This document shows positions 1 through 64,000 of a DNA stretch of 64,000 nucleotides, in pieces. Both the position numbers and the translations under genes were made by a program. Within the stretch, counting starts at the first letter, position 1. Each line of letters begins with the position of its first letter. Below the pieces are notes generated by a model. It did no database searches and was not told the DNA's origin. It saw only the letters and a list, made by a program, of their open reading frames with translations. The stretch comes from Curtobacterium sp. 458 (lineage in GTDB: Bacteria > Actinomycetota > Actinomycetes > Actinomycetales > Microbacteriaceae): positions 3,300,687-3,364,686 of the forward strand of contig NZ_CP129104.1 in assembly GCF_030406605.1 (NCBI RefSeq). Reading direction: 5' to 3'.

Positions 1-636
1 GCCTCCCCGCGGCCCGCATCCACGGCGTCCACCAGCAGCGGACACGTGAAGATCGCCTCCGGCGACACGATCGCGTCCATCGCCGCCGCGCACCACGTGT
101 CGGTGAAGGCGCTCCTCGCCGCGAACGGCCTCAGCTACACGAGCACGATCTACGCGGGCAAGACGCTCGTACTGCCGGGAGCCACCGTGTCGACCGCTGC
201 GGCGACCTCGACCGGGTCCACCGGAGCGTCGGTCTCGAGCACGGTCCTCAGCGCCGAGCAGTGGCGGAACGCGGCCACGATCGTCAGCGTGGGGCGCTCG
301 CTCGGCGTCCCGCAGCGCGGGCTCGTCGTCGCCCTCGCCGCCGCGATGCAGGAGTCGAGCCTCCGGAACCTCTCGCACGGCGACCGCGACTCGGTCGGCC
401 TCTTCCAGCAGCGGCCGAGCCAGGGATGGGGCAGCGCCGCCTCCCTGCAGGACCCCTCGACCGCGGCCAAGCGGTTCTTCGCGGGGAACCCCGGCAAGAC
501 CCGCGGGTTGCTCGGCGTCTCGGGTTGGGCGTCGATGAGCGTGACGGACGCCGCGCAGGCCGTGCAGGTGTCGGCGTACCCGAAGGCGTACGCGAAGTGG
601 GCCGGCCCGGCCGAGACCTGGCTCGCCTCGCTCTGA
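1..636 (+). CDS. LysM plus lysozyme-like cell-wall protein (5' truncated)
   Basis: The reading frame is open from the first base, so the gene begins outside the window. Residues about 15-58 form a LysM module: the ASGDTIASIAAAH turn, then LLAANGLS, then IYAGKTLVLPG, the usual peptidoglycan/chitin-binding pattern. A Ser/Thr/Ala linker follows. Residues about 82-211 resemble the small lysozyme/transglycosylase-like domain of actinobacterial secreted wall proteins, with AAAMQESSLRNL carrying the likely catalytic Glu, then DSVGLFQQRPS and AQAVQVSAYPKAY. The signal peptide would lie upstream and is not visible. A role in binding and trimming peptidoglycan outside the cell is inferred from the domains. 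GTG at 46 lies inside the LysM motif and is not a credible start. Confidence 0.8.
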   Translation, partial: ASPRPASTASTSSGHVKIASGDTIASIAAAHHVSVKALLAANGLSYTSTIYAGKTLVLPGATVSTAAATSTGSTGASVSSTVLSAEQWRNAATIVSVGRSLGVPQRGLVVALAAAMQESSLRNLSHGDRDSVGLFQQRPSQGWGSAASLQDPSTAAKRFFAGNPGKTRGLLGVSGWASMSVTDAAQAVQVSAYPKAYAKWAGPAETWLASL

Positions 637-751
637 GTGCGGGCACCTCTTCCTGACGATCGCTCATCCGATCGGCCAGTGCGACTCATCCCAGAGGTCG
701 AGATCGGGTAACGGTCGGAGCGTCAGTACGGGCTCGTGCAGCCCGGATTCG

Positions 752-757
752 TAGAAT
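752..757 (+). promoter_or_regulatory. -10 element TAGAAT of the kinase gene
   Basis: TAGAAT lies 7 bases before the ATG at 765, the spacing expected if transcription starts at the start codon (leaderless mRNA). It overlaps the alternative ATG at 756, which argues against that start. No convincing -35 is seen. Confidence 0.5.
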
Positions 758-764
758 GCCGCAG

Positions 765-2834
<2,070 letters not shown>

Positions 2835-2876
2835 CGCCGAGCGCGGCGCGCGGACGCGCAGGCGCGCGGGCGACCG

Positions 2877-3089
2877 CCCCGCGAAAGCGACAGAAGCGCG
2901 CTGCCGGCCGCCGTCCGCTCCGCGAGAGCGACAGATGTGCGCCACCGCTCCGCGCAGAACTGTCGCTTTCGCGACCACCCGACGCGACCGCACCGCGGAG
3001 GCGACAGGAGCGCGCGGCGCGCCGCCGGGTACCCCGCGAAAGCGACAGAACCCCGCGACGGGGTCGCGGGGTTCTGTCGCTTTCGCGGG
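2877..3089. repeat. Cluster of GCGAAAGCGACAGAA-type repeats
   Basis: This fills most of the 317-base convergent gap between the kinase and aroG. The motif GCGAAAGCGACAGAA or close variants occurs near 2881, 2921 (GCGAGAGCGACAGA), 3000 (GGCGACAGGAG) and 3036 on the plus strand, and inverted near 2956 and 3070. The last pair forms a perfect hairpin. The same AAAGCGACA core is the stem of the hairpin at 44141. No gene is seen here. Confidence 0.8.
3033..3089. terminator. 27-bp perfect hairpin between convergent genes
   Basis: Arms 3033-3059 and 3063-3089 are perfectly complementary around a 3-base GGG loop. It lies between the 3' ends of the kinase (+) and aroG (-), so it could terminate in both directions. 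It has no T tract, as is common in this lineage. It is also the newest-looking member of the surrounding repeat cluster. Confidence 0.65.
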
Positions 3090-3151
3090 CAGATGCGCCG
3101 CACGCGGCGCGCGCGCAACACGCGCACGCGCGCCGCGCCCGCGCAGCGCGC

Positions 3152-4537
3152 TCAGCGCGCGGTGTGCGGGTGTGCCCCGAGCTCCTCGGCGACGAGGAAC
3201 GCCAGCTCGAGCGACTGCATGTGGTTCAGCCGCGGGTCGCAGAGGGACTCGTACCGGGTCGCGAGCGTCGCCTCGTCGATGTGCTCGGAGCCGCCGAGGC
3301 ACTCCGTCACGTCGTCGCCCGTGAGCTCGACGTGCATGCCGCCCGGGTACGTGCCGACCTGGCGGTGGGCCTCGAAGAACCCGAGCACCTCGTCCACGAC
3401 GTCGTCGAAGCGGCGCGTCTTGTAGCCGGTCGGGGTGGTGAGGCCGTTGCCGTGCATGGGGTCGGTCACCCAGAGCGGGTTCGCGTCCATGCCCTTGATG
3501 GCCGCGAGGAGCTTCGGCAGCTCGTCGCGGATCTTGCCGGCGCCCATGCGCGTGATGAAGGTCAGGCGTCCAGGCTCGCGGTTCGGGTCGAGCTTCTCGA
3601 CGAGTGCCTTCATGTCGTCGACCGAGGTCGTCGGGCCGAGCTTCACACCGATCGGGTTCCGCACACGGGACAGGAAGTCGACGTGCGCGCCGTCGATGTC
3701 ACGGGTGCGCTCCCCGATCCAGATGAAGTGGCCGGAGGTGTCGTACGCCTGGCCGGACCGGGAGTCGATGCGGGTCATCGGGCGCTCGTAGTCCATGAGC
3801 AGCCCCTCGTGCGAGGCGTAGAACTCGACGTGCTTCAGCGCCTCGAAGTCGGCACCGCAGGCGTCCATGAAGCGGATCGCGCGGTCGATCTCCTTCGCGA
3901 GGTGCTCGTACCGGGCGTTCGCCGGGTTCGACGCGAAGCCCTTGTTCCACGAGTGCACCTGGCGCAGGTCGGCGAACCCGCCCTGCGTGAAGGCGCGGAC
4001 GAGGTTCAGCGTCGACGCAGCCGTGTGGTACCCCTGCACGAGTCGACGGGGGTCGGCCTGCCGGCTCTCCGGCGTGAAGTCGTACCCGTTGACGATGTCA
4101 CCGCGGTACGCCGGCAGCGTGACGTCCCCGCGGGTCTCGAAGTCGCTCGAGCGCGGCTTCGCGAACTGCCCCGCCATGCGGCCCATCTTGATGACGGGCA
4201 TCGAGGCACCGTACGTGAGGACGACGGCCATCTGCAGGATCGTCTTGACGCGGTCGCGGATCGAGTCGGCGGTGGCGCCGGCGAAGGTCTCGGCGCAGTC
4301 ACCGCCCTGGAGCAGGAACGCCTTCCCCTGGGCCGCGGCGGCGAGCCGTTCACGGAGCTTGTCGACCTCGCCGGCGAAGACGAGGGGCGGCAGCGTCGCG
4401 ATCTCCGCCGAGGCGGCCTCTGCTGCTGCCGCGTCCGGCCACGTGGGCTGCTGCTTGATGGGGAGCGTGCGCCAATGGTCGAGTCCCTCGATGACGTCCG
4501 GATCCTGCAGGGCGACGAAGTCGGTCGACTCGAACAA
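3152..4537 (-). CDS. aroG: 3-deoxy-D-arabino-heptulosonate-7-phosphate synthase, class II
   Basis: Condenses phosphoenolpyruvate with erythrose 4-phosphate, the first step of the shikimate pathway to aromatic amino acids. The 461 residues match the length of class II (plant/mycobacterial-type) enzymes. Seen in order: LDHWRTLPIKQQP near the N-terminus, LLQGGDCAETFAG with the metal-binding Cys, IKMGRMAGQFAKPRS, YRGDIVNGYDF, HSWNKGF, then TDPMHGNG and CLGGSEHI near the C-terminus. The start is an unusual TTG at 4537, supported by a GAGGTAA ribosome-binding site 8-9 bases upstream and an in-frame stop at 4562-4564 that excludes any earlier start. It is the last gene of the apparent glk-plsC-aroG run (95-base gap after plsC) and converges on the kinase gene. 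Confidence 0.95.
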   Translation of the reverse strand: MFESTDFVALQDPDVIEGLDHWRTLPIKQQPTWPDAAAAEAASAEIATLPPLVFAGEVDKLRERLAAAAQGKAFLLQGGDCAETFAGATADSIRDRVKTILQMAVVLTYGASMPVIKMGRMAGQFAKPRSSDFETRGDVTLPAYRGDIVNGYDFTPESRQADPRRLVQGYHTAASTLNLVRAFTQGGFADLRQVHSWNKGFASNPANARYEHLAKEIDRAIRFMDACGADFEALKHVEFYASHEGLLMDYERPMTRIDSRSGQAYDTSGHFIWIGERTRDIDGAHVDFLSRVRNPIGVKLGPTTSVDDMKALVEKLDPNREPGRLTFITRMGAGKIRDELPKLLAAIKGMDANPLWVTDPMHGNGLTTPTGYKTRRFDDVVDEVLGFFEAHRQVGTYPGGMHVELTGDDVTECLGGSEHIDEATLATRYESLCDPRLNHMQSLELAFLVAEELGAHPHTAR

Positions 4538-4632
4538 GGGCGTTACCTCGGTGTTCTGGGCTCACGGCCGGTCGGGCGACCGGATGTCCGGTCGCGACCC
4601 GCCGTCCGGCCGGGTTGCCGGACCCTGTGAGC

Positions 4633-5358
4633 CTACCGTCCGGAGGCCCCGCCGCGCTCCTTCATGACCTGCTCCCGCGCGGAGCTCGCACGCTCCTTGA
4701 CACTCGTCGCGTAGACGTCGACGTACTCCTGCCGGCTCAGCCCGGCGAGCTCGTGCATTACCTCGTCCGTGACGCTGCGGAGGATGAAGCGGTCGGTCTC
4801 GAACCCCTGGAAGCGGGAGAAGTCGAGCGGCTTGCCGAACACGACGCCGACGCGCTTGAACTTTGGGAACCGCTGGCCGATCTGCTGGACCTCACGGGTG
4901 CCGACCATCGCGACCGGGACCACCGTGACGCGACCCTCGAGGATCATCCGTGCGATGCCCGTGCGACCGCGGTAGAGCTTGCCGTCGGGGCTGCGGGTGC
5001 CCTCGGGGTAGATGCCGAGCTGTTCCCCCCGGGCGAGGACCTGCAGCCCCGTCCGGAGCGAGGCCTCGGACGCCTTGCCGCCGGAGCGGTCGATCGGCAG
5101 CTGACCGATCGCGTTGAAGAACGTCTTCGTCGCCCAGCCCTTGAGTCCGCGCCCGGTGAAGTAGTCGCTCTTGGCGAGGAACGAGATGCGGCGGTCGAGC
5201 ACCGCCGGGAGGATCACCGAGTCGATGAACGAGATGTGGTTCGACGCGAAGATGACCGGCCCCTCGGTGGGCACGTGCTCACGGCCGACGACCCACGGTC
5301 GGAACAGCGTGAGGATGAGCGGGCCGAGCAGGAAGTTCTTCAGCAGCCAGTAGGTCAT
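4633..5358 (-). CDS. 1-acyl-sn-glycerol-3-phosphate acyltransferase (PlsC family)
   Basis: Transfers an acyl chain to lysophosphatidic acid in membrane phospholipid synthesis. The 241-residue protein has a short hydrophobic N-terminus (LLKNFLLGPLILTLF). It shows the family blocks in order: SNHISFIDS (the HX4D catalytic motif), AIGQLPIDRSG, LGIYPEGTRSPDG, and VTVVPVAMVGT. Basic residues near the C-terminus fit peripheral membrane binding. It starts 33 bases after glk, and aroG follows 95 bases downstream, suggesting one transcript; acyltransferase-aroG linkage is common in actinobacteria. The exact acceptor (lysophosphatidate or another lysolipid) cannot be read from sequence. Confidence 0.88.
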   Translation of the reverse strand: MTYWLLKNFLLGPLILTLFRPWVVGREHVPTEGPVIFASNHISFIDSVILPAVLDRRISFLAKSDYFTGRGLKGWATKTFFNAIGQLPIDRSGGKASEASLRTGLQVLARGEQLGIYPEGTRSPDGKLYRGRTGIARMILEGRVTVVPVAMVGTREVQQIGQRFPKFKRVGVVFGKPLDFSRFQGFETDRFILRSVTDEVMHELAGLSRQEYVDVYATSVKERASSAREQVMKERGGASGR

Positions 5359-5391
5359 CGATGACTCCGAGGGGGTGGGGTGTGGCCGACC

Positions 5392-6345
5392 CTACGCCGT
5401 CCGGGCGTGGATCCGGGCGAGGTCGGCTGCTCCGACGACACCCGCGTCGTTCACGAGCTCCGCGATCACGAAGTCGGGCTCCGGGTGGTAGCCCCGGGCC
5501 GGGAGGTTGCTGAGGTATGCCTGCTTGATCGGCTCGAGCAGCCGGTCCCCCGCGCTGGCGACGCCGCCGCCGAACACGAACAGCTGCGGGTCGAGCACGG
5601 CCGACAGCGACGCGCAGGCCTCACCGAGGTGCCGCCCGAGCCGCCGGAGGGCCGCGAGGGCACCCGGGTCGTCCGCGAGGATCAGGTCGCCGACGACCTT
5701 GCCGTCGAGCTGTCCACCGTTCTGCTCGCGGGCGTCGGCGAGCGCGGACCCGATGCCGCCGGCGTCCGCGACGTCGTTCGCCATGCGCTGGAGTGCACGA
5801 CCCGAGCCGTACTGCTCGATGCAGCCGCGGGCGCCGCAGCCGCAGGGCAGGCCGTTCGGGACGATCCGGAGGTGACCGATCTCGCCGCCGGTGCCGAAGC
5901 CACCGCGGAACAGGCGGTCCTCGGTGACGATCGCGCCGCCCACACCGGTACCGATCGTCAGCATGGTCATGTCCGACACGAGCCGACCGGCCCCGAAGCG
6001 GAACTCCGCCCAGCCGGCCGCGTTCGCGTCGTTGTCGACGGTGATGTGCAGGTCGCCGATGCGCTCCTGGAGCTTCTGGCGCAGGGGCTCGTTCCGCCAC
6101 CGGATGTTCGGCGTGTAGTAGACGATCGACTGCGACGCGTCGATGAAGCCCGGCGCGGCGACCCCCACCGCGCTGACCTCGTGGGAGGCCCGGAGGCGCG
6201 TGACCATCGTCACGACGTCGTCGAGCATGGCGTCCGGGTCCGCAGCGTTCGTGGCGACGCGGTCCTCGGCGAGGATCTCGCCGAGCTCCGAGACGACCGC
6301 TCCCGCGATCTTGGTGCCCCCGATGTCGATTCCGATGGCGTGCAC
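5392..6345 (-). CDS. glk: ROK-family glucokinase
   Basis: Phosphorylates glucose to glucose 6-phosphate in the cytoplasm; ROK glucokinases also take part in carbon control. The protein has 317 residues from GTG 6345. It shows the phosphate-binding IGIDIGGTKIAGAVV at the extreme N-terminus, VDNDANAAGWAE with the catalytic Asp, EIGHLRIVPNG, and the zinc motif CGCGARGCIEQYGSG. The open frame continues far upstream, but this is the position where homology begins. TAGGCT at 6354-6359 lies 8 bases before the GTG, which fits a leaderless promoter. It heads the run glk-plsC-aroG. Use of ATP rather than polyphosphate is assumed from the family. Confidence 0.9.
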   Translation of the reverse strand: MHAIGIDIGGTKIAGAVVSELGEILAEDRVATNAADPDAMLDDVVTMVTRLRASHEVSAVGVAAPGFIDASQSIVYYTPNIRWRNEPLRQKLQERIGDLHITVDNDANAAGWAEFRFGAGRLVSDMTMLTIGTGVGGAIVTEDRLFRGGFGTGGEIGHLRIVPNGLPCGCGARGCIEQYGSGRALQRMANDVADAGGIGSALADAREQNGGQLDGKVVGDLILADDPGALAALRRLGRHLGEACASLSAVLDPQLFVFGGGVASAGDRLLEPIKQAYLSNLPARGYHPEPDFVIAELVNDAGVVGAADLARIHARTA

Positions 6346-6489
6346 GGTCCACGAGCCTACCGGTTCGCCGTGTCCACACCGAACGCACGGCCGGCTCCAC
6401 GGGGTTCTCCGTGCGACGGCCCTTATGCTGGCGGTGTCGCCTCGACGATGAGGCGTACTCGAATCGAACCGGCCGACGAGGGAGTCACC

Positions 6490-8454
6490 GTGAACGATCA
6501 GCGACCCGAGCGCCTCACCAGTGCCGCCGCCGAACAGGACGCCGCCGCGACCGGCACCGAGCCCACCACGCGGTCTGCCGCGGCCCCGGCGGACGCCGCA
6601 CCGTCCGGGAGGCACGCCTCGCGTCCCAGCGCCGGTCCTGTCGCGCCCGACCACGGCTCGGCAGCCCGCCTCCTCACCGAGCGTGCGCGGCTCACGCCCG
6701 ACCGGCCGATCCTCGCGCAGCGGCAGGGCGACACCTGGACGCCCATCACCGCGGCCGAGACGCTCGCCCGCGTCCGTGCCATCGCGAAGGGCCTCGTCGC
6801 CGCGGGCCTCGAGCCGGGCGCGCACGTCGCGATCCTCTCCCGCACGCGCCTCGAGTGGACCCTGGTCGACTTCGCGGTGTGGACCGCCGGACTCGTCTCG
6901 GTCCCCGTGTACGAGACGAGCTCCCCCGACCAGATCCGCTGGATCCTCTCGGACTCCGAGGCCGTCGCGATCGTCGTCGAGCAGGAGCAGCACGCGCGCC
7001 GGGTCGCGGGCATCGCGCCGGACCTGCCCCACCTCGGGCAGCACTGGACGATGGACGGCGGCGGTCTCGACGACCTCGCCCGCCTCGGCGAGGACGTCAG
7101 CGACGAAGAACTCGACGCCCGCACGGCCACCGTGCACGGGCACGACGACGCGACGATCATCTACACGTCGGGGACCACCGGCCGGCCGAAGGGCTGCGTC
7201 CTCCGGCACGACAACTTCACCGGCACGGTCGAGGGCGCGTCCGAGGCCATGCCCGAGGTCATCTCCGAGGGGTCGTCCACCCTGCTGTTCATCCCGATGG
7301 CCCACGTGTTCGCGCGGTTCATCGCGGCGATGTCGCTCTCCGCGGGCGTGCTGGTCGGCCACGAGCCGGACACGAAGGACCTCATGAAGGCCGTGTCGAC
7401 CTTCAAGCCGACGTTCCTCCTCGCCGTCCCTCGGGTCTTCGAGAAGATCTACAACTCGGCCGAGCAGAAGGCGGACCTCGGCGGCAAGGGCCGGATCTTC
7501 CGCGCGGCGGCGGCCACCGCGGTCGCGCACTCCGAGGCGCTGAACACGGGCAAGGTGCCGCTCGGGCTCCGGCTGCGGTTCGCCCTGTTCGACAAGCTGG
7601 TCTACGCCAAGCTCCGGGACGCCATCGGTGGGCGCGTCCGCTACGCCGTCAGCGGCTCGGCGCCGCTCTCGCCGCGGCTGTCGCACTTCTTCCGCTCGAT
7701 CGGCGTCCACATCCTCGAGGGCTACGGCCTCACCGAGACCACCGCGCCGGCCACGGTCAACCGGGCCGCGGAGCTCCGGATCGGAACCGTCGGACGTGCG
7801 CTCCCCGGTGTCGAGGTCCGCATCGCCGACGACGGCGAGATCCTCATCCGCGGCGTCGACGTCTTCGACCGGTACTGGCACAACGACGAGGCGACGGACA
7901 AGGCCTTCGCCGACGGCTGGTTCCGGACGGGCGACCTCGGCCGCCTCGACGCCGACGGCGTGCTCACGGTGACCGGTCGGGCCAAGGAGCTCATCGTCAC
8001 CGCGAGCGGCAAGAACGTCGCCCCGGCCCCGCTCGAGGACGGCATCCGCGAACACCCGCTCGTCGGGCAGGCGATCGTCGTCGGCGAGGGCAAGCCGTTC
8101 GTCGCCGCGCTCGTGACGCTCGACCGTGACATGCTCCCCGGCTGGTGCGAGGCCCGGGGCATCTCCCCCGTGCTGGACCCGCACGAGGCGGCCTACGACG
8201 AGCGGGTGCACCAGGCCGTGCAGGAGGCCGTGGACACCGCGAACCAGCGGGTGTCGCGTGCGGAGTCGATCCGGTCGTTCACGATCCTCGACACCGACCT
8301 CACGGAGGCGTCCGGGCACCTCACCCCGAAGCTGACGATCAAGCGTCCGGTCATCATGCGGGACTTCGCCGCGGACATCGAGCACATCTACTCGGGCTCG
8401 AAGGTGCAGACCACCGCCACGCCGGTGGTGACCAGCCGTCGCCGACGCGGCTGA
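6490..8454 (+). CDS. Long-chain acyl-CoA synthetase (AMP-forming)
   Basis: Activates fatty acids to acyl-CoA through an acyl-adenylate, for breakdown or lipid synthesis. The protein has 654 residues from GTG 6490, which is preceded by GAGGGAG; TATGCT at 6424 is a possible -10. The first 60 or so residues are low-complexity Ala/Pro/Ser and unlike the family. The ANL motifs follow in order: IIYTSGTTGRPKGCVL (P-loop), EGYGLTETTAPATVN, GWFRTGDLGRLDADG, and TASGKNVAP near the C-terminal lysine region. It resembles the FadD15-like group of actinobacteria. It is divergent from glk, with a 144-base shared promoter region, and ends just before a strong hairpin. Confidence 0.9.
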   Translation: MNDQRPERLTSAAAEQDAAATGTEPTTRSAAAPADAAPSGRHASRPSAGPVAPDHGSAARLLTERARLTPDRPILAQRQGDTWTPITAAETLARVRAIAKGLVAAGLEPGAHVAILSRTRLEWTLVDFAVWTAGLVSVPVYETSSPDQIRWILSDSEAVAIVVEQEQHARRVAGIAPDLPHLGQHWTMDGGGLDDLARLGEDVSDEELDARTATVHGHDDATIIYTSGTTGRPKGCVLRHDNFTGTVEGASEAMPEVISEGSSTLLFIPMAHVFARFIAAMSLSAGVLVGHEPDTKDLMKAVSTFKPTFLLAVPRVFEKIYNSAEQKADLGGKGRIFRAAAATAVAHSEALNTGKVPLGLRLRFALFDKLVYAKLRDAIGGRVRYAVSGSAPLSPRLSHFFRSIGVHILEGYGLTETTAPATVNRAAELRIGTVGRALPGVEVRIADDGEILIRGVDVFDRYWHNDEATDKAFADGWFRTGDLGRLDADGVLTVTGRAKELIVTASGKNVAPAPLEDGIREHPLVGQAIVVGEGKPFVAALVTLDRDMLPGWCEARGISPVLDPHEAAYDERVHQAVQEAVDTANQRVSRAESIRSFTILDTDLTEASGHLTPKLTIKRPVIMRDFAADIEHIYSGSKVQTTATPVVTSRRRRG

Positions 8455-8474
8455 CGGGACGCGACAGCACTGAC

Positions 8475-8535
8475 GCAACCGCCGGGAGGCCCGGTGCCGG
8501 TCCCTGGGACCGGCACCGGGCCTCCCGGCGGTTGC
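8475..8535. terminator. 30-bp perfect hairpin after the acyl-CoA synthetase gene
   Basis: Arms 8475-8504 and 8506-8535 are perfectly complementary around a single central base. It lies 20 bases after the synthetase stop and 33 bases from the end of the small minus-strand ORF, so it can serve both. It contains the GGGAGGC...GCCTCCC core shared with the hairpins at 16213, 39292 and 61795. Confidence 0.8.
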
Positions 8536-8568
8536 GGTGTGCGCGGGGCGCGACGCGCCCTCCTGCGC

Positions 8569-8700
8569 TCAGCCCTGCGCGGGCTGCTCCGTGCTGGGTG
8601 CGTCGAGCACGGCCGTCGACGACGTCGTCGAGGCGACCGTCTGCGGTCGGAGGTTGGTGCGGGTGCGGTGCGAGCTGAGCTCGTTGTCCTGAGCGGCCAT
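8569..8700 (-). CDS. Predicted 43-residue protein of unknown function
   Basis: A short reading frame from ATG 8700 to TGA 8569, hydrophilic and Ser/Thr-rich, beginning MAAQDNELSSHRTRTNL and ending STEQPAQG. AGGA sits about 7 bases before the ATG. A plausible promoter (TTGTCC, 16 bases, TACCGT) lies between it and def. It is flanked on the far side by the 8475 hairpin. It has no recognised domain, no signal peptide and no membrane helix. It is supported only by context, the ribosome-binding site and terminator position; it could be chance. Confidence 0.45.
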   Translation of the reverse strand: MAAQDNELSSHRTRTNLRPQTVASTTSSTAVLDAPSTEQPAQG

Positions 8701-8810
8701 GATGCTGTCCTGGGGGTGTGGGATACGTCGCCGGTGGGAAGCCGACGACGGTACGGTACCTCCTCGTCAGGACAAGACGACAATCCCCCGTGGGGGTGTC
8801 ACCCGACGAC

Positions 8811-9314
8811 TCAGTGGAACCAGTCCTGCGCGCGGATGTCGCGGAGGGCCTGACGGCGGATCTCCGGGTCGAGCGTCATCACGTAGACGGTGCCGTCGAG
8901 GTGGTCGACCTCGTGCTGCAGGGCCTCCGCCATGAGCCCGTCGCCCTCGAGCACGACCTCGTTCCCGTCGACGTCCAGGCCCCGGACCTTCGCGTGCGGG
9001 TACCGCTTCGTCGGGTAGCCGAGTCCGGGCACGGAGAGGCAGCCCTCGTCCATGAGCTCGGGCTCGCCGGAGACCTCGACGACCTCGGGGTTGAGGACGT
9101 ACCCGACCTCGCCGTCGACGTTGTACGAGAACGCCCGCAGGGCGACGCCGATCTGCGGTGCGGCGACCCCGGCGCGGCCGGGCTCCTTGACGGTGTCGAT
9201 GAGGTCCTGCACGAGGTCCCGGACGCCCTGGGAACCGAGCGCCTCGGGGCGGATCGGGTCGGACGGGGAACGGAGGACGGGATCGCCGAAGAGGCGGATG
9301 GGACGGACGGTCAC
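8811..9314 (-). CDS. def: Peptide deformylase
   Basis: Removes the N-formyl group from nascent proteins; a metalloenzyme using Fe2+ or Zn2+. The 167-residue protein has all three family motifs in order: [16 protein letters not shown] (metal-binding Cys) and QHEVDHLDG (two His and the catalytic Glu). GTG 9314 follows the TAA of pyc by one base, so translation is probably coupled to pyruvate carboxylase. The pairing with pyc is a genomic rather than an obvious functional link. Confidence 0.94.
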
Positions 9315-9315
9315 G

Positions 9316-12300
9316 TTACTGCAGCACCACCAGGAGGTCTCCGGCGTCGACCTGTTGCGTCGCCGGGATCGCGAGACGGCCGACGGTGCCCGCCACGGGC
9401 GCCGTGATGGCCGCTTCCATCTTCATCGCCTCGATGCTCGCCACGGCCTGACCGGCTGCGACGACGTCACCGGCGGCGACCTTGAGCGTCACGACGCCGG
9501 AGAACGGCGCGGCGACGTGCTTCGGGTCGGACGGGTCGGCCTTCTCGGCGGCCTTCGTCTCGACCTTGACCGAGCGGTCGCGGACCGACACCGGGCGGAG
9601 CTGCCCGTTGAGGGTCGTCATGACCGTGCGGAACCCGCGCTCGTCCACCTCGCCGATGGCCTCCAGGCCGACGAAGAGGTCGACGCCCTTCCCGAGCGGC
9701 ACGGTGTGCTCCTGCCCGGGACGGAGACCGTAGAGGTAGTCGACCGTCGGCACGACCGAGAGGTCGCCGTACTGCTGCCGGACGGCCTCGAACTGCCGCG
9801 TCGGCTGCGGGAAGAGCAGGCGGTTCAGGGCCTGCTGCCGCTCCGGGCCCGGGCGGTCGAGGTGCGCGCGCTCGGCGTCGGGCACGGGCGTGACCTCGAT
9901 GCGGACGTCGCGACCGGCGAGGACCTTCGAGCGGAACGGTTCCGGCCAGCCGCCGGGCAGGTCGCCGAGCTCGCCGGCCATGAAGCCGATGACGGAGTCG
10001 GGGATGTCGTACTGCTCGGGGTGCTGCTCGAAGTGCTCGGGGTCGGCGTCGACCGCGGCGAGCTGGAGTGCGAGGTCACCGACGACCTTCGACGACGGCG
10101 TGACCTTGGTCGGGCGGCCCAGGATGCGGTTCGCCGCCGCGTACCAGTCCTCGACCTGCTCGAAGCGGTCGCCGAGGCCGAGCGCGATCGCCTGCTGCCG
10201 GAGGTTCGACAGCTGACCTCCCGGGATCTCGTGCTGGTACACGCGTCCGGTCGGACCGGGCAGACCCGACTCGAACGGGGCGTACGCGCGGCGGACGGCC
10301 TCCCAATACGGCTCGAGGTCGCCGACCGCAGCGAGGTCGAGGCCGGTGTCGCGTTCGGTGTGCGCGAGGGCGGCGACGAGCGCGGACATGCTCGGCTGGC
10401 TCGTGGTACCGGCCATCGGCGCTGCGGCGACGTCGACCGCGTCGGCCCCGGCCCGCGCGGCGGCGAGGAGCGTCGCGAGCTGGCCGCCGGCGGTGTCGTG
10501 CGTGTGGACGTGCACCGGCTGGTCGAAGCGCTCGCGCAGGGCGCCGACGAGCCGCTCGGCGGCGCCGGCGCGGAGCAGTCCGGCCATGTCCTTGATGCCG
10601 ATGACGTGCGCGCCGGCCTCGACCATCTGCTCGGCGAGGCGGAGGTAGTAGTCGAGCGTGTAGAGGTCCTCCGCAGGGTCGAGGAGGTCGCCGGAGTAGC
10701 AGAGCGCCGCCTCGGCCACCGACGTACCGGTGGCGAGCACGGCCTCCAGGGCGGGTCGCAACTGGCTGACGTCGTTGAGCGCGTCGAAGATCCGGAAGAC
10801 GTCGACGCCGCTCGCGGCGGCCTCGGCCACGAACGCGTCGGTGACCTCGGTCGGGTACGGCGTGTAGCCGACCGTGTTCCGGCCGCGCAGCAGCATCTGG
10901 ATCGGGATGTTCGGCATCGCCGCACGCAGCGCCGTGAGGCGCTCCCACGGGTCCTCACCGAGGAAGCGGAGCGCGACGTCGTAGGTCGCGCCGCCCCAGG
11001 CCTCCATCGAGAGCAGCTGCGGGGTCAGCCGTGCGACGTGCGGCGCGACGGCGACGAGGTCCTTCGTGCGGACACGGGTGGCCAGCAGGGACTGGTGCGC
11101 GTCGCGCATCGTCGTCTCGGTCACGGCGAGGGCGGTCTGCGCACGCAGTTGCCGTGCCCACTCCGCCGGCCCGAGCTCGAGCAGCCGGTCGCGCTGCCCG
11201 GGCGGGGGTGCGACGGAGAGGTCGACTGCGGGGAGCTTCTCGCTCGGCTCCACCGTCTGCGGGCGCCGCACACCGTTCGGCGTGTTCACCGTGACGTCGG
11301 CGAGCCAACCCACGATCTTCGTGCCGCGGTCCTTCGACACGTGGCCGCCGAAGAGCTGCGGTCGCTCCTCGATGAACTTCGTCGAGACGTCCCCGCGGGC
11401 GAAGTCCGGGTCCTCGAGGACGGCCTGCAGGAACGGGATGTTCGTGCTCACGCCCCGGATCCGGAACTCGGCGAGGGCGCGCTTCGCGCGGGACACCGCC
11501 GCCGGGAAGTCCCGTCCGCGGCAGGTCATCTTCGCGAGCATCGAGTCGAAGTGCGGGCTGATCTGGGCGCCGGTCGCGATCGTGCCGCCGTCGAGCCGGA
11601 CGCCGGCACCGCCGGGGCTGCGGTAGGTGGTGATCTTCCCGGTGTCCGGACGGAAGCCCTGCGTCGGGTCCTCCGTCGTGATGCGGGTCTGCAGCGCAGC
11701 ACCGTGCACCCGGACGGTGTCCTGGGTCAGGCCGAGCTCGACGAGGGACTGCCCCGCGGCGATCCGCATCTGGGACTGCACGAGGTCGACGTCGGTGACC
11801 TCCTCCGTCACCGTGTGCTCGACCTGGATGCGCGGGTTCATCTCGATGAAGACGTGCTGGCCCGCACGCTCCCCCTCGGTGTCGAGCAGGAACTCGACCG
11901 TGCCGGCGTTGACGTAGCCGATCGACCGGGCGAACGCGACGGCGTCGCGGTGGAGTGCCGCCGCGATCGACGGGTCGAGGTTCGGCGCCGGGGCGATCTC
12001 GACGACCTTCTGGTTGCGGCGCTGCACGGAGCAGTCGCGCTCGAAGAGGTGGATCGTGCCCTCGTCGGTGCCGGTGGCGTCGGCGAGGATCTGCACCTCG
12101 ATGTGCCGCGGCCGGATGACGGCCTGCTCGAGGAACATCGTCGGGTCGCCGAAGGCGCTGTCGGCCTCGCGCATGGCCGCTTCCAGCGCTTCCCGCAGCT
12201 CCGCCTTCGTCTCGACGCGGCGCATGCCACGACCACCACCGCCGGCGACGGCCTTCGCGAACACCGGGAACCCGATCGCGTCGGCGCCCGCCAGGAGTTC

Positions 12301-12726
12301 CTCGATGTCACGACTCGCCGGTGTGCTCGCGAGGACGGGCACGCCGGCCGCGATCGCGTGCTCCTTCGCGGTCACCTTGTTGCCGGCCATCTCGAGCACG
12401 TGCTCACCGGGGCCGATGAACGTGATGCCGGCAGCGGCGGCCGCGGCGGCGAGCTCGGGGTTCTCGGAGAGGAAGCCGTAGCCCGGGTAGATGGCGTCCG
12501 CGCCGGACTCCCGCGCGACGCGGATGATCTCGGAGACGTCGAGGTAGGCACGGACGGGGTGACCCGGCGCACCGATCAGGTAGGCCTCGTCCGCCTTCAA
12601 CCGGTGGAGGGAGTTGCGGTCCTCGTACGGGTAGACGGCCACGGTCCGGGCGCCCAACTCGTACGCGGCACGGAATGCACGGATGGCGATCTCGCCACGG
12701 TTCGCCACGAGGATCTTGCTGAACAC
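9316..12726 (-). CDS. pyc: Pyruvate carboxylase
   Basis: Biotin enzyme making oxaloacetate from pyruvate and bicarbonate (anaplerosis, gluconeogenesis). The 1,136 residues are the full single-chain length. The N-terminal biotin carboxylase begins [16 protein letters not shown] and carries the ATP-grasp loop [14 protein letters not shown] and [16 protein letters not shown]. The central carboxyltransferase has METWGG-type [10 protein letters not shown] and GIKDMAGLL with the carboxylated Lys region. The C-terminal biotinyl domain has [10 protein letters not shown], with the biotinylated Lys. GTG 12726 is preceded by AAAGGGA. def follows one base after its stop. It is divergent from parA across 60 bases. 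Confidence 0.96.
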
Positions 12727-12772
12727 GAGGTCCCTTTCAGCCCGGGTTGAGGTGAGACAACCCTAGTCGCGG

Positions 12773-12778
12773 TAACGT
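12773..12778 (+). promoter_or_regulatory. -10 element TAACGT of parA
   Basis: TAACGT ends 8 bases before GTG 12787, the leaderless arrangement seen at several genes in this window. It argues for the GTG start over TTG 12778, which it overlaps. Confidence 0.4.
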
Positions 12779-12786
12779 TGCTCACC

Positions 12787-13599
12787 GTGCATGTACTCAG
12801 CGTGAGCTCCCTCAAGGGTGGTGTCGGCAAGACGACGGTGACGCTCGGCCTGACCTCGGCCGCGTTCGCCAAGGGACTGCGCACGCTGGTGGTGGACCTC
12901 GACCCGCAGTCCGACGTCTCGACGGGCCTCGACATCAACCTCGCCGGGCACCTCAACGTGGCCGACGTGCTCGAGAACCCGAAGGAGAAGATCGTCCGCC
13001 AGGCGATCGCCCCGTCCGGGTGGACGAAGGGCTCCCAGGGCAAGATCGACGTCATGGTCGGATCGCCCTCGGCCATCAACTTCGACGGGCCGCACCCGTC
13101 GATCCGCGACATCTGGAAGCTCGAAGAGGCCCTCGCGAACGTCGAGCAGGACTACGAGCTCGTCCTCATCGACTGCGCCCCGTCACTGAACGCCCTCACC
13201 CGCACGGCGTGGGCCGCGTCCGACCGCGTCACCGTCGTCACCGAGCCCGGGCTCTTCTCCGTCGCGGCTGCCGACCGTGCCCTCCGCGCGATCGAGGAGA
13301 TCCGCCGCGGTCTCTCGCCGCGCCTCCAGCCGCTCGGCATCATCGTGAACCGTGCCCGCGTGCAGTCGCTCGAGCACCAGTTCCGCATCAAGGAGCTCCG
13401 CGACATGTTCGGGCCGCTCGTACTGTCGCCGCAGCTGCCGGAGCGCACGTCGCTGCAGCAGGCGCAGGGTGCGGCGAAGCCGTTGCACGTGTGGCCCGGC
13501 GAGTCCGCGCAGGAGATGGCGAAGAACTTCGACCAGCTGCTCGAGCGCATCATGCGCACGGGCAAGATCGGCCCCTACGCCGAGGGCGGCGCCGCGTAG
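12787..13599 (+). CDS. Orphan ParA-family ATPase
   Basis: P-loop ATPase of the MinD/ParA class, 270 residues. It begins VHVLSVSSLKGGVGKTT, with the deviant Walker A KGGVGKT, followed by LVVDLDPQSDVSTGLD (Walker A') and LVLIDCAPSLNALT (Walker B). No parB or parS-like partner is adjacent. ParA proteins without ParB often position other cargo such as signalling or wall complexes, so chromosome partitioning should not be assumed. The preceding TTG at 12778 overlaps the likely -10, so GTG 12787 was chosen. The gene is divergent from pyc and followed by a large repeat region. Confidence 0.82.
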   Translation: MHVLSVSSLKGGVGKTTVTLGLTSAAFAKGLRTLVVDLDPQSDVSTGLDINLAGHLNVADVLENPKEKIVRQAIAPSGWTKGSQGKIDVMVGSPSAINFDGPHPSIRDIWKLEEALANVEQDYELVLIDCAPSLNALTRTAWAASDRVTVVTEPGLFSVAAADRALRAIEEIRRGLSPRLQPLGIIVNRARVQSLEHQFRIKELRDMFGPLVLSPQLPERTSLQQAQGAAKPLHVWPGESAQEMAKNFDQLLERIMRTGKIGPYAEGGAA

Positions 13600-14142
13600 C
13601 GTCCGCTCCGGTCCGCGCGGGCGGGCGGGCGGGCTATTGCGCGGGCGTTTGGCGGGCACAGGCGTTCGGCGGGCGCTTGGTCGCACGACGTGCCGCTCAC
13701 GTTCGCGTTGGTCGCAGATCGTGTCGCCTCGGAGCACCGGCAGCGACGGCTTCTGCGACCGCAGTGATCAGCACGCGGCACGTCGTGCGACCAACCGGAT
13801 CGTCGTCGGCCCCGCTGGCCTGCCGCTTGTGCCTCGGCCAGCGCCGAGCGGGGTCGCCGGACGTGCCGCTCACGTTCCCATTGGTCGCAGAACGAGTCGG
13901 CCCGACGCCCCGGCCGTTGGTCGCAAGACGTGCCGCTCACGTCCGTGCTGGTCGCACGAAGTGTCGGGTCGGCGTCGAGGGAGCGACACGTTCTGCGACC
14001 ATGACGAACGGCACGCGGCATGTCGTGCGACCAACGTCAGACACGACGACGACGCGCGGACGACGCTGGGCGCGGCTACGACGACGCGCGGCGCATCAGG
14101 CGACTGCCACGTCGGGGCGCCGACTGGCCGAGGGACGACGGG
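13600..14142. repeat. Intergenic region with two 118-bp palindromic elements
   Basis: The 543-base gap between parA and merR holds no gene. GGCGGGC-type short repeats follow the parA stop (13616-13680). Two 118-bp elements at 13677-13794 and 13917-14034 have 19-base outer arms (TTGGTCGCACGACGTGCCG and its complement; perfect in the first, two mismatches in the second) and internal copies of GGTCGCAGA / TCTGCGACC. A half element sits at about 13859-13906. The motif GACGTGCCGCTCACGTTC occurs at 13687, 13860 and 13927, and in altered form at 20619. Confidence 0.85.
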
Positions 14143-14703
14143 TCAGGACGCGCGGGAGGCCCGACGGGCAGCGAGCTCGTCGTCAGGATCGGCAGCGGGG
14201 GCGGCGTCGAGCTCCACGAGCGACGACTCGACCTCACGCAGGACCTTGCCCACGGCGATGCCGAACACGCCCTGGCCGCGCGAAACCAGGTCGATGACCT
14301 CGTCGTCGGAGGTGCAGAGGTAGACCGAGGCGCCGTCGGACATCAGCGTGGTCTGGGCGAGGTCGGACACGCCCGACTCCCGCAACTGGTTCACCGCGGT
14401 GCGGATCTGCTGCAGCGAGATGCCCGTGTCGAGCAGACGCTTCACGAGCTTGAGCACGAGGATGTCGCGGAAGCCGTAGAGCCGCTGCGAGCCGGAGCCG
14501 GCAGCACCGCGGATGGTGGGCTGCACGAGTTCGGTGCGGGCCCAGTAGTCGAGCTGCCGGTAGGAGATGCCGGCTGCCCGGGCGGCGACGGTGCCGCGGT
14601 AGCCGTTCTGTTCGTCGTGCTCCGGCATGCCGTCGGTGAAGAGCAGCCCGAGGTCGTACCGCGTCATGTCCGACCCGGTACCGGGGGTGTCAGTCCCACT
14701 CAT
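14143..14703 (-). CDS. MerR-family regulator (second MerR of the garA region)
   Basis: Transcription factor of 186 residues from ATG 14703, preceded by GGAAGG. The N-terminal winged helix includes AAGISYRQLDYWARTELV and the turn RLYGFRDILVLKLVKRLLDTGISLQQIRTA, typical of MerR-type DNA binding. The C-terminal part carries LCTSDDEVIDLVSRGQGVFGI, a block known in the Rv1830-type proteins encoded near garA in mycobacteria. No metal-binding Cys is seen. The upstream 190-base gap contains TCAA-N7-TTGA at 14744-14758, a possible MerR operator; autoregulation is inference. An upstream GTG is possible but lacks a ribosome-binding site as good. Confidence 0.85.
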   Translation of the reverse strand: MSGTDTPGTGSDMTRYDLGLLFTDGMPEHDEQNGYRGTVAARAAGISYRQLDYWARTELVQPTIRGAAGSGSQRLYGFRDILVLKLVKRLLDTGISLQQIRTAVNQLRESGVSDLAQTTLMSDGASVYLCTSDDEVIDLVSRGQGVFGIAVGKVLREVESSLVELDAAPAADPDDELAARRASRAS

Positions 14704-14893
14704 GCGCTTGCCTTCCACGACGATCGAGCCCTCACCCGAAGCTTCAATGCCGGGTTGAGAGTTGTTCCGAGGTCCACGGTAGCGACTCCGAGCCGTCGCG
14801 CGCGGGACATCCGCTCCGGCGCGTCCGGCGTGTCGAGGATACGCCCCGCCCTCCGACACCCGCCAGCGACGCGAGAGTCCTGCAGCGCGAGCC

Positions 14894-15598
14894 TCATGCG
14901 TCGAGACGACCGATCGCCGACCGGATGAGCTGCGACCGGATGGTCTCGAGGTGCCCGGCGATCTCCCGCGCGAGCTCGGTGGCCTTCGCCTTCGAGGTGG
15001 CGTCCCCGCGGCGCGACACCGGCATGAGCGCGGACTCGATCAGACCGACCTCTCGCTCGGCGGTCGCACGGAAGGTCCGGAGGTGCCGCGGCTCGATCCC
15101 CGAACGCTGGAGCTCGACGAGCGCCTTGAGCACCGCGACGGAGTCCTCGCCGTAGGTGTCCGTCGCGGGGAGCAACGACGACGAGACGGCGTCGGACAAC
15201 AGCATCGGCGTGGCTCCCGCCGCCCGGACGGTCTCGTCGCGGGTGTAGCGACGCTCACGGCCGAGGATCGACGGCTTCGGCGCCTCGCCCCCACCCGGCA
15301 GCGTCGGCTCGCGACCGGCGTCGAGGTCCGCCAAGTACTCCTTGATGACCTTGAGCGGGAGGTAGTGGTCCCGCTGCAGCCCGAGGATGATCCGGAGCCG
15401 TTCGACGTCGGCAGGCGAGAACTTGCGGTAACCGCTGGCGGTGCGCACCGGAGTCACGAGTTCGCGCTCCTCGAGGAACCGGAGCTTCGAGCCGGCGAGG
15501 TCCGGGAACTCGGGCTTCAGGCGAGCGAGGACCTGCCCGATCGTGAGCAGCTCCGACGCCGCGGACCCCGCCCGGGCCGCGGCGGACCGCGCGGGCAC
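14894..15598 (-). CDS. ftsR: MerR-family regulator FtsR
   Basis: Regulator of 234 residues. The DNA-binding part reads LLTIGQVLARLKPEF, then KLRFLEERELVTPVRTASGYRKFSPADVERL, followed by LPLKVIKEYL and a long Ala/Gly-containing linker. The C-terminal part is mostly helical. The order garA then this gene matches corynebacteria (odhI then ftsR, an activator of ftsZ) and mycobacteria (garA then Rv1828). GTG 15598 overlaps the garA stop in TAGTG, so the two are translationally coupled. The bifunctional-nuclease gene usually found next in those genera is absent here. Control of cell division is inferred from orthology. Confidence 0.85.
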   Translation of the reverse strand: MPARSAAARAGSAASELLTIGQVLARLKPEFPDLAGSKLRFLEERELVTPVRTASGYRKFSPADVERLRIILGLQRDHYLPLKVIKEYLADLDAGREPTLPGGGEAPKPSILGRERRYTRDETVRAAGATPMLLSDAVSSSLLPATDTYGEDSVAVLKALVELQRSGIEPRHLRTFRATAEREVGLIESALMPVSRRGDATSKAKATELAREIAGHLETIRSQLIRSAIGRLDA

Positions 15599-16089
15599 TA
15601 CGCGTTCGCCAGGCGCGCCAGGTCGACCCGGGAGGCGTAGAAGGTCAGGCGGAACTTGCCGACCTGAACCTCGGACCCGTCGGTGAGCAGGGCCTCGTCG
15701 ATGCGGGCACCGTCGAAGTAGGTGCCGTTGAGCGAACCGAGGTCCTTCACGGTGAAGCTCGTGCCGTGCCGGAGGAACTGCGCGTGCTTGCGCGAGACCG
15801 TGACGTCGTCGAGGAAGATGTCGGCGTCGGGGTGCCGACCGGCCGTCGTGACGTCGGAGTCGAGCAGGAACCGCGCGCCCACGTTCGGACCGCGGCGCAC
15901 GACGAGCAGCGCCGAACCGGAGGGCAGCGCCGTGATGGCGTCGCGCTCTTCGGTCGAGATGCCGGACTCGGGCGTGAGGGCCGCCGCCTGCTCCAGACTG
16001 AAGGTCATCGTGGTGTCGACGAGTCGCTGCTGCTGGGTGCGACCGTCGCTGCCTGCCGGACCCTGCTGCGGGACCACTGGATCGGACAT
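15598..16089 (-). CDS. garA: FHA-domain signalling protein GarA/OdhI
   Basis: Small phosphorylation-controlled switch of 163 residues. In relatives, kinases phosphorylate an N-terminal Thr-Thr pair; the protein then folds on itself and releases 2-oxoglutarate dehydrogenase and glutamate enzymes. Here the N-terminal VDTTMTFS holds that pair. The FHA domain (about 60-155) shows LLVVRRGPNVGARFLL, TTAGRHPDADIFLDD, TVSRKHAQFLR and DLGSLNGTYFDGARI, with the phosphothreonine-binding Arg, Ser and Asn. ATG 16089 has GAGGGAGG upstream. Coupled to ftsR. The PASTA kinase at 765-2834 is a plausible partner. Confidence 0.92.
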   Translation of the reverse strand: MSDPVVPQQGPAGSDGRTQQQRLVDTTMTFSLEQAAALTPESGISTEERDAITALPSGSALLVVRRGPNVGARFLLDSDVTTAGRHPDADIFLDDVTVSRKHAQFLRHGTSFTVKDLGSLNGTYFDGARIDEALLTDGSEVQVGKFRLTFYASRVDLARLANA

Positions 16090-16212
16090 CGTGGACCTCC
16101 CTCTCTTGGCCCATCAGCGTATCGGAAACGGGTGACCCCGCGGGAGCCCAGAACGGGGCTGTGCACAACTCGGCAGTGCGCGATCAGCGAACGTCCACGA
16201 AACGCGCACCGA

Positions 16213-16260
16213 GACGGCCGGGAGGAGCAGTGCCAGCTGGCACCGCGCCTCCCGGCCGTC
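16213..16260. terminator. Terminator-like hairpin with GGGAGG core
   Basis: Arms GACGGCCGGGAGG (16213-16225) and complement (16248-16260), with an inner stem GTGCC/GGCAC. It lies downstream of the GH18 gene (minus strand, stop 16314) and upstream of garA, so it probably ends the GT2-GH18 transcript. Part of the GGGAGGC hairpin family. Confidence 0.65.
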
Positions 16261-16313
16261 ATCTCGTCACCACGGCGGACCGTCACCGCCTGCGGACACG
16301 CACCGCCGGTCCG

Positions 16314-17867
16314 TCACTGCTGGAGCTCCGACAGGAGCTCCTTGATCTCGGAGTCCTTGAGCTTCACCCAGGGCGAGCCGTCGGGATCGCTCGTCGACGC
16401 CTCCGGGCTGTCGCCGGTGTTCCACCACTTCGCCTGGTACGGCACACCGTCGAACAGGACCCGCGCCCCGGTGTCGTACTGCTTCGTACCGGACCACGAC
16501 GGGTAGGTGCCCGCCGGCAGGGTGACCTGCTTGACCGGCTTCTCACCCGGAAGCACCGGCCCGATGAGCTGCCACGGCGTCTCGTAGGCGCTGAGCACCG
16601 GGTCGTCCGGGAGGTCGCCCGAGGTCCACCACTTCGCCTCGTAGACGTTGTGGTGCCAGACGATCTTCGTGCCCTCGAGGTAGGACGCGTCCGCGCTCCA
16701 CACCGGGTACGGGCTCGTCTTCGGGTCGTCGGTCGGCTGGACGGTCGCGCTCGGCTCGGCCTCCGTGACGTCCGAGGCCGCCGCGACGATGCCGCCCGTG
16801 AAGCCCTTGCCGAGGACGTCGGCGAACAGTACGCCGTCCTGGTCGACGCCCGAGCAGGAGTCGGACACGGTCGACAGGTTCACGTAGTTCGAGCCGCACG
16901 TGGTGTCGCGGTTGAGGGACCACATGGACATGCGGCCGAGCCCGCGCTCCCGCGCCCAGGCGTTGAGCTTCCTCGCGTCGGCGAGCGTGAACACCTCGTC
17001 CTGGATGTCGTTCTGCCCGATCATCGGGGTCGCGCCGACCTTGTGCCAGAGCGTCGCGTCGGTGAGCGGGGTGCCCGACCTCGTGTAGAGGATGCCGAGC
17101 TGCCGGTGGACCTCCTGCAGGGTCTGGACCGAGGCGGAGTACATGCTCTGGCTCGAGCCCTTGGCCTGGCCGTAGTCCATCGTCATCGCGTTGACGCCGG
17201 CGAGGTCGACCCCGGCCTTGAGGAACTGCGCGACCGCGGTGGTCCCGTCGCTCGTCAGGCCCCCGGGCGCTGCCGGAAGGGTGAGCCACACGGCGAGGGG
17301 GTGCCCCGCAGCACGACGCGCGTCCTGCAGCTTCTTCACGGCGGCAGCCCGGCGCTCCCCCGCGGCGTGGTTCGTGAGGTCGTCACCCTCGACGTCGAAG
17401 TCGACCGTGCTGACGTCGTAGCGCTGCACGACGGTCTCGTAGGCGCCGACCAGGTCGGACGTGTCCGTGCAGGTCGTCGCGAGCTCGTCGTTCGCGAGGC
17501 CGCCGAACGAGACGCCGACCTCGCCCTTCTGCTGCTGGAGCCGGGCGATGCGGCGGTCGAGGTCGAGGGAGTCGGACGCGCCCTGCAGCGAGTACGCCGA
17601 ACCCCAGGTCGGGGTGCAGGCTGCGTCGTGGTCGGCGACCACGAACGAGAGCATCACGTCGCGACCCTTGGCGGACTTGACGTCCTCGAAGGCGAACGTC
17701 GGGGTGGCGGTGACGTCGGTGTACGCGGCGAACCAGCTCTTCTGGGCGTCCGCGGCCTGCGCCGACTGCCAGCGGTCGAAGCCGAGGTAGCCCCCGGCCG
17801 CGACGGCAGCGGTCAGGACGACCGCGAGGCCGACCCGCAGCGGGGAGAGTCGTCTGGTGGAGGACAT
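16314..17867 (-). CDS. Membrane-anchored GH18 chitinase-like protein with two CBM5/12 modules
   Basis: Glycoside hydrolase family 18 protein of 517 residues. One N-terminal hydrophobic segment (LRVGLAVVLTAAVAAGGYLGF) suggests export or anchoring. In the GH18 barrel (about 44-340) STVDFDVEG matches the DxDxE catalytic motif, with the acid Glu near 160; AMTMDYGQAKG and GRMSMWSLNRD are also family blocks. Two chitin-binding-like modules follow, each with W and AKWW signatures (YEAKWWTSGDLPDD near 430, YQAKWWNTGDSPE near 490). Its ATG overlaps the stop of the GT2 gene (TGATG), so the two are made together. Trimming or release of a beta-linked GlcNAc polymer made by that synthase is inferred; a stand-alone chitinase is the alternative. 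Confidence 0.88.
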   Translation of the reverse strand: MSSTRRLSPLRVGLAVVLTAAVAAGGYLGFDRWQSAQAADAQKSWFAAYTDVTATPTFAFEDVKSAKGRDVMLSFVVADHDAACTPTWGSAYSLQGASDSLDLDRRIARLQQQKGEVGVSFGGLANDELATTCTDTSDLVGAYETVVQRYDVSTVDFDVEGDDLTNHAAGERRAAAVKKLQDARRAAGHPLAVWLTLPAAPGGLTSDGTTAVAQFLKAGVDLAGVNAMTMDYGQAKGSSQSMYSASVQTLQEVHRQLGILYTRSGTPLTDATLWHKVGATPMIGQNDIQDEVFTLADARKLNAWARERGLGRMSMWSLNRDTTCGSNYVNLSTVSDSCSGVDQDGVLFADVLGKGFTGGIVAAASDVTEAEPSATVQPTDDPKTSPYPVWSADASYLEGTKIVWHHNVYEAKWWTSGDLPDDPVLSAYETPWQLIGPVLPGEKPVKQVTLPAGTYPSWSGTKQYDTGARVLFDGVPYQAKWWNTGDSPEASTSDPDGSPWVKLKDSEIKELLSELQQ

Positions 17868-20410
17868 CAGGCAGCGGTCCGTTCGTCGGTGGAGGCGGGG
17901 GCGGCGGGGGCGGCGGGGGCGGCGGGGGCGGCGGGGGCGGCCGTCGCGGCGTGCCCGGTCGGCGCGTCGGACGCAGTGGGCCCGGCGGGTGCGGTCACGA
18001 CCGTCGGGGTACTGCGGGTCGCCGGGGCGCCGACCGTCCCGGCACCGTGGCGGGTCGGCAGCTCCGCACCGCCGTGCCCGAAGTACAGGACGGCACGCCA
18101 GTCCTCGGCGACCGGCTCAGCCTCGGGCAGCAGACCCTTGCGGGCCGCCTTCCGGTCCTGCTTCGCCTGCCGACGGGCGGCGCGACGTGCGGCCCGGGCG
18201 GACGGGTCGTAGTACATCCACCGGGTGGCCCACAGCCAGACGTCGACGACCGAGTTCCAGATGCCGATGTACGCGACGATCGCGTAGAACGCGAGGAGGG
18301 CGTTGAACGCCGCGAACACCGCGTTGCCCCAGTTCTGCGCCTGGTAGTCCCGCAGGAACGTGAACACCGAGAAGACGACCATGGCGTACGGCGCGAGGAC
18401 GTACAGCGCGGGGGACGCCGTGCGGTCGCGGACCTTCGGCGTGCGGGCGAACGGGATCTTCTTCGCCGTCAGCGCCTGCTGGATGCTCTTGAGCACCCCG
18501 GCGACGTTGACCGGCATGAGGATCAGGTTGAACCCGTAGATCCGGAGGATGTCGGTCCGCTTGTAGCCGCAGTACTTCAGGTCGGACGCGAAGAGCCAGA
18601 AGTACGGCAGGGCGGCGAGGAGCACCATCGGGCTGAGGAGCCGCGAGTCGTACGGGTAGGCCAGCAGGAAGATGAGGCCGAGCGAACCCCACGCGATCGA
18701 CGCCATGTAGTTGACGCGGAGGGACATCTCGACGAGGCCGACCCGCTCCCCGCGCTGCCGACGCTCGCGGACCTGGCGGAGGTACTTCGGCAGGATCAGG
18801 AGGCCACCGTTCGCCCACCGGCGTCGCTGCACGATGAGCGAGCCGAAGTCCGGCGGGGTCGCGCTGTACGACAGGCGCTCCGGGTAGTTCACCAGGGTCC
18901 AGCCGTGCATGCCGAGGTCGACGCTCGACTCGGTGTCCTCGATGACCGTGCGGTCCTGCACGTACCGCTTGACCTCGAAGCCGCCGACGGTCTCGACCTC
19001 CTCGATGTCGCGGAGCGCGCGGGTGCGGATGACCGCGTTCGCGCCGACCCAGAAGGTCGCGTTGTGGCGCGACATGCCCTGGTGGAGGATGTGCTGGATG
19101 TCGGTGGTCGCACCGGCGAGCCGCTCGATGCGCGTCGCTGCACCCCGGAAGGACGAGTACGGGGTCTGCGTCACGGCGACGCGGGCGTTCTCCGGCTGCT
19201 CGAGGAAGTACACGAGCCGCAGGCAGTAGTCGCGGAGCAGCACGGAGTCGGCGTCGAGCGTCAGGACGTAGTCGGACGCGGGGACGACGAGGTCGGCGTC
19301 CTCCGGCGAGGCGACCGTGCGGAGGATCGTCCCGCTCGCGGTCTCCTCGAACGCGTACGAGCCGCCGAGCAGCCCGATGTACGAGTTGAGGTTCATGGCC
19401 TTGTTCGCCTCGTCGGAGAGGTTCACGAACCGCTTCCGCTCGAAGGTCGTGATCTCGGCGGTGAAGGTCCACGCCAGGCGGCGGGTGAGCTCGAGGGCAC
19501 GGGCGCTGGTGACCTCGGTGAAGGCGTCGCCGCCCACGGCAGCTCCGACCGCGCGGCCGGCAGGAGCGCCGGCGCCGACCGCGTCCACGATCGCGGCCTC
19601 GAGCGCCTCGGACGTCAGACGGAACTCGTCGGCCAGCGCGACGAGCACCTGGTCGTGGAAGAAGTGGTCCACGTGGTCGACGACCTCGTGCTCACGGGCG
19701 TGCCGCCGGAGCCAGGCGTCCGCCCAGCGGTGGTGCTCGACGAGCGTCCGGAGCGCGTCGACCGAGGCGTGCGGCGCGGTGTCGGCGTCGATCTCCGCGA
19801 CGAGCAGGGCCTCCTGGAAGCGCCGGGAGGGTGCGGCGAGCTGCGACTGGATCCGCCCGGCGACCGCACGGGTGCGCTCGAGCTTGTCGGCCACCTCGGG
19901 GTCGGTCGGGAAGGGGGCGTCGTCGACGAGCAGGACGACGCGGAGAGCCGGGTACTCCTGCAGCGCGGCCGACCAGAGCGTGGTGGCGACGACGTCGGGT
20001 TCCTCGGCGTAGCTCGGCACGAGGACCGTCATCGGCGCCTCGTGCCCCTCGGCGAAGTGGCGGTCGAGCTCGGCGCGCGGGACGCGGACGTGCGCGGCGA
20101 ACCGCTCCATCGCACCCTGGCGGGCGATGAGGTGCATGAGGGCGGAGAAGGTCAGGAAGGTGACGACCACCAGGTACGAGATCGCCTCGGTGGTGAAGCG
20201 GAAGCTCTCGGTGCCGTAGTCGAGGAACTGGCGGATCACCGTGTAGACGACGTAGGCGAGCCAGAACGCGATGGTCAGGATGATGGCGACGCGACCGGAG
20301 ACGAGCTTCCGGTCGGAGGGACGGGCGTGGATGGTGTCGAGCGGGCGGGTACGACGCTCGGAACCCCACTGCCTCCGGCGCACGGGGGCGCCGTCGAGCT
20401 GTTCGGGCAT
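17867..20410 (-). CDS. Cellulose-synthase-like GT2 polysaccharide synthase
   Basis: Integral-membrane processive glycosyltransferase of 847 residues from ATG 20410 (GGAAGAAGGA upstream). Two membrane helices precede the catalytic domain, which has TVLVPSYAEEPDVV, VVLLVDDAPF, YVLTLDADSVLL, VIEDTESSVDLG and QRRRWANGG (the QxxRW motif). A mostly helical insert of about 150 residues separates the first Asp motif from DAD, longer than in typical GT2 enzymes. At least four further helices follow, with KKIPFARTPKV resembling cellulose-synthase-like proteins. The cytoplasmic tail ends in Ala-Ala-Pro repeats coded by five 9-bp repeats. Coupled by TGATG overlap to the GH18 protein. The sugar is not readable from sequence; GlcNAc is suggested by its partner. 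Confidence 0.85.
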   Translation of the reverse strand: MPEQLDGAPVRRRQWGSERRTRPLDTIHARPSDRKLVSGRVAIILTIAFWLAYVVYTVIRQFLDYGTESFRFTTEAISYLVVVTFLTFSALMHLIARQGAMERFAAHVRVPRAELDRHFAEGHEAPMTVLVPSYAEEPDVVATTLWSAALQEYPALRVVLLVDDAPFPTDPEVADKLERTRAVAGRIQSQLAAPSRRFQEALLVAEIDADTAPHASVDALRTLVEHHRWADAWLRRHAREHEVVDHVDHFFHDQVLVALADEFRLTSEALEAAIVDAVGAGAPAGRAVGAAVGGDAFTEVTSARALELTRRLAWTFTAEITTFERKRFVNLSDEANKAMNLNSYIGLLGGSYAFEETASGTILRTVASPEDADLVVPASDYVLTLDADSVLLRDYCLRLVYFLEQPENARVAVTQTPYSSFRGAATRIERLAGATTDIQHILHQGMSRHNATFWVGANAVIRTRALRDIEEVETVGGFEVKRYVQDRTVIEDTESSVDLGMHGWTLVNYPERLSYSATPPDFGSLIVQRRRWANGGLLILPKYLRQVRERRQRGERVGLVEMSLRVNYMASIAWGSLGLIFLLAYPYDSRLLSPMVLLAALPYFWLFASDLKYCGYKRTDILRIYGFNLILMPVNVAGVLKSIQQALTAKKIPFARTPKVRDRTASPALYVLAPYAMVVFSVFTFLRDYQAQNWGNAVFAAFNALLAFYAIVAYIGIWNSVVDVWLWATRWMYYDPSARAARRAARRQAKQDRKAARKGLLPEAEPVAEDWRAVLYFGHGGAELPTRHGAGTVGAPATRSTPTVVTAPAGPTASDAPTGHAATAAPAAPAAPAAPAAPASTDERTAA
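17894..17941. repeat. 9-bp tandem repeat GGCGGGGGC in the GT2 3' end
   Basis: About five perfect copies, in frame, coding Ala-Ala-Pro on the minus strand near the C-terminus of the synthase. Such a tract can change length by slippage without breaking the frame. Confidence 0.9.
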
Positions 20411-20868
20411 GACGGTCCTTCTTCCGCGGAGGTCAGCGCACCATCGGGTCGGCACGCTGTCGGGTTGCCCCCGACGGTCGACTGCGAACCTATGGGGACA
20501 GAACGAACGGTGCAGACACCCGGAAGGGGGGTTCTGGCCTCCTCGTGCGGGAACCCGCACGATGTTGCGGGACGGCCGGTCCGCGGCGTGTCGCTCCGGG
20601 CCCGACGGGGCTCCGGACGACGCGCCGCTCACGTTGCGCGCGCGGTCCCCCGACGGTCGGCCTGGAGGCACGGCTCGGCTCCGCCGCGCCCGTCGCGATC
20701 CGCGCGCAGGTGGTCACGACGCCCCGTCGACGCCCGGCGGAGGGTCACGAACGGTCGCTCGGAGTGCGCGGGAGCGACGTTCCGTGACCCCCGGGCGGCG
20801 CGCACCCGGGGAGTTGCGACCCCGGGATCGCGCGCGTCGGCGGCCGAGTGTTCCGGCGGCCGGGTGCG
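20411..20868. other. 458-base gap upstream of the GT2 gene with decayed repeat elements
   Basis: No gene is recognised. It should hold the GT2 promoter. At 20619-20636 lies GACGCGCCGCTCACGTTG, close to the motif of the 118-bp elements at 13.7-13.9 kb. At 20742-20790 an imperfect 19-base inverted repeat (GGGTCACGAACGGTCGCTC and a near complement) resembles the other half of those elements. Near 20843-20880 are several CGGCCG-rich short repeats. Confidence 0.6.
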
Positions 20869-21882
20869 TCAGCGGCCGCGGGCGAGCAGCCAGAGGAGGT
20901 ACGGCGCACCGACGACACCGGTGACGACGCCGACGGGGAGCGCGGTGCCCGGGATCGCGAACTGGGCCACGAGGTCGCTCGCGAGCGTCACCACCGCGCC
21001 GACGGCGGCCGCGGGGGCGAGCGCTACCCGTCCGCCGCCGACGACCCGGCGCGCGATCGGCGCCGACATGAGCGCGACGAACGACACGGGGCCGGCGGTG
21101 GCCACGGCGCCGGCCGTGAGCGCCACCGCGGTGAGGAGCAGCAGCACCTTCGCGCGGTCGGGACGGAGCCCGAGCGCCGACGCGACGTCGTCCCCGAGGG
21201 CGAGCACCGTCAACCGGGGCGACTGCGCGAGGGCGAGCGCCATGAGCACGACGAAGGCGATGCCGAGGACGCCGACGAGGTCCCGGTCGACGGCGTTCAG
21301 GCTGCCGGAGAGCCACAGCAGCGCGGTGCCCGCCTGGGTCACGGTGCCGCTCGTGAGCATCCACCCGGTCACGGCCAGGCAGATCGCCGCGACGCCGATG
21401 CCCACCAGGACCACCCGGTTGCCGGTGATCCCCCGCTGCCAGGACAGTGCGGCGATGACGAGCGAGACCACGACGGCCCCGACGAGCACGGTACCGAAGA
21501 GCGCGATCCCGGACGCCCCGAACAGCACGATCGCGGTGATGCCGGCGGCGCTCGCTCCCGAGGTGATGCCGATGACGTCCGGGCTCGCGATCGGGTTCCG
21601 CACCACGCTCTGCACGATCGCGCCGGCGACACCGAGGGCCGCGCCGACGAACACCGCGCCGAACACCCGCGGCCCGCGGAGCTGCCCGATCACGAAGTCC
21701 GCGATCGTGTCCCCCTGCCCGAACGCGGCGGCGGCCACCTGCGCGGGTGACAGCGGGATCTCGCCGACGCCGAGGCCGGTGAGCACGAGCGCGACGAGCA
21801 CCACGAGCAGCACGCCGAGCACGAGCAGCTCGCGGCGTGCTCCGACGACCCGGCGACGGCTCCGGGGTTCCACGGCCGTCAC
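20869..21882 (-). CDS. FecCD-family iron-siderophore ABC transporter permease
   Basis: Inner-membrane permease of 337 residues with about nine hydrophobic helices. It carries RGPRVFGAVFVGAALGVAGA, VVRNPIASPDVIGITSGAS and, late, LPVGVVTGVVGAPYLLWLL, the FecCD/BtuC signature blocks. GTG 21882 overlaps the TGA of the preceding permease (GTGA), so the pair is translationally coupled and probably forms a heterodimeric channel. No substrate-binding lipoprotein or ATPase is adjacent, so they are encoded elsewhere. Ferric siderophore is the likely cargo by family and by the upstream iron box. Confidence 0.92.
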   Translation of the reverse strand: MTAVEPRSRRRVVGARRELLVLGVLLVVLVALVLTGLGVGEIPLSPAQVAAAAFGQGDTIADFVIGQLRGPRVFGAVFVGAALGVAGAIVQSVVRNPIASPDVIGITSGASAAGITAIVLFGASGIALFGTVLVGAVVVSLVIAALSWQRGITGNRVVLVGIGVAAICLAVTGWMLTSGTVTQAGTALLWLSGSLNAVDRDLVGVLGIAFVVLMALALAQSPRLTVLALGDDVASALGLRPDRAKVLLLLTAVALTAGAVATAGPVSFVALMSAPIARRVVGGGRVALAPAAAVGAVVTLASDLVAQFAIPGTALPVGVVTGVVGAPYLLWLLARGR

Positions 21883-22910
21883 AGTCCCCGCACCGCCCGG
21901 GACCGGACGAGCGCGATGAACACCGGCGCCCCGATGAGCGCCGTGACGATGCCGACCTGCAGCTCCCCCGGGTACGCGACGACGCGGCCGATGACGTCGG
22001 CCGCGAGCAGGAGGGCCGGTGCGACGAGTGCGGAGAGCAGGATCGTCCACCGGTTGTCGGGGCCGGTGAGGCGACGGACGGCGTGCGGGACGGCGAGTCC
22101 GACGAAGGCGATCGGCCCGGCGGCTGCCACGGCGGACCCGGCCAGCAGCACGGTCACGACACCGCCGACGACCCGGACGAGCACCACCCGCTGGCCGAGG
22201 GACGCGGCGAGCTCGTCGCCGAGCGCGAGGGTGTTGAGCGACCGACCGAGGCCGATCGCGACGACGAGGCCGACCAGCACCGGGACGACGATGACCCCGG
22301 CGGTGCCGAGGTCCTTGCCCGCGAGCGCGCCGACCTGCCAGAACCGGAGCTGGTCGAGCAGGGACTGATTCGTCACGAGGACGGCGGTCGTCACCGAGGA
22401 CAGCGCCGCGGCGACCACGGCCCCGGAGAGCGCGAGCCCGACCGGGGAGAGCCCGCGCCGGGCGACCGCGGCGATCCCGTAGACGAGCAGCGCCGCGAGT
22501 CCGGCGCCGACGAACGCGAAGGGCAGGTACGCGCCCGTGCCGCTGATGCCGAACACCGCGATGCCGGTCACCACCGCGAGGGAGGCCCCGGCGTTGATGC
22601 CGAGCACGCTCGGGTCGGCGAGGGGGTTCCGCGTCACGCCCTGCATCACGGCACCGGCGACCCCGAGTGCGGCTCCGGCGAGGAGCCCGACGACGGTGCG
22701 GGGCACGCGGTTGCCGAGCACGATCAGGCCGATCTCGTCCCGGCGTCCGGGGTGCAGGACCGTGTCGAGGACGGTCCCGAGCGGGATCGGCCGTGAGCCG
22801 AACGCCACGGACAGCGCGACCGCGACGCCGAGGACCACGACCGCCAGCACGGTGGCGCGGACGAGCCGGCCGACGGAGCTGGGCGCAGGAGCGAGGACGG
22901 GAGCTGCCAT
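21879..22910 (-). CDS. FecCD-family iron-siderophore ABC transporter permease
   Basis: First permease of the pair, 343 residues, with about nine to ten membrane helices. Seen: LGNRVPRTVVGLLAGAALGV, VTRNPLADPSVLGINAGAS, LALGDELAASLGQRV and, at the end, LQVGIVTALIGAPVFIALV. This is the FepD/FecCD pattern. ATG 22910 directly abuts a possible DtxR/IdeR box, so iron repression is expected. It overlaps the second permease by 4 bases. Confidence 0.92.
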   Translation of the reverse strand: MAAPVLAPAPSSVGRLVRATVLAVVVLGVAVALSVAFGSRPIPLGTVLDTVLHPGRRDEIGLIVLGNRVPRTVVGLLAGAALGVAGAVMQGVTRNPLADPSVLGINAGASLAVVTGIAVFGISGTGAYLPFAFVGAGLAALLVYGIAAVARRGLSPVGLALSGAVVAAALSSVTTAVLVTNQSLLDQLRFWQVGALAGKDLGTAGVIVVPVLVGLVVAIGLGRSLNTLALGDELAASLGQRVVLVRVVGGVVTVLLAGSAVAAAGPIAFVGLAVPHAVRRLTGPDNRWTILLSALVAPALLLAADVIGRVVAYPGELQVGIVTALIGAPVFIALVRSRAVRGL

Positions 22911-22929
22911 GGGGGTGAGGCAACCCTAA
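22911..22929 (-). promoter_or_regulatory. Possible DtxR/IdeR iron box at the permease start
   Basis: On the minus strand TTAGGGTTGCCTCACCCCC matches about 13 of 19 positions of the iron-box consensus TTAGGTTAGSCTAACCTAA, including TTAGG and GCCT. It ends directly at the start codon and overlaps the -10 region. Binding by an iron-dependent repressor is inference. Confidence 0.5.
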
Positions 22930-23086
22930 CGTGCGCGCCCCGAGCGGATCGGCCCGACGTTCGGCCTTCCCCGAGCGAGCCGTGAGCGTGCGCAGTGCTC
23001 GTTCATAGGGTCTCCTTGGGGAACGGGCCTGTACTGGCATCCATCGACGCCCGACCGGGCCGTCGAGGGACGACCGGAGAGCACCG

Positions 23087-24619
23087 ATGAACGAGACCCC
23101 GAACCCCGACGCCACCCCTGGCGGGACGAACGGCGCGACGACCGACGGAGCCGCCGCCCGCGCGCAGGGCGGCTGGGAGGCTCCGCACGCCGACCGGTCG
23201 ACCCTCCGCCCGGCCTACGCCTTCGACGGCAGCGGTCCGTACCTGTACGCACCCGACGGCTCCGGCCCGTACGCCTACACGCACGACGGCCGGGGCCCGT
23301 ACCTCGTCGGGAGCCCCGCCCTCGACGGGCAGCACTGGTCGAACGGCCAGGGCTGGTCGAACCCGCAGGGCTGGGCGACCGGGGCCGCCGCCGCGAACCA
23401 CGGTGGGTGGGCGTCCGCGCCGACGAAGCGCCCGCGCCGCCTCGGGCTCATGATCGGCTCGGGCATCGCGGCGCTCGCGATCCTCGGGGCCGCGGGCGGG
23501 ACGGCGCTCGGACTCTCCTCCCAGCACACGTCGACGACGTCGAGCCAGTCGCAGGGCACGACGACACTCCCCGGGACCGGCAGCGGCAGCGGGAGCAGCG
23601 ACGGCAGCGGCACGAACGGCTTCACGGTGCCGGGCAACGGACTCGGCACGGGCGACGGCACCGGCACGAGCGACGGCAGCTCCGGGACGAGCACGCAGTC
23701 CGCCGCCACCGCCGCGACCGCGGCCCAGAAGAAGGGCGTCGTCACGATCAACACCGTCCTCAACTACGACGAGTCCTCGCAGGCCGCCGGCACCGGGATG
23801 ATCCTCACGTCGAACGGCACGGTGCTGACGAACAACCACGTCGTGCAGGGCGCCACGAGCATCGTCGTGACCGATGAGACGACCGGCAAGCAGTACAAGG
23901 CGGACGTCGTCGGCACGGACGCCACCCACGACGTCGCGGTCCTGAAGCTCCAGGATGCCTCCGGCCTGTCGACCGTCACGCTCGACGACGACGGCGGCGC
24001 GAAGACCGGCGACTCGGTCACCGACGTCGGGAACGCCGAGGGCACGGGCAACCTCGTCGCCGCGGAGGGCACCGTCACCGCGACCGACCAGGACATCCAG
24101 GTGCAGAGCGACTCCGGCTCCGGCACCGAGTCCCTCACGGGCATGATCCAGGTCGCGGCGGACATCGTCTCGGGCGACTCGGGCGGCCCGGTCCTCGACA
24201 GCGAGGGCGAGGTCGTCGGCATGGCGACCGCGGCGTCCTCGGGGTCGGCGGACGTCACGGGCTTCGCGATCCCGATCTCGACCGCGAAGTCGATCGCGGA
24301 CAAGATCCTCGCGGGTGAGTCCTCGTCGACGATCACGATCGGCCTGCCCGCGTTCCTCGGAGTCGAGGTGAGCGGGACCGCCACGACCGGTGGCGTCGCC
24401 GTCGCCGGCACGGTCGAGGGCTCGGGTGCGGCGAAGGCCGGCCTCGGTGCCGGTGACGTGATCACGGCGCTCGACGGCACCGCGGTCTCGACCTCGGACG
24501 CGCTGACGGCGGCGATCCAGGCGCACAGCGTCGGCGACCGGGTGACGGTCACCTACACGGACAGCGCCGGGACCTCCCACACGGTGACGATCACACTGAC
24601 CGCAGGACCGGCCGCCTAG
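23087..24619 (+). CDS. HtrA-like membrane serine protease with PDZ domain
   Basis: Envelope quality-control protease of 510 residues. The cytoplasmic N-terminus (about 1-110) has repeated DGSGPY/DGRGPY motifs and Trp-rich NGQGWSNPQGW. One helix (LGLMIGSGIAALAILGAAGG) and a long Ser/Gly/Thr linker follow. The trypsin-fold domain carries the triad: His251 in LTNNHVVQG, Asp282 in ATHDVAVLKL, Ser365 in VSGDSGGPV. A PDZ domain (about 420-505) with GVAVAGTVEG and LGAGDVITALDG ends it. This is the DegP/HhoA layout of actinobacteria. A GGAG motif precedes the ATG. The gene ends inside the first copy of the 66-bp repeat region. Confidence 0.93.
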   Translation: MNETPNPDATPGGTNGATTDGAAARAQGGWEAPHADRSTLRPAYAFDGSGPYLYAPDGSGPYAYTHDGRGPYLVGSPALDGQHWSNGQGWSNPQGWATGAAAANHGGWASAPTKRPRRLGLMIGSGIAALAILGAAGGTALGLSSQHTSTTSSQSQGTTTLPGTGSGSGSSDGSGTNGFTVPGNGLGTGDGTGTSDGSSGTSTQSAATAATAAQKKGVVTINTVLNYDESSQAAGTGMILTSNGTVLTNNHVVQGATSIVVTDETTGKQYKADVVGTDATHDVAVLKLQDASGLSTVTLDDDGGAKTGDSVTDVGNAEGTGNLVAAEGTVTATDQDIQVQSDSGSGTESLTGMIQVAADIVSGDSGGPVLDSEGEVVGMATAASSGSADVTGFAIPISTAKSIADKILAGESSSTITIGLPAFLGVEVSGTATTGGVAVAGTVEGSGAAKAGLGAGDVITALDGTAVSTSDALTAAIQAHSVGDRVTVTYTDSAGTSHTVTITLTAGPAA

Positions 24620-24624
24620 GCGCC

Positions 24625-24795
24625 GCCGAGCACCGCCCGCACCACCGACCGGAACACGTCGGCGCGAGTGACGGTGTCGTCCGCCTACGCGCCGAGCACC
24701 GCCCGCACCACCGACCGGAACACGTTGGCGCGAGTGACGGTGTCGTCCGCCTACGCGCCGAGCACCGCCCGCACCACCGACCGGAACACGTTGGC
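24625..24795. repeat. 66-bp tandem repeat at the 3' end of the next gene
   Basis: Three copies start at 24625, 24691 and 24757, each beginning GCCGAGCACCGCCCGCACC; the third (about 39 bases) is the coding 3' end of the 24751-25905 gene. The period equals 22 codons and each unit carries the antisense stop triplet CTA. Copy 1 abuts the HtrA stop and has one extra triplet before it. Only one or two bases differ between copies, so the duplication is recent. Confidence 0.9.
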
Positions 24796-25905
24796 CGGGG
24801 CGTCCGCCGAGAACGCGGTCGCCCCGGCCTCGGTGCGTCCGACCCGGGCGAACCCCTGCCCCTCGGCGTGCACGATCGTGACGGGGTGCTGCGCCCCGGG
24901 CCGTCGGAGGTGCGCGACCGTCCACGGCGCGGCCCAGAACCGGGCGAGCCGCGGGTCGCCCTCGGCGACGTCCGCGGGCAGGTCCGGCGCGGTGTCGCCG
25001 CCGTCGAGGCGGCGCGCCACCAGGTCTGCCCGGACCGACCCCGTGCGGAACGGGAAGGTCCACACCGGGCGGATGCCGAGCCTCCCGGCCATGACCGCGA
25101 CCACGCGCTCGGGCGGGACGGCGGCGACCACCTGGTCGTCCGTCCCGTCGACGACGGTGCCGTCCCAGGCCTGGAGGCGCGACTCGCTCCCGTCGGGCAG
25201 CCGCTGCTCCAGGGTGGTCGGCTGGGTGTCCTCGGCCCAGGGGCCGATCAGGGACTGCGTGGCCTCGGGCAGGGTGCCGAGGCGTCCGACGAGGCCGGCG
25301 TCGATGAGCTCGCGGCCGGCGGGGCTGCGGAGGAGGCCGGGGTTCCACCGGCGCCCGGCGAGGCTGCGGAGGGTCGACACGGCCTCGGCGGTGAGGCGCG
25401 GGCCGTCGAGCTCGGCGGCGGCGGGCGCGTCCGGGAGGGTCTCGAGGTCGCGGCGCGGTCGTGCCTCGGTCGGCTCGGTCGCGCGGACGGTGTCGAGCAC
25501 GGCGAACACGAGGTCGTCGGTCGCGAGCATGCGGGCCAGCGGCCGTTCGACGGTGAGGTCGACGCGGTGCCGCCCGGTGACGAACACGAGGTGGGCTCCG
25601 GCGACGGCGCCGTCCTCGTCGGGCCGGACGTACTCGACGAGCCGTGCGGGGGCGCCCGCGACGGTCCAGACGTCGACGCCGACGAGCAGCAGGCCCTCGA
25701 CCGACCCCGGCAGGCGTTCGAGGAGGCTCGTGTGCTCCTCGGCGATCGTGCGGTCGCTCGGGCGGGAGCGGACGGTGAGGACCACGTCGTCGCCGGTGAG
25801 CCGGAGGTCGGCCTGCGGGGCGTCCTCGCGACGCCAGGCGTCCGGTCGGCGGAGCGTGAGGCGTGCGGTGCGGTCCTCGGTGCCGAGCGGGACGGGGACA
25901 GCCAT
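24751..25905 (-). CDS. Hypothetical protein with DcrB/LpqN-like N-terminal domain
   Basis: A 384-residue cytoplasmic-looking protein with no signal peptide or membrane helix. Residues about 20-140 alternate short strands in a pattern like the DcrB/LpqN fold (LTVRSRPSDRTIAEEHTSLL, LVEYVRPDEDGAVAGAHLVFV, HRVDLTVERP). The middle (LTAEAVSTLRSLAGRRW, LLRSPAGRELIDAGLVG) and the rest are not recognised; the C-terminus contains WTVAHLRRPGAQHPVTIVHA. Function unknown. Its last 13 codons are part of the 66-bp tandem repeat that runs into the convergent HtrA gene. It has been kept as a gene because of strong codon bias and length. Confidence 0.7.
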   Translation of the reverse strand: MAVPVPLGTEDRTARLTLRRPDAWRREDAPQADLRLTGDDVVLTVRSRPSDRTIAEEHTSLLERLPGSVEGLLLVGVDVWTVAGAPARLVEYVRPDEDGAVAGAHLVFVTGRHRVDLTVERPLARMLATDDLVFAVLDTVRATEPTEARPRRDLETLPDAPAAAELDGPRLTAEAVSTLRSLAGRRWNPGLLRSPAGRELIDAGLVGRLGTLPEATQSLIGPWAEDTQPTTLEQRLPDGSESRLQAWDGTVVDGTDDQVVAAVPPERVVAVMAGRLGIRPVWTFPFRTGSVRADLVARRLDGGDTAPDLPADVAEGDPRLARFWAAPWTVAHLRRPGAQHPVTIVHAEGQGFARVGRTEAGATAFSADAPANVFRSVVRAVLGA

Positions 25906-25985
25906 GCTCCGAGGCTACGGGGGCGTACCCGGGAGGTCGGGTGCGGCGCGCCGGGCGGCGGCAGCGGTCCAGGCAGCGGGCGGGC

Positions 25986-26231
25986 TCAGCGGCGGCGGAC
26001 GGCCGGGGGCGGCACGGGCTTCGCGGCGACGACGTCGGCGAGCGCCACCTCGACGGGCCCCCGGCGGGTGTCGATCGTCACCGTGGCGTCCGTCCGAGCG
26101 CGCAGCTCGCCGAGGGCGTCCCGCGCGCCGTCGCCGTGGTGTGCACGGACGACGAGCCGGTCGCCGAGTGCCGCGTCGTGCAGCACGCCCAGCGCGAGGG
26201 CCCGTGCGACGGCGGCCGGGTCGGTGGTCAT
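25986..26231 (-). CDS. Small SH3-like protein related to GNAT N-terminal domains
   Basis: An 81-residue protein from ATG 26231. GDRLVVRAHHGDG, ALGELRARTDATVTIDTRRG and VALADVVAAKPVPP match the small N-terminal domain that precedes acetyltransferase domains in the Rv0428c-like group. Here that domain stands alone, with no acetyltransferase after it. It could be a remnant of a longer gene or a genuine small adaptor. It is divergent from the S4 gene across 42 bases. Confidence 0.6.
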   Translation of the reverse strand: MTTDPAAVARALALGVLHDAALGDRLVVRAHHGDGARDALGELRARTDATVTIDTRRGPVEVALADVVAAKPVPPPAVRRR

Positions 26232-26273
26232 GCTGCCCAGGGTAGGGCGGGCGGGGCGTCGTAGGGTGTCGGG

Positions 26274-26636
26274 ATGGAGAAGGCACGGGTCGACAGCTGG
26301 ATCTGGGCGGTCCGCATCACGAAGACCCGCTCCGCCGCGACGGCCGCGTGCAAGGCCGGCCATGTCCGGGTGAACGGGGAGCGCGCGAAGCCGGCGCAGC
26401 CGATCGGCCCCGGCGACGAGGTCCGGGTGCGGCAGAACGGCTTCGACCGCATCGTCGTGGTGCGCGGGATCATCCTCAAGCGGACGAGCGCCCCCGAGGC
26501 CGCGAAGCACTTCGAGGACAAGACCCCGCCGCGACTCCCCCGGGAGGAAGCCGGGTTCGTGCCGCAGCGTGACCGGGGTGCGGGGCGTCCGAGCAAGCGG
26601 GAGCGCCGCGACCTCGAGAAGCTCCGCGGCTACTGA
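26274..26636 (+). CDS. S4-domain RNA-binding protein (Hsp15-like)
   Basis: A basic 120-residue protein. The S4 domain is at the N-terminus (VDSWIWAVRITKTRSAAT, AGHVRVNGERAKPA, GDEVRVRQ), the layout of Hsp15/HslR, which binds stalled 50S subunits carrying nascent chains. A basic tail (GAGRPSKRERRDLEKL) follows, as in actinobacterial members. Binding of rRNA is inferred from the family. It overlaps the 3' end of the convergent gene at 26630 by 7 bases. Confidence 0.88.
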   Translation: MEKARVDSWIWAVRITKTRSAATAACKAGHVRVNGERAKPAQPIGPGDEVRVRQNGFDRIVVVRGIILKRTSAPEAAKHFEDKTPPRLPREEAGFVPQRDRGAGRPSKRERRDLEKLRGY

Positions 26637-27001
26637 CGGCTGCCGCTGCCGGGGACGTACCGGTCCAGGACGACGACGAACCAACCGGAGTCGACGTCGA
26701 CCGGTTCCCCGGTCCAGGGCGCTTCGAGGTGGCCGTCGTCATGGTCGTCGAAGCCGCAGATCGCACTGCCCGACGGGATGCGCTGCACCGGGATCCGCGT
26801 GCCGTCCTCGGCGACGACGAACAGGTCGGCGACCCGGCCACGGAGCTCGACGATGTCGGTGTCGTCCTCGTGGTGCCGCGACTCCGAGTACTCCGCCCCC
26901 TCGCCGTACGCGGTGAAGTCCGCCCGGGCGTCGCGCTCGTAGGCGGGGCCGCAGCAGTCGTGCTCCCAGCCGCCGACCTCGACCTCGACCTCCTCGCGCA
27001 T
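26630..27001 (-). CDS. Hypothetical protein, paralogue A (DUF6578-like)
   Basis: A 123-residue acidic protein from ATG 27001. It begins with VEVGGWEHDCCGP and has a C-terminal block FDDHDDGHLEAPWTGEPV. Both are shared with its neighbour at 27039-27410 (WEHLCCG, FDEDDDGHLEARWTGQPV), which has the same length, so the two are tandem duplicates. The paired cysteines and acidic tail suggest a compact, perhaps metal-binding fold. It resembles the uncharacterised actinobacterial family I know as DUF6578; that name is from memory. No signal peptide. Confidence 0.7.
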   Translation of the reverse strand: MREEVEVEVGGWEHDCCGPAYERDARADFTAYGEGAEYSESRHHEDDTDIVELRGRVADLFVVAEDGTRIPVQRIPSGSAICGFDDHDDGHLEAPWTGEPVDVDSGWFVVVLDRYVPGSGSRQ

Positions 27002-27038
27002 GTCGCGATGCTACGACGAGGCCCGTGTCACGGCGCGG

Positions 27039-27410
27039 TCAGCGACGAGGACGTCTGCCGAAGGGATCGACGACGACCTCGAACTCGGGGTCCCCGTCCC
27101 ACTCGACCTCGACGGGCTGCCCGGTCCACCGTGCTTCGAGGTGACCGTCGTCATCCTCGTCGAACCCCCGCAGCGCCCGACCGTCCGGGATCCGTTCGAC
27201 GGCGACGCGACCGGAGCGGCCGACGGCGTACAGTTCGACGACCCGCCCGCGGATCGTCTGCGTCCGTACGGTGCCGTGTCGGACCTCCGCGAACCGCCGA
27301 GAGCCGTCGGCCTGCACGACCGGGTACTCGACCTCGTCCCCGATCTCGACGGCCCCGCCGCAGCAGAGGTGCTCCCAGCCCCCGACCTCGACCACGACCG
27401 GCTCGGGCAT
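27039..27410 (-). CDS. Hypothetical protein, paralogue B (DUF6578-like)
   Basis: A 123-residue paralogue of the 26630 protein, with VVVEVGGWEHLCCGGAVEIGD at the N-terminus and FDEDDDGHLEARWTGQPV near the C-terminus. Its ATG 27410 overlaps the TGA of the J-domain gene (TGATG), so it is co-translated with that chaperone-like protein. That ties the unknown family to a J-domain partner, the most useful clue to function here. The ATG was chosen over a longer upstream frame that overlaps the J-domain gene. Confidence 0.72.
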   Translation of the reverse strand: MPEPVVVEVGGWEHLCCGGAVEIGDEVEYPVVQADGSRRFAEVRHGTVRTQTIRGRVVELYAVGRSGRVAVERIPDGRALRGFDEDDDGHLEARWTGQPVEVEWDGDPEFEVVVDPFGRRPRR

Positions 27411-28366
27411 CAGACGAAGCGGACCGTCTGCTGCAGGCGGTCGCGGACGTCGAACACGTCGACCGACCCGACGGGCGAGAGCGCGCCGGACAGCACGTAC
27501 GCCAGGGCGCTGCGCTTCACGACGAACGCGGTGGGCTTCCGCTGCGAGCCGACGAGCTGGACGTCCTCGTCGACGGCGGAGTCCGGCACGACGAGGATCC
27601 GGCCGGTGAAGCGGACGCGGGTCTGCTTCTGCACGGCCCGGGCGGCGCGGACGAGTTCCTTGACGGGGCGCTCCCCCGGCGCGAGGGTCTCGCCAGCGAT
27701 CTCGCCGCCCTCGACCTCCACGGGTCCGCCCCAGTCGATGGACTCGAGCGCCCACAGCCCCGAGCTCGTGAGCACGGCGTGGTCGAGCTTGCCCTCGGGT
27801 CCGGCGTCGAGGTCGTGCCAGACGGTGACGCCGATGCCCATGTCCGCGACGATCGACGCCGTGGCCTCCTCGGCGAGCGCCTCGCCCAGCAGCCGGCGGA
27901 TGTGTCGGGGCGCGGAGCGGATGAGCGCGGGGTCGTAGGGGTCCTCGATGGGGTCGCCCAGACCGACCCACTCGCGTTCGGCCTGCAGGAAGACCTCGCG
28001 GGACCGCCCGCCGGGGTGTCCGTGGGAGCGGGCACGGGGGCGTGAGTCGCGACGAGCCGACGGGGGTGCGTAGGCGTCGCGGGGTGATCCGTGCCTCCAG
28101 GCCGAGGAGCCGGACCCTGCCGACCCGGCCTCGTACGTCGGGGCCGAGCCGTGGCGGGATCCCGCGTCGTAGGCGCGGCGGGCGGCGGGGGTTCCGATGC
28201 GTTCCCAGGCGAGCTGGACACGCCGGAAGGACTGGGGGTCGCCGCCGAGGTCGGGGTGGGACTCGCGGGCGGCCTTCCGGTAGGCGCGGCGGAGTTCGTC
28301 GTCGTCGGCGGTCGCGGGGACGCCGAGGACCTCGTACGGGGTGGCGTCGGCCGGGCTGTCGGTCAT
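27410..28366 (-). CDS. J-domain protein with NERD-like C-terminal domain
   Basis: A 318-residue fusion. Residues 9-70 are a J-domain (PYEVLGVPATADDDELRRAY, with the essential HPD in ESHPDLGG), which would stimulate a DnaK-type ATPase. A Ser/Arg/Gly linker follows. The C-terminal half has GKLDHAVLTSSGLWALESIDW, EGGEIAGETLAPG and RILVVPDSAV, the pattern of the NERD nuclease-related domain, although the catalytic residues are not clear enough to claim activity. Coupled to paralogue B. Possible roles are chaperone targeting or nucleic-acid handling; neither is shown by sequence. Confidence 0.82.
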   Translation of the reverse strand: MTDSPADATPYEVLGVPATADDDELRRAYRKAARESHPDLGGDPQSFRRVQLAWERIGTPAARRAYDAGSRHGSAPTYEAGSAGSGSSAWRHGSPRDAYAPPSARRDSRPRARSHGHPGGRSREVFLQAEREWVGLGDPIEDPYDPALIRSAPRHIRRLLGEALAEEATASIVADMGIGVTVWHDLDAGPEGKLDHAVLTSSGLWALESIDWGGPVEVEGGEIAGETLAPGERPVKELVRAARAVQKQTRVRFTGRILVVPDSAVDEDVQLVGSQRKPTAFVVKRSALAYVLSGALSPVGSVDVFDVRDRLQQTVRFV

Positions 28367-28494
28367 GGCCCTGCGACATTACCCGAGGGAGCGTCGGCGT
28401 CAGCCGCACACGCGCTGGGTGCTGGCTGGGCGACGTTGGTCTGCGGAGGCGCGTGTCCGCGCGTGTCCGCGCGTGCGCAGGGTCGAGCGGACGG

Positions 28495-29592
28495 TCAGGC
28501 GACCGTGAACGTCACCGGGGCGCTCAGCCAGCGGGCGTACCGGTCGGCGGCGGCACCGAGTGCGCGGACGGCCGACGGGTCGAGCGGGGCGAAGGGCGTG
28601 ACCGTCACCCGGACCCCGGACGCGCGTTCCGCTCGGGTCCACGTCCCCACGACGACGCCCCGGACGACGGCCATCGGCAGGAAGATGCCGTTGCCGCCCG
28701 GCACGACGCGGTCCTGGTGCTCGGCGGGCAGCTGCACGGAGCGGTCGGCGTAACCGAGCAGGTACTCGTCGAAGCCGGGGAGCAGGTGTCCGGTCGGGGT
28801 GCCACCCGTCGGCGGACGGTCGGCGAGTGCGAGCAGTCCTCCGCCGAGGTGCTCCACGGCGTCGCCGGCGGCGGCGATGCCACGGCGCACGTCCCCGAGC
28901 GGGAGCTTCGTCCACGCGGCGGCGTCTGCCTCGGTGGCCGGACCCCTGCCCCGCAGCCAGCCCGTGAGGAGCCGGCGGAGCGCCTCGTCACGGTCCGGCA
29001 CGGGTTCGACGGCGGGCGCCCACTCGTCGAGGAGCACGATGCCCTGGCCGACCCGGGCGGTCGGCCCCCAGACGACCAGTCCGTCGAGCGACAGGCGGAG
29101 CAGGAGGTGGTAGCCGCGTCCACCGGCAGGGTCGATGCCGACGGCGCGCCAGCGGTCGAAGAGGTCGTCGCGGACGAGCGAGCGACCACCGCCCAGCGCC
29201 TCGACCGTGGCGTCGCGGGCCGTGGTGACGAGCGCCTCGTCGATCCCGAGCTCGGCGGCGCGACGGGCGATCGAGCGCACGGTGCGGTCGGCGGTGAGCG
29301 AGCCGATCAGCCGGAGGTCGTCCGGTCGGAGGGCGTGCAGGGTGCCCCGCATCGGCCAGCCCCGGACGAGTTCGCCGCGGTCGAAGGCGGCCCGGACGTC
29401 GTCGCGCGTGGACCCGGGCGTGCGGACACCGATCGCCCAGAGCACCTGCCCGAGGTCCTGGCCCTGCACGGCCGTCATGCGTGCGACCGCCGCGGTCGGC
29501 GCGGTGCCCGGGGCGGCGATGCCCTGCGCGGCCAGACGCTCGGCCCGGAGCCGCGCAGGGGTCGGCTGCACGGACACGGGCGGCCGGGACAC
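28495..29592 (-). CDS. Winged-helix DNA-binding protein (HTH_42, AlkX/YcaQ-like)
   Basis: A 365-residue protein of the HTH_42 family, which includes YcaQ-type crosslink-repair DNA glycosylases and many uncharacterised actinobacterial members. Typical blocks are LAAQGIAAPG, VARMTAVQGQDLGQVLWAIG, ELVRGWPMRGTLHALRPDDL and, late, LLPGFDEYLLGYADRS. It starts at GTG 29592, six bases after the stop of the APH gene, so they are probably one transcript. DNA repair is possible but not proven by visible catalytic residues. Confidence 0.82.
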   Translation of the reverse strand: MSRPPVSVQPTPARLRAERLAAQGIAAPGTAPTAAVARMTAVQGQDLGQVLWAIGVRTPGSTRDDVRAAFDRGELVRGWPMRGTLHALRPDDLRLIGSLTADRTVRSIARRAAELGIDEALVTTARDATVEALGGGRSLVRDDLFDRWRAVGIDPAGGRGYHLLLRLSLDGLVVWGPTARVGQGIVLLDEWAPAVEPVPDRDEALRRLLTGWLRGRGPATEADAAAWTKLPLGDVRRGIAAAGDAVEHLGGGLLALADRPPTGGTPTGHLLPGFDEYLLGYADRSVQLPAEHQDRVVPGGNGIFLPMAVVRGVVVGTWTRAERASGVRVTVTPFAPLDPSAVRALGAAADRYARWLSAPVTFTVA

Positions 29593-29598
29593 CGGGCG

Positions 29599-30339
29599 TC
29601 AGGCCACGGCCGCCGCGATGGCGTCCACGTGCTGCTCGATGAACGCCACGTCGGCGCGGTAGAGCTCGACGTGTCCGTGCGCGAGGTCGCTGACGAACTT
29701 CGGGTCGCCTGCCGCTGCCTCGGTCTCGATGGTCGTGACGAGCGCCACGAGCGAGGACACCATGGTGTCGACGAGGACCGATCGCGAACGGGCGTCGAGC
29801 TCGTAGGCCCGGCAGAACTCGGCGGCGCGCCCGAGCCGGAGGTCGAGCGACGCGGTGCCGCCCTCGACGACGCCGGTCGTGAACGGCGCGAAGCGGTACA
29901 CGGCACTCGCGACGTCCCAGACCCGGGGCCCCGGGTGTGCGGTGTCGAAGTCGATGATGCCGACGGCCGCGATGCCGTCGTAGACGCAGTTGTACGGCGC
30001 GAAGTCGCCGTGGACGATCGTCTCGACGGGAGCGCGCTCCGCCTGGGACCACACGTCGGCGTCGCTGCGGGGGAAGTCGGCCGCGGCGTCGTGGTAGTGG
30101 CGGAGCATGCGTGCCGTGGTCACGAGCGCGGCCTCGCTCGCGATGTCCTGGTTCCACGGGTAGTCACCGGCGGTGCCCGGGACGAACGACACGGTCTCGA
30201 GGGCGTCCCCGAGCGAGATCGGTTCCGGCACCCCCACGAAACCGTGACCGTGCACGTGTTCGAGCAGCCGGTGGACGGTGGGCGTCCACGGGCCCGCCGG
30301 GCGGTGGACCCGGTCGTCAGCCCTGGTGATGCGTTCCAT
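29599..30339 (-). CDS. Aminoglycoside-phosphotransferase-family small-molecule kinase
   Basis: A 246-residue APH/choline-kinase-fold enzyme. The catalytic loop is VHGDFAPYNCVYDG (HGDxxxxN) and the metal-binding motif is GIIDFDTAHPGPRVWD. The N-terminal ATP-binding lobe is short. A perfect GGAGGT ribosome-binding site precedes ATG 30339. The substrate cannot be predicted; members modify antibiotics, choline or other alcohols, and resistance should not be assumed. It leads a two-gene unit with the HTH_42 protein. Confidence 0.85.
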   Translation of the reverse strand: MERITRADDRVHRPAGPWTPTVHRLLEHVHGHGFVGVPEPISLGDALETVSFVPGTAGDYPWNQDIASEAALVTTARMLRHYHDAAADFPRSDADVWSQAERAPVETIVHGDFAPYNCVYDGIAAVGIIDFDTAHPGPRVWDVASAVYRFAPFTTGVVEGGTASLDLRLGRAAEFCRAYELDARSRSVLVDTMVSSLVALVTTIETEAAAGDPKFVSDLAHGHVELYRADVAFIEQHVDAIAAAVA

Positions 30340-30464
30340 CAGGGGTACCTCCTGTTGAGCGTCGACGTTGACGTTGGCCGCCAGCGTATCCGTGCCGCCT
30401 GCCCGCTGGAGTGATCCGACGCACGACGTCACGGGAACGTCACGTCGAGGAAATGCGTGCAGCG

Positions 30465-30484
30465 TTGCATGCAAGGCGTAGGAT
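30465..30484 (+). promoter_or_regulatory. Operator TTGCATGCAA and -10 TAGGAT of the GntR gene
   Basis: The perfect 10-base palindrome TTGCATGCAA (30465-30474) sits 4 bases before TAGGAT (30479-30484), which lies 8 bases before GTG 30493. The palindrome resembles TTGTATACAA-type operators of FCD-class GntR regulators, so it is probably an autoregulatory site inside a leaderless promoter. Confidence 0.6.
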
Positions 30485-30492
30485 CGTTCGTC

Positions 30493-31134
30493 GTGGAAGC
30501 CTCGACCAGCACCGCAGCAGCGTCGGACCGCGCCTACGACCACGTGAAGCGCGCCGTCATCCGCGGCGACCTGCCCGGCGGGACCGCGATCAGCGAGAAC
30601 GCGCTCTGCCAGGAGATCGGCGTGTCCCGGACACCGGTCCACGAGGCGTTCCTGCGGCTCGCGGCCGAGGGCCTCATCACCCTGGAGTCCCGGAAGGGAG
30701 CCGTCGTCCGCCCGATGTCCCCGAACGAGGCAGCCGACGTGCTCGAGATGCGGGAGGCGATCGAGTCCACCGCGGCGACCCGGGTGGTCACCGACGGCCG
30801 GGCGGCGGAGCTCGTCCCCGTCCTCCGGTCGATGTTGACGGAGCAGCAGGAGGCGGTCGCCGCGGGGGACGTCGACCGGTTCGTCGAGGTGGACGCCGAG
30901 TTCCACGGCGCGGTCATCGGCGCCTCGCGGAACGGGATCGCGGTGATGTTCGCGCAGACCCTGCGGGACCGCCAGCAACGACTCCGCCACCACCTCATGC
31001 GACTCCGGCCCGAACAGCTGCAGGCGTCGCTCGACGACCACCACGCCCTCGCCGCCGCGATCGAGGCCGGTGACGCCGCCCGGTACGCCGAGGTCCTGCG
31101 CGCCCACGTCGCGTCGCACCGGGGCGCCCTGTGA
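30493..31134 (+). CDS. GntR-family (FCD class) transcriptional regulator
   Basis: A 213-residue regulator. The winged helix is N-terminal (AYDHVKRAVIRGDLPGGTAI, ALCQEIGVSRTPVHEAFLRL, GLITLESRKGAVVRP). The ligand-binding FCD domain follows, with VLEMREAIES, FVEVDAEFHGAVI and the late DDHHALAAAIEAGDA, holding the usual metal-binding Asp and His residues. GTG 30493 was chosen because an upstream ATG overlaps the operator and -10. It overlaps the MFS gene by GTGA, so it probably controls that transporter in response to a small carboxylate. Confidence 0.88.
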   Translation: MEASTSTAAASDRAYDHVKRAVIRGDLPGGTAISENALCQEIGVSRTPVHEAFLRLAAEGLITLESRKGAVVRPMSPNEAADVLEMREAIESTAATRVVTDGRAAELVPVLRSMLTEQQEAVAAGDVDRFVEVDAEFHGAVIGASRNGIAVMFAQTLRDRQQRLRHHLMRLRPEQLQASLDDHHALAAAIEAGDAARYAEVLRAHVASHRGAL

Positions 31135-32390
31135 GCGCGGCCGACGCCACCACCGGCAGCGTGCCCACCACCGGCTCGGTCGCGCTGCCGCGGACGCGCA
31201 GCCGCGTCCTGCCGTGGGTGGCCGCCTGGGGTGCCGTGTTCGTGTGCTCGTGGGGAGGCAACCAGTTCTCGCCGCTGCTGCTCATGTACGAAGAGCGGCA
31301 GCACTACTCGTCCGTGCTCGTGAATGTGTTCCTCGGGGTCTACGTCCTCGGACTCGCGCCGGCGCTGCTCGTCGCCGGGTCGCTGTCCGACCGGCACGGC
31401 CGGCGCCCGCTCCTGCTCGTGGGCATCGGCACCGCCGTCGTCGGGAGCGGGCTCCTGGCGCTCGGGCCGTTCAGTCCCGCGTTCCTCGCCGCCGGGAGGC
31501 TCTTCTCCGGCGCCACGGTCGGCATCGCGATGGCGGTCGGCAACAGCTGGGTGAAGGAGCTCTCGCAGGGCCGCTTCGACCCCCGCGCCGACTCCGGCTC
31601 GGGGGCCCGACGGGCGTCGCTCGCGTTCACCCTCGGATCGGCGTCGGGAGCACTCGTCGCCGGGGTCATCGCCCAGTGGGGGCCGATCCCCGAGGTCCTG
31701 CCGTTCCTCGTGCACATCGCGGTCGCCCTGCCGTTCGCCATCATCGTCTGGCGGACCCCGGAGACGAACACAGCCGGAGGCCTCCCGGGTCCCTGGTGGC
31801 GCCAGCTGCGCATCCCGAGCGCCGGACACCGTCGGTTCACCCGCGTCGTGCTCGTCGCGGCGCCGTGGATCTTCGGCTCGGTGGCGATCGGGTACGGCTA
31901 CCTGCCGACGCAGCTCGCCGGCGCGACCGGCACGTGGGGGCTCGTCTTCGCCACCGCAGCGACCGTGATCGCCCTCGGCGTCTCCAGCGCGGTGCAGCCG
32001 ATCGCGAAGCGCGTGCACTCCGTGACCTCCGCGCGGGGCCTCGCCGTGGCGGTGGCACTCATGACGGTCGGCATCGCGGTCGTCGCCCTCGCGATCGCCC
32101 TGCAGTCCGTGTGGATCGGTCTCGGCGCGAACGTCGTCATCGGCGTGGGCATCGGCCTCGCGCTCGTGTCGTCACTGCTCGAGGTCCAGCGGATCGCCGG
32201 CACGCGCGACCTCGCCGGGCTGACCGGCGTCTTCTACGCCGCGGCGTACGCCGGCTTCCTCGCGCCCGCCGTGATCGCGGCGGTCGCCGGGTTCGTGGCC
32301 GTCCCGGTCGTCCTCGCCGTGGTCGTCGCGCTCGGCGTGGTCTCGTGGGTCGCGATCGCGGTGTCGTCCGGGAGGCACATCCCGGCCTGA
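31131..32390 (+). CDS. Major facilitator superfamily transporter
   Basis: A 419-residue membrane protein with about twelve helices. The loop 2-3 signature appears as GSLSDRHGRRPLLLVG, and AAGRLFSGATVGIAMAVGNSW lies in the helix 4 region. Coupled by GTGA overlap to the upstream GntR regulator, which suggests expression induced by its substrate. The direction and cargo are unknown; a drug or metabolite exporter of the DHA1 type is plausible. Confidence 0.87.
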   Translation: MSAADATTGSVPTTGSVALPRTRSRVLPWVAAWGAVFVCSWGGNQFSPLLLMYEERQHYSSVLVNVFLGVYVLGLAPALLVAGSLSDRHGRRPLLLVGIGTAVVGSGLLALGPFSPAFLAAGRLFSGATVGIAMAVGNSWVKELSQGRFDPRADSGSGARRASLAFTLGSASGALVAGVIAQWGPIPEVLPFLVHIAVALPFAIIVWRTPETNTAGGLPGPWWRQLRIPSAGHRRFTRVVLVAAPWIFGSVAIGYGYLPTQLAGATGTWGLVFATAATVIALGVSSAVQPIAKRVHSVTSARGLAVAVALMTVGIAVVALAIALQSVWIGLGANVVIGVGIGLALVSSLLEVQRIAGTRDLAGLTGVFYAAAYAGFLAPAVIAAVAGFVAVPVVLAVVVALGVVSWVAIAVSSGRHIPA

Positions 32391-32460
32391 GCGCGCCGCC
32401 CCGCGCCCGACGGTGGGTCACCGAGTGCGGGCAGGTGCGGTGCGCCGGCAGCGCGGCAGG

Positions 32461-33405
32461 TCAGCCCGGCAGCGCGTCGCGTAGCCATGCCGGGCCGCGC
32501 ACGCCGGCGCCGAGCGCCTCGACGCGGGAGCGCAGCTCCCGGTCCGCCGTGACGACGAGCACGGGCGCGTCGCTGTCAGCGAGTGCCTGCTCGGTGGCGG
32601 CGACGATCGCGTCGTCACCCGACGCCGCTGCCCGCACCACGTCGACGGGGCGGGGGGACGTGTCGGGGGCGAGCCGTGCCTCCCGGGCGTCGCCCTCCAG
32701 CACCACCGTCCAGCGCGGCCACCAGTGGGCGAACGGGAGGTCGAGCTCGGCCGAGGCGACGCCGTCCGCGGCGAGCACCCTGACGCCGTCGACCAGCCGG
32801 GCGGCGGCGCCGGCGCGGTCCCGCCACCAGCCGTCGGGTCGGCTGCCGACGACGTTGGCGGCGTCGACCACGACCCGGGGCGAGGTGTCGAGGGACGCGC
32901 GGAGCGCCGGCCAGGAGGCACCGAAGCCGGGGTGGAGCGGGAGGTCCGCGACCTCGCCGACGGGGATCCAGGACAACGCGAGGCTCTCACGGTCGGCGAT
33001 CACCGGTTCGAACGGCCGGGAGGCGCGTCCGACGACGGTCGTGTAGGTCCAGAACCCCAGGTCGAGGACCGCGGTGTGTCGGAGGTCGATGCCCTCCTCG
33101 GGGACACCTGCCTCTTCGGCGGACTCGCGGAGGGCGCCCGAGACCGCGTCCTCGCCCTGGTGCCGGGCGCCGCCGGGGATGCCCCAGGTGCCGCCGTGGT
33201 GGCTCCACTCGACGCGGTGCTGGAGGAGCACGCGTCCGGAGCCGTCGTCGACCAGGAGGCCCGCCGCGCCGAAGCGTCCCCACGCCTTGGTGCCGTCGGG
33301 GCCGATCGCCCACGCGTCACCGGGGTCGCGGGGGCCCGGCGGCGGCCCGGGCGGCGTGGTGCCGTCCACACCGGGGAGGCGGTTCACACCAGGGACGTCG
33401 GGCAC
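32461..33405 (-). CDS. Nudix hydrolase fused to a NYN/PIN-like domain
   Basis: A 314-residue fusion. The N-terminal half is a Nudix hydrolase: GARHQGEDAVSGALRESAEE plus AGV matches the Nudix box GX5EX7REUXEEXGU, preceded by VEWSHHGGTWGIPGG. The C-terminal half begins VVVDAANVVGSRPDGWWRDR and continues to VLVVTADRELRSRVEALGAG, the pattern of NYN/PIN-type ribonuclease domains, with Asp residues at the expected places. GTG 33405 is preceded by GGAAGGTGG. Cleaning of nucleotide pools joined to RNA turnover is inferred. It is divergent from the thiamine operon and unrelated to it in content. Confidence 0.85.
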   Translation of the reverse strand: MPDVPGVNRLPGVDGTTPPGPPPGPRDPGDAWAIGPDGTKAWGRFGAAGLLVDDGSGRVLLQHRVEWSHHGGTWGIPGGARHQGEDAVSGALRESAEEAGVPEEGIDLRHTAVLDLGFWTYTTVVGRASRPFEPVIADRESLALSWIPVGEVADLPLHPGFGASWPALRASLDTSPRVVVDAANVVGSRPDGWWRDRAGAAARLVDGVRVLAADGVASAELDLPFAHWWPRWTVVLEGDAREARLAPDTSPRPVDVVRAAASGDDAIVAATEQALADSDAPVLVVTADRELRSRVEALGAGVRGPAWLRDALPG

Positions 33406-33479
33406 CGGTCCACCTTCCCACACACGGCTGTCCGTGTGACCGCCGTGGGTCACGGAGCGTCGTGTACGGTGACGATCGA

Positions 33480-33556
33480 GACGCGGGGTGCCGCGACCGC
33501 GGCTGAGATCACACCCGTCGAACCTGCTCGAGCTCGTACTCGCGAAGGGATCGTCC
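33480..33556 (+). ncRNA. TPP (thi-box) riboswitch
   Basis: The conserved blocks are present in order: CGGGGTGCC, GGCTGAGATCACACCC, GTCGAACCTG, and GCGAAGGGAT just before thiM. GGGTG pairs with CACCC. The terminal GAAGGGA doubles as the ribosome-binding site 6 bases before ATG 33557, so thiamine diphosphate binding should block translation. A possible -10, TACGGT, lies at 33465. Confidence 0.95.
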
Positions 33557-34450
33557 ATGCGCACTGCTGCGCCCGTACCCACCACCGCTGCGCCGGACCT
33601 CGTGCTCCGGTGCGCCGACCTGCTCGAGGCCGTCCGTGCCCGGGCCCCGCTCGTCCAGTGCGTCACGAACACCGTGGTGCAGAACGTGACGGCGAACGTG
33701 CTCCTCGCGGTCGGGGCCTCCCCCGCCATGGTCGACGTACGCACCGAGGCCGGTCCGTTCGCCCGGGTCGCCGACGCGCTGCTCGTGAACACCGGCACAC
33801 CGCACGAGGAGACCCGTGACGCCGCCGTCGAGGCGGCGACCGCGGCCGTCGACGCCGGGACGCCGTGGGTGCTCGACCCCGTGGCGGTCGGGGCGCTCCC
33901 CGTCCGGACCGCGCTCGCGCACGAGCTGCTGGCCCTGCGGCCGACCGTTCTGCGGGGCAACGCCTCGGAGGTGCTCGCCCTGCTCGACGGCGCGGCCGGA
34001 GGCCGAGGGACCGACGCGACGGCCACCACGGACGACGCGAGGGCCGCTGCGAGCGCATCGGCCGGGAGGCGCGTGGGCGCCGTGGCGGTGTCCGGTCCGG
34101 TCGACCTGGTGGTCGCCCCGGACGGGACCGTCGTGCGGGTCGCGAACGGGACGGACCTGCTGACCCGGATCACCGGCGGCGGGTGCGCGCTCGGTGCGGT
34201 GGTCGCCGCGTTCGCGTCGGTCACCGCCGACCCCGGCGACGCCGCCGTGGCCGCGACCGTGGCGTACACGGTGGCGGCCGAGCTGGCCGCCCGGGACGCC
34301 GGTGGTCCGGGGACGTTCCAGCCGCTGTTCCTCGACCGGCTCGCGTCCCTCACACCGGAGGACCTCGTGGAACGCTCCCGCGTGTCCACCGAGGACGGCA
34401 CGGGCACGGCGGACTCCACCCCTGCCGTGCCGACTCGGAGCGAGCGGTGA
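33557..34450 (+). CDS. thiM: Hydroxyethylthiazole kinase
   Basis: Phosphorylates the thiazole alcohol so that it can be joined to the pyrimidine (thiamine salvage). The 297-residue ribokinase-like protein has [59 protein letters not shown] and the late [14 protein letters not shown] with the catalytic Cys/Gly loop. ATG 33557 lies directly after the TPP riboswitch. It overlaps thiE by GTGA. Confidence 0.94.
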
Positions 34451-35163
34451 CCGCGGCTGCTCGCACGGCGGGAGACGGCCTCGGCGTGTACCTCGTGACG
34501 GACACGGAACTGGCCGGACGGCACGGCCTCGGCGTCCTCGGTGTGGTCCGGGCCGCGGTCGCCGCCGGGGTCCGCACCGTGCAGGTGCGGGACAAGCAGG
34601 CCTCGGCGCGAGGCCTCACGGGATTGGCGGCCGCCGTGGCCGATGCGGTGGGCGACCGGGCGACGGTGGTGGTGGACGACCGGCTCGACGTCGTGCTCGC
34701 CGCGCGGCACGCCGGACACCGCGTCGCGGGCGTGCACCTCGGCCAGTCCGACGTGCCGGTGACCGCCGCGCGTGCCCTGCTCGGACCGGCGGCCCACGTG
34801 GGTCTGACCGCGAACACGCCGGAGCACCTCGCGGCCGTCGCTGCCCTGCCGGCCGGGACGGTCGACCTGCTCGGTGTGGGCGTCGTCCACCCCACCACGA
34901 CGAAGCCCGACCACCCCGCGCCGCTCGGCGTCGACGGGTTCGCCCGGATCGCCGCCGTCACCGGGCTGCCGTGCGTCGCGATCGGCGGCGTCACCCTCGA
35001 CGACGTCGCGCCGCTCCGCGCCGCCGGAGCGGCGGGGGTGGCCGTCGTCTCCGGCATCTGCGCGGCTGCCGACCCCGGGGCGGCCGCTGCCGCGTACGTG
35101 ACCGCCTGGCGGACCGGAGCTGACCGGCCGGGTGCACCGCGCCTCCAGGACGGTGTCCGGTGA
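34447..35163 (+). CDS. thiE: Thiamine-phosphate synthase
   Basis: Joins hydroxymethylpyrimidine diphosphate to thiazole phosphate, giving thiamine phosphate. The 238-residue TIM barrel shows [66 protein letters not shown] and [15 protein letters not shown]. The start GTG 34447 overlaps the thiM stop, and its stop overlaps thiD, so all three are coupled. Confidence 0.94.
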
Positions 35164-36611
35164 GCGTCCCACGGGTCCTGACGATCGCGGGGACCGACCC
35201 GACGGGCGGCGCCGGACTGCAGGCGGACCTCAAGGCGATCGCCGCCCACGACGGCTACGGCATGGGTGTCGTGACCGCGCTCGTCGCGCAGAACACCACC
35301 GGTGTGCGCGCCGTCCACCTCCCGGCGACGACGTTCCTGCGCGAGCAGCTCGACGCCGTGTCGGACGACGTGACGATCGACGCCGTCAAGGTCGGGATGC
35401 TCGGGACGGCTGAGGTCGTGTCGACGGTCACGTCATGGCTCGCCGAGCACCGACCGCCGGTCGTCGTGGTGGACCCGGTGATGGTGGCGACGAGCGGCGA
35501 CCGACTGCTGTCCGTCGACGCCGAGGCCGCGCTCACCGACCTCTTCGCGCACGCCGACCTGCTCACGCCGAACCGGGCGGAGCTCGGGGTGCTCGCCGAC
35601 CTGGCGCGGCGGACGACCAGCGCGGGAGCCACCGCCGACGGCGACGCTGCGCCGGACGACGCAGCCCTGGTGGCCCGGACCTGGGACGTACTCGTGCTCG
35701 CGAAGGGCGGGCACGACGACGGCCCGACGTCCGACGACGTACTGGTGTCCCCGGACGGGAGCTCGCGAGTCTTCCGCGGACCGCGGATCCGAACGGCGAA
35801 CACCCACGGCACCGGCTGCTCCCTGTCGAGCGCGATCGCCACGCTCGCCGCACGGCACGGCGACTGGGAGCTCGCGGTCGGAGCGGCCAAACGGTGGCTC
35901 ACGACCGCGCTCGAGCACGCCGACGCGCTCGACGTCGGCGCCGGGAACGGCCCCGTCGACCACGGTGCCGCGACGCGGGCCGCGCTGCCGCCCGTCCCGT
36001 GGACCCGGACGTGGTGGGAGGACGTCGCCGACGTCCGCGACGCGACCCTGGCCGGGGAGTTCCTCCGTCGTCTGGCCGACGGGACGCTGCCGCCCCCCGT
36101 GTTCGACGCGTACCTCGCGCAGGACGTGCACTACCTCCGGACGTACGAACGCCACCTCAGAACCCTGGCCGACCGGTCGTCCGGCGCGGCCGCGACGTTC
36201 TGGCGCACCGCCGCCGACGGGTGTGCCGCCGAGGCGCGGGACCTGCACCACCGACGCCTCGGGGACGCGCACGCCGACGATCCGGTGCACCCCGTGTGCG
36301 CCGGCTACCTGGCGCACCTGCAGGCCGCGGCGGACTCCGGCTCGACGGCCGTGCTCGCGGCCGCCGTGCTGCCCTGCTTCCGGGTGTACGCCTGGGTCGG
36401 GACGCGGCTGGGCGTCGCGCCCGAGGGGCACCCGTACGCGGACTGGGTCTCGGCGTACGGCGACCCGGGCTTCGCCGCGGCGAGCGCCGAGGCCACCGAG
36501 CAGGTGGAACGCCTGGCCGCCGTGGCGACCGCCGAGGAGCGAGGGCGCATGGCGCGTGCCCACCGTCGGTCGACCGTGTGGGAGGAGGCGTTCTTCCGGA
36601 TGGCGCTGTGA
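35160..36611 (+). CDS. thiD: Bifunctional HMP(-P) kinase and TenA-like protein
   Basis: A 483-residue fusion. The N-terminal ThiD (about 1-265) phosphorylates hydroxymethylpyrimidine: VLTIAGTDPTGGAGLQADLK, VVVDPVMVATSGD, LLTPNRAELG and the late NTHGTGCSLSSAIA with the catalytic Cys. The C-terminal domain (about 275-483) is TenA-like: FDAYLAQDVHYLRTYERHL, LPCFRVYAWVG with the family Cys, and YADWVSAYGDPGF, ending RSTVWEEAFFRMAL. TenA enzymes release pyrimidine from degraded thiamine. Together with thiM and thiE this is a complete salvage set; thiC and thiG are not in the window. Confidence 0.93.
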   Translation: MSVPRVLTIAGTDPTGGAGLQADLKAIAAHDGYGMGVVTALVAQNTTGVRAVHLPATTFLREQLDAVSDDVTIDAVKVGMLGTAEVVSTVTSWLAEHRPPVVVVDPVMVATSGDRLLSVDAEAALTDLFAHADLLTPNRAELGVLADLARRTTSAGATADGDAAPDDAALVARTWDVLVLAKGGHDDGPTSDDVLVSPDGSSRVFRGPRIRTANTHGTGCSLSSAIATLAARHGDWELAVGAAKRWLTTALEHADALDVGAGNGPVDHGAATRAALPPVPWTRTWWEDVADVRDATLAGEFLRRLADGTLPPPVFDAYLAQDVHYLRTYERHLRTLADRSSGAAATFWRTAADGCAAEARDLHHRRLGDAHADDPVHPVCAGYLAHLQAAADSGSTAVLAAAVLPCFRVYAWVGTRLGVAPEGHPYADWVSAYGDPGFAAASAEATEQVERLAAVATAEERGRMARAHRRSTVWEEAFFRMAL

Positions 36612-36651
36612 CCGCCGAGGGGCGGTCGCCGCCGTGCGACCGCTGCGTGCG

Positions 36652-37155
36652 TCAGCGCGGGGGCAGCCGGACGAGCTCGACGGTCAGCTCCGTGCCGTCG
36701 ACCGTCCCACGCATCCAGGTGTGGTCCGGTTGGCGGCGGCGGTCGGTCGGCGAACCGGGGTTGAGCAGGCGGAGTCCGGTGTCGGCGACCGAGTCCCAGG
36801 GGATGTGCGAGTGGCCGAAGACGAGCACGTCGACGTCCGGGAAGGCGGCGGCGGCGCGGCGTTCCCGTCCGGTCGCGGCGCCCGTCTCGTGCACGGCCGC
36901 GAAGCGGAGGTCCTCGACGGTGAAGCGGGCCTCGAGCGGGAGCCGGTCGTCGAACTCCGGGCCGTCGTTGTTGCCGCGGACCCCGACGAACCGACGCGAC
37001 CGGCCGGCGACGGCGTCGAGCGTCGCGAGGTCCACCCAGTCCCCCGCGTGCACGACGAGGTCGGCGGCGTCGACGTCGTCCCACAGCGCGGCCGGGAGGT
37101 CCTTCGCGCGCTTCGGCAGGTGGGTGTCGGACAGCAGGACGAACGAGGTCGTCAC
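36652..37155 (-). CDS. YfcE-type metallophosphoesterase
   Basis: A 167-residue calcineurin-fold phosphoesterase with metal-binding motifs in order: LLSDTHLPKRA, VVHAGDWVD, VRGNNDGPE, VFGHSHIPWD and LNPGSPTDRRR. Family members act on phosphodiesters in vitro, but physiological substrates are mostly unknown. GTG 37155 overlaps the stop of the MarR gene (GTGA), so it is probably under that regulator or made with it. Confidence 0.88.
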   Translation of the reverse strand: MTTSFVLLSDTHLPKRAKDLPAALWDDVDAADLVVHAGDWVDLATLDAVAGRSRRFVGVRGNNDGPEFDDRLPLEARFTVEDLRFAAVHETGAATGRERRAAAAFPDVDVLVFGHSHIPWDSVADTGLRLLNPGSPTDRRRQPDHTWMRGTVDGTELTVELVRLPPR

Positions 37156-37625
37156 GATGCGGCGCCGCGGGCCGGCATCGGAAGACCGGCCTCGTCCGCG
37201 GTGCCGAGGCGTTCGAGCAGCCCGGCGAGCAGGGCGATGTCATCGTCGGACCAGTCGGCGAGGCGTTCCTCGAGGGCATCGCGGTGCAGCCGGACGGACC
37301 GCTCGAGTGCCGCGCAGCCGGCCTCGGTCGCGATCAGCGGCTTCGCGTTGCCGGTACCGCCGTCGGTCGTCCGCACCAGTCCCGCCGCGAGGAGCCCCGA
37401 GAGCTGCCGGGAGATCGTCGACCGGTTGAGTCGGAGGTAGCGGGCGATGTCGATGGCCATGCAGCCGGGGTGCTCGACGACGAAGTCCACGAGCGACTGG
37501 TCCACGACGCTGAGCACCTCGTCCGACCCGCGCGCCCGGATGCTGGCCCGCCTCGTGATGCGGGAGAGCTCGGTGTAGGCGCGTCCGACGTCGGCGTTCC
37601 GGACATCGGACCTCGGGTGGTCCAT
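37152..37625 (-). CDS. MarR-family transcriptional regulator
   Basis: A 157-residue winged-helix regulator: VEHPGCMAIDIARYLRLNRS and TISRQLSGLLAAGLVRTTDG form the DNA-reading region and wing, and helices at both ends (SLVDFVVE, LLAGLLERLG) make the dimer interface. GGAG precedes ATG 37625. It is coupled to the phosphoesterase downstream, and autoregulation is likely by family habit. The inducer is unknown. Confidence 0.87.
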   Translation of the reverse strand: MDHPRSDVRNADVGRAYTELSRITRRASIRARGSDEVLSVVDQSLVDFVVEHPGCMAIDIARYLRLNRSTISRQLSGLLAAGLVRTTDGGTGNAKPLIATEAGCAALERSVRLHRDALEERLADWSDDDIALLAGLLERLGTADEAGLPMPARGAAS

Positions 37626-37710
37626 GGTGGCTCCTGCCTGTCGAGGGCCGTCTCGCACCGGCTCGTCCCGGTACCTTGCGGTCAGAGGATACCGATCGGT
37701 CGCTGACCGG

Positions 37711-37782
37711 ACTGCCAGACCCGCCGAATGCCAGACCCGCCGACTGCCAGACCCGGCCGACTGCCGGCCCCCGACTGCACGG
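37711..37782. repeat. 16-bp tandem repeat just after the VOC gene
   Basis: Four to five degenerate copies of ACTGCCAGACCCGCCG at 37711, 37727, 37743, 37760 and 37774. It lies immediately downstream of the stop of the minus-strand VOC gene (37792) and upstream of the MarR promoter. Confidence 0.8.
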
Positions 37783-37791
37783 CCCGCCGGG

Positions 37792-38253
37792 TCAGCTGCC
37801 GGCTGCCGCGGCCTGGAGCGCCGCGATGTCGAGCTTCTGCATCTGCATCATCGCCTGGTAGACGCGGGCGTTCGCGGCGGGGTCGCCCGAGCCGGTCATG
37901 AGCTCGCCCATCATCGACGGGGTGACCTGCCACGCCACACCCCAGCGGTCGAAGAGCCAGCCGCACATCGACGGCCGTCCGCCGTCGGCGAGCAGCGCGT
38001 CCCACACCCGGTCGAGCTCCTCCTGCGTGTCGACGTCGACCTGGAACGACACGGCGTCGCTGTGCGGGTGACCGGGGCCGCCGTTCATGGCGCGGAACCC
38101 CCGGCCGAGCAGCGTGAACTCGACCACGAGCGCATCGCCGTCCGGGGTCTCGGCGACGCTGTCGATCCGCGAGTCGGGGAAGAGCGAGACGTACAGCTCG
38201 GCTGCCTGCCGTGCCTGGTCGTCGTACCAGAGGAACGGGGTGATCGCGGTCAT
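37792..38253 (-). CDS. PhnB-like VOC-superfamily protein
   Basis: A 153-residue protein of the PhnB / 3-demethylubiquinone methyltransferase-like family (VOC fold). It begins ITPFLWYDDQARQAAELYVS and has FPDSRIDSVAETPDG, MNGGPGHPHSDAVSFQVD and CGWLFDRWGVAWQVTPSMMG. Despite the family name these proteins are small metal-binding or ligand-binding enzymes whose reaction is usually unknown. ATG 38253 is preceded by a GGAG motif. A GNAT gene lies directly upstream in the same direction (29-base gap). Confidence 0.83.
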   Translation of the reverse strand: MTAITPFLWYDDQARQAAELYVSLFPDSRIDSVAETPDGDALVVEFTLLGRGFRAMNGGPGHPHSDAVSFQVDVDTQEELDRVWDALLADGGRPSMCGWLFDRWGVAWQVTPSMMGELMTGSGDPAANARVYQAMMQMQKLDIAALQAAAAGS

Positions 38254-38282
38254 GGTCGGCTCCTGCTCTCGGTCCTGCCCGC

Positions 38283-38579
38283 TCAGTCCGCGACGCCGCG
38301 GCTGAGCAGGCCTGCTCGTTCGGGGTGCTCGTCGAACCACTGCCCGACGAACCAGCACATCGGGACGACGCGCTTGTCCGACGTCCGTTCGACCTCGTCG
38401 ATCGTGTGCGTCACCAGGGCAGCGGCGTACCCGTGCCCGCGGTGCTTCGGCACGGTGTACGTGTGCGGGAAGGCGATCGCGTCGCCGTTCTCGCGGTAGT
38501 CGAGGACGCTGACGAGCTCGCCGTCGACGTACATCGCGTAGCGGCTCTCGTCGGCCTCGTGGCGGAACTCCTCGGTCAT
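38283..38579 (-). CDS. Small GNAT-family N-acetyltransferase (NATD1-like)
   Basis: A 98-residue protein of the small YidJ/NATD1 acetyltransferase group. Seen are SRYAMYVDGELVSVLDYREN, FPHTYTVPKHRGHGYAAALV (the acetyl-CoA loop RGHGYA) and VVPMCWFVGQWFDEHPE. Such one-domain enzymes are short versions of the GNAT fold; the acceptor is unknown. It probably shares a transcript with the VOC gene and is divergent from the dinucleotide-binding oxidoreductase, with 51 bases between. Confidence 0.82.
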   Translation of the reverse strand: MTEEFRHEADESRYAMYVDGELVSVLDYRENGDAIAFPHTYTVPKHRGHGYAAALVTHTIDEVERTSDKRVVPMCWFVGQWFDEHPERAGLLSRGVAD

Positions 38580-38630
38580 GCCGCCATCATGCTCCGGGAA
38601 TGCCGTCCCGGCCCGTGCGTTGCGTCCTCC

Positions 38631-39278
38631 ATGACCACGATCGGCATCATCGGAGCAGGCAACATCGGATCCCAGCTGGCACGCCTCGCCGTGCAGCACG
38701 GCCACGAGGTGGTGATCGCCAACTCCCGCGGCCCGGAGACCCTCTCGGACCTCGTGGACGAACTCGGTCCGTCCGCGCGCGCCGCCACCCGTGACGAGGC
38801 AGCAGCCGCGGGCGAGATCGTCGTCGTCACGACCCCGCTCGCCGCGATCGACACGATCCCCGTCGAGCCCCTCGTGGGCAAGGTCGTGATCGACACGAAC
38901 AACTACTACCCGCAGCGCGACGGGCAGATCGCGGCGCTCGACGACGAGACGACCACCACCGCCGAGCTGCTGCAGGACCACCTCCCCGGCGCGAAGGTCG
39001 TCAAGGCGTTCAACCACATCGCCGCCCCCGCCCTCACCGACGAGGCCGAGTCCGCCGGGACGCCCGGCCGCCGCGCCCTCGTGGTCGCGGGCGACGACGA
39101 GGACGCCAAGCGCACCGTCACCGACCTCATCGACGCCTTCGGGTTCGACGTCGTCGACGCCGGTCCGCTCGCCGAGGGATGGCGCATCCAGCGCGACACC
39201 CCCGGGTACGTGGTGCGCCTGACGGCGCCGGAGCTGCGCGAGGCGCTCGCCGCCGCGAAGCGCTACCACGACATGTAG
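38631..39278 (+). CDS. NADPH-dependent F420-reductase-like oxidoreductase
   Basis: A 215-residue Rossmann protein of the coenzyme F420-dependent NADP oxidoreductase family. It begins IGIIGAGNIGSQLARLAVQH with the GxGxxG dinucleotide site, then EVVIANSRGPETL, IVVVTTPLAAI, VVIDTNNYYPQRDG and VVKAFNHIAAPAL. Members reduce F420 or act on other substrates with NADPH. F420 use cannot be shown here. A perfect 22-bp hairpin follows the stop by 13 bases. Confidence 0.84.
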   Translation: MTTIGIIGAGNIGSQLARLAVQHGHEVVIANSRGPETLSDLVDELGPSARAATRDEAAAAGEIVVVTTPLAAIDTIPVEPLVGKVVIDTNNYYPQRDGQIAALDDETTTTAELLQDHLPGAKVVKAFNHIAAPALTDEAESAGTPGRRALVVAGDDEDAKRTVTDLIDAFGFDVVDAGPLAEGWRIQRDTPGYVVRLTAPELREALAAAKRYHDM

Positions 39279-39291
39279 GTCGTCACCACTC

Positions 39292-39339
39292 GACGGACGG
39301 GAGGCTCGGTGCCGGCTGGCACCGAGCCTCCCGTCCGTC
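39292..39339. terminator. 22-bp perfect terminator hairpin
   Basis: Arms 39292-39313 and 39318-39339 (GACGGACGGGAGGCTCGGTGC and complement) pair perfectly around GGCT. It sits between convergent genes (stops 39278 and 39360). Clearest member of the GGGAGGC/GCCTCCC family. Confidence 0.85.
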
Positions 39340-39359
39340 AGCGGGTCGCGATGAGCGAC

Positions 39360-40340
39360 TCAGCGACCCGCCGCCGCGCCGTCGAAGATGACCGTCATCT
39401 CGGCCACGTCGTCCTCGGACGGCGCCCACGCGGTGCCGGCCTCCGCGTTCTGCGTGATCTGCTCCGGCTTCGTCGCCCCCGCGATCACGCTCGACAGCCC
39501 GGGCTGTGCGAGGAGCCACGCGAACGTCCCCTGCAGCATCGTCACCCCGCGCGCGTCGCAGAACCGCTGGAACTCGTCGAGCACGTCCCACGGCGCGTCC
39601 GCGAGCAGCTGCGGCTTCGCCGTGCTGAGCCGGCCGTCCGCGGGGCCGCCCGCCTTCGTGTACTTGCCCGTGAGCAGGCCGTTGTACAGCGGGAAGTACG
39701 GCAGGAACCCGAGCGCGTAGGCCCGGACCGCCGGCAGCACCTCGTCCTCGACGCTGCGGGCGAGCGGGCTGTACTCGTTCTGCGCGGACACGAACTGCGT
39801 GGTTCCGGCGATCGAGGCGGTGAGTTCGGCCTCGGCGATCTGCCAGCCCGCGAAGTTCGAGTGGCCGACGTAGCGGATCTTGCCCTCGCGGACGAGGTCG
39901 TCGAGCACCGAGAGCGTCTCCTCGATCGGGGTCACCGGGTCCGGGCGGTGCATCTGGTAGAGGTCGATCCAGTCCGTCCCGAGGCGCCGGAGCGACGACT
40001 CCACGGCGAGCCGCACGTACCGCCGGGAGCCCCGCACGCCCCAGTCCGGCCCGTTCACGCCCTGCATGTCGAGGCCGAACTTCGTCGCGAGCACGATCTC
40101 GTCGCGGCGCCCGGCGACGGCCTTCCCGAGCATCTCCTCGCTGAGCCCGGGTCGTCCGCCGTAGACGTCGGCGGTGTCGAAGAGGGTGACGCCGGCGTCG
40201 AGGGCGGCACCGACGACGGCGTTCGTCCCCTCCTGCGACTCGGAGGCGGTGCCCGGCCGGCCGAAGTTGTTGCAGCCGAGGCCGACGGTGGACACGACGA
40301 GCCCCGAGGGCCCGAGCGGACGGTGTTCGATTCCGGTCAT
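39360..40340 (-). CDS. Aldo/keto reductase
   Basis: A 326-residue NADPH-dependent TIM-barrel oxidoreductase. Catalytic residues appear in order: Asp and Tyr in LFDTADVYGGRPGLSE, Lys in VLATKFGLDMQ, His in DLYQMHRPDP. The NADPH-binding C-terminus has SVIAGATKPEQITQNAEA. It resembles the potassium-channel-beta/YhdN-like group, which reduce aldehydes or sugars. It is convergent with the F420-reductase-like gene. The substrate is unknown. Confidence 0.92.
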   Translation of the reverse strand: MTGIEHRPLGPSGLVVSTVGLGCNNFGRPGTASESQEGTNAVVGAALDAGVTLFDTADVYGGRPGLSEEMLGKAVAGRRDEIVLATKFGLDMQGVNGPDWGVRGSRRYVRLAVESSLRRLGTDWIDLYQMHRPDPVTPIEETLSVLDDLVREGKIRYVGHSNFAGWQIAEAELTASIAGTTQFVSAQNEYSPLARSVEDEVLPAVRAYALGFLPYFPLYNGLLTGKYTKAGGPADGRLSTAKPQLLADAPWDVLDEFQRFCDARGVTMLQGTFAWLLAQPGLSSVIAGATKPEQITQNAEAGTAWAPSEDDVAEMTVIFDGAAAGR

Positions 40341-40450
40341 GCCCCGACCGTACCGACGGGCTGCCGTCCGCGGCCCCGAACTGGGGATGCGCCCGGGCCG
40401 GAGGCTCCCGATAGAACTGACGATGGATCAGACCAGCGGAGGGAGCAGCA

Positions 40451-41638
40451 GTGGCGTCGCATCGCATGCCGGATTCGGACCGGCCCCGACGGCCGGTCCC
40501 TGCCTGGGTCACCGCTGTGCCGGAGGACGCCCTGGAGGCACGCCCCGCCTCCGCCGCGTCGGCCCCCGCCGAGCACGTGGTCGGGTCCACCGCGACGACC
40601 GCCGCCGAGACCGCACCCGTCGTCGCCGCGGTCGCCCGGCCGGCGCACGACGCCGCGGTCGCCCGGCCGGAGCACGTCGCCGCCGCTGGCCCGCCCGGTG
40701 CACCTGACGTGCCCGGCGCACCGCTCGGTGACGCTGGATCCGTGGACTCGCCGCTCGGCGTCGTGGTGCCGGACTTCCCGCCGGACGAGGACCTCCTGCC
40801 GCCGGCACCGACCTCGCCCGCGGTGCACACGCTCCCGTTCGACCAGCTCGTGCGTCCAACGCCGGCACCGGTGTCACCCGTCGACGCCGCGCCGCTCACC
40901 CCGCCCGCGGCCACCGCTCCCGCAGCGCCTCCGGCACCGGCCGTCCCGGTGGTCGGCCAGCCGCGGTTCTCGGTGCCCGGTCTGGAGCACGTCGTCGTGG
41001 CCGGCAGCGAACCGGCCCCGACCGGCCCCGTCGGCTACCGCACCCCTGCACGCTTCGCGCAGCACCAGGTCGTGGCAGCGCCGACCACACCCGCTCCGGC
41101 CGCCGCGTCCGCGCCGTCCGTGCCCGCGCCGACCGGACCCGCGCCGTCCACGTCGAGCCGGACCGGAACCGACGCGCGGACGGTCGACGAGTCCCCCACC
41201 GTCGCCGCGCCCGTGGTGCGCGAACCCGCCCCGACCGAGCCGCTCCTCCAGGCCGGCGCAGCCCCGACCGGTGCGGCGCCGGACGCGACGGCCGACGCCG
41301 GGGCCGGTGCGCGCCGGATCGGTGCGACGCCCGGGGCGGTCCTCGGTGCCGTCGCCGGCATCGCGACGCTCGGCCTGGCGGCGTGGTGGTTCACCGCGCC
41401 GGGCACCGTGCACGGCGTCGGGCTCGTGCTCGGGGTGCTCGCCCTCCTGCTGTCGGGGATCGTCCTGCGGGACCGCTCGGCCACGTGGCAGCGCCCGGTC
41501 GCACTGCTCGGTGCCGTGCTCGGCGGCGTCGGGACCCTCGTGCTGCTGTGGGCGGTGGCGTCCGCGCTCCTGCCGACTGCCGGGGTGACGCTCCCCGACC
41601 TCACGGGGACCGGGACCGTCCCGACGCTCGCGCCGTAG
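40451..41638 (+). CDS. Pro/Ala-rich protein with three C-terminal membrane helices
   Basis: A 395-residue protein of unknown function. About 290 N-terminal residues are low-complexity Pro/Ala/Thr/Val with charged patches, predicted to be unfolded and cytoplasmic. The C-terminus has three hydrophobic helices (AVLGAVAGIATLGLAAWWF, VHGVGLVLGVLALLLSGIVL, LGAVLGGVGTLVLLWAVASAL), a pattern like small DUF4190-type membrane domains. GTG 40451 is preceded by GGAGGGAGC. The stop is TAG inside the first copy of a 36-bp tandem repeat; reading continues in frame through later copies where TAG is replaced by TGG or CAG. Confidence 0.75.
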   Translation: MASHRMPDSDRPRRPVPAWVTAVPEDALEARPASAASAPAEHVVGSTATTAAETAPVVAAVARPAHDAAVARPEHVAAAGPPGAPDVPGAPLGDAGSVDSPLGVVVPDFPPDEDLLPPAPTSPAVHTLPFDQLVRPTPAPVSPVDAAPLTPPAATAPAAPPAPAVPVVGQPRFSVPGLEHVVVAGSEPAPTGPVGYRTPARFAQHQVVAAPTTPAPAAASAPSVPAPTGPAPSTSSRTGTDARTVDESPTVAAPVVREPAPTEPLLQAGAAPTGAAPDATADAGAGARRIGATPGAVLGAVAGIATLGLAAWWFTAPGTVHGVGLVLGVLALLLSGIVLRDRSATWQRPVALLGAVLGGVGTLVLLWAVASALLPTAGVTLPDLTGTGTVPTLAP

Positions 41639-41735
41639 CGGTTGCGCGGCGCCGTCCCGACGCTCGCGCCGTGGCGGTTGCGCGACGCCGTCCCGACGCT
41701 CGCGCCGCAGGGGTTGCGCGGCGCCGTCGAGCCGC
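41618..41735. repeat. 36-bp tandem repeat spanning a stop codon
   Basis: Copies start at 41618, 41654, 41690 and (partial) 41726; the unit is GTCCCGACGCTCGCGCCG plus an 18-base second half. The period equals 12 codons and keeps the frame of the upstream gene. The codon after PTLAP is TAG in copy 1, TGG in copy 2 and CAG in copy 3. Confidence 0.9.
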
Positions 41736-41783
41736 GCTGCGCCGCCGAGCTGCGCGGCGCCGTCGGGTCACGCGCGCCGTCGC

Positions 41784-42641
41784 TCAGACCGCGCGGATCA
41801 CGCCGCGGGACAGGATCGCGTTCGTCAGCGCGTCGACCGGTTCGCGCTGCGTCGTCGGGTTGGCGATGAGGACGTAGTCCACCGCCGGCAGGTCGGGCAG
41901 CGCCAGGCGCTGCGACACCTTCACGAGGTCGGCCGGGATGAGCGAGTGCGGGAACACCGCGACCCCGATCCCCGCCCGAACCGCCGCGAGCACCCCGTTC
42001 ACGTCGCGGGTGTTGCAGGTGATCCGCCACGTGCGGCCGGCAGCCTCGAGGGCGTCGATCGCCATCTGCCGGCTGATGCTCGGCGCCTGGTAGACGATGA
42101 GCGGCACGGGCTCGCCGTCCTCGAGCGCGATGCCGTCCTGCGCCATCCACACCATCTGGTCCGTCGCGACGCGGGTTCCCTCGGCCGACTCCCCCGCGGT
42201 CTGCTTGATGAACACGAGGTCGAGCTGGCCCGCGTGCACCCGGCGGAGCAGCGGCGCGGACTGGTTCACCGTCAGCTCGAGGTTCACGTGCGGGTGGAGT
42301 CGCCGGAAGTCCCGCAGGATCCGCGGCAACTGCGTGATCGCGAGGTCGTCCGCCGCGCCGAAGCGGAGCCGGCCGCGGGTGGCTGCCCCCGAGAAGTACG
42401 CGTCCGCCGTGGCGTGCGCCGCGAGGATCGTCCGGGCGAAGCCGGCCATCGCGTCCCCGTTGTCGGTGAGGCTCACACCCCGGGTGTCCCGCGCGACGAG
42501 GGTCCGGGCGACCGCGCCCTCGAGCCGTCGCACGTGCTGCGAGACCGTGGGCTGGCTGATGCCGAGGCGGACCCCGGCGGCCGTGAAGCTCCGCGTCTCC
42601 GCGACCGCGAGGAACGTCCGCAACAGCACCGGGTCGAGCAC
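41784..42641 (-). CDS. LysR-family transcriptional regulator
   Basis: A 285-residue regulator. The helix-turn-helix is near the N-terminus (LLRTFLAVAETRSFTAAGVR, LGISQPTVSQHVRRLEGAV). The effector-binding domain follows, with LRFGAADDLAITQLPRILRD, GQLDLVFIKQ and AGIGVAVFPHSLIPADLV. GTG 42641 was chosen because GAGGGGG lies about 6 bases upstream and families start here; ATG 42656 or 42686 are alternatives. It is divergent from an MFS exporter gene, which it probably controls. Confidence 0.88.
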   Translation of the reverse strand: MLDPVLLRTFLAVAETRSFTAAGVRLGISQPTVSQHVRRLEGAVARTLVARDTRGVSLTDNGDAMAGFARTILAAHATADAYFSGAATRGRLRFGAADDLAITQLPRILRDFRRLHPHVNLELTVNQSAPLLRRVHAGQLDLVFIKQTAGESAEGTRVATDQMVWMAQDGIALEDGEPVPLIVYQAPSISRQMAIDALEAAGRTWRITCNTRDVNGVLAAVRAGIGVAVFPHSLIPADLVKVSQRLALPDLPAVDYVLIANPTTQREPVDALTNAILSRGVIRAV

Positions 42642-42770
42642 GACGGACCCCCTCATTCGACTTCGCAATGGAGTGATAGCAACCATACGGGGATCGAATG
42701 GATCTCGGGCAACTAGTTTCGAGTGGGTACCGTCCGACCGTTCCGCCTCGACCTCCGGAGACCCCCAGCC

Positions 42771-44096
42771 GTGAGTGCGTCATCGACGACCCTCCCCCCG
42801 CCCACCGAACCCCTCCCCGTCGTCGCCGAGCGCCCACCCTGGCGGCACACACTCATCGCCCTGTCGGTGCCGAACTTCCGGATCTTCACCGCGACGAACC
42901 TCGTGGCGATGACCGCCGGGTGGATGCAGCGGATCGCGCAGGACTGGCTCGTCCTGCAGCTCACCGGCTCGGTCGCGCAGGTCGGCATCACCGTCGCGTG
43001 CCAGTTCGCCCCGATGCTCTTCTTCGGACTGTTCGGCGGCGTCATCGTCGACCGGTTCTCGAAGCGTGCGCTGATGATGCTCACCCAGGGTGCGTTCGCG
43101 GTCCTGTCGCTCGTCCTCGCCGTGCTCACCCTGACCGGGGTCGTGCAGGCGTGGCACATCTGGGTGATCGCGTTCGTCGTCGGCATGGTGACCGTGATCG
43201 ACAACCCGGCGCGGCAGGTGTTCGTCACCGAGATCGTCGGGCACCAGCACCTCCGGAACGCGATCAGCGTCAACTCGAGTGTGTTCCAGCTCGGCGGGAT
43301 GATCGGCCCCGCGCTGTCCGGCGCGCTCCTCGTGGCCGTCGGAGCGGGGTGGTCGTTCGGGGTGAACGCCGTCGCGTGCGCCGCGGTCGTCGTGACGCTC
43401 GGGTTCCTCCGGGTGTCCGAGCTCCACCGCACCCCGCCGGCACCGCGCACGAAGGGACAGCTCGTCGAGGGGCTCCGCTACGCGATGGGCAAGCCGACCA
43501 TCCTCGTGCCCGTCGTGCTCATGGCGTTCTTCTCGGTGTTCGCGCTGACGATGCCCGTCCTGCTGTCGGCGTTCGCGTCCGAGGTGTACGACGTCGGCGC
43601 CGGCGGCTACGGCGTCTTCAACTCCGCGGTCGCGATCGGTGCCCTTGCCGGGGCGCTGCTCTCCACCCGGCGCGCCGTCGTCCGCCTCCGGACCATCGTC
43701 GGCGGCGTGTTCTGGACGGGCGTACTGCTCGTCGTCACCGGCGCGGTCCCGGTGATCGCCCCCTTCACGGTCGCGCTCGTCGCGGTGGGGATGTCACAAC
43801 TGCTGTTCATGACGGCGTCGAACTCCCTCGTGCAGCTGTCATCGAACGTCGCGATCCGTGGTCGCGTGATGTCGCTCTACGTCCTCGTGCTGCTCGGTGG
43901 CCAGGCCATCGGCGGACCGATCATGGGCCAGGTGGTCGACCACTTCGGCGCCCACGTCGGCATGGTCGTCGCCGGGGGCGTCCCCGCGGTGGCCGCGGCG
44001 GTCGTGGGGCTCGTGCTCGCTCGGCGGGGTGGGCTGCACCTCGCGGTGCGGATGCGCCACCACGTGCCGATGCCCGCGATCGTCGGGCAGCGCTGA
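42771..44096 (+). CDS. MFS efflux transporter (DHA3/MFS_3 type)
   Basis: A 441-residue membrane protein with about twelve helices, resembling the enterobactin-exporter-like MFS_3 group. It has LFFGLFGGVIVDRFSKRALM (signature after helix 2), VIDNPARQVFVTEIVG and LRNAISVNSSVFQLGGMIGP, all typical. GTG 42771 was chosen over an upstream GTG at 42723. It is divergent from the LysR gene, so a LysR-controlled exporter of a small toxic or signalling molecule is likely. The substrate is unknown. Confidence 0.88.
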   Translation: MSASSTTLPPPTEPLPVVAERPPWRHTLIALSVPNFRIFTATNLVAMTAGWMQRIAQDWLVLQLTGSVAQVGITVACQFAPMLFFGLFGGVIVDRFSKRALMMLTQGAFAVLSLVLAVLTLTGVVQAWHIWVIAFVVGMVTVIDNPARQVFVTEIVGHQHLRNAISVNSSVFQLGGMIGPALSGALLVAVGAGWSFGVNAVACAAVVVTLGFLRVSELHRTPPAPRTKGQLVEGLRYAMGKPTILVPVVLMAFFSVFALTMPVLLSAFASEVYDVGAGGYGVFNSAVAIGALAGALLSTRRAVVRLRTIVGGVFWTGVLLVVTGAVPVIAPFTVALVAVGMSQLLFMTASNSLVQLSSNVAIRGRVMSLYVLVLLGGQAIGGPIMGQVVDHFGAHVGMVVAGGVPAVAAAVVGLVLARRGGLHLAVRMRHHVPMPAIVGQR

Positions 44097-44108
44097 CGCG
44101 CGCGTGGT

Positions 44109-44138
44109 CGCGGCCGCGGCCGCGGCCGCGGCCGCGGC
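44109..44138. repeat. CGGCCG hexamer tract
   Basis: About five perfect copies of the self-complementary unit GCGGCC, starting 13 bases after the MFS stop. It is a simple alternating-type GC tract with several overlapping GCGGCCGC sites and could take up unusual DNA structure. Confidence 0.9.
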
Positions 44139-44140
44139 GA

Positions 44141-44197
44141 ACCACGAAAGCGACATCGAACCGGGCCCGAGACCTGGTTCGATGTCGCTTTCGTGGT
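44141..44197. terminator. 22-bp perfect hairpin with AAAGCGACA core
   Basis: Arms 44141-44162 (ACCACGAAAGCGACATCGAA and two more bases) and 44176-44197 pair perfectly around a 13-base loop. It lies between the convergent MFS and NmrA-like genes. The AAAGCGACA core is shared with the repeats at 2877-3089. Confidence 0.75.
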
Positions 44198-44254
44198 GCG
44201 GGACGGACGGGAGGTCTGTGGCGGGGTCGCCACGGGCCTTCAGTTCGGTCGCGT

Positions 44255-44902
44255 CTAGTACGCGACGCCGAAGCGCGCCCGGTGGTGCACCGGCGTGACG
44301 ATCTCGTCGACGAACGCGATGGCGAAGTCCTCGCCGGAGATGTCCGAGTTGCCCTCGGCGTCGGTGAGGAGCACGTCGTCGGTGGTGCGGTAGGTGCCCT
44401 TCCGCTCGCCCGGGTTGTAGCTGCCGAAGGCCGCCGCCGGGCTCACGTAGAACCAGTCGACCTCGGTGTCCGACGCCTTGAGCGCGTCGAGGATCGCGGC
44501 GTGGCTCTTCGCCTCCCCCTTGAAGGCGTCCGGGAACTCCGGGGTGTCGAAGAGGCGCGGGCCGCCTTCCGCGACGAACAGCGATCCAGCGCCGCCGACG
44601 ATCCCGAGGCGCGCACCGGCGGCCGAGGCAGCGTCGACGAAGTGCTGGAAGCGGTCCTTGAGCTCCGAACCGTCGGCCTGCACGGCGTGGAGGGCGACGA
44701 CGACCACGTCGGCGCCCTTCGCGACCTCGGCGACGAAGTCCGTGTCGAACGCGTCACCCTGGGCGAGGGTGAGGCCGTCCGCCGGCTCGAGCTTCGAGGT
44801 GTCGCGCGCGACGGCGGTGACGGTGATGCCGCGCGAGAGCGCCTCGCGGGTGATGGCGGAGCCGGCGTACCCGGTGCCTCCGAAGACGACGATGCTGGTC
44901 AT
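44255..44902 (-). CDS. NAD(P)-binding NmrA/SDR-like oxidoreductase
   Basis: A 215-residue atypical short-chain dehydrogenase-type protein. It begins SIVVFGGTGYAGSAITREAL, the GxxGxxG nucleotide-binding turn, followed by GITVTAVARDTSKL, GADVVVVALHAVQ and LGIVGGAGSLFVAEGG; YVSPAAAFG is near the end. It resembles the YwnB/flavin-reductase-like group of NAD(P)H-binding proteins. ATG 44902 is preceded by AAAGGA. It is divergent from an HxlR regulator, a very common pairing for redox-responsive control. Confidence 0.88.
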   Translation of the reverse strand: MTSIVVFGGTGYAGSAITREALSRGITVTAVARDTSKLEPADGLTLAQGDAFDTDFVAEVAKGADVVVVALHAVQADGSELKDRFQHFVDAASAAGARLGIVGGAGSLFVAEGGPRLFDTPEFPDAFKGEAKSHAAILDALKASDTEVDWFYVSPAAAFGSYNPGERKGTYRTTDDVLLTDAEGNSDISGEDFAIAFVDEIVTPVHHRARFGVAY

Positions 44903-44951
44903 GGCGGTCCTTTCGTGGAGCGGTTGCCCTTCGTGACTCACTGTACGGGTG

Positions 44952-44990
44952 TTACTCTCCATCGGTAAGTAGGCACCTCATGGTGCGTAA
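44952..44990. promoter_or_regulatory. Candidate HxlR operator between divergent genes
   Basis: Two nested inverted repeats lie in the shared promoter: TTAC-N9-GTAA (44952-44968) and GCACC-TCAT-GGTGC (44973-44986), the latter flanked by TAG/CGTA. HxlR proteins bind such short palindromes as dimers. The assignment is inference. Confidence 0.45.
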
Positions 44991-45001
44991 CGGAGGCCAG
45001 C

Positions 45002-45370
45002 GTGTCCGCTCTCGAGTACACCCCCTACGCGGCGGACTGTCCGTCGCGCCAACTCCTCGACCGCATCGGCGACCGGTGGAGCGTCCTCACGATCGGCTCG
45101 CTCGTCGACGGCCCGCAGCGGTACTCGGCGATCGCGAACCGGGTCCAGGGCGTCTCGCAGAAGATGCTCACGCAGACGCTCCGCGCCCTGGAGCGGGACG
45201 GGCTCGTCACCCGGACCGTCTTTCCTGAGATCCCGCCGCGGGTCGAGTACGAGCTCACCGAGCGTGGACGGTCCCTCCGCGCCGTGCTCGAGCCGCTCGA
45301 ACGCTGGGCCACGGACCACATGGACGACGTGGCAGGGTCGCGCGAGACGTACGACGCGCGACGCGGTTGA
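45002..45370 (+). CDS. HxlR-family transcriptional regulator
   Basis: A 122-residue winged-helix regulator. It has an N-terminal Cys in YAADCPSRQLLDRIGDRWSV (the usual redox or electrophile-sensing position), RYSAIANRVQGVSQKMLTQT for DNA reading, and RVEYELTERGRSLRAVLEPL for the wing and dimer helix. GTG 45002 has CGGAGG upstream. It is divergent from the NmrA-like gene and followed by a quinone-reductase gene; together they look like a small redox-stress unit. Confidence 0.9.
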   Translation: MSALEYTPYAADCPSRQLLDRIGDRWSVLTIGSLVDGPQRYSAIANRVQGVSQKMLTQTLRALERDGLVTRTVFPEIPPRVEYELTERGRSLRAVLEPLERWATDHMDDVAGSRETYDARRG

Positions 45371-45425
45371 GCCGCGCTCCACGTCGGCTGGAATCGCCGC
45401 CCGGGCCTGGTGGTTGCCTGGTGGC

Positions 45426-46454
45426 ATGCGATCTGTCGTCTACTCGAAGCCCGGTGACTCGTCCGTCCTGACCCTCGAGGAGCGCCCGCTCCCGGAGCCG
45501 GGCCCCGGCGAGGTGCGCGTCCGCGTCGTCGTCTCCGGGGTCAACCCGACCGACTGGAAGGCCCGCGCCGGCGGCACCTACGGCGACGGTCTGCCGTTCC
45601 CCGAGATCACGCCGAACCAGGACGGATCGGGCGTCGTCGACGCGGTCGGCGAGGGCGTCGGCCACCTGGCGGTCGGCGACCGCGTCTGGCTGTTCATGGC
45701 CGCCTCCGGTCGCCCGACCGGCACCGCGCAGGAGTACACCGTCGTCCCCGCCGAGCGAGCCGTGCCACTGCCCGACGGCACCGGCCACGACGTCGGCGCT
45801 TCGCTCGGCGTCCCGGCGATGACCGCGCACCGCGCCCTCACCACGCACGAGCACGGTCCGGACCGACTCGCTCCCGGGGCGCTGGACGGCAGGACCGTCC
45901 TGGTGGCGGGCGGCGCCGGCGCGGTCGGTCACGCCGCGATCCAGCTCGCACGCTGGGCGGGCGCGACCGTCGTGTCGACGATCAGCTCCGACGAGAAGGC
46001 CGCGCTCGCGACCGCTGCCGGGGCGCACCACACGGTGAACTACCGCGACGAGGACGCTGCCGACCAGATCCGGCGCATCGCTCCGGACGGCGTCGACATC
46101 GTCGTGGAGGTGTCGATCCCGCAGAACGCGCAGCTCGTCGCCGAGGTGCTCGCGAACCACGGTGTCGTGTCGATCTACGCGAACAACGGGGGTGACGACG
46201 CGACGCTGCCGATCCGGCCGAACATGGGCGTGAACGCGCGCTACCAGTTCCTGCTGCTCTACACGATCGGTGACGAGGCCCTCGCCGCGGCCGCCGAGGA
46301 CGTCACCGCGGCGCTCCACGACGGCGTCCTGCCGGTGGGTGAGGGCGCCGGCCTCCCGCTGACCCGGTTCCCGCTCGAGAAGACCGCGGCGGCGCACGAC
46401 GCCGTCGAGGGCGACGCCGTCGGCAAGGTGCTCATCGATGTCAGCGGGGAGTGA
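45426..46454 (+). CDS. NADPH:quinone oxidoreductase-like (MDR superfamily)
   Basis: A 342-residue zinc-independent medium-chain dehydrogenase. It shows SVVYSKPGDSSVLTLEERPL, GVNPTDWKARAGG, PNQDGSGVVDAVGEGVGHLA and the nucleotide-binding VLVAGGAGAVGHAAIQLARW; no structural-zinc cysteine cluster is present, as in quinone reductases. It would reduce quinones or enones with NADPH. It lies 56 bases after the HxlR gene in the same direction. A 17-bp tandem repeat and a long hairpin follow its stop. Confidence 0.9.
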   Translation: MRSVVYSKPGDSSVLTLEERPLPEPGPGEVRVRVVVSGVNPTDWKARAGGTYGDGLPFPEITPNQDGSGVVDAVGEGVGHLAVGDRVWLFMAASGRPTGTAQEYTVVPAERAVPLPDGTGHDVGASLGVPAMTAHRALTTHEHGPDRLAPGALDGRTVLVAGGAGAVGHAAIQLARWAGATVVSTISSDEKAALATAAGAHHTVNYRDEDAADQIRRIAPDGVDIVVEVSIPQNAQLVAEVLANHGVVSIYANNGGDDATLPIRPNMGVNARYQFLLLYTIGDEALAAAAEDVTAALHDGVLPVGEGAGLPLTRFPLEKTAAAHDAVEGDAVGKVLIDVSGE

Positions 46455-46472
46455 GGCCGCTCCCTGCGCCGC

Positions 46473-46540
46473 GGACGACGGAGCGGCCAGGACGACGGAG
46501 CGCCGAGGACGACGGAGCACCCGGGACGACAGAGCGCCGC
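46473..46540. repeat. 17-bp tandem repeat after the quinone-reductase gene
   Basis: Four copies of GGACGACGGAGCGGCCA-like units start at 46473, 46490, 46507 and 46524, beginning 18 bases after the stop at 46454. The last copy runs into the stem of the hairpin at 46532. Confidence 0.88.
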
Positions 46541-46571
46541 GACCGCCGGTGATCCGGTGGTCGCGGCGCTC
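46532..46571. terminator. 18-bp hairpin between convergent genes
   Basis: Arms 46532-46549 and 46554-46571 pair with one mismatch around TGAT. It lies between the quinone-reductase gene and the small minus-strand gene at 46597, so it could terminate both. Confidence 0.75.
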
Positions 46572-46596
46572 CGTCCGTCGGTCGGTGGCTGTGGGG

Positions 46597-46782
46597 TCAG
46601 CGGGCGAGGGCGGCGGCGAGCCGTGCCTCGAAGCGACGACGGGCAGCGACCCGCTCACGCTCGATGTTCGCGGCGATGACGGCGCGGTCCTCGTAGTCGG
46701 CGTCGGTGGTGTCGTCGGTCCAGTTCGGGGTGTACACCCGGGACCGACCGAAGGGCTTCGGTTCGGGGGTCACGATGGTCAT
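46597..46782 (-). CDS. Predicted 61-residue protein
   Basis: A small hydrophilic protein from ATG 46782, with PKPFGRSRVYTPNWTDD near the start and a basic amphipathic helix (NIERERVAARRRFEARLAA) at the C-terminus. TACGAT ends 6 bases before the ATG, the leaderless pattern. No domain recognised. A longer version from ATG 46827 would pass through that -10. Its position beside the membrane protein gene (41-base gap) suggests a shared region but a separate promoter. Confidence 0.5.
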   Translation of the reverse strand: MTIVTPEPKPFGRSRVYTPNWTDDTTDADYEDRAVIAANIERERVAARRRFEARLAAALAR

Positions 46783-46823
46783 GCGTGGATCGTACGTCGA
46801 GCGTCCGACAAATCGTGTGCGCA

Positions 46824-47633
46824 TCACGGGCCTTTCCGGTGGTTGCGGTCCCGGTCCGGGAACGGGGACGCGAGCGAGAACGCGACGGCCATGAACGAGG
46901 CCATCAGGGCGACGTACTTGGCGTCGAGGTCCGTGAACGCGTCCGGAGCGGGCGAGTCCACGGTGAGCATGCCGAACGAGTACTCCTCGGAGCGGATCAC
47001 GACCGACACGTACGAGCGGTAGCGGGGCTCGAACCCGGGCAGGTCCTCGTCGGCGTCGACGTCGGCGGTGCGGTCCCCGACGACACGTGGACCGCCCCCG
47101 ACCAGCACCCAGTCGAGGTTGCGGTCGCCGTAGGGCGTGCCTGCCCGGAACACCCCGGCGGTGTCCTCCGCTCCCCCGTGCCCGATCGGCTCGAGCGCCC
47201 GGAGGTCCGCCGACAGCTGGTACACGTTCGCGCGGACGTCGGGGACGCCCGGCAGGAGGTAGAACGCCAACGCGACGGCGATCCGGTCCGCGAAGCCCGG
47301 GAGCTCCTGCCGACGCTCGTACCGCCGGAGCTCCGCGAAGCGTGTGAGCCTCGAGGCGAGCTGGCCGAACGCGTACCGGACGGCGGTGCCCTGCTCGAGC
47401 TCGGTGGACCGGGCGACGGCTGCGGCCGCGGCCACCGAGGCGGCGGCCCTGCGCGCGCGGACGACCTGCACGACGACCGCGGCGAGGAGCACCACGAGGC
47501 CGAACACGACGAGCGAGACCTTCAGCCCGGGGCCCGCGACGAGGTTCGGCAGCTGGAACGCAGCGGTGGGCGCGGTCGCCACGACGATCGGCCAGACGAC
47601 CGCACCGGCGCGGCGCCGCCGTCGGTCGACCAT
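46824..47633 (-). CDS. GAF-like membrane protein of unknown function
   Basis: A 269-residue protein from ATG 47633 (GGGGAG upstream). Two N-terminal hydrophobic helices (GAVVWPIVVATAPTAAF, LKVSLVVFGLVVLLAAVVVQ) are followed by a soluble domain with LADRIAVA-type helices, DVRANVYQLSADLRAL, VSVVIRSEEYSFGMLTVDS and DLDAKYVALMASFMAVAFSL. The last blocks match the strand-helix end of GAF sensor domains. No kinase or cyclase domain is attached, so it may sense a signal or interact with another protein. ATG 47654 is an alternative. Confidence 0.68.
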   Translation of the reverse strand: MVDRRRRRAGAVVWPIVVATAPTAAFQLPNLVAGPGLKVSLVVFGLVVLLAAVVVQVVRARRAAASVAAAAAVARSTELEQGTAVRYAFGQLASRLTRFAELRRYERRQELPGFADRIAVALAFYLLPGVPDVRANVYQLSADLRALEPIGHGGAEDTAGVFRAGTPYGDRNLDWVLVGGGPRVVGDRTADVDADEDLPGFEPRYRSYVSVVIRSEEYSFGMLTVDSPAPDAFTDLDAKYVALMASFMAVAFSLASPFPDRDRNHRKGP

Positions 47634-47779
47634 GCTTCGCTCCCCTGTCATGACGACGACGCTAGGACACCCCACCGACGTCGGCAGGGTTGTCCACAGG
47701 GCGCGGCACGAGGGTACGAGTGTTGTCCCCTGCAACGCCGACTTGCCCCCCGAACGAGGGTGGGAAGAACATCATCCCC

Positions 47780-48517
47780 ATGCAGCAGCGACTCAAGACC
47801 AGAGCAACGGCGCTCCTCGCGACCGCCGCCATCGTCCTCCTCGGCGGCACCTTCGGAGCCTCCGCGGCGAACGCCGCCACCGTCTCCCCGCAGGTCATCG
47901 GCGGCGAGCAGGCACCGAGCACCCCGTGGGAGGTGCAACTCGTCTTCCAGCAGGGCGGGTCCGGCACGTACGGGTGCACCGGCGAGCAGATCAACGCCTC
48001 GTGGGTGCTCACCGCCAACCACTGTGTCGACGGCACGACCGCGATGAACGTCTACCACTCGAACAGCACCACCAACCGCGGCACCGCCACGGCCGTCGAC
48101 CGCCTGTACTCGGCACCGTCCGGCGACATCGCCCTCGTGCACCTCCGCACCGCGAAGACGCTCTCGTCGTACGCACCGCTCGACCTCGCGTACACGACGA
48201 AGTCGTCCGGCACGGGCACGATCATGGGCTACGGCAACCGGGCGAACAGCGCCCCGAGCACGGGCCTGTACCAGGCGAGCGTCAACCTGACCGGTCGGTC
48301 GGTCGACGCCTACAACGGCACGGCACAGCACGTGACGGGTGTCTCGGGCGCTTCGAACCACGGCGACTCGGGCGGCCCGCTCCTCGTGAACGGCAAGGTC
48401 GTCGGCGTGTGCTCGACCGGCGACGTGGCGGACCCGGGAGCGAACACGCACGCGGGGTCGAACTACGCGGTGCTGACGCAGAGCGCCAGCTGGATCCGGA
48501 GCACGGCAGGCGTCTGA
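47780..48517 (+). CDS. Secreted trypsin-like serine protease (Pat-1/Chp-like)
   Basis: A 245-residue secreted S1 protease. A signal peptide (ATALLATAAIVLLGGTFG, cut near SAANA) is followed by a short propeptide and VIGGEQAPSTPWEVQL, the usual mature N-terminus. The triad is complete: His81 in LTANHCVDG, Asp116 in SGDIALVHL, Ser197 in NHGDSGGPLL. Cysteines near His81 and elsewhere can form disulphides. It resembles the Pat-1/Chp/Ppa proteases of plant-associated Clavibacter, some of which affect virulence; that relation is from family knowledge and unproven here. A perfect 20-bp hairpin follows. Confidence 0.9.
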   Translation: MQQRLKTRATALLATAAIVLLGGTFGASAANAATVSPQVIGGEQAPSTPWEVQLVFQQGGSGTYGCTGEQINASWVLTANHCVDGTTAMNVYHSNSTTNRGTATAVDRLYSAPSGDIALVHLRTAKTLSSYAPLDLAYTTKSSGTGTIMGYGNRANSAPSTGLYQASVNLTGRSVDAYNGTAQHVTGVSGASNHGDSGGPLLVNGKVVGVCSTGDVADPGANTHAGSNYAVLTQSASWIRSTAGV

Positions 48518-48534
48518 CCGACGCTCCCCAGCAT

Positions 48535-48578
48535 CGGACTGGAGGCCCGTGGCGACGCCGCCACGGGCCTCCAGTCCG
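48535..48578. terminator. 20-bp perfect terminator hairpin
   Basis: Arms 48535-48554 and 48559-48578 pair perfectly (CGGACTGGAGGCCCGTGGCG core) around ACGC, 18 bases after the protease stop. It has the GGAGGC/GCCTCC centre of the shared family in altered form. Confidence 0.85.
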
Positions 48579-48678
48579 TCTCCCCCACCTCTCCTGCACA
48601 CGCTGGCCCGGACACATTGCCGTCCACAGGCCGCGCGCCGCGGCCCGTCAGGGCAGGCGCGGTTGGTAAGCATGACCC

Positions 48679-49551
48679 ATGACCGACGTCTCGACACCCG
48701 TCCCCGGCACCCGCGCACTCGTCCTCGGAGGCGGCGGCGTCGCCGGCATCGCCTGGGAACTCGGCGTGCTCACCGCCCTGCAGGAAGCCGGGGTCGACCT
48801 CGACGCCGCAGACCTCGTGGTCGGGTCGAGCGCCGGCAGCGTCGTCGGGACGTTCGTGCGCGCCGGCGCGGTCGCCGATGCCTACGCGCAGCAGCACGCC
48901 CCGCTGCCGTCGACGTACGAGGAACCTCCGGTCATCGCCTCGGAGGACTTCCAGACCCGCCTCGAGCAGGTCCTCGCGGGCGCACGTGACGACCAGGACG
49001 CCCGTGCTCGACTCGGCGCGGTGGCGCAGCAGTCCGTCGGCGGCCAGACCGACGAGGAACGCATCGCGACCTTCGAGCAGACCATCCCCGGCTCCGGGTG
49101 GCCGTCGAAGCCGCTCGGCGTCACGACCATCGACGCCACCGACGGCACGTTCCGGGTGCTCACCGCCGACTCGGGCGTGCCGCTCGCCCGCGCGGTCGCG
49201 GCGAGCTGCTCGGTACCGTTCGTCTGGACGCCCGTGTCCATCGACGGGGTCCCCCACATCGACGGCGGGCTGCGATCGGCCACGAACGCCGACGTCGCCG
49301 CCGGGTACGAGCGGGTGCTCGTCATCGCCTGCGGCCCCGAGGGTCCGTCGCCGCTCGGGCCGTGGCTCGACGTCGCGGTCGAGAGCCTCCGGGCCGGCGG
49401 CAGCTCGGTCGAGACCGTCGTGGCGGACAGCGCCTCGCAGCACGCCTTCGGCACGAACTCACTCGCGCTGTCCACACAGGCGCCGTCGGCCGAGCAGGGG
49501 CACCGCCAGGGCTCGACCGTCGCGGAGCAGATCGCCGCGTTCTGGGCGTAG
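48679..49551 (+). CDS. Patatin-like phospholipase
   Basis: A 290-residue lipid acyl hydrolase. The oxyanion loop is LVLGGGGVAGIAWELG, the nucleophile Ser51 is in VGSSAGSVVG, and the catalytic Asp195 is in HIDGGLRSATNADVA, so the Ser-Asp dyad is complete. No signal peptide is seen, so it is probably cytoplasmic or secreted in another way. Substrates may be phospholipids or acylglycerols. Another short gene follows 38 bases later in the same direction. Confidence 0.9.
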   Translation: MTDVSTPVPGTRALVLGGGGVAGIAWELGVLTALQEAGVDLDAADLVVGSSAGSVVGTFVRAGAVADAYAQQHAPLPSTYEEPPVIASEDFQTRLEQVLAGARDDQDARARLGAVAQQSVGGQTDEERIATFEQTIPGSGWPSKPLGVTTIDATDGTFRVLTADSGVPLARAVAASCSVPFVWTPVSIDGVPHIDGGLRSATNADVAAGYERVLVIACGPEGPSPLGPWLDVAVESLRAGGSSVETVVADSASQHAFGTNSLALSTQAPSAEQGHRQGSTVAEQIAAFWA

Positions 49552-49589
49552 GTCCACGCGGTGTCGCCGGACGTGGCTAGCGTGGGGTC

Positions 49590-51683
49590 ATGACGACGCC
49601 GTTCTCCGACCTGGACCACTTCACCGCCCTCCCACGAGTCGACGGCATCGCGGTCGCTCCGGACGGGTCGCGGGTGGTCCTCACCGTCAGCGCCCTCGAC
49701 GACGAGCGCACCGGGTACCGCCGCTCGGTCTGGAGCGTCCCCGCCGACGGCTCCGGCACGCCCGTCCGGCTGACCAGGTCCGCGAAGGGCGAGGGCGGCA
49801 TCGCGGTCACGCGCGCCGGTGACGTCCTCTTCGTGTCCGGCCGGCCCGACGAGTCCGGCTCCGACGACGCGGCTCAGCTCTGGCTGCTCCCCGCGGCGGG
49901 TGGCGAGGCCCGTCCGGTCACCGCCCTGCCGGGAGGCGCAGGTGGCGTCCTCGCGACGGCCGCCGGTGCCGACGTGGTCGCCCTCACCGCGTCCCTCCTC
50001 CCGGGTGCGCAGGCCACGACCGACGCTCCTGCGTCGTTCCTCGCGGCCGACGGCGCACTGCGGAAGCGGCGGAAGGACCTGAAGGTCGGGGCGATCCTGC
50101 ACGAGACCTACCCGGTGCGCTTCTGGGACCACGACCTCGGCCCGGACGAGACGCACGTGCTCGCGCTCGACCTCGGCGGTCTGCGCGAGCGTGACGACGC
50201 CGATCGTCCGGCTCCCGGCGAGGACGCACCCGACTACCCGGCACACCTGCCGCTCCCGGTCGACCTCACCCCGACGCCGGCCCGGACGCTCGACCACGTC
50301 GACGGTGCGCTGACCCCGGACGGCCGGACGCTCGTCGCGGCCGTCGGCGTGCAGGAGGCCCGGGGCTTCCGGTCCGTCCTCGTCACCGTCGACGTCGCCA
50401 CGGGCAGCCGCACCGTGGTCTTCGACGAGCCGGACGTCGACCACGAGATGCCCCGCACCAGCCACGACGGCCGCACCGTCGCGTGGGTCCGCACGGAGCG
50501 TTCGACGCCGGCGGGTGCGCACGAGCAGGAGGTCTGGACCGCCGGGATCGCCGCGGACGGCACGGTCGACGTCGCCGGAGCCCGACGGATCGCAGCCGAC
50601 TGGGACCGCTGGCCGAGCGAACTCGTGTTCGAGCACGGGGACGGTGCGCTCCTCGCCACCGCCGACCAGGACGGCCGGGCACCCGTGTTCCGGATCCCGC
50701 TCGACGGCGGCCCGGTCGAACAGCTGACCCACGACGACTGGGCGTACTCGAACCTGCGCGTGGCGGAGGCGACCGGCGAGGTCGTGGCGCTCCGTGCCTC
50801 CTGGCAGGCGCCGCTGCACCCGGTCCGGATCGCCGCCGACGGCTCCGTGACCGTCCTCGCGACCCCCGCGCCGCTCCCCGCGGTCCCCAGCACCATCGAG
50901 GACGTCGAGACCACCGCGGCGGACGGCACGCGCGTCCGTGGGTGGCTCGTCCTGCCGGAGGGCGACGGACCGCACCCGCTGCTCCTCTGGATCCACGGCG
51001 GACCGCTGAACTCGTGGAACCAGTGGTCGTGGCGGTGGAGTCCGCAGCTCATGGCCGCGCGCGGCTACGCGGTGCTCCTGCCCGACCCCGCGCTGTCGAC
51101 CGGGTACGGGCTCGACTTCGTCAACCGTGGGTGGAACGCGTGGGGGCAGGCGCCGTACACCGACCTCATGGCGATCACCGACGCGGTCGAGGCTCGCGGC
51201 GACATCGACGAGACCCGGACCGCAGCGATGGGCGGGTCGTTCGGCGGGTACATGGCGAACTGGGTCGCCGGGCACACCGACCGGTTCCGGGCGATCGTGA
51301 CCCACGCGAGCCTCTGGGCGCTCGAGCAGTTCAACGGCACCACGGACATGTCGCAGTACTGGCAGTCGATCTTCGACGCCGAGGGCATGCGCGAGAACGA
51401 CCCGCACCGGTTCGTGGCCGACATCACGTCGCCGGTGCTCGTGATCCACGGCGACAAGGACTACCGGGTGCCGATCGGCGAAGGGCTGCGGCTGTGGTCG
51501 GAGCTCGCGGAGCACCACGCGGCGGCGGACGGCACGATGCCGCACCGGTTCCTGTACTTCCCGGACGAGAACCACTGGGTGCTCAAGCCGCAGCACGCGA
51601 CGGTCTGGTACGAGACAGTGTTCGCGTTCCTGGCGCAGCACGTCCTCGACGAGGAGTGGGAGCGGCCCGAGCTGCTCGGGTAG
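49590..51683 (+). CDS. S9-family serine peptidase (acylaminoacyl/prolyl oligopeptidase type)
   Basis: A 697-residue two-domain peptidase. The N-terminal part is a beta-propeller, with repeated strands such as IAVAPDGSRVVLTVS and PRTSHDGRTVAWVRTE. The C-terminal alpha/beta hydrolase domain has LLLWIHGGPLNSWNQWSWR, the nucleophile Ser550 in AAMGGSFGGYMANWV, Asp in VLVIHGDKDYRVP and the final His in DENHWVLKP. It cleaves short peptides in the cytoplasm by family behaviour. It begins 38 bases after the patatin gene. The exact specificity is not predictable. Confidence 0.93.
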   Translation: MTTPFSDLDHFTALPRVDGIAVAPDGSRVVLTVSALDDERTGYRRSVWSVPADGSGTPVRLTRSAKGEGGIAVTRAGDVLFVSGRPDESGSDDAAQLWLLPAAGGEARPVTALPGGAGGVLATAAGADVVALTASLLPGAQATTDAPASFLAADGALRKRRKDLKVGAILHETYPVRFWDHDLGPDETHVLALDLGGLRERDDADRPAPGEDAPDYPAHLPLPVDLTPTPARTLDHVDGALTPDGRTLVAAVGVQEARGFRSVLVTVDVATGSRTVVFDEPDVDHEMPRTSHDGRTVAWVRTERSTPAGAHEQEVWTAGIAADGTVDVAGARRIAADWDRWPSELVFEHGDGALLATADQDGRAPVFRIPLDGGPVEQLTHDDWAYSNLRVAEATGEVVALRASWQAPLHPVRIAADGSVTVLATPAPLPAVPSTIEDVETTAADGTRVRGWLVLPEGDGPHPLLLWIHGGPLNSWNQWSWRWSPQLMAARGYAVLLPDPALSTGYGLDFVNRGWNAWGQAPYTDLMAITDAVEARGDIDETRTAAMGGSFGGYMANWVAGHTDRFRAIVTHASLWALEQFNGTTDMSQYWQSIFDAEGMRENDPHRFVADITSPVLVIHGDKDYRVPIGEGLRLWSELAEHHAAADGTMPHRFLYFPDENHWVLKPQHATVWYETVFAFLAQHVLDEEWERPELLG

Positions 51684-52072
51684 CGCGGGGAGGGGCCGCG
51701 GGCCGGGGGTTCACGAAACGCGCGCGTCCCGACGAACCACGTGTCGATCGACGCGTGGTTCGTCGGAGCATGCGCCCGCATCGGGTTCCGCGCCGCGAGT
51801 ACGACGGTGCACGTGTCGATCGACGCGTGCAACGTCGCACTCGTGCGTGCGCTCACGCCGCAGACCGCACGCCGCACGCCGCTGTCGGGCGACACGACCG
51901 ATGTCGTACGACCACGTCGCTCCCCCGCGCGCACAACCGTTGCACGCGCAAACAGCGACGCGGCCGATGTCGTCCGACACCGGCCGCGCCCTTCCGCAGC
52001 GACACCCGAAGTCACACGCGGAACCGGCCGGGAGCGAGCGCTGACGCCGCACCCCGGCCGAGCTTCAGCCCC
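51684..52072. repeat. Intergenic palindromic repeats with CACGTGTCGATCGACGCGTG
   Basis: No gene is seen in this 389-base convergent gap. The 20-base motif CACGTGTCGATCGACGCGTG occurs exactly at 51738-51757 and 51810-51829. Each copy is the centre of a hairpin: 51729-51766 (13-bp perfect arms CCGACGAACCACG) and about 51802-51836 (12-bp arms, one mismatch). CCGATGTCGTACGAC (51898) and CCGATGTCGTCCGAC (51963) form a second repeated pair. Confidence 0.85.
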
Positions 52073-53266
52073 TCACACGAACGCTGCCTGCCCCGTGATC
52101 GCACGCCCGACGATGAGGGTGTTGACCTCGCGCGTGCCTTCGTAGGAGTAGATCGCCTCGGCGTCGGCGAAGAACCGCGCGACGCCCTTCTGCAGCACGA
52201 TCCCGTTGCCGCCCTGCACCTCGCGGCACCAGCCCACCGTCTCGCGCATCTTCGCCGTCGCGAACGCCTTCGCCATCGCGGAGTGCTCGTCCCCGCCCAC
52301 TCCGGCGTCCTGCATGGCCGAGGCCTGCGTGCAGAGCGCGATCGACGCCGTGATGTTCGCCAGCGACTTCACCAGGAGGTCCTGCACCATCTGGTGCGAC
52401 GCGATGGGCTTGCCGAACTGGATGCGGGTGCGGGCGTAGTCGAGCGCGGCGTCGTAGGCACCGACCGCGATGCCGATCGCCTGCCACGCGACCTCGGTGC
52501 GGGTGAGCCGCAGCACCTCCGCCGTCGCCCGGAACGAGTCCGCGCGCTGCAGCCGCCGCGACTCCGGGACGCGCACGCCCGTCATCGTGATGTCGGCGTT
52601 CTGCACGCCGCGCAGGGCGATCTTGTCCTCGATCTTCGTCGCGGTGAACCCGGGGGTGTCCGTCGTGACGAGGAAGCCCTTCACCTGGTCGTCCGCGACG
52701 TCCTTCGCCCAGATGACGACGACGTCGGCGAAGGTGGCGTTGCCGATCCAGCGCTTCTCGCCGTCGAGGACCCACTCGTCACCCTCGCGCCGAGCCGTCG
52801 TCCGCAGCCCGCGTGCCGAGTCGCTGCCGGACAGCGGTTCGGTGAGGCCGAACGCCCCGACGAGCTCGCCCCGGGCCATCGGGGGCAGCCACTCTCGCTG
52901 CTGCTCCTCGCTGCCGGCGACGGCGATCGAGTTCATCGCGAGGCCGGACTGCACGCCGATGAACGTCGCCACGCTCGCGTCGACACGCCCGAGCTCGAGC
53001 GCCGCCCAGCCGCGGTAGACGGCCGAGTTCTCGAACTGGCGCACGAGCGGGACACCCGGACCGTACATGCCGAGCTCGGCGAGCGGTGCGATGACCTGCA
53101 TCGGGAACTCGGCGCGGGCCCAGTAGGCGTCCGCGATGGGTCGGACCTCGGCTTCGAGGTACGCCCGCAGCCGCCCGAGCGAGTCACGCTCCTGCTCGGT
53201 CAGCCCCGCCTGGAAGCCGTAGAAGTCCGATTCGAGGAGGGGCGTGGTGGCTGCCGTCGTTGACAT
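52073..53266 (-). CDS. Acyl-CoA dehydrogenase (glutaryl-CoA dehydrogenase-like)
   Basis: A 397-residue FAD enzyme that makes a trans-2 double bond in acyl-CoA. Seen are VRPIADAYWARAEFPMQVIA, AFGLTEPLSGSDSARGLRTT (FAD/substrate region), EKRWIGNATFADVVVIWAKD, AYDAALDYARTRIQFGKPI and, near the end, IYSYEGTREVNTLIVGRAIT, with the catalytic Glu in YEGT. The glutaryl-CoA dehydrogenase group is the nearest fit, but a branched or medium acyl chain is possible. It is divergent from a TetR-like regulator across 47 bases. Confidence 0.91.
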   Translation of the reverse strand: MSTTAATTPLLESDFYGFQAGLTEQERDSLGRLRAYLEAEVRPIADAYWARAEFPMQVIAPLAELGMYGPGVPLVRQFENSAVYRGWAALELGRVDASVATFIGVQSGLAMNSIAVAGSEEQQREWLPPMARGELVGAFGLTEPLSGSDSARGLRTTARREGDEWVLDGEKRWIGNATFADVVVIWAKDVADDQVKGFLVTTDTPGFTATKIEDKIALRGVQNADITMTGVRVPESRRLQRADSFRATAEVLRLTRTEVAWQAIGIAVGAYDAALDYARTRIQFGKPIASHQMVQDLLVKSLANITASIALCTQASAMQDAGVGGDEHSAMAKAFATAKMRETVGWCREVQGGNGIVLQKGVARFFADAEAIYSYEGTREVNTLIVGRAITGQAAFV

Positions 53267-53313
53267 ACCCCTGATCGTGCATCATTCTCGAAAACGTTGC
53301 AAGGGAGGGATGC

Positions 53314-53895
53314 ATGTACACATCGAACTCTGCGCTGCGCGCCTTCCGGGAGGCCCGCCACACCTTCATCGACGGCTCGCGGATCGACATGGGAACCCTG
53401 GCAGCGTCGCTCGGCGTGGACCGGACGTCCCTGTTCCGGTGGGTGGGCAACCGCGACCAGCTGCTGTCCGAGGTGCTGTGGTCACTGGCCGTCCCGACGC
53501 TCGACGGCGCTGCCGCAGCGGCTGCTCCGTCGGGGGTCGCGCGCATCGTCGACGTCCTGGACCGGTTCACAGCCGACCTCATCCGAGCGCCCTACTTCCG
53601 GGCGTTCCTCACCCGGGAACCCGCACGGGCCCTCCGGCTCCTGACGACGTCGGACAGCGACGTGCAGAGTCGCTTCGTCGCACGGGTCACCGCGCTGGTC
53701 GACGCCGAGCGGAACTCCGGCGCGTTCGATCCCGCACCGTTGTCGAGCGAGGAGTTGGCGCGGCTCCTGGTCCGGATCTCGGAGTCGTTCACCTACGCCG
53801 ACCTCATCTCGGGCGAAACGCCCGACGCTGCCCGAGCCCGTGCGACGTTCGAGTACGTGCTCCGCCCGGCTGCCGTGCCAGCACCGGTCGACTGA
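53314..53895 (+). CDS. TetR/QsdR-like transcriptional regulator
   Basis: A 193-residue regulator. It has an N-terminal helix-turn-helix (DGSRIDMGTLAASLGVDRTS, LFRWVGNRDQLLSEVLWSLA) and a QsdR-type C-terminal domain (APYFRAFLTREPARALRLL, SSEELARLLVRISESFTYAD). It is divergent from the acyl-CoA dehydrogenase gene, whose expression it probably controls in response to an acyl compound. The shared 47-base promoter includes TTCTCGAAAACGTTGCAA. The ligand is unknown. Confidence 0.83.
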   Translation: MYTSNSALRAFREARHTFIDGSRIDMGTLAASLGVDRTSLFRWVGNRDQLLSEVLWSLAVPTLDGAAAAAAPSGVARIVDVLDRFTADLIRAPYFRAFLTREPARALRLLTTSDSDVQSRFVARVTALVDAERNSGAFDPAPLSSEELARLLVRISESFTYADLISGETPDAARARATFEYVLRPAAVPAPVD

Positions 53896-53913
53896 CGCCC
53901 GCCGGTGCCGGCG

Positions 53914-54354
53914 TCAGCCCTTCGCGGCGGTGAACTCGAGGTTGATGTCGTCGGGGTCCTGGACGGAGAGGATCACGATCCCGGTGTCGCCGAGGTCCGT
54001 CACCGCACCGTGCTCGATGCCCGCAGCGTCCAGACGAGCGGCAGCGTCGTGCAGGGCGGCGACCGAGCCCACGGTGAAGCTGACGTGGTCGAGCCCGACG
54101 GTGTCCGGGTCGAACCGCTGCCCGTGGGGAGCGACCGGCCGGAGCCCGAAGAGCTGGTCGCCGAGCGGGAAGATGCACCCGCCGTAGAGGCGCTCGCGGT
54201 CCTGCTCGATCCCGGGCTCGTCAGCGTGCTCGCTGAAGTCCATCGTGGGCTCGACGCCGAGCAGCTGCTCGTAGAACGCCTTGCTCCGGTGGATGTCGGT
54301 CACGGTCACCCGGACGTGGGCGAGTGCGGTGGGGTGGGCGAAGGACTCGGACAC
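53914..54354 (-). CDS. Glyoxalase/VOC-family protein
   Basis: A 146-residue VOC-fold protein: ALAHVRVTVTDIHRSKAFYE, LLGVEPTMDFSE, GCIFPLGDQLFGLRP, GLDHVSFTVGSVAAL and VILSVQDPDDINLEFTAAKG. The conserved His (HVRV and DHVSF) and the final Glu are the expected metal ligands of a glyoxalase or dioxygenase-type enzyme. GTG 54354 has GAGGAG upstream. The substrate is unknown. Confidence 0.86.
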   Translation of the reverse strand: MSESFAHPTALAHVRVTVTDIHRSKAFYEQLLGVEPTMDFSEHADEPGIEQDRERLYGGCIFPLGDQLFGLRPVAPHGQRFDPDTVGLDHVSFTVGSVAALHDAAARLDAAGIEHGAVTDLGDTGIVILSVQDPDDINLEFTAAKG

Positions 54355-54469
54355 GATGAGGTGCTCCTCGTGGTGCGGCGGACGGCCGGTGGTCACCGGC
54401 ACCCGTCGAGGCAACGCCCACGGCCTGACGAGCACCCGCACGGTGCGGCGACCGGACAGCTCCCGACGA

Positions 54470-54625
54470 TCAGCGGAAGCCGCGGGTCTCCAGCAGGTGG
54501 TGCGGGATGCCGTGTCCCTGACAGCGGTCACGGCGACGAACGCCACGCATCACGTCGCGGACGTGGTCGCCGCAGCCGGCCCACGAAGACTTGCCGCACA
54601 CGGGGCACTGAACCGACTCGCACAT
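54470..54625 (-). CDS. 51-residue zinc-ribbon-like protein
   Basis: A short reading frame from ATG 54625 to TGA 54470. It starts MCESVQCPVCGKSSWAGCG, with CxxC and a further Cys two residues beyond the tryptophan, and has CQGHGIPHH later, giving a plausible zinc site. It resembles a widespread small actinobacterial protein family with the start CP.CGK..WAGCG. GTGGGG precedes the ATG. It lies between the VOC gene and the thioesterase gene. Function unknown; a nucleic-acid or redox role is only a guess. Confidence 0.75.
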   Translation of the reverse strand: MCESVQCPVCGKSSWAGCGDHVRDVMRGVRRRDRCQGHGIPHHLLETRGFR

Positions 54626-54797
54626 GGTCCCCACGGTACGGACGGAGTCCTGAGGGGACGGCTGGCACGCTGTACCCGCTCGACCGCATGACGGGATCCG
54701 GACTCCCGAGCATCAGACGGCACGGAGCCGGAGTCGACTACGGTCGGTCCGGCCTCGGACCCGGGACCAGCCGAGCCGCACGACCGATCGGAGACCG

Positions 54798-55226
54798 ATG
54801 ACCATCGACGAGTACCCGTTCACCCGCACCTACCCCACGCGGTGGAACGACAACGACATGTTCGGGCACGTGAACAACACGATCTACTACTCGGCGATGG
54901 ACAACGCCGCGACGTACTGGTTCCGCGAGGTCGCCGGACTCGACCCGTTCTCGTCGGAGTGGATCGCGGTGCTGGTCTCGTCGAGCTGTCACTTCGTCGA
55001 GTCGGCAGTGTGGCCGGACGTCATCGACGTCGGGATGCGGTCGAAGCGGATCGGCACCACCAGCATCGCGTGGGAGTTCGGGCTCTTCCGTGCCTCCGAC
55101 GGCGCGCTGCTCGCGACGGGTGAGTTCGTCCACGTGGTCATCGACCGCGAGGGCGCCCGCCGCCCGGTGCCGGTGCCGCCCGAGCTGCGCGAACTCGTCA
55201 CGGACACGATGACCGTCCCCGCCTGA
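54798..55226 (+). CDS. 4HBT-type acyl-CoA thioesterase
   Basis: A 142-residue hotdog-fold enzyme that hydrolyses acyl-CoA thioesters. It has TRWNDNDMFGHVNNTIYYSA with the catalytic Asp, then WFREVAGLDPF, SSCHFVESAVWPDVIDVG and FVHVVIDREGARRPVP, the YbgC/FcbC layout. The acyl chain length is unknown. A 27-bp hairpin follows its stop by 5 bases. Confidence 0.9.
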   Translation: MTIDEYPFTRTYPTRWNDNDMFGHVNNTIYYSAMDNAATYWFREVAGLDPFSSEWIAVLVSSSCHFVESAVWPDVIDVGMRSKRIGTTSIAWEFGLFRASDGALLATGEFVHVVIDREGARRPVPVPPELRELVTDTMTVPA

Positions 55227-55231
55227 CCAGC

Positions 55232-55291
55232 GCACAACCGGAGACGGCTCGAACCACGTCATCTCGTGGTTCGAGCCGTCTTTGGTTGTGC
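55232..55291. terminator. 27-bp terminator hairpin
   Basis: Arms 55232-55258 and 55265-55291 pair through 27 bases, with two G-T pairs and a TTT run on the 3' arm. It separates the thioesterase gene from the convergent putA. Confidence 0.85.
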
Positions 55292-55357
55292 GAACGTCGT
55301 GCCCTATCGAGCGCCGAGCGAGCGCCGAGCGCGACGCCGAGTGCGGTACCCGGCGCC

Positions 55358-58300
55358 CTAGATCAGCGCGTCCGTCAGGTGGTTCGGCGTCCCGAAGCGG
55401 TGCGCCGTGATCGACACCGCCTGCTCCCGGAGGAACGGCAGCACCTCGAGTCGTCCCGCCTCGGTCACGGGCTCGGCGTACACCGCGACGTCCGGACGCC
55501 CACCGATCGCCGTGTACAGCGCCGAGACGTCACCGCCGATGAGCCGCACCCGCGTGGAGGGGCCGTCAGCGATCCGCGCCGAGAACGCCGCGTCGGTCTC
55601 ACGTTCACGGAGCGACCGGACGATCGACAGCGACTGCACGGCCGATGGCACGGCGGCCGGCAGCGAACCGGCCACCGAGACGTCGATCGTGGTCCCGGCG
55701 CGGAGCGCAGCCGACACGACGCGCACGAGCGACTCGACACCGTCCGCATCGATGTCGGTGGCAGCCAGCCGCACGTGCACTCCCGGGTAGGGCAGGTAGC
55801 GCGCGATGTTCCGCTCGGCGGTGAGTGCCGACACGTCCGTGGCGGTGCCGAACAGCGACGCCCATGCCTGCTGGTCGGACGCGAGCGAACGGTCGAGCGA
55901 CTCCGAGGCGGCCCCGGCAGCCCGGACGAACGCCGACACCGGGGCGGACACCGCGGCACCAGCACCAGCACCAGCGGGCGCCGACGACCACGAGCCGAGC
56001 CCGAGCAGGTAGTTCAGCCCACCGGCCTTCGTCCCCGCGCCGACCGCCGACTTCTTCCACCCGCCGAACGGCTGCCGCCGGACGATCGCACCGGTGATGC
56101 CGCGGTTCACGTAGAGGTTGCCCGCCTCGATGCGGTCGAGCCAGGTGCCGATCTCCGCCGGGTCGAGCGAGTGCAGACCCGAGGTGAGGCCGTAGTCGAC
56201 CTCGTTCACGATGTCGATCGCCTCGTCGAGGGTGCGGGCGGTCATGATGCCGAGGATGGGACCGAAGTACTCGGTGCGGTGGAACGCCGAGCCGCGGGCG
56301 ACACCGTCGCGGACCCCGGGGCTCCAGAGCTTGCCGGAGTCGTCCAGGCGCGCGGGCTGCACGGCCCACGACTCCCCTGCGCCGAGCTTCGTCAGGCCGT
56401 CGAGCAGCTTGCCCGCGGCCGGTTCGATGACCGGCCCCATCTGCGTGGTCGAGTCGGTCGGGTAGCCCACGGTCAGCGAGGACACCGCGTCGACGAGCTG
56501 CGACCGGAACCGCCGCGACGTGGCCACCGAACCGACCAGCACCACGAGGGAGGCTGCGGAGCACTTCTGGCCCGCGTGCCCGAACGCCGAGGCGACGACG
56601 TCCTTCACGGCGAGGTCGAGGTCGGCGGACGGGGTGACGATGATCGCGTTCTTCCCCGAGGTCTCGGCGAGGAGCGGCAGGTCGGGGCGGAACGAGCGGA
56701 AGAGCTCGGCGGTCTCGTACGCCCCCGTGAGGATCACCCGGTCGACGAGCGGCGACGACACGAGCTGCTCCCCGAGGTCGTTCTCGGAGACCTGCAGGAA
56801 CGCGAGGACGTCGGCGGGGGCACCGTGCAGGTCGAGCGCGGTCTCGATGATCGACGCGAGCACGGCACCCGAGCGCTCGGCGGGCGGCGCGGGCTTGAGC
56901 ACCACGGCCGACCCGGCGGCGAGCGCGGCCAGGGTCGATCCGGCGGGGATCGCGACCGGGAAGTTCCACGGCGGCGCGACGAGCGTCAGGGCAGCCGGGG
57001 TGAAGGTCGCACCGTCGACGTCGTCGAGGCCGGATGCGAGCTCAGCGTAGAAGTGCGCGAAGTCGATCGCTTCGGACACCTCGGGGTCGGCCTGGTCGAT
57101 GGTCTTGCCGGTCTCGGAAGCCATGACCTCGACGAGCGCTGCGCGGTTCGCCTCGAGTGCGTCACCGACGGCGTGCAGCACGGCGCCGCGCGCCGCGCCC
57201 GACCACGAGGCCCATGCACTGCCCGCTGCACGGACACGACCGAGGATCGAGTCGAGCGTCGAGGCGGAGTCGACCCGTGCCTCCTGGACGGCCTTGGCAC
57301 CCAGCGTCGACGACGCGACCCGCGCGGTGATGTCGGCACCCCACTCGCGGAACGCGGCGACGGACGGGTCGGTGTCCGGCGTGTTCTCGAAGTGCCCCGC
57401 GGAGGGGCGACCGACGGCCGCGTAGCGGTCGGCGACGCGGTGGGACGCCGGAGCGAGGAGCCCCTCCGGCGTGGCGAGCGGTGCCAGGGACGACCGGAAG
57501 CGGTCTTCCTCGCGGGCGAAGAGCTCCGGCGAGGAGGCGAGGGAGAAGACCGCGGACATGAAGTTCTCCTGCGATGCGCCTTCCTCCAGGCGACGGATCA
57601 GGTACGCGATCGCGACGTCGAACTCGCCGGGGTGGACCACCGGCGTGTAGAGCAGCAGGGACCCGACGGTGCGGCGGACTGCCTCGGCCTGCCCCTGCGC
57701 CATGCCGAGCAGCATCTCGAACTCGATGCCGTCGCGGACGCCCCGCTGGCCGGCGAGCAGCCAGGCGTGCGCGACGTCGAACAGGTTGTGGCCGGCGACG
57801 CCGACGCGCACGTTCTCGACGCGTGACGGGGTGAGCGCCCAGTCGAGCACCCGCTTGTAGTTCGTGTCGGAGTCCTGCTTGGTGTGCCACGTGGCGAGCG
57901 GCCAGCCGTGCACGGAGGCCTCGACCTGCTCCATCGGCAGGTTGGCGCCCTTCACGAGCCGGACCTTGATGTCGGCGCCTCCGCGGGCGCGACGGGCCGC
58001 GGACCACTCCTGCAGGTGCTGCATCGCGGCGAGCGCGTCGGGGAGGTACGCCTGGAGGACGATGCCGGCCTCGAGCGTCGTGAACTCGGGCTCGTCGAGG
58101 AGCTTCGTGAAGACCGCGATGGTGAGGTCGAGGTCCTTGTACTCCTCCATGTCGAGGTTGATGAACTTGTTCGGTGACGCCGCGGCGGCACGGCGGAACA
58201 GCGGCCGGAGCTTCTCGATGATGTCCTCGACGGCGTGGTCGAACGCCCACGGCGAGTGCGGGTGCACGGTCGAGGAGACCTTGATCGACACGTAGTCGAC

Positions 58301-58843
58301 GTCGTCGCGGGCGAGCAGCTTCAGCGTGCCGTCCAGGCGCCGCGCGGCCTCCTTCTCGCCGAGCACCGCCTCACCGAGCAGGTTGACGTTGAGCCGCACG
58401 CCCTCGCGCTTGATCTTCGCGATCGCCGGGCCGAGCTTGGCGTCGGTGGCGTCCACGATGAGGTGGCCCACCATGCCCCGCAGCACGCGTCGGGCAATCG
58501 GCACGACGACGCCGGGGAGCACCGGGGCCATCCCGCCACCGAGCCGGACGAGTCCACGGAGCGCCGCGGGCAGGAACCCGGGCGCGTTCGGCGCGATGGC
58601 GCGGAGCTTGCGCGCGGCGACGCCGAGGTCCTCCGGGCGGACGACGCCGTCGACGAACCCGACCGCGAAGTCGAGGCCGGCCGGGTCGGCGAGGACGCCC
58701 GCGAGCTGCTTCGCGGAGCCGTCGACCGGGTAGGTCTCCGCCTCGGCGAGCCACTGCCGGACGAGCGCGACCGACTCGTCGGCGAGGTCGCCCGGTCCGG
58801 TGGGCTGGGGAGCGGCAGCGGGGTGCTCGTGCACGGTCGTCAT
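55358..58843 (-). CDS. putA: Bifunctional proline dehydrogenase / glutamate-semialdehyde dehydrogenase
   Basis: Oxidises proline to glutamate in two steps, an FAD then an NAD domain. The 1,161-residue protein has the proline dehydrogenase half (about 20-480; DDVDYVSIKVSSTVHPHSPW, FINLDMEEYKDLDLT, VRLVKGANLPMEQ) and the aldehyde dehydrogenase half (about 520-960; LVAPPWNFPVAIPAGS, LAETSGKNAIIV, AFGHAGQKCSAASL with the catalytic Cys). The last 200 residues resemble the extra aldehyde-dehydrogenase-like C-terminal domain of larger PutA types and end FGTPNHLTDAL. No DNA-binding domain is present, so control probably comes from the divergent LysR protein. Full length and intact. Confidence 0.95.
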   Translation of the reverse strand: MTTVHEHPAAAPQPTGPGDLADESVALVRQWLAEAETYPVDGSAKQLAGVLADPAGLDFAVGFVDGVVRPEDLGVAARKLRAIAPNAPGFLPAALRGLVRLGGGMAPVLPGVVVPIARRVLRGMVGHLIVDATDAKLGPAIAKIKREGVRLNVNLLGEAVLGEKEAARRLDGTLKLLARDDVDYVSIKVSSTVHPHSPWAFDHAVEDIIEKLRPLFRRAAAASPNKFINLDMEEYKDLDLTIAVFTKLLDEPEFTTLEAGIVLQAYLPDALAAMQHLQEWSAARRARGGADIKVRLVKGANLPMEQVEASVHGWPLATWHTKQDSDTNYKRVLDWALTPSRVENVRVGVAGHNLFDVAHAWLLAGQRGVRDGIEFEMLLGMAQGQAEAVRRTVGSLLLYTPVVHPGEFDVAIAYLIRRLEEGASQENFMSAVFSLASSPELFAREEDRFRSSLAPLATPEGLLAPASHRVADRYAAVGRPSAGHFENTPDTDPSVAAFREWGADITARVASSTLGAKAVQEARVDSASTLDSILGRVRAAGSAWASWSGAARGAVLHAVGDALEANRAALVEVMASETGKTIDQADPEVSEAIDFAHFYAELASGLDDVDGATFTPAALTLVAPPWNFPVAIPAGSTLAALAAGSAVVLKPAPPAERSGAVLASIIETALDLHGAPADVLAFLQVSENDLGEQLVSSPLVDRVILTGAYETAELFRSFRPDLPLLAETSGKNAIIVTPSADLDLAVKDVVASAFGHAGQKCSAASLVVLVGSVATSRRFRSQLVDAVSSLTVGYPTDSTTQMGPVIEPAAGKLLDGLTKLGAGESWAVQPARLDDSGKLWSPGVRDGVARGSAFHRTEYFGPILGIMTARTLDEAIDIVNEVDYGLTSGLHSLDPAEIGTWLDRIEAGNLYVNRGITGAIVRRQPFGGWKKSAVGAGTKAGGLNYLLGLGSWSSAPAGAGAGAAVSAPVSAFVRAAGAASESLDRSLASDQQAWASLFGTATDVSALTAERNIARYLPYPGVHVRLAATDIDADGVESLVRVVSAALRAGTTIDVSVAGSLPAAVPSAVQSLSIVRSLRERETDAAFSARIADGPSTRVRLIGGDVSALYTAIGGRPDVAVYAEPVTEAGRLEVLPFLREQAVSITAHRFGTPNHLTDALI

Positions 58844-58889
58844 GGGATCAGTGTGGAGCCGCCGAAGCATCAGCGGAAGCAACGTTTCG

Positions 58890-58918
58890 TGACGAGTACC
58901 GTGCAGTTCTCCTAAACT
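58890..58918 (+). promoter_or_regulatory. Promoter of the putA-divergent LysR gene
   Basis: TGACGA (58890-58895), a 17-base spacer and TAAACT (58913-58918) form a sigma-70-like promoter. The -10 ends 6 bases before ATG 58925, so the message is probably leaderless. The 81-base region is shared with putA on the other strand. Confidence 0.6.
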
Positions 58919-58924
58919 GACGCC

Positions 58925-59827
58925 ATGCTCGACGTCCGCCGTCTCGTCCTCCTCCGGGAGCTCTCCATCCGGGGCACGATCGCGGCGGTCGCCGAAGCCG
59001 TGAACTTCACCCCGTCGGCCGTCTCGCAGCAGCTCGCAGCCCTCGAACGCGAGGCCGGCGTCCCCCTCCTGCGCAAGGCCGGCCGACGCCTCCAGCTCAC
59101 CCCGCAGGCCGAGGTGCTCGTGCAGGCAGCCGGACACGTCCTCGACGTCCTGGAGCAGGCGCAGTCCGAGGTCGAGGGCTCCATGCCGACCGTCCAGGGC
59201 CGGGTCCGGGTCGCGGTGTTCCAGTCCGCCGCGCTCGCGCTCATGCCGAACGCCCTGCACGCGATGGCGACCGCGCACCCGGACGTGCGGATCGAGATGG
59301 TGCAGCGCGAGCCGGAGACGGCGCTGCACGAGACCTGGATCCGTGACTTCGACATGGTCATCGCCGAGCAGTACCCGGCGCACGCGGCTCCGCGACTGCC
59401 GGGACTCCACCGCGAGGACCTCACGACCGACGCCGTCCGCCTGGCACTCCCCCCGCTCGACACCGCGCTCGCGCCGGTCACCTCGATCGCGGACGCCGAG
59501 GCCCTCCCGTGGGTGATGGAGCCGCGCGGCACGGCGTCCCGGCACTTCGCGGAGCAGGTCTGCCGCCAGCACGGCTTCGAGCCCGACGTCCGCTACGAGA
59601 CCGCCGACCTGCAGACGCAGATCCGCCTGGTCGAGTCCGGCAACGCGGTCAGCCTCATGCCCGACCTGATGTGGACCGGACGCACGACGACGTGCCGCCT
59701 GGTGGAGCTACCGGAGCAGCCGCGCCGCACGATCTTCACCGTGGTCCGGTCCGCGGGGTCGTCGTCGCCCGCCGTGCGGACGTTGCGCGCCGAACTGGAA
59801 CGCGCCGCGGCGGTCGTCGGCGACTGA
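58925..59827 (+). CDS. LysR-family regulator, probable putA activator
   Basis: A 300-residue regulator. The N-terminal helix-turn-helix is VRRLVLLRELSIRGTIAAVA, AVNFTPSAVSQQLAALEREA, GVPLLRKAGRRLQLTPQAEV. The effector domain follows, with VRVAVFQSAALALMPNALHA, IRDFDMVIAEQYPAH and ALPWVMEPRGTASRHFAEQV. It is divergent from putA across an 81-base spacer, the usual position for a proline-responsive activator (PutR-like) in actinobacteria. Function as a putA regulator is inferred from position. Confidence 0.9.
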   Translation: MLDVRRLVLLRELSIRGTIAAVAEAVNFTPSAVSQQLAALEREAGVPLLRKAGRRLQLTPQAEVLVQAAGHVLDVLEQAQSEVEGSMPTVQGRVRVAVFQSAALALMPNALHAMATAHPDVRIEMVQREPETALHETWIRDFDMVIAEQYPAHAAPRLPGLHREDLTTDAVRLALPPLDTALAPVTSIADAEALPWVMEPRGTASRHFAEQVCRQHGFEPDVRYETADLQTQIRLVESGNAVSLMPDLMWTGRTTTCRLVELPEQPRRTIFTVVRSAGSSSPAVRTLRAELERAAAVVGD

Positions 59828-59951
59828 CCGGTCGGTCGCCGTCCGCCGGACCGTTACCGGACCGAGACCCGACGCCCGTCAGGACCGCGGCCGCCACGAC
59901 ACCCCTGGGCGAGGGCACCTCCCGGTGCCCACCGACACCCAGGGGGATCCC

Positions 59952-61781
59952 ATGCAGCAGTCCTGCCCACGCCGACTCCGTCACGGCGCCGCGATCGGAG
60001 CGGCCGTCGCCGTCGTCACCGCGTCATCCGCCTTCGGCATCGGTGCCACCGCGGCGTTCGCCGACGACGCACCGACGGCCGTGCAGACGGTCGACTCCGG
60101 CACGCCAGTCACGTCCGACGCCGCCGCCGACACCCGGCCTGGAGGCACGACCTCCGACCCGACGACGGCCCCCGCTGGCGACACGGTCGCCCCCGACCGG
60201 ACGACCACCCCTGACGAGACCCACGGCACCGCCGCGGCTCCCGCCGTCCCGGACGCGCCCGCCGCTCCCGCCGTCACGCCCGCCGCCGAGCAGCGCGCCG
60301 GCCTCGCGTTCCCGGACGGCACGACCGCGGACGCACCGCTCCTGCTCGAGGCCACCGCCGGCGACACCGTCGACCGGACCTTCACGGCGGCCGGAGGCAC
60401 GGCAGCAGTCACGTACGAGCTGCGCGGTGCCGGTGGGAAGCCGATCGTCGGCGACGGCTCGTTCAACGACGACTACACGCTCGACGGCTCGACCGGTCGC
60501 CTGTCCGGCACCGCCCGACTCGCCACGTCGTACGACTTCCAGGTCGTCGCGACGAGCGGGTCCGAGCGCGCGGTCGAGTACGTGCGCCTCACCGTCCGAC
60601 CGGGAGCGCCGGTCGGGGTCACCTTCGCGGTGTCGGCCTCCGACGGTGCCGGCATGTGGCAGGTCGAGACGGACGGCACGATCTGGGAGCAGGCAGCGGG
60701 GCAGGGCCGCGTCCGCATCGTGCCCGAGGTCCCCGTGGCCGAGGGCTCGCCCCTCGTGCTCGCCGGCCTCGCGGTCGACGCGTACGGCAACCGCACGACG
60801 CCGGGTGGGGACGACGACCCCCACCCGCGGTCGACCGTGACGAGCACGGTCCCGTCCGACCGGGCCGTGTGGTCCGACGACGGGTCGAACACGGTCTCGT
60901 TCACCGCGACCGGCACGCGCACCCTGACGGTCTCGGAGGGCGGCGCCTCGACCTCGTTCACGGTCGACGCCAGCTCCGCGACGGAGTCGTTCGGGTTCGC
61001 CGCGGAGACGCAGACCCGGTTCACCGCGGTCGCCGGCGAGCCGTTCTCGGCCGAGTTCCCCGTGACCGGGGGCGGCGACGACCTGCGGTACCAGCTCCGC
61101 TCCTCGGACGGGACGCCGTACGAGGGGCAGGACGGCCTGGACGTGCGGATCGATCCCCGCACCGGCTCGCTCACCGGCAGCGGCACGGTGGCGGGGACGT
61201 ACCACCTCCGGGTGGTCGCGGCGGGTGGCGGCGTGGAAGCCGTCGTCCCCGTCGAGCTCACCGTGACGCCGGCTGCGTTCGACCACTTCGACGTCAGCGT
61301 GCGCCAGGCCGACGCCGGGGACACCGGGGACTGGTGGTACGTCGAGGGTGACACCGTGGAACACGTCCACGGTGACCCCGTGGGCGAGCGCGTCGACGCC
61401 GTCCCTGCGCGACAGGGTGACCGGATGGTCGTCTTCACCGTCGCCCAGGACCGGTTCGGCAACGTCCTGGACCACCTCGTCGACCGCACCCTCACGAGCG
61501 ACGTCGCGAGCGACCGGTTCGCCCTCGACCCCGTCAGCGGCGGCACGACGGTCACGTTCGCGCGTGCGTCCCGGCACGTCGTGACGGTCAGCTACGAGGG
61601 CGGTTCCCAGGCGATCCCGATCGACGTCTCGCCCGACGCCGAAGCCTCGATCGGGCACGACGCGACGGGCACCCTGGCGTACACCGGGTCGGACTCCTCG
61701 GGGCCGCTCGGGTGGGCGCTCGGCCTGCTCGCCGCCGGCGGCGGTCTGCTGCTGCACCGCCTCCGTCGCCGTCGCGCCTGA
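59952..61781 (+). CDS. Secreted Ig-like surface protein ending in LAYTG
   Basis: A 609-residue surface protein. A signal peptide (AAIGAAVAVVTASSAFGIG, cut near FADDA) and a Thr/Pro/Ala linker are followed by putative Ig-like repeats (TYELRGAGGKPIV; DFQVVATSGSERAVEYVRLTV; RYQLRSSDGTPYEG; TYHLRVVAAGG). GVTFAVSASDGAG and FDHFDVSVRQADAG open ligand-like modules also seen in its neighbour. The C-terminus has GTLAYTGSDSSG, then a hydrophobic helix and RLRRRRA, the sortase-type wall-sorting pattern. ATG 59952 has AGGGGG upstream. A hairpin follows its stop. Confidence 0.85.
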   Translation: MQQSCPRRLRHGAAIGAAVAVVTASSAFGIGATAAFADDAPTAVQTVDSGTPVTSDAAADTRPGGTTSDPTTAPAGDTVAPDRTTTPDETHGTAAAPAVPDAPAAPAVTPAAEQRAGLAFPDGTTADAPLLLEATAGDTVDRTFTAAGGTAAVTYELRGAGGKPIVGDGSFNDDYTLDGSTGRLSGTARLATSYDFQVVATSGSERAVEYVRLTVRPGAPVGVTFAVSASDGAGMWQVETDGTIWEQAAGQGRVRIVPEVPVAEGSPLVLAGLAVDAYGNRTTPGGDDDPHPRSTVTSTVPSDRAVWSDDGSNTVSFTATGTRTLTVSEGGASTSFTVDASSATESFGFAAETQTRFTAVAGEPFSAEFPVTGGGDDLRYQLRSSDGTPYEGQDGLDVRIDPRTGSLTGSGTVAGTYHLRVVAAGGGVEAVVPVELTVTPAAFDHFDVSVRQADAGDTGDWWYVEGDTVEHVHGDPVGERVDAVPARQGDRMVVFTVAQDRFGNVLDHLVDRTLTSDVASDRFALDPVSGGTTVTFARASRHVVTVSYEGGSQAIPIDVSPDAEASIGHDATGTLAYTGSDSSGPLGWALGLLAAGGGLLLHRLRRRRA

Positions 61782-61794
61782 CGCGACCAGGCGA

Positions 61795-61838
61795 CGGACG
61801 GGAGGCACGGGTCGGGCCCGCACCGCGCCTCCCGTCCG
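61795..61838. terminator. Terminator hairpin with CGGACGGGAGGC arms
   Basis: Arms 61795-61806 and 61827-61838 are perfectly complementary, with GC-rich inner pairing. It follows the first surface-protein gene by 14 bases and belongs to the shared GGGAGGC family. Confidence 0.75.
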
Positions 61839-62008
61839 ATGTTCAGTTGCTGTGGAAAACCCCAGGTCAGATGCTGTGTGGACCCGAATCGTTCCGTGAT
61901 GGAACCGCAACCTCCGGTCCACCCGGACGGCGCTCCGGAGCCGTAGCGTCAGCATCGACAGGAGCGGATGGCCGCCCTGCGAACCCGGACCTCCCAGGGG
62001 GGAAATCC

Positions 62009-63313
62009 ATGCGCACCACCACCACCTCGCCGCGCCGCCGTGCCGCGCTCGTCGCGGCGACCGCGATCGCGGTCGTCACCGTCGGTTCCGGCGCCGCGTT
62101 CGGCGTCACCGCGGCGAACGCGGCGACCGGCACGGCGACGTCGACGTCGACGACTGCTCCGGCCGCCGGCACGTCGGCTTCGGGCTCGACGTCGTCGGCC
62201 CCGGCCGCGGGGACGCCCGCCGCGACCACGCCGGTCGCGTTCACGGAGCCGTCGACGAAGGCCGCACCGCTCGCCCTCACGGCAACCGTCGGCACCCCGT
62301 TCAGCCACACGTTCCACACCACCGGCGGGGACGGCACGGTTGCGTACGCGATCCAGGACGCACCGTCGAGCGCCTGGACCGTGCAGTCGGACACGGGCGT
62401 GCTGAGCACGACCCCGACCACTGCGGGGACCTACGACTTCGAGGTCGTCGCCCTGAGCGGTGGCACTCAGGCGACCGAGTACGTGCAGGTCACGGTCTCG
62501 CCCTCGCCGGTGTCGTTCACCGAGCCGTCGACGAAGGCGCAGCCCCTCGCCCTCACCGCGACCGCCGGCACGACCTTCACCCACACCTTCCAGCTCGTCG
62601 GCGGGAGCGGCTCCACCGCGTACGCGATCCAGGACGCGCCGTCGTCGAAGTTCACCGTCAACGTCTCCACCGGCGTGCTGACGAGCACCGAGACCACGGC
62701 GGGTACGTACGACTTCGAGGTCGTCGCCCTCCGTGGGACGGCGACGGCGACCGAGTACGTCCGGCTCACGGTGCGCCCCGCGGCGGCCGTCGGGGTCACA
62801 AGCATCGTCAGTGACGGGAACCCCGACCACGGGGCCTACCAGATCGGTGTGACCGGTGCGATCGAGTCGTTCAGCGCCACCGGCAAGGACCTCGGCAGGG
62901 TGTCGTCCATCCCCGCGAAGCAGGGCGGCACGATCCGGGTCACCGGCGTCGCGGTCGACCGGTTCGGGAACCTCGTGACGCCCGGCACCGTCGGCCGGCA
63001 GCCGATCGGGACGGTCACGAGCTCCGTCGCGTCCGACCGCATCGTGGCGGACCCCACGAAGGAGTACGTGCTCGTCACGTTCCCGCACGCGTCGCAGCAC
63101 CGCCTGACGGTGTCGCAGGACGGCGTCTCCGGCTCGTTCGTCGTCGCCGTGCAGCCGCTCGCCACCGCCGCGGTCGCGACATCGGCGACCGGGACCGGCG
63201 CGACGCTCGCGTACACCGGGGCCGACGAGCGCGGACCGATCGCCTGGGGTGCGGGCCTCCTCGCCGCGGGCGCCACCCTGCTCGGCTTCCGACTGCGTCG
63301 CCGTCGCCTCTGA
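62009..63313 (+). CDS. Secreted Ig-like surface protein ending in LAYTG (paralogue)
   Basis: A 434-residue paralogue of the 59952 protein. A signal peptide (AALVAATAIAVVTVGSGAAF, cut near ANAA) leads to two highly similar modules of about 85 residues, both with FTEPSTKA.PLALTAT, AYAIQDAPSS and AGTYDFEVVAL, followed by a module starting VGVTSIVSDGNPDHGAYQIG. The C-terminus has ATLAYTGADERG, a hydrophobic helix and RLRRRRL, a wall-sorting signal. The nearly identical modules suggest recent internal duplication. AGGGGGGAAAT precedes ATG 62009. The cognate sortase is not in the window. Confidence 0.86.
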   Translation: MRTTTTSPRRRAALVAATAIAVVTVGSGAAFGVTAANAATGTATSTSTTAPAAGTSASGSTSSAPAAGTPAATTPVAFTEPSTKAAPLALTATVGTPFSHTFHTTGGDGTVAYAIQDAPSSAWTVQSDTGVLSTTPTTAGTYDFEVVALSGGTQATEYVQVTVSPSPVSFTEPSTKAQPLALTATAGTTFTHTFQLVGGSGSTAYAIQDAPSSKFTVNVSTGVLTSTETTAGTYDFEVVALRGTATATEYVRLTVRPAAAVGVTSIVSDGNPDHGAYQIGVTGAIESFSATGKDLGRVSSIPAKQGGTIRVTGVAVDRFGNLVTPGTVGRQPIGTVTSSVASDRIVADPTKEYVLVTFPHASQHRLTVSQDGVSGSFVVAVQPLATAAVATSATGTGATLAYTGADERGPIAWGAGLLAAGATLLGFRLRRRRL

Positions 63314-63335
63314 GCGGTCCGCTCCGCCGTCGACG

Positions 63336-63365
63336 CGGGCCCGGTGCCGATCCGCACCGGGCCCG
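63336..63365. terminator. 12-bp terminator hairpin
   Basis: Arms CGGGCCCGGTGC (63336-63347) and complement (63354-63365) pair perfectly around CGATCC, 23 bases after the second surface-protein stop, followed by GGTTTCCG. Confidence 0.7.
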
Positions 63366-63518
63366 TGCCGGTTTCCGTAACGTTCCCCCCAACCCTGGTC
63401 ACATTTCGGCGTCGAGCCGCCGTATCCACTCAGCGCGGCCCTACGATCCGAGGGCCGAAGATTCTCGGCGAACTCTTACGATCCGGCACCCGACCGGACC
63501 TGGACCCTGGGGGAGAAC

Positions 63519-64000
63519 GTGCGTCGAAGCACTTCAACCGCCCGACGCGCCTGCGCGCTCGGGACCACCGCCGCGCTCGTCGTCCTGACGACCGGCCTCG
63601 GCATCATGACCGCGACGGCCGCGAACGCTGCGCCGTCGGACACGGACGGCTCGGTGTCCGTGCAGGCCGACCCGACGCAGACGGAGACGCCGGCGCCGAC
63701 GGACACCCCGTCGCCGACGGTCACGCCCGCCCCGACGACGACGCCGTCGCCCACATCGACGCCCGCGCCGACCGGTGAGCCGACGCCGACGGGATCGACC
63801 GCGCCGACGTTCCCGCTGCTGCCGCACCTGCGCTCCTCGGCACCGGCCGCGAGCGACGCCACGGACGCGAGCACCACCGCCGCCGCCGCCGCCCCGACCG
63901 CGACGATCACGGGCGACGCGAAGGTCGGCTCCACGCTCACCGCCAGCTGGGACGGCTTCGACGCCGACGGCTCGTTCAAGTACCAGTGGCTCGACGCGAC
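63519..64000 (+). CDS. Third secreted surface protein (3' truncated by window)
   Basis: An open frame from GTG 63519 to the window end with no stop. GGGGGAGAAC gives a good ribosome-binding site. A signal peptide (CALGTTAALVVLTTGLGIM, cut near ANAA) is followed by Thr-Pro repeats (TPAPTDTPSPTVTPAPTTT and similar) and the start of a module ATITGDAKVGSTLTASWDG ending FKYQWLDA. That last motif is typical of bacterial Ig-like repeats in actinobacterial surface proteins. It continues beyond 64000, so length and sorting signal are unknown. Confidence 0.75.
   Translation, partial: MRRSTSTARRACALGTTAALVVLTTGLGIMTATAANAAPSDTDGSVSVQADPTQTETPAPTDTPSPTVTPAPTTTPSPTSTPAPTGEPTPTGSTAPTFPLLPHLRSSAPAASDATDASTTAAAAAPTATITGDAKVGSTLTASWDGFDADGSFKYQWLDA

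Follow-up and report, generated by a model that had tools for sequence, protein, structure and literature searches.

RAYT transposases, which are of the Y1 (HUH) kind, have been proposed as the enzymes that mobilise REP-type repeats. Iterons and parS-type arrays consist of direct repeats of a site of ~17-19 bp at helical spacing, and MITEs are short, dispersed sequences with inverted ends. The REPINs of Pseudomonas fluorescens are described in parts of PMC3116915 as doublets of inverted motifs with a less conserved spacer of constant length, which are extragenic and in some cases clustered. Passages of PMC6379681 report that BIME-2 of E. coli contains gyrase cleavage sites, and passages of PMC3733652 describe the REPs tagged by GTAG or CGTC as short intergenic palindromes, which the sequences analysed here resemble in this respect. 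The main text of PMC3733652 makes no mention of actinobacteri-, Microbacter-, Clavibacter, Leifsonia, Kocuria or GTCGC. In the RepRanger paper three other Actinomycetota are named, and the strings Curtobacter- and Microbacter- are absent from that text. The literature searched, mostly without subscription papers, yielded nothing on the present repeats in Curtobacterium or Microbacterium.

The parA-merR gap and its palindromic elements

The window, i.e., the whole 64,000-nucleotide stretch that was analysed, corresponds to positions 3300687-3364686 of the Curtobacterium sp. 458 genome, which was searched as a single contig of 3,679,616 bp. Positions 13600-14142 of the window form a gap between the convergent parA and merR genes, within which lie two palindromic elements of 118 bp each and a copy of the left half of such an element. 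The gene of the ParA-family ATPase (12787-13599, plus strand; start uncertain, at TTG 12778, GTG 12787 or GTG 12802) has its 3′ end at the gap edge, and the gene of the MerR-family regulator occupies positions 14143-14718 of the minus strand, its start also being uncertain. Each element, as delineated by sequence comparison, folding and unit matches, is a palindrome of four units, two on the plus strand followed by two on the minus strand, with start-to-start distances of 31, 34 and 32 bp. Element 1 (13677-13794) comprises, by unit match, the left outer unit TGGTCGCACGACGTGCCGC (13678-13696, plus), the left inner unit (13709-13727, plus), the right inner unit (13743-13761, minus, with 3 mismatches to the pattern) and the right outer unit (13775-13793, minus). 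The corresponding unit matches in element 2 (13917-14034) are at 13918-13936 and 13949-13967 on the plus strand and at 13983-14001 and 14015-14033 on the minus strand. Between them lies the half-element (13851-13900, plus), with plus-strand units at 13851-13869 and 13882-13900, 31 bp apart, and without a right half. Elements 1 and 2 are spaced at 240 bp and 77% identical over 124 nt, with outer arms that are 96% and 91% complementary, and the motif TGGTCGCA occurs nine times in the window against 2.95 expected, eight of the nine copies being inside the gap. The paired palindromes with common outer arms and the half copy between them, as reported in the first-pass annotation, are thereby confirmed.

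The same annotation had stated that no gene overlaps the elements and that no transposase is nearby. Gene calls, which throughout this work come from a home-made codon model, place no gene across the gap, although open reading frames of a purely mechanical list do cross it, and no transposase was present among the six neighbouring genes scanned. The proposed capacity for a long hairpin is borne out by folding: the predicted folds of both elements on either strand lie 6.25 to 7.96 SD below dinucleotide shuffles, with none of 200 shuffles folding as well in any of the four folds, and the stretch around the half-copy folds poorly (z +1.1).

Unit architecture and dispersal

The repeated unit is ~17 bp long and follows the pattern GGTCGCA-N5-TGNCG, the best copies in the parA-merR gap being TGGTCGCANNANGTGNCGC. 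Many copies of the element have three units instead of four. A short form of the unit, GGTCA-N5-TGNCG, which is 2 bp shorter, builds a like architecture in other species. Spacings were surveyed in 89 Curtobacterium gaps that were picked by their flanking genes, the search leaving the spacing free. Of 43 neighbouring convergent pairs of 17-bp units, 30 have a distance of 34 bp and six one of 35 bp, and for the 15-bp form the distance is 32 bp in 18 of 32 cases and 64 bp in ten; the main spacings of 34 and 32 bp both correspond to an inner gap of 17 nt. For neighbours on the same strand the distance is 31 or 32 bp, with 43 of 60 cases in the long form and 25 of 28 in the short form. As a consequence, a unit that differs by 2 bp in length still keeps the period of approximately three helical turns.

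With at most three mismatches at 31 or 32 bp, genome G001 has both outer units in 28 of 32 elements, and genome G018 has one outer unit in 40 of 45 elements and both in four, compared with 12/1216 (G001) and 4/1710 (G018) at other offsets. Among the matches listed, a third unit with at most two mismatches stands beside 34 of 35 Curtobacterium pairs, 19 of 72 Microbacterium pairs and none of three Herbiconiux pairs. Since 53 of the 72 Microbacterium pairs and all three Herbiconiux pairs are without a third unit, it is only for Curtobacterium that the phasing of three units is well established.

In the 14 dispersed elements of the strain 458 genome, the units are kept while the spacers are nearly random. 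Pairwise identity is 0.73/0.72 for the inner units, a value lowered by one misanchored element (3276), and 0.50 for the third unit, whereas the spacers reach 0.37/0.42 against 0.33 in shuffled sequences and the flanks remain at the shuffled level. An extension, TCACGTTC, is common to some copies in this genome, and some G018 copies, as judged by eye, have spacer letters in common, so that the spacers are not wholly free and common descent shows in part. The combination of rigid spacing and near-free spacers would fit the protein-binding array that the first-pass annotation had suggested as one possibility.

A BLAST search of the strain 458 genome with the element gives 22 matches at E<=0.001, five in the parA-merR gap and 17 elsewhere, and 75 unit matches with at most two mismatches are found against 27 for a reversed control. 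These copies rule out a local duplication only, as which the first-pass annotation would have read a unit without copies elsewhere. Paired units form 14 clusters with like spacings, 13 of which are outside the parA-merR gap. The inner pair is detected with at most three mismatches in 23 of 36 Curtobacterium genomes and in one of 23 others of the order, in 0 to 37 copies per genome; as the reversed control gives one match in each of four genomes, four of the 23 positive Curtobacterium genomes and the sole outsider, with a single match each, are at control level. At one mismatch the inner pair is found in six of 299 Microbacteriaceae genomes, i.e., four of seven Curtobacterium, two of five Microbacterium and none of the 287 others; the second genus is identified as Microbacterium because the element of G318 is identical to one in a named Microbacterium record. 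None of 282 genomes in a class-wide sample outside Microbacteriaceae matches, and in the genomes sampled outside this family nothing above control level was seen. An exact scan of named genomes reveals at least 120 loci, with 79 in Microbacterium, 38 in Curtobacterium and three in a Herbiconiux MAG among the matches listed. No match to the element was found in plasmids, phages or viral contigs, and no relatives of parA were found in viral contigs.

The short form is present in 18 of 40 genomes, with no match of its reversed control. In searches that used different mismatch limits for the two forms, nine of 36 genomes combine at least eight long-form pairs with an absence of the short form, another seven have at least eight short-form pairs and at most four of the long form, and in four, including strain 458 (21 long, 5 short), both forms reach five pairs or more; the remaining 16 have few pairs or none of either form. 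Essentially one unit form is present in 16 of the 20 genomes rich in copies.

Genomic position and orthologous gaps

All 14 clusters of the strain 458 genome are intergenic, with nine in convergent, five in tandem and none in divergent gaps (p=0.009 for divergent), a count that leaves out two stretches with single or unpaired units (L044 and L045). In named genomes 121 of 123 clusters are intergenic among those listed. For the 104 listed clusters with both neighbours visible (19 of the 123 are without one neighbour) the gaps are convergent in 47 cases, including L162, which overlaps a predicted gene, tandem in 54 and divergent in three. For comparison, all 420 gaps of the named loci comprise 88 convergent, 215 tandem and 117 divergent gaps; against this background divergent gaps are depleted (p=2e-11) and convergent gaps enriched (p=3e-8). 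In tandem gaps 46 of 54 clusters are closer to the upstream stop codon, at a median of 49 bp. A position behind genes is also expected if copies in promoters get lost, and therefore does not decide between spreading and a host function. Along the chromosome, the 14 clusters avoid the span of 0.62-2.46 Mb, which holds parS matches near 1.03 Mb; a chromosome-positional role was dropped, the listed G018 copies running from 0.30 to 3.37 Mb.

Several other features of the window were recorded in passing. A second palindromic family with the core GAAAGCGACAG / CTGTCGCTTTC occurs at 2880-3086 and 44141-44197, again in convergent gaps; this core has seven matches with at most one mismatch against 0.68 expected, and forms inverted pairs 36 bp apart. 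Inverted pairs with GGGAGGC[N]CGG are located behind genes at 39292-39339, 61795-61838 and 8474-8536 and probably represent a terminator-like hairpin of the genus, although the motif alone is only mildly enriched, with 44 occurrences in the window where 30 would be expected. A convergent gap at 51684-52072 contains two hairpins with CACGTGTCGATCGACGCGTG in common, and a tandem repeat of a 66-bp unit (24624-24795; 2.6 copies, 99% matches) lies in and just past a convergent gap. In addition, a TPP riboswitch at 33474-33568 scores 61.4 bits, which exceeds the gathering score.

Orthologous gaps were compared in the best 30 of 39 (parA) or 40 (trmD, mraZ) genomes, those nearest to strain 458 by protein match. 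An element is present in 22 of 29 parA-merR gaps (the G009 locus being left out), in 11 of 30 DUF3040-mraZ gaps and in three of 30 trmD-map gaps, with three stretches each of the trmD and mraZ sets not bounded by the second gene; shuffled gaps are positive in 0, 0.1 and 0 cases on average, respectively. A terminator-like hairpin, GGAGGC...GCCTCC, is found in 25 of the 30 trmD-map gaps, nearly all of them without an element, and the shortest of these gaps (57-59 bp) consist of little beyond this hairpin. As judged by eye, the element is on the map side of the hairpin in strain 458 and on the trmD side in G022, which makes it evident that the element is not that hairpin, and the hairpin is disturbed in G004. 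These observations suggest that the trmD-map elements are separate gains. In the mraZ gap two copies of either unit form are found at similar places in several species, which indicates that other copies are old. The DUF3040-mraZ and parA-merR arrays look largely old and inherited, so that a large part of the pattern can be accounted for without recent movement.

Other palindromes were also noted by eye in these gaps. The trmD-map gaps of G027, G008, G014 and G017 (L224, L228, L236 and L246) contain other nested palindromes, with cores such as GCGACACTCCTCG, CGAGTCTCGG and GCGACAG; several repeat families may share gaps such as trmD-map, where strain 458 has the GGTCGCA element. The parA-merR gap of G003 (L080) extends over 1354 bp, with about seven tandem copies of a composite palindrome of the short form, the number being an estimate by eye.

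Candidate explanations and their significance

In the explanation that we prefer, by a little more than an even chance, the parA-merR site is one of a dispersed REPIN/BIME-like family in Microbacteriaceae that is read unit by unit by a putative trans-acting protein. Such a protein would recognise the units individually, on DNA that is either double-stranded or extruded, and the same-strand spacing of 31-32 bp, together with the 17-nt inner gap, would set several protein molecules on one helical face. Binding might then spread the elements, as proposed for RAYT with REPINs, or might serve a use behind genes, for example in connection with transcription-driven supercoiling, as BIME-2 may do with gyrase. 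We infer that the elements are mobile, and lean towards a spreading element that is tolerated mainly behind genes. No reader or mobilising protein was found, which counts against this explanation, as do the lack of target-site duplications and of a clean empty site in the comparisons made and the largely inherited look of the mraZ and parA arrays. Among the ideas of the first-pass annotation, a REP-like mobile palindrome agrees best with the results: the elements are dispersed, intergenic, found in many genomes and present or absent at one orthologous site. No REP transposase appeared where it was sought.

By analogy, the family may work like REPINs and BIMEs, from which it differs in its phased multi-unit architecture. 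Like REPINs, the elements have two conserved inverted motifs at a fixed distance, a variable spacer of constant length and an extragenic dispersal, but each of them contains three or four units, and those on one strand follow each other at 31/32 bp. With BIMEs, and BIME-2 in particular, they have in common the composite intergenic arrays of palindromic units; the unit itself differs from that of E. coli as judged by eye, and the phased direct repeats are a further difference. With tens of copies at most (0-37 pairs per genome) the family is less abundant than REPs, for which parts of PMC2817692 give >100 copies as typical. The REP-type GT[AG]G tetranucleotide at the hairpin foot is not conserved in the aligned copies inspected by eye; the letters before the unit vary by lineage (TT or CT in strain 458, CCGA in G018 and mostly C in Microbacterium), and some G001 copies read GTGG where T precedes GGTC, at a position that varies. 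Iterons and parS-type arrays likewise consist of direct repeats of a site of comparable length at helical spacing, but the present elements occupy many dispersed loci and have an inverted inner pair, and no link to a replicon or to ParB was found. MITEs are similarly short and dispersed with inverted ends; here, however, no target-site duplication and, among the top 25 neighbour families, no parent transposon was seen.

A host-useful DNA element that is not mobile, such as a BIME-2-like array for a nucleoid protein or topoisomerase that is kept by selection at each site, is unlikely. It would account for the retention of units while spacers drift to near-random sequence, for the phased spacing, for the 3′ position with its convergent excess and for the persistence in mraZ and parA gaps across species. 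However, the variation from 0 to 37 copies per species, the absence from most genera sampled, the differing unit forms and the presence in only three of 30 trmD-map gaps are unlike a conserved host system.

Similarly unlikely is the proposal that these are ordinary REPs or REPINs which owe their movement to a RAYT-type Y1 (HUH) transposase, one that the genome has since lost, that only other strains carry or that has diverged beyond the reach of the Pfam model. Inverted pairs of units whose spacers are constant in length and less conserved have the REPIN look described in parts of PMC3116915, and the family is dispersed and intergenic with several subtypes. Yet the Y1_Tnp profile (PF01797) has no match in the complete strain 458 genome and one match among 199 Microbacteriaceae, in G073, which is without the inner pair at one mismatch, compared with five positives among 14 control genomes. 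The sample of 199 includes four of the six genomes with a pair at one mismatch (G000, G093, G167 and G168), and the highest-copy genomes G001, G014 and G018 are outside it, which leaves this proposal some room. PF01797, according to passages of PMC6006769, covers most TnpAREP subfamilies only in part; in the sample of that study, as far as the same passages go, subclass 1.1, the IS200 type, is the only one present in the Actinobacteridae, which argues against a RAYT. Unlike in REPIN systems, no RAYT was found in the strain 458 genome or in three other element-bearing genomes, and since none was found in the former the family is not filed as a member of the REP class. Among 84 comparisons of 36 elements in two genomes no target-site duplication exceeds z 2.5, and no clean empty site was found. 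The 25 most recurrent neighbour protein families are, by eye, transporters, regulators and enzymes, not transposases; the largest, with 23 members in 13 genomes, adjoins an element in seven, and two four-genome families adjoin an element in four of four, probably at orthologous sites.

Bidirectional transcription terminators, or RNA hairpins that stabilise mRNA 3′ ends, are considerably less probable. The very stable predicted folds, the 3′ position and the convergent excess are what such structures would show, and selection on a hairpin should leave the variable sites of one arm matched to those of the other inside each element. No such covariation was seen in the inner arms of the elements among the matches listed: pairing is 164 against 191.5±9.7 in shuffled Curtobacterium elements and 391 against 400±10.9 in Microbacterium, and in both sets the within-genome shuffles included random strand flips, which raise the expectation where the arms differ. 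In a test without flips, for which element orientation is well set in G018 and ambiguous in G001, the values are 250 against 248.5 expected and 248 against 248.4, respectively. The outer arms show no pairing excess in G018 and in G001 a weak one at two of three spacings (reached by 91 and 103 of 2000 shuffles), with a deficit at the third; for the spacer halves of G001, 1963 and 1999 of 2000 shuffles gave higher pairing, a low value that the ambiguous orientation may have produced as an artefact. The weak outer-arm excess leaves some room for a folded form of the element. Compensatory arm changes are common in the REPINs described in parts of PMC3116915, and the absence of inner-arm covariation here thus also distinguishes the elements from REPINs and speaks against the RAYT proposal. 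Orientation relative to transcription is not biased either, with the third unit of three-unit elements in tandem gaps upstream in 14 cases and downstream in ten, the 32 pairs without a third unit being left out. Moreover, the conserved unit in three-unit copies is without its own partner, and in the one gap examined for it, trmD-map, a separate terminator-like hairpin is far more frequent than the element. The idea of a structured non-coding RNA, raised in the first-pass annotation, is weakened by the same lack of inner-arm covariation and orientation bias and by the Rfam search of the parA-merR gap, in which nothing matches at the gathering score and the best hit, RF04104, reaches 26.5 bits, its gathering score being 268. 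Taken together, the missing inner-arm covariation, the missing orientation bias and the separate trmD-map hairpin favour recognition of each unit on DNA by a protein.

A parS-like centromere of the adjacent orphan ParA, about which the first-pass annotation had speculated on account of its position, is most improbable in spite of the arrays in 22 of 29 Curtobacterium parA-merR gaps, as 13 of the 14 strain 458 clusters are elsewhere, the other seven gaps are without an array though parA is present in 39 of 40 genomes, and a GTTTCACGTGAAAC-type site with at most one mismatch occurs only at 1.029 and 1.031 Mb, a long way from the position of the gap at 3.314 Mb.

Returning to a family read by a trans-acting protein, a REPIN-like family for which no RAYT turned up in the genomes checked implies that such repeats spread or are kept by some other route. 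In the survey sample of PMC6006769, as given in parts of that paper, the Actinobacteridae have only the IS200 type of the Y1 superfamily, which makes a REPIN-like family there notable. A wider and clearly more tentative proposal is that RAYT-free replicating repeats of Actinobacteria are phased multi-site elements, and that the specificity of the spreading protein shifts by lineage, as the 17- and 15-bp forms with mostly one per genome might reflect, so that the repeats in orthologous gaps would differ by clade. The strict spacing and the near-free spacers provide a precise bait for a candidate reader protein, and the existence of two unit forms on one period makes the co-evolution of repeat and reader directly testable.
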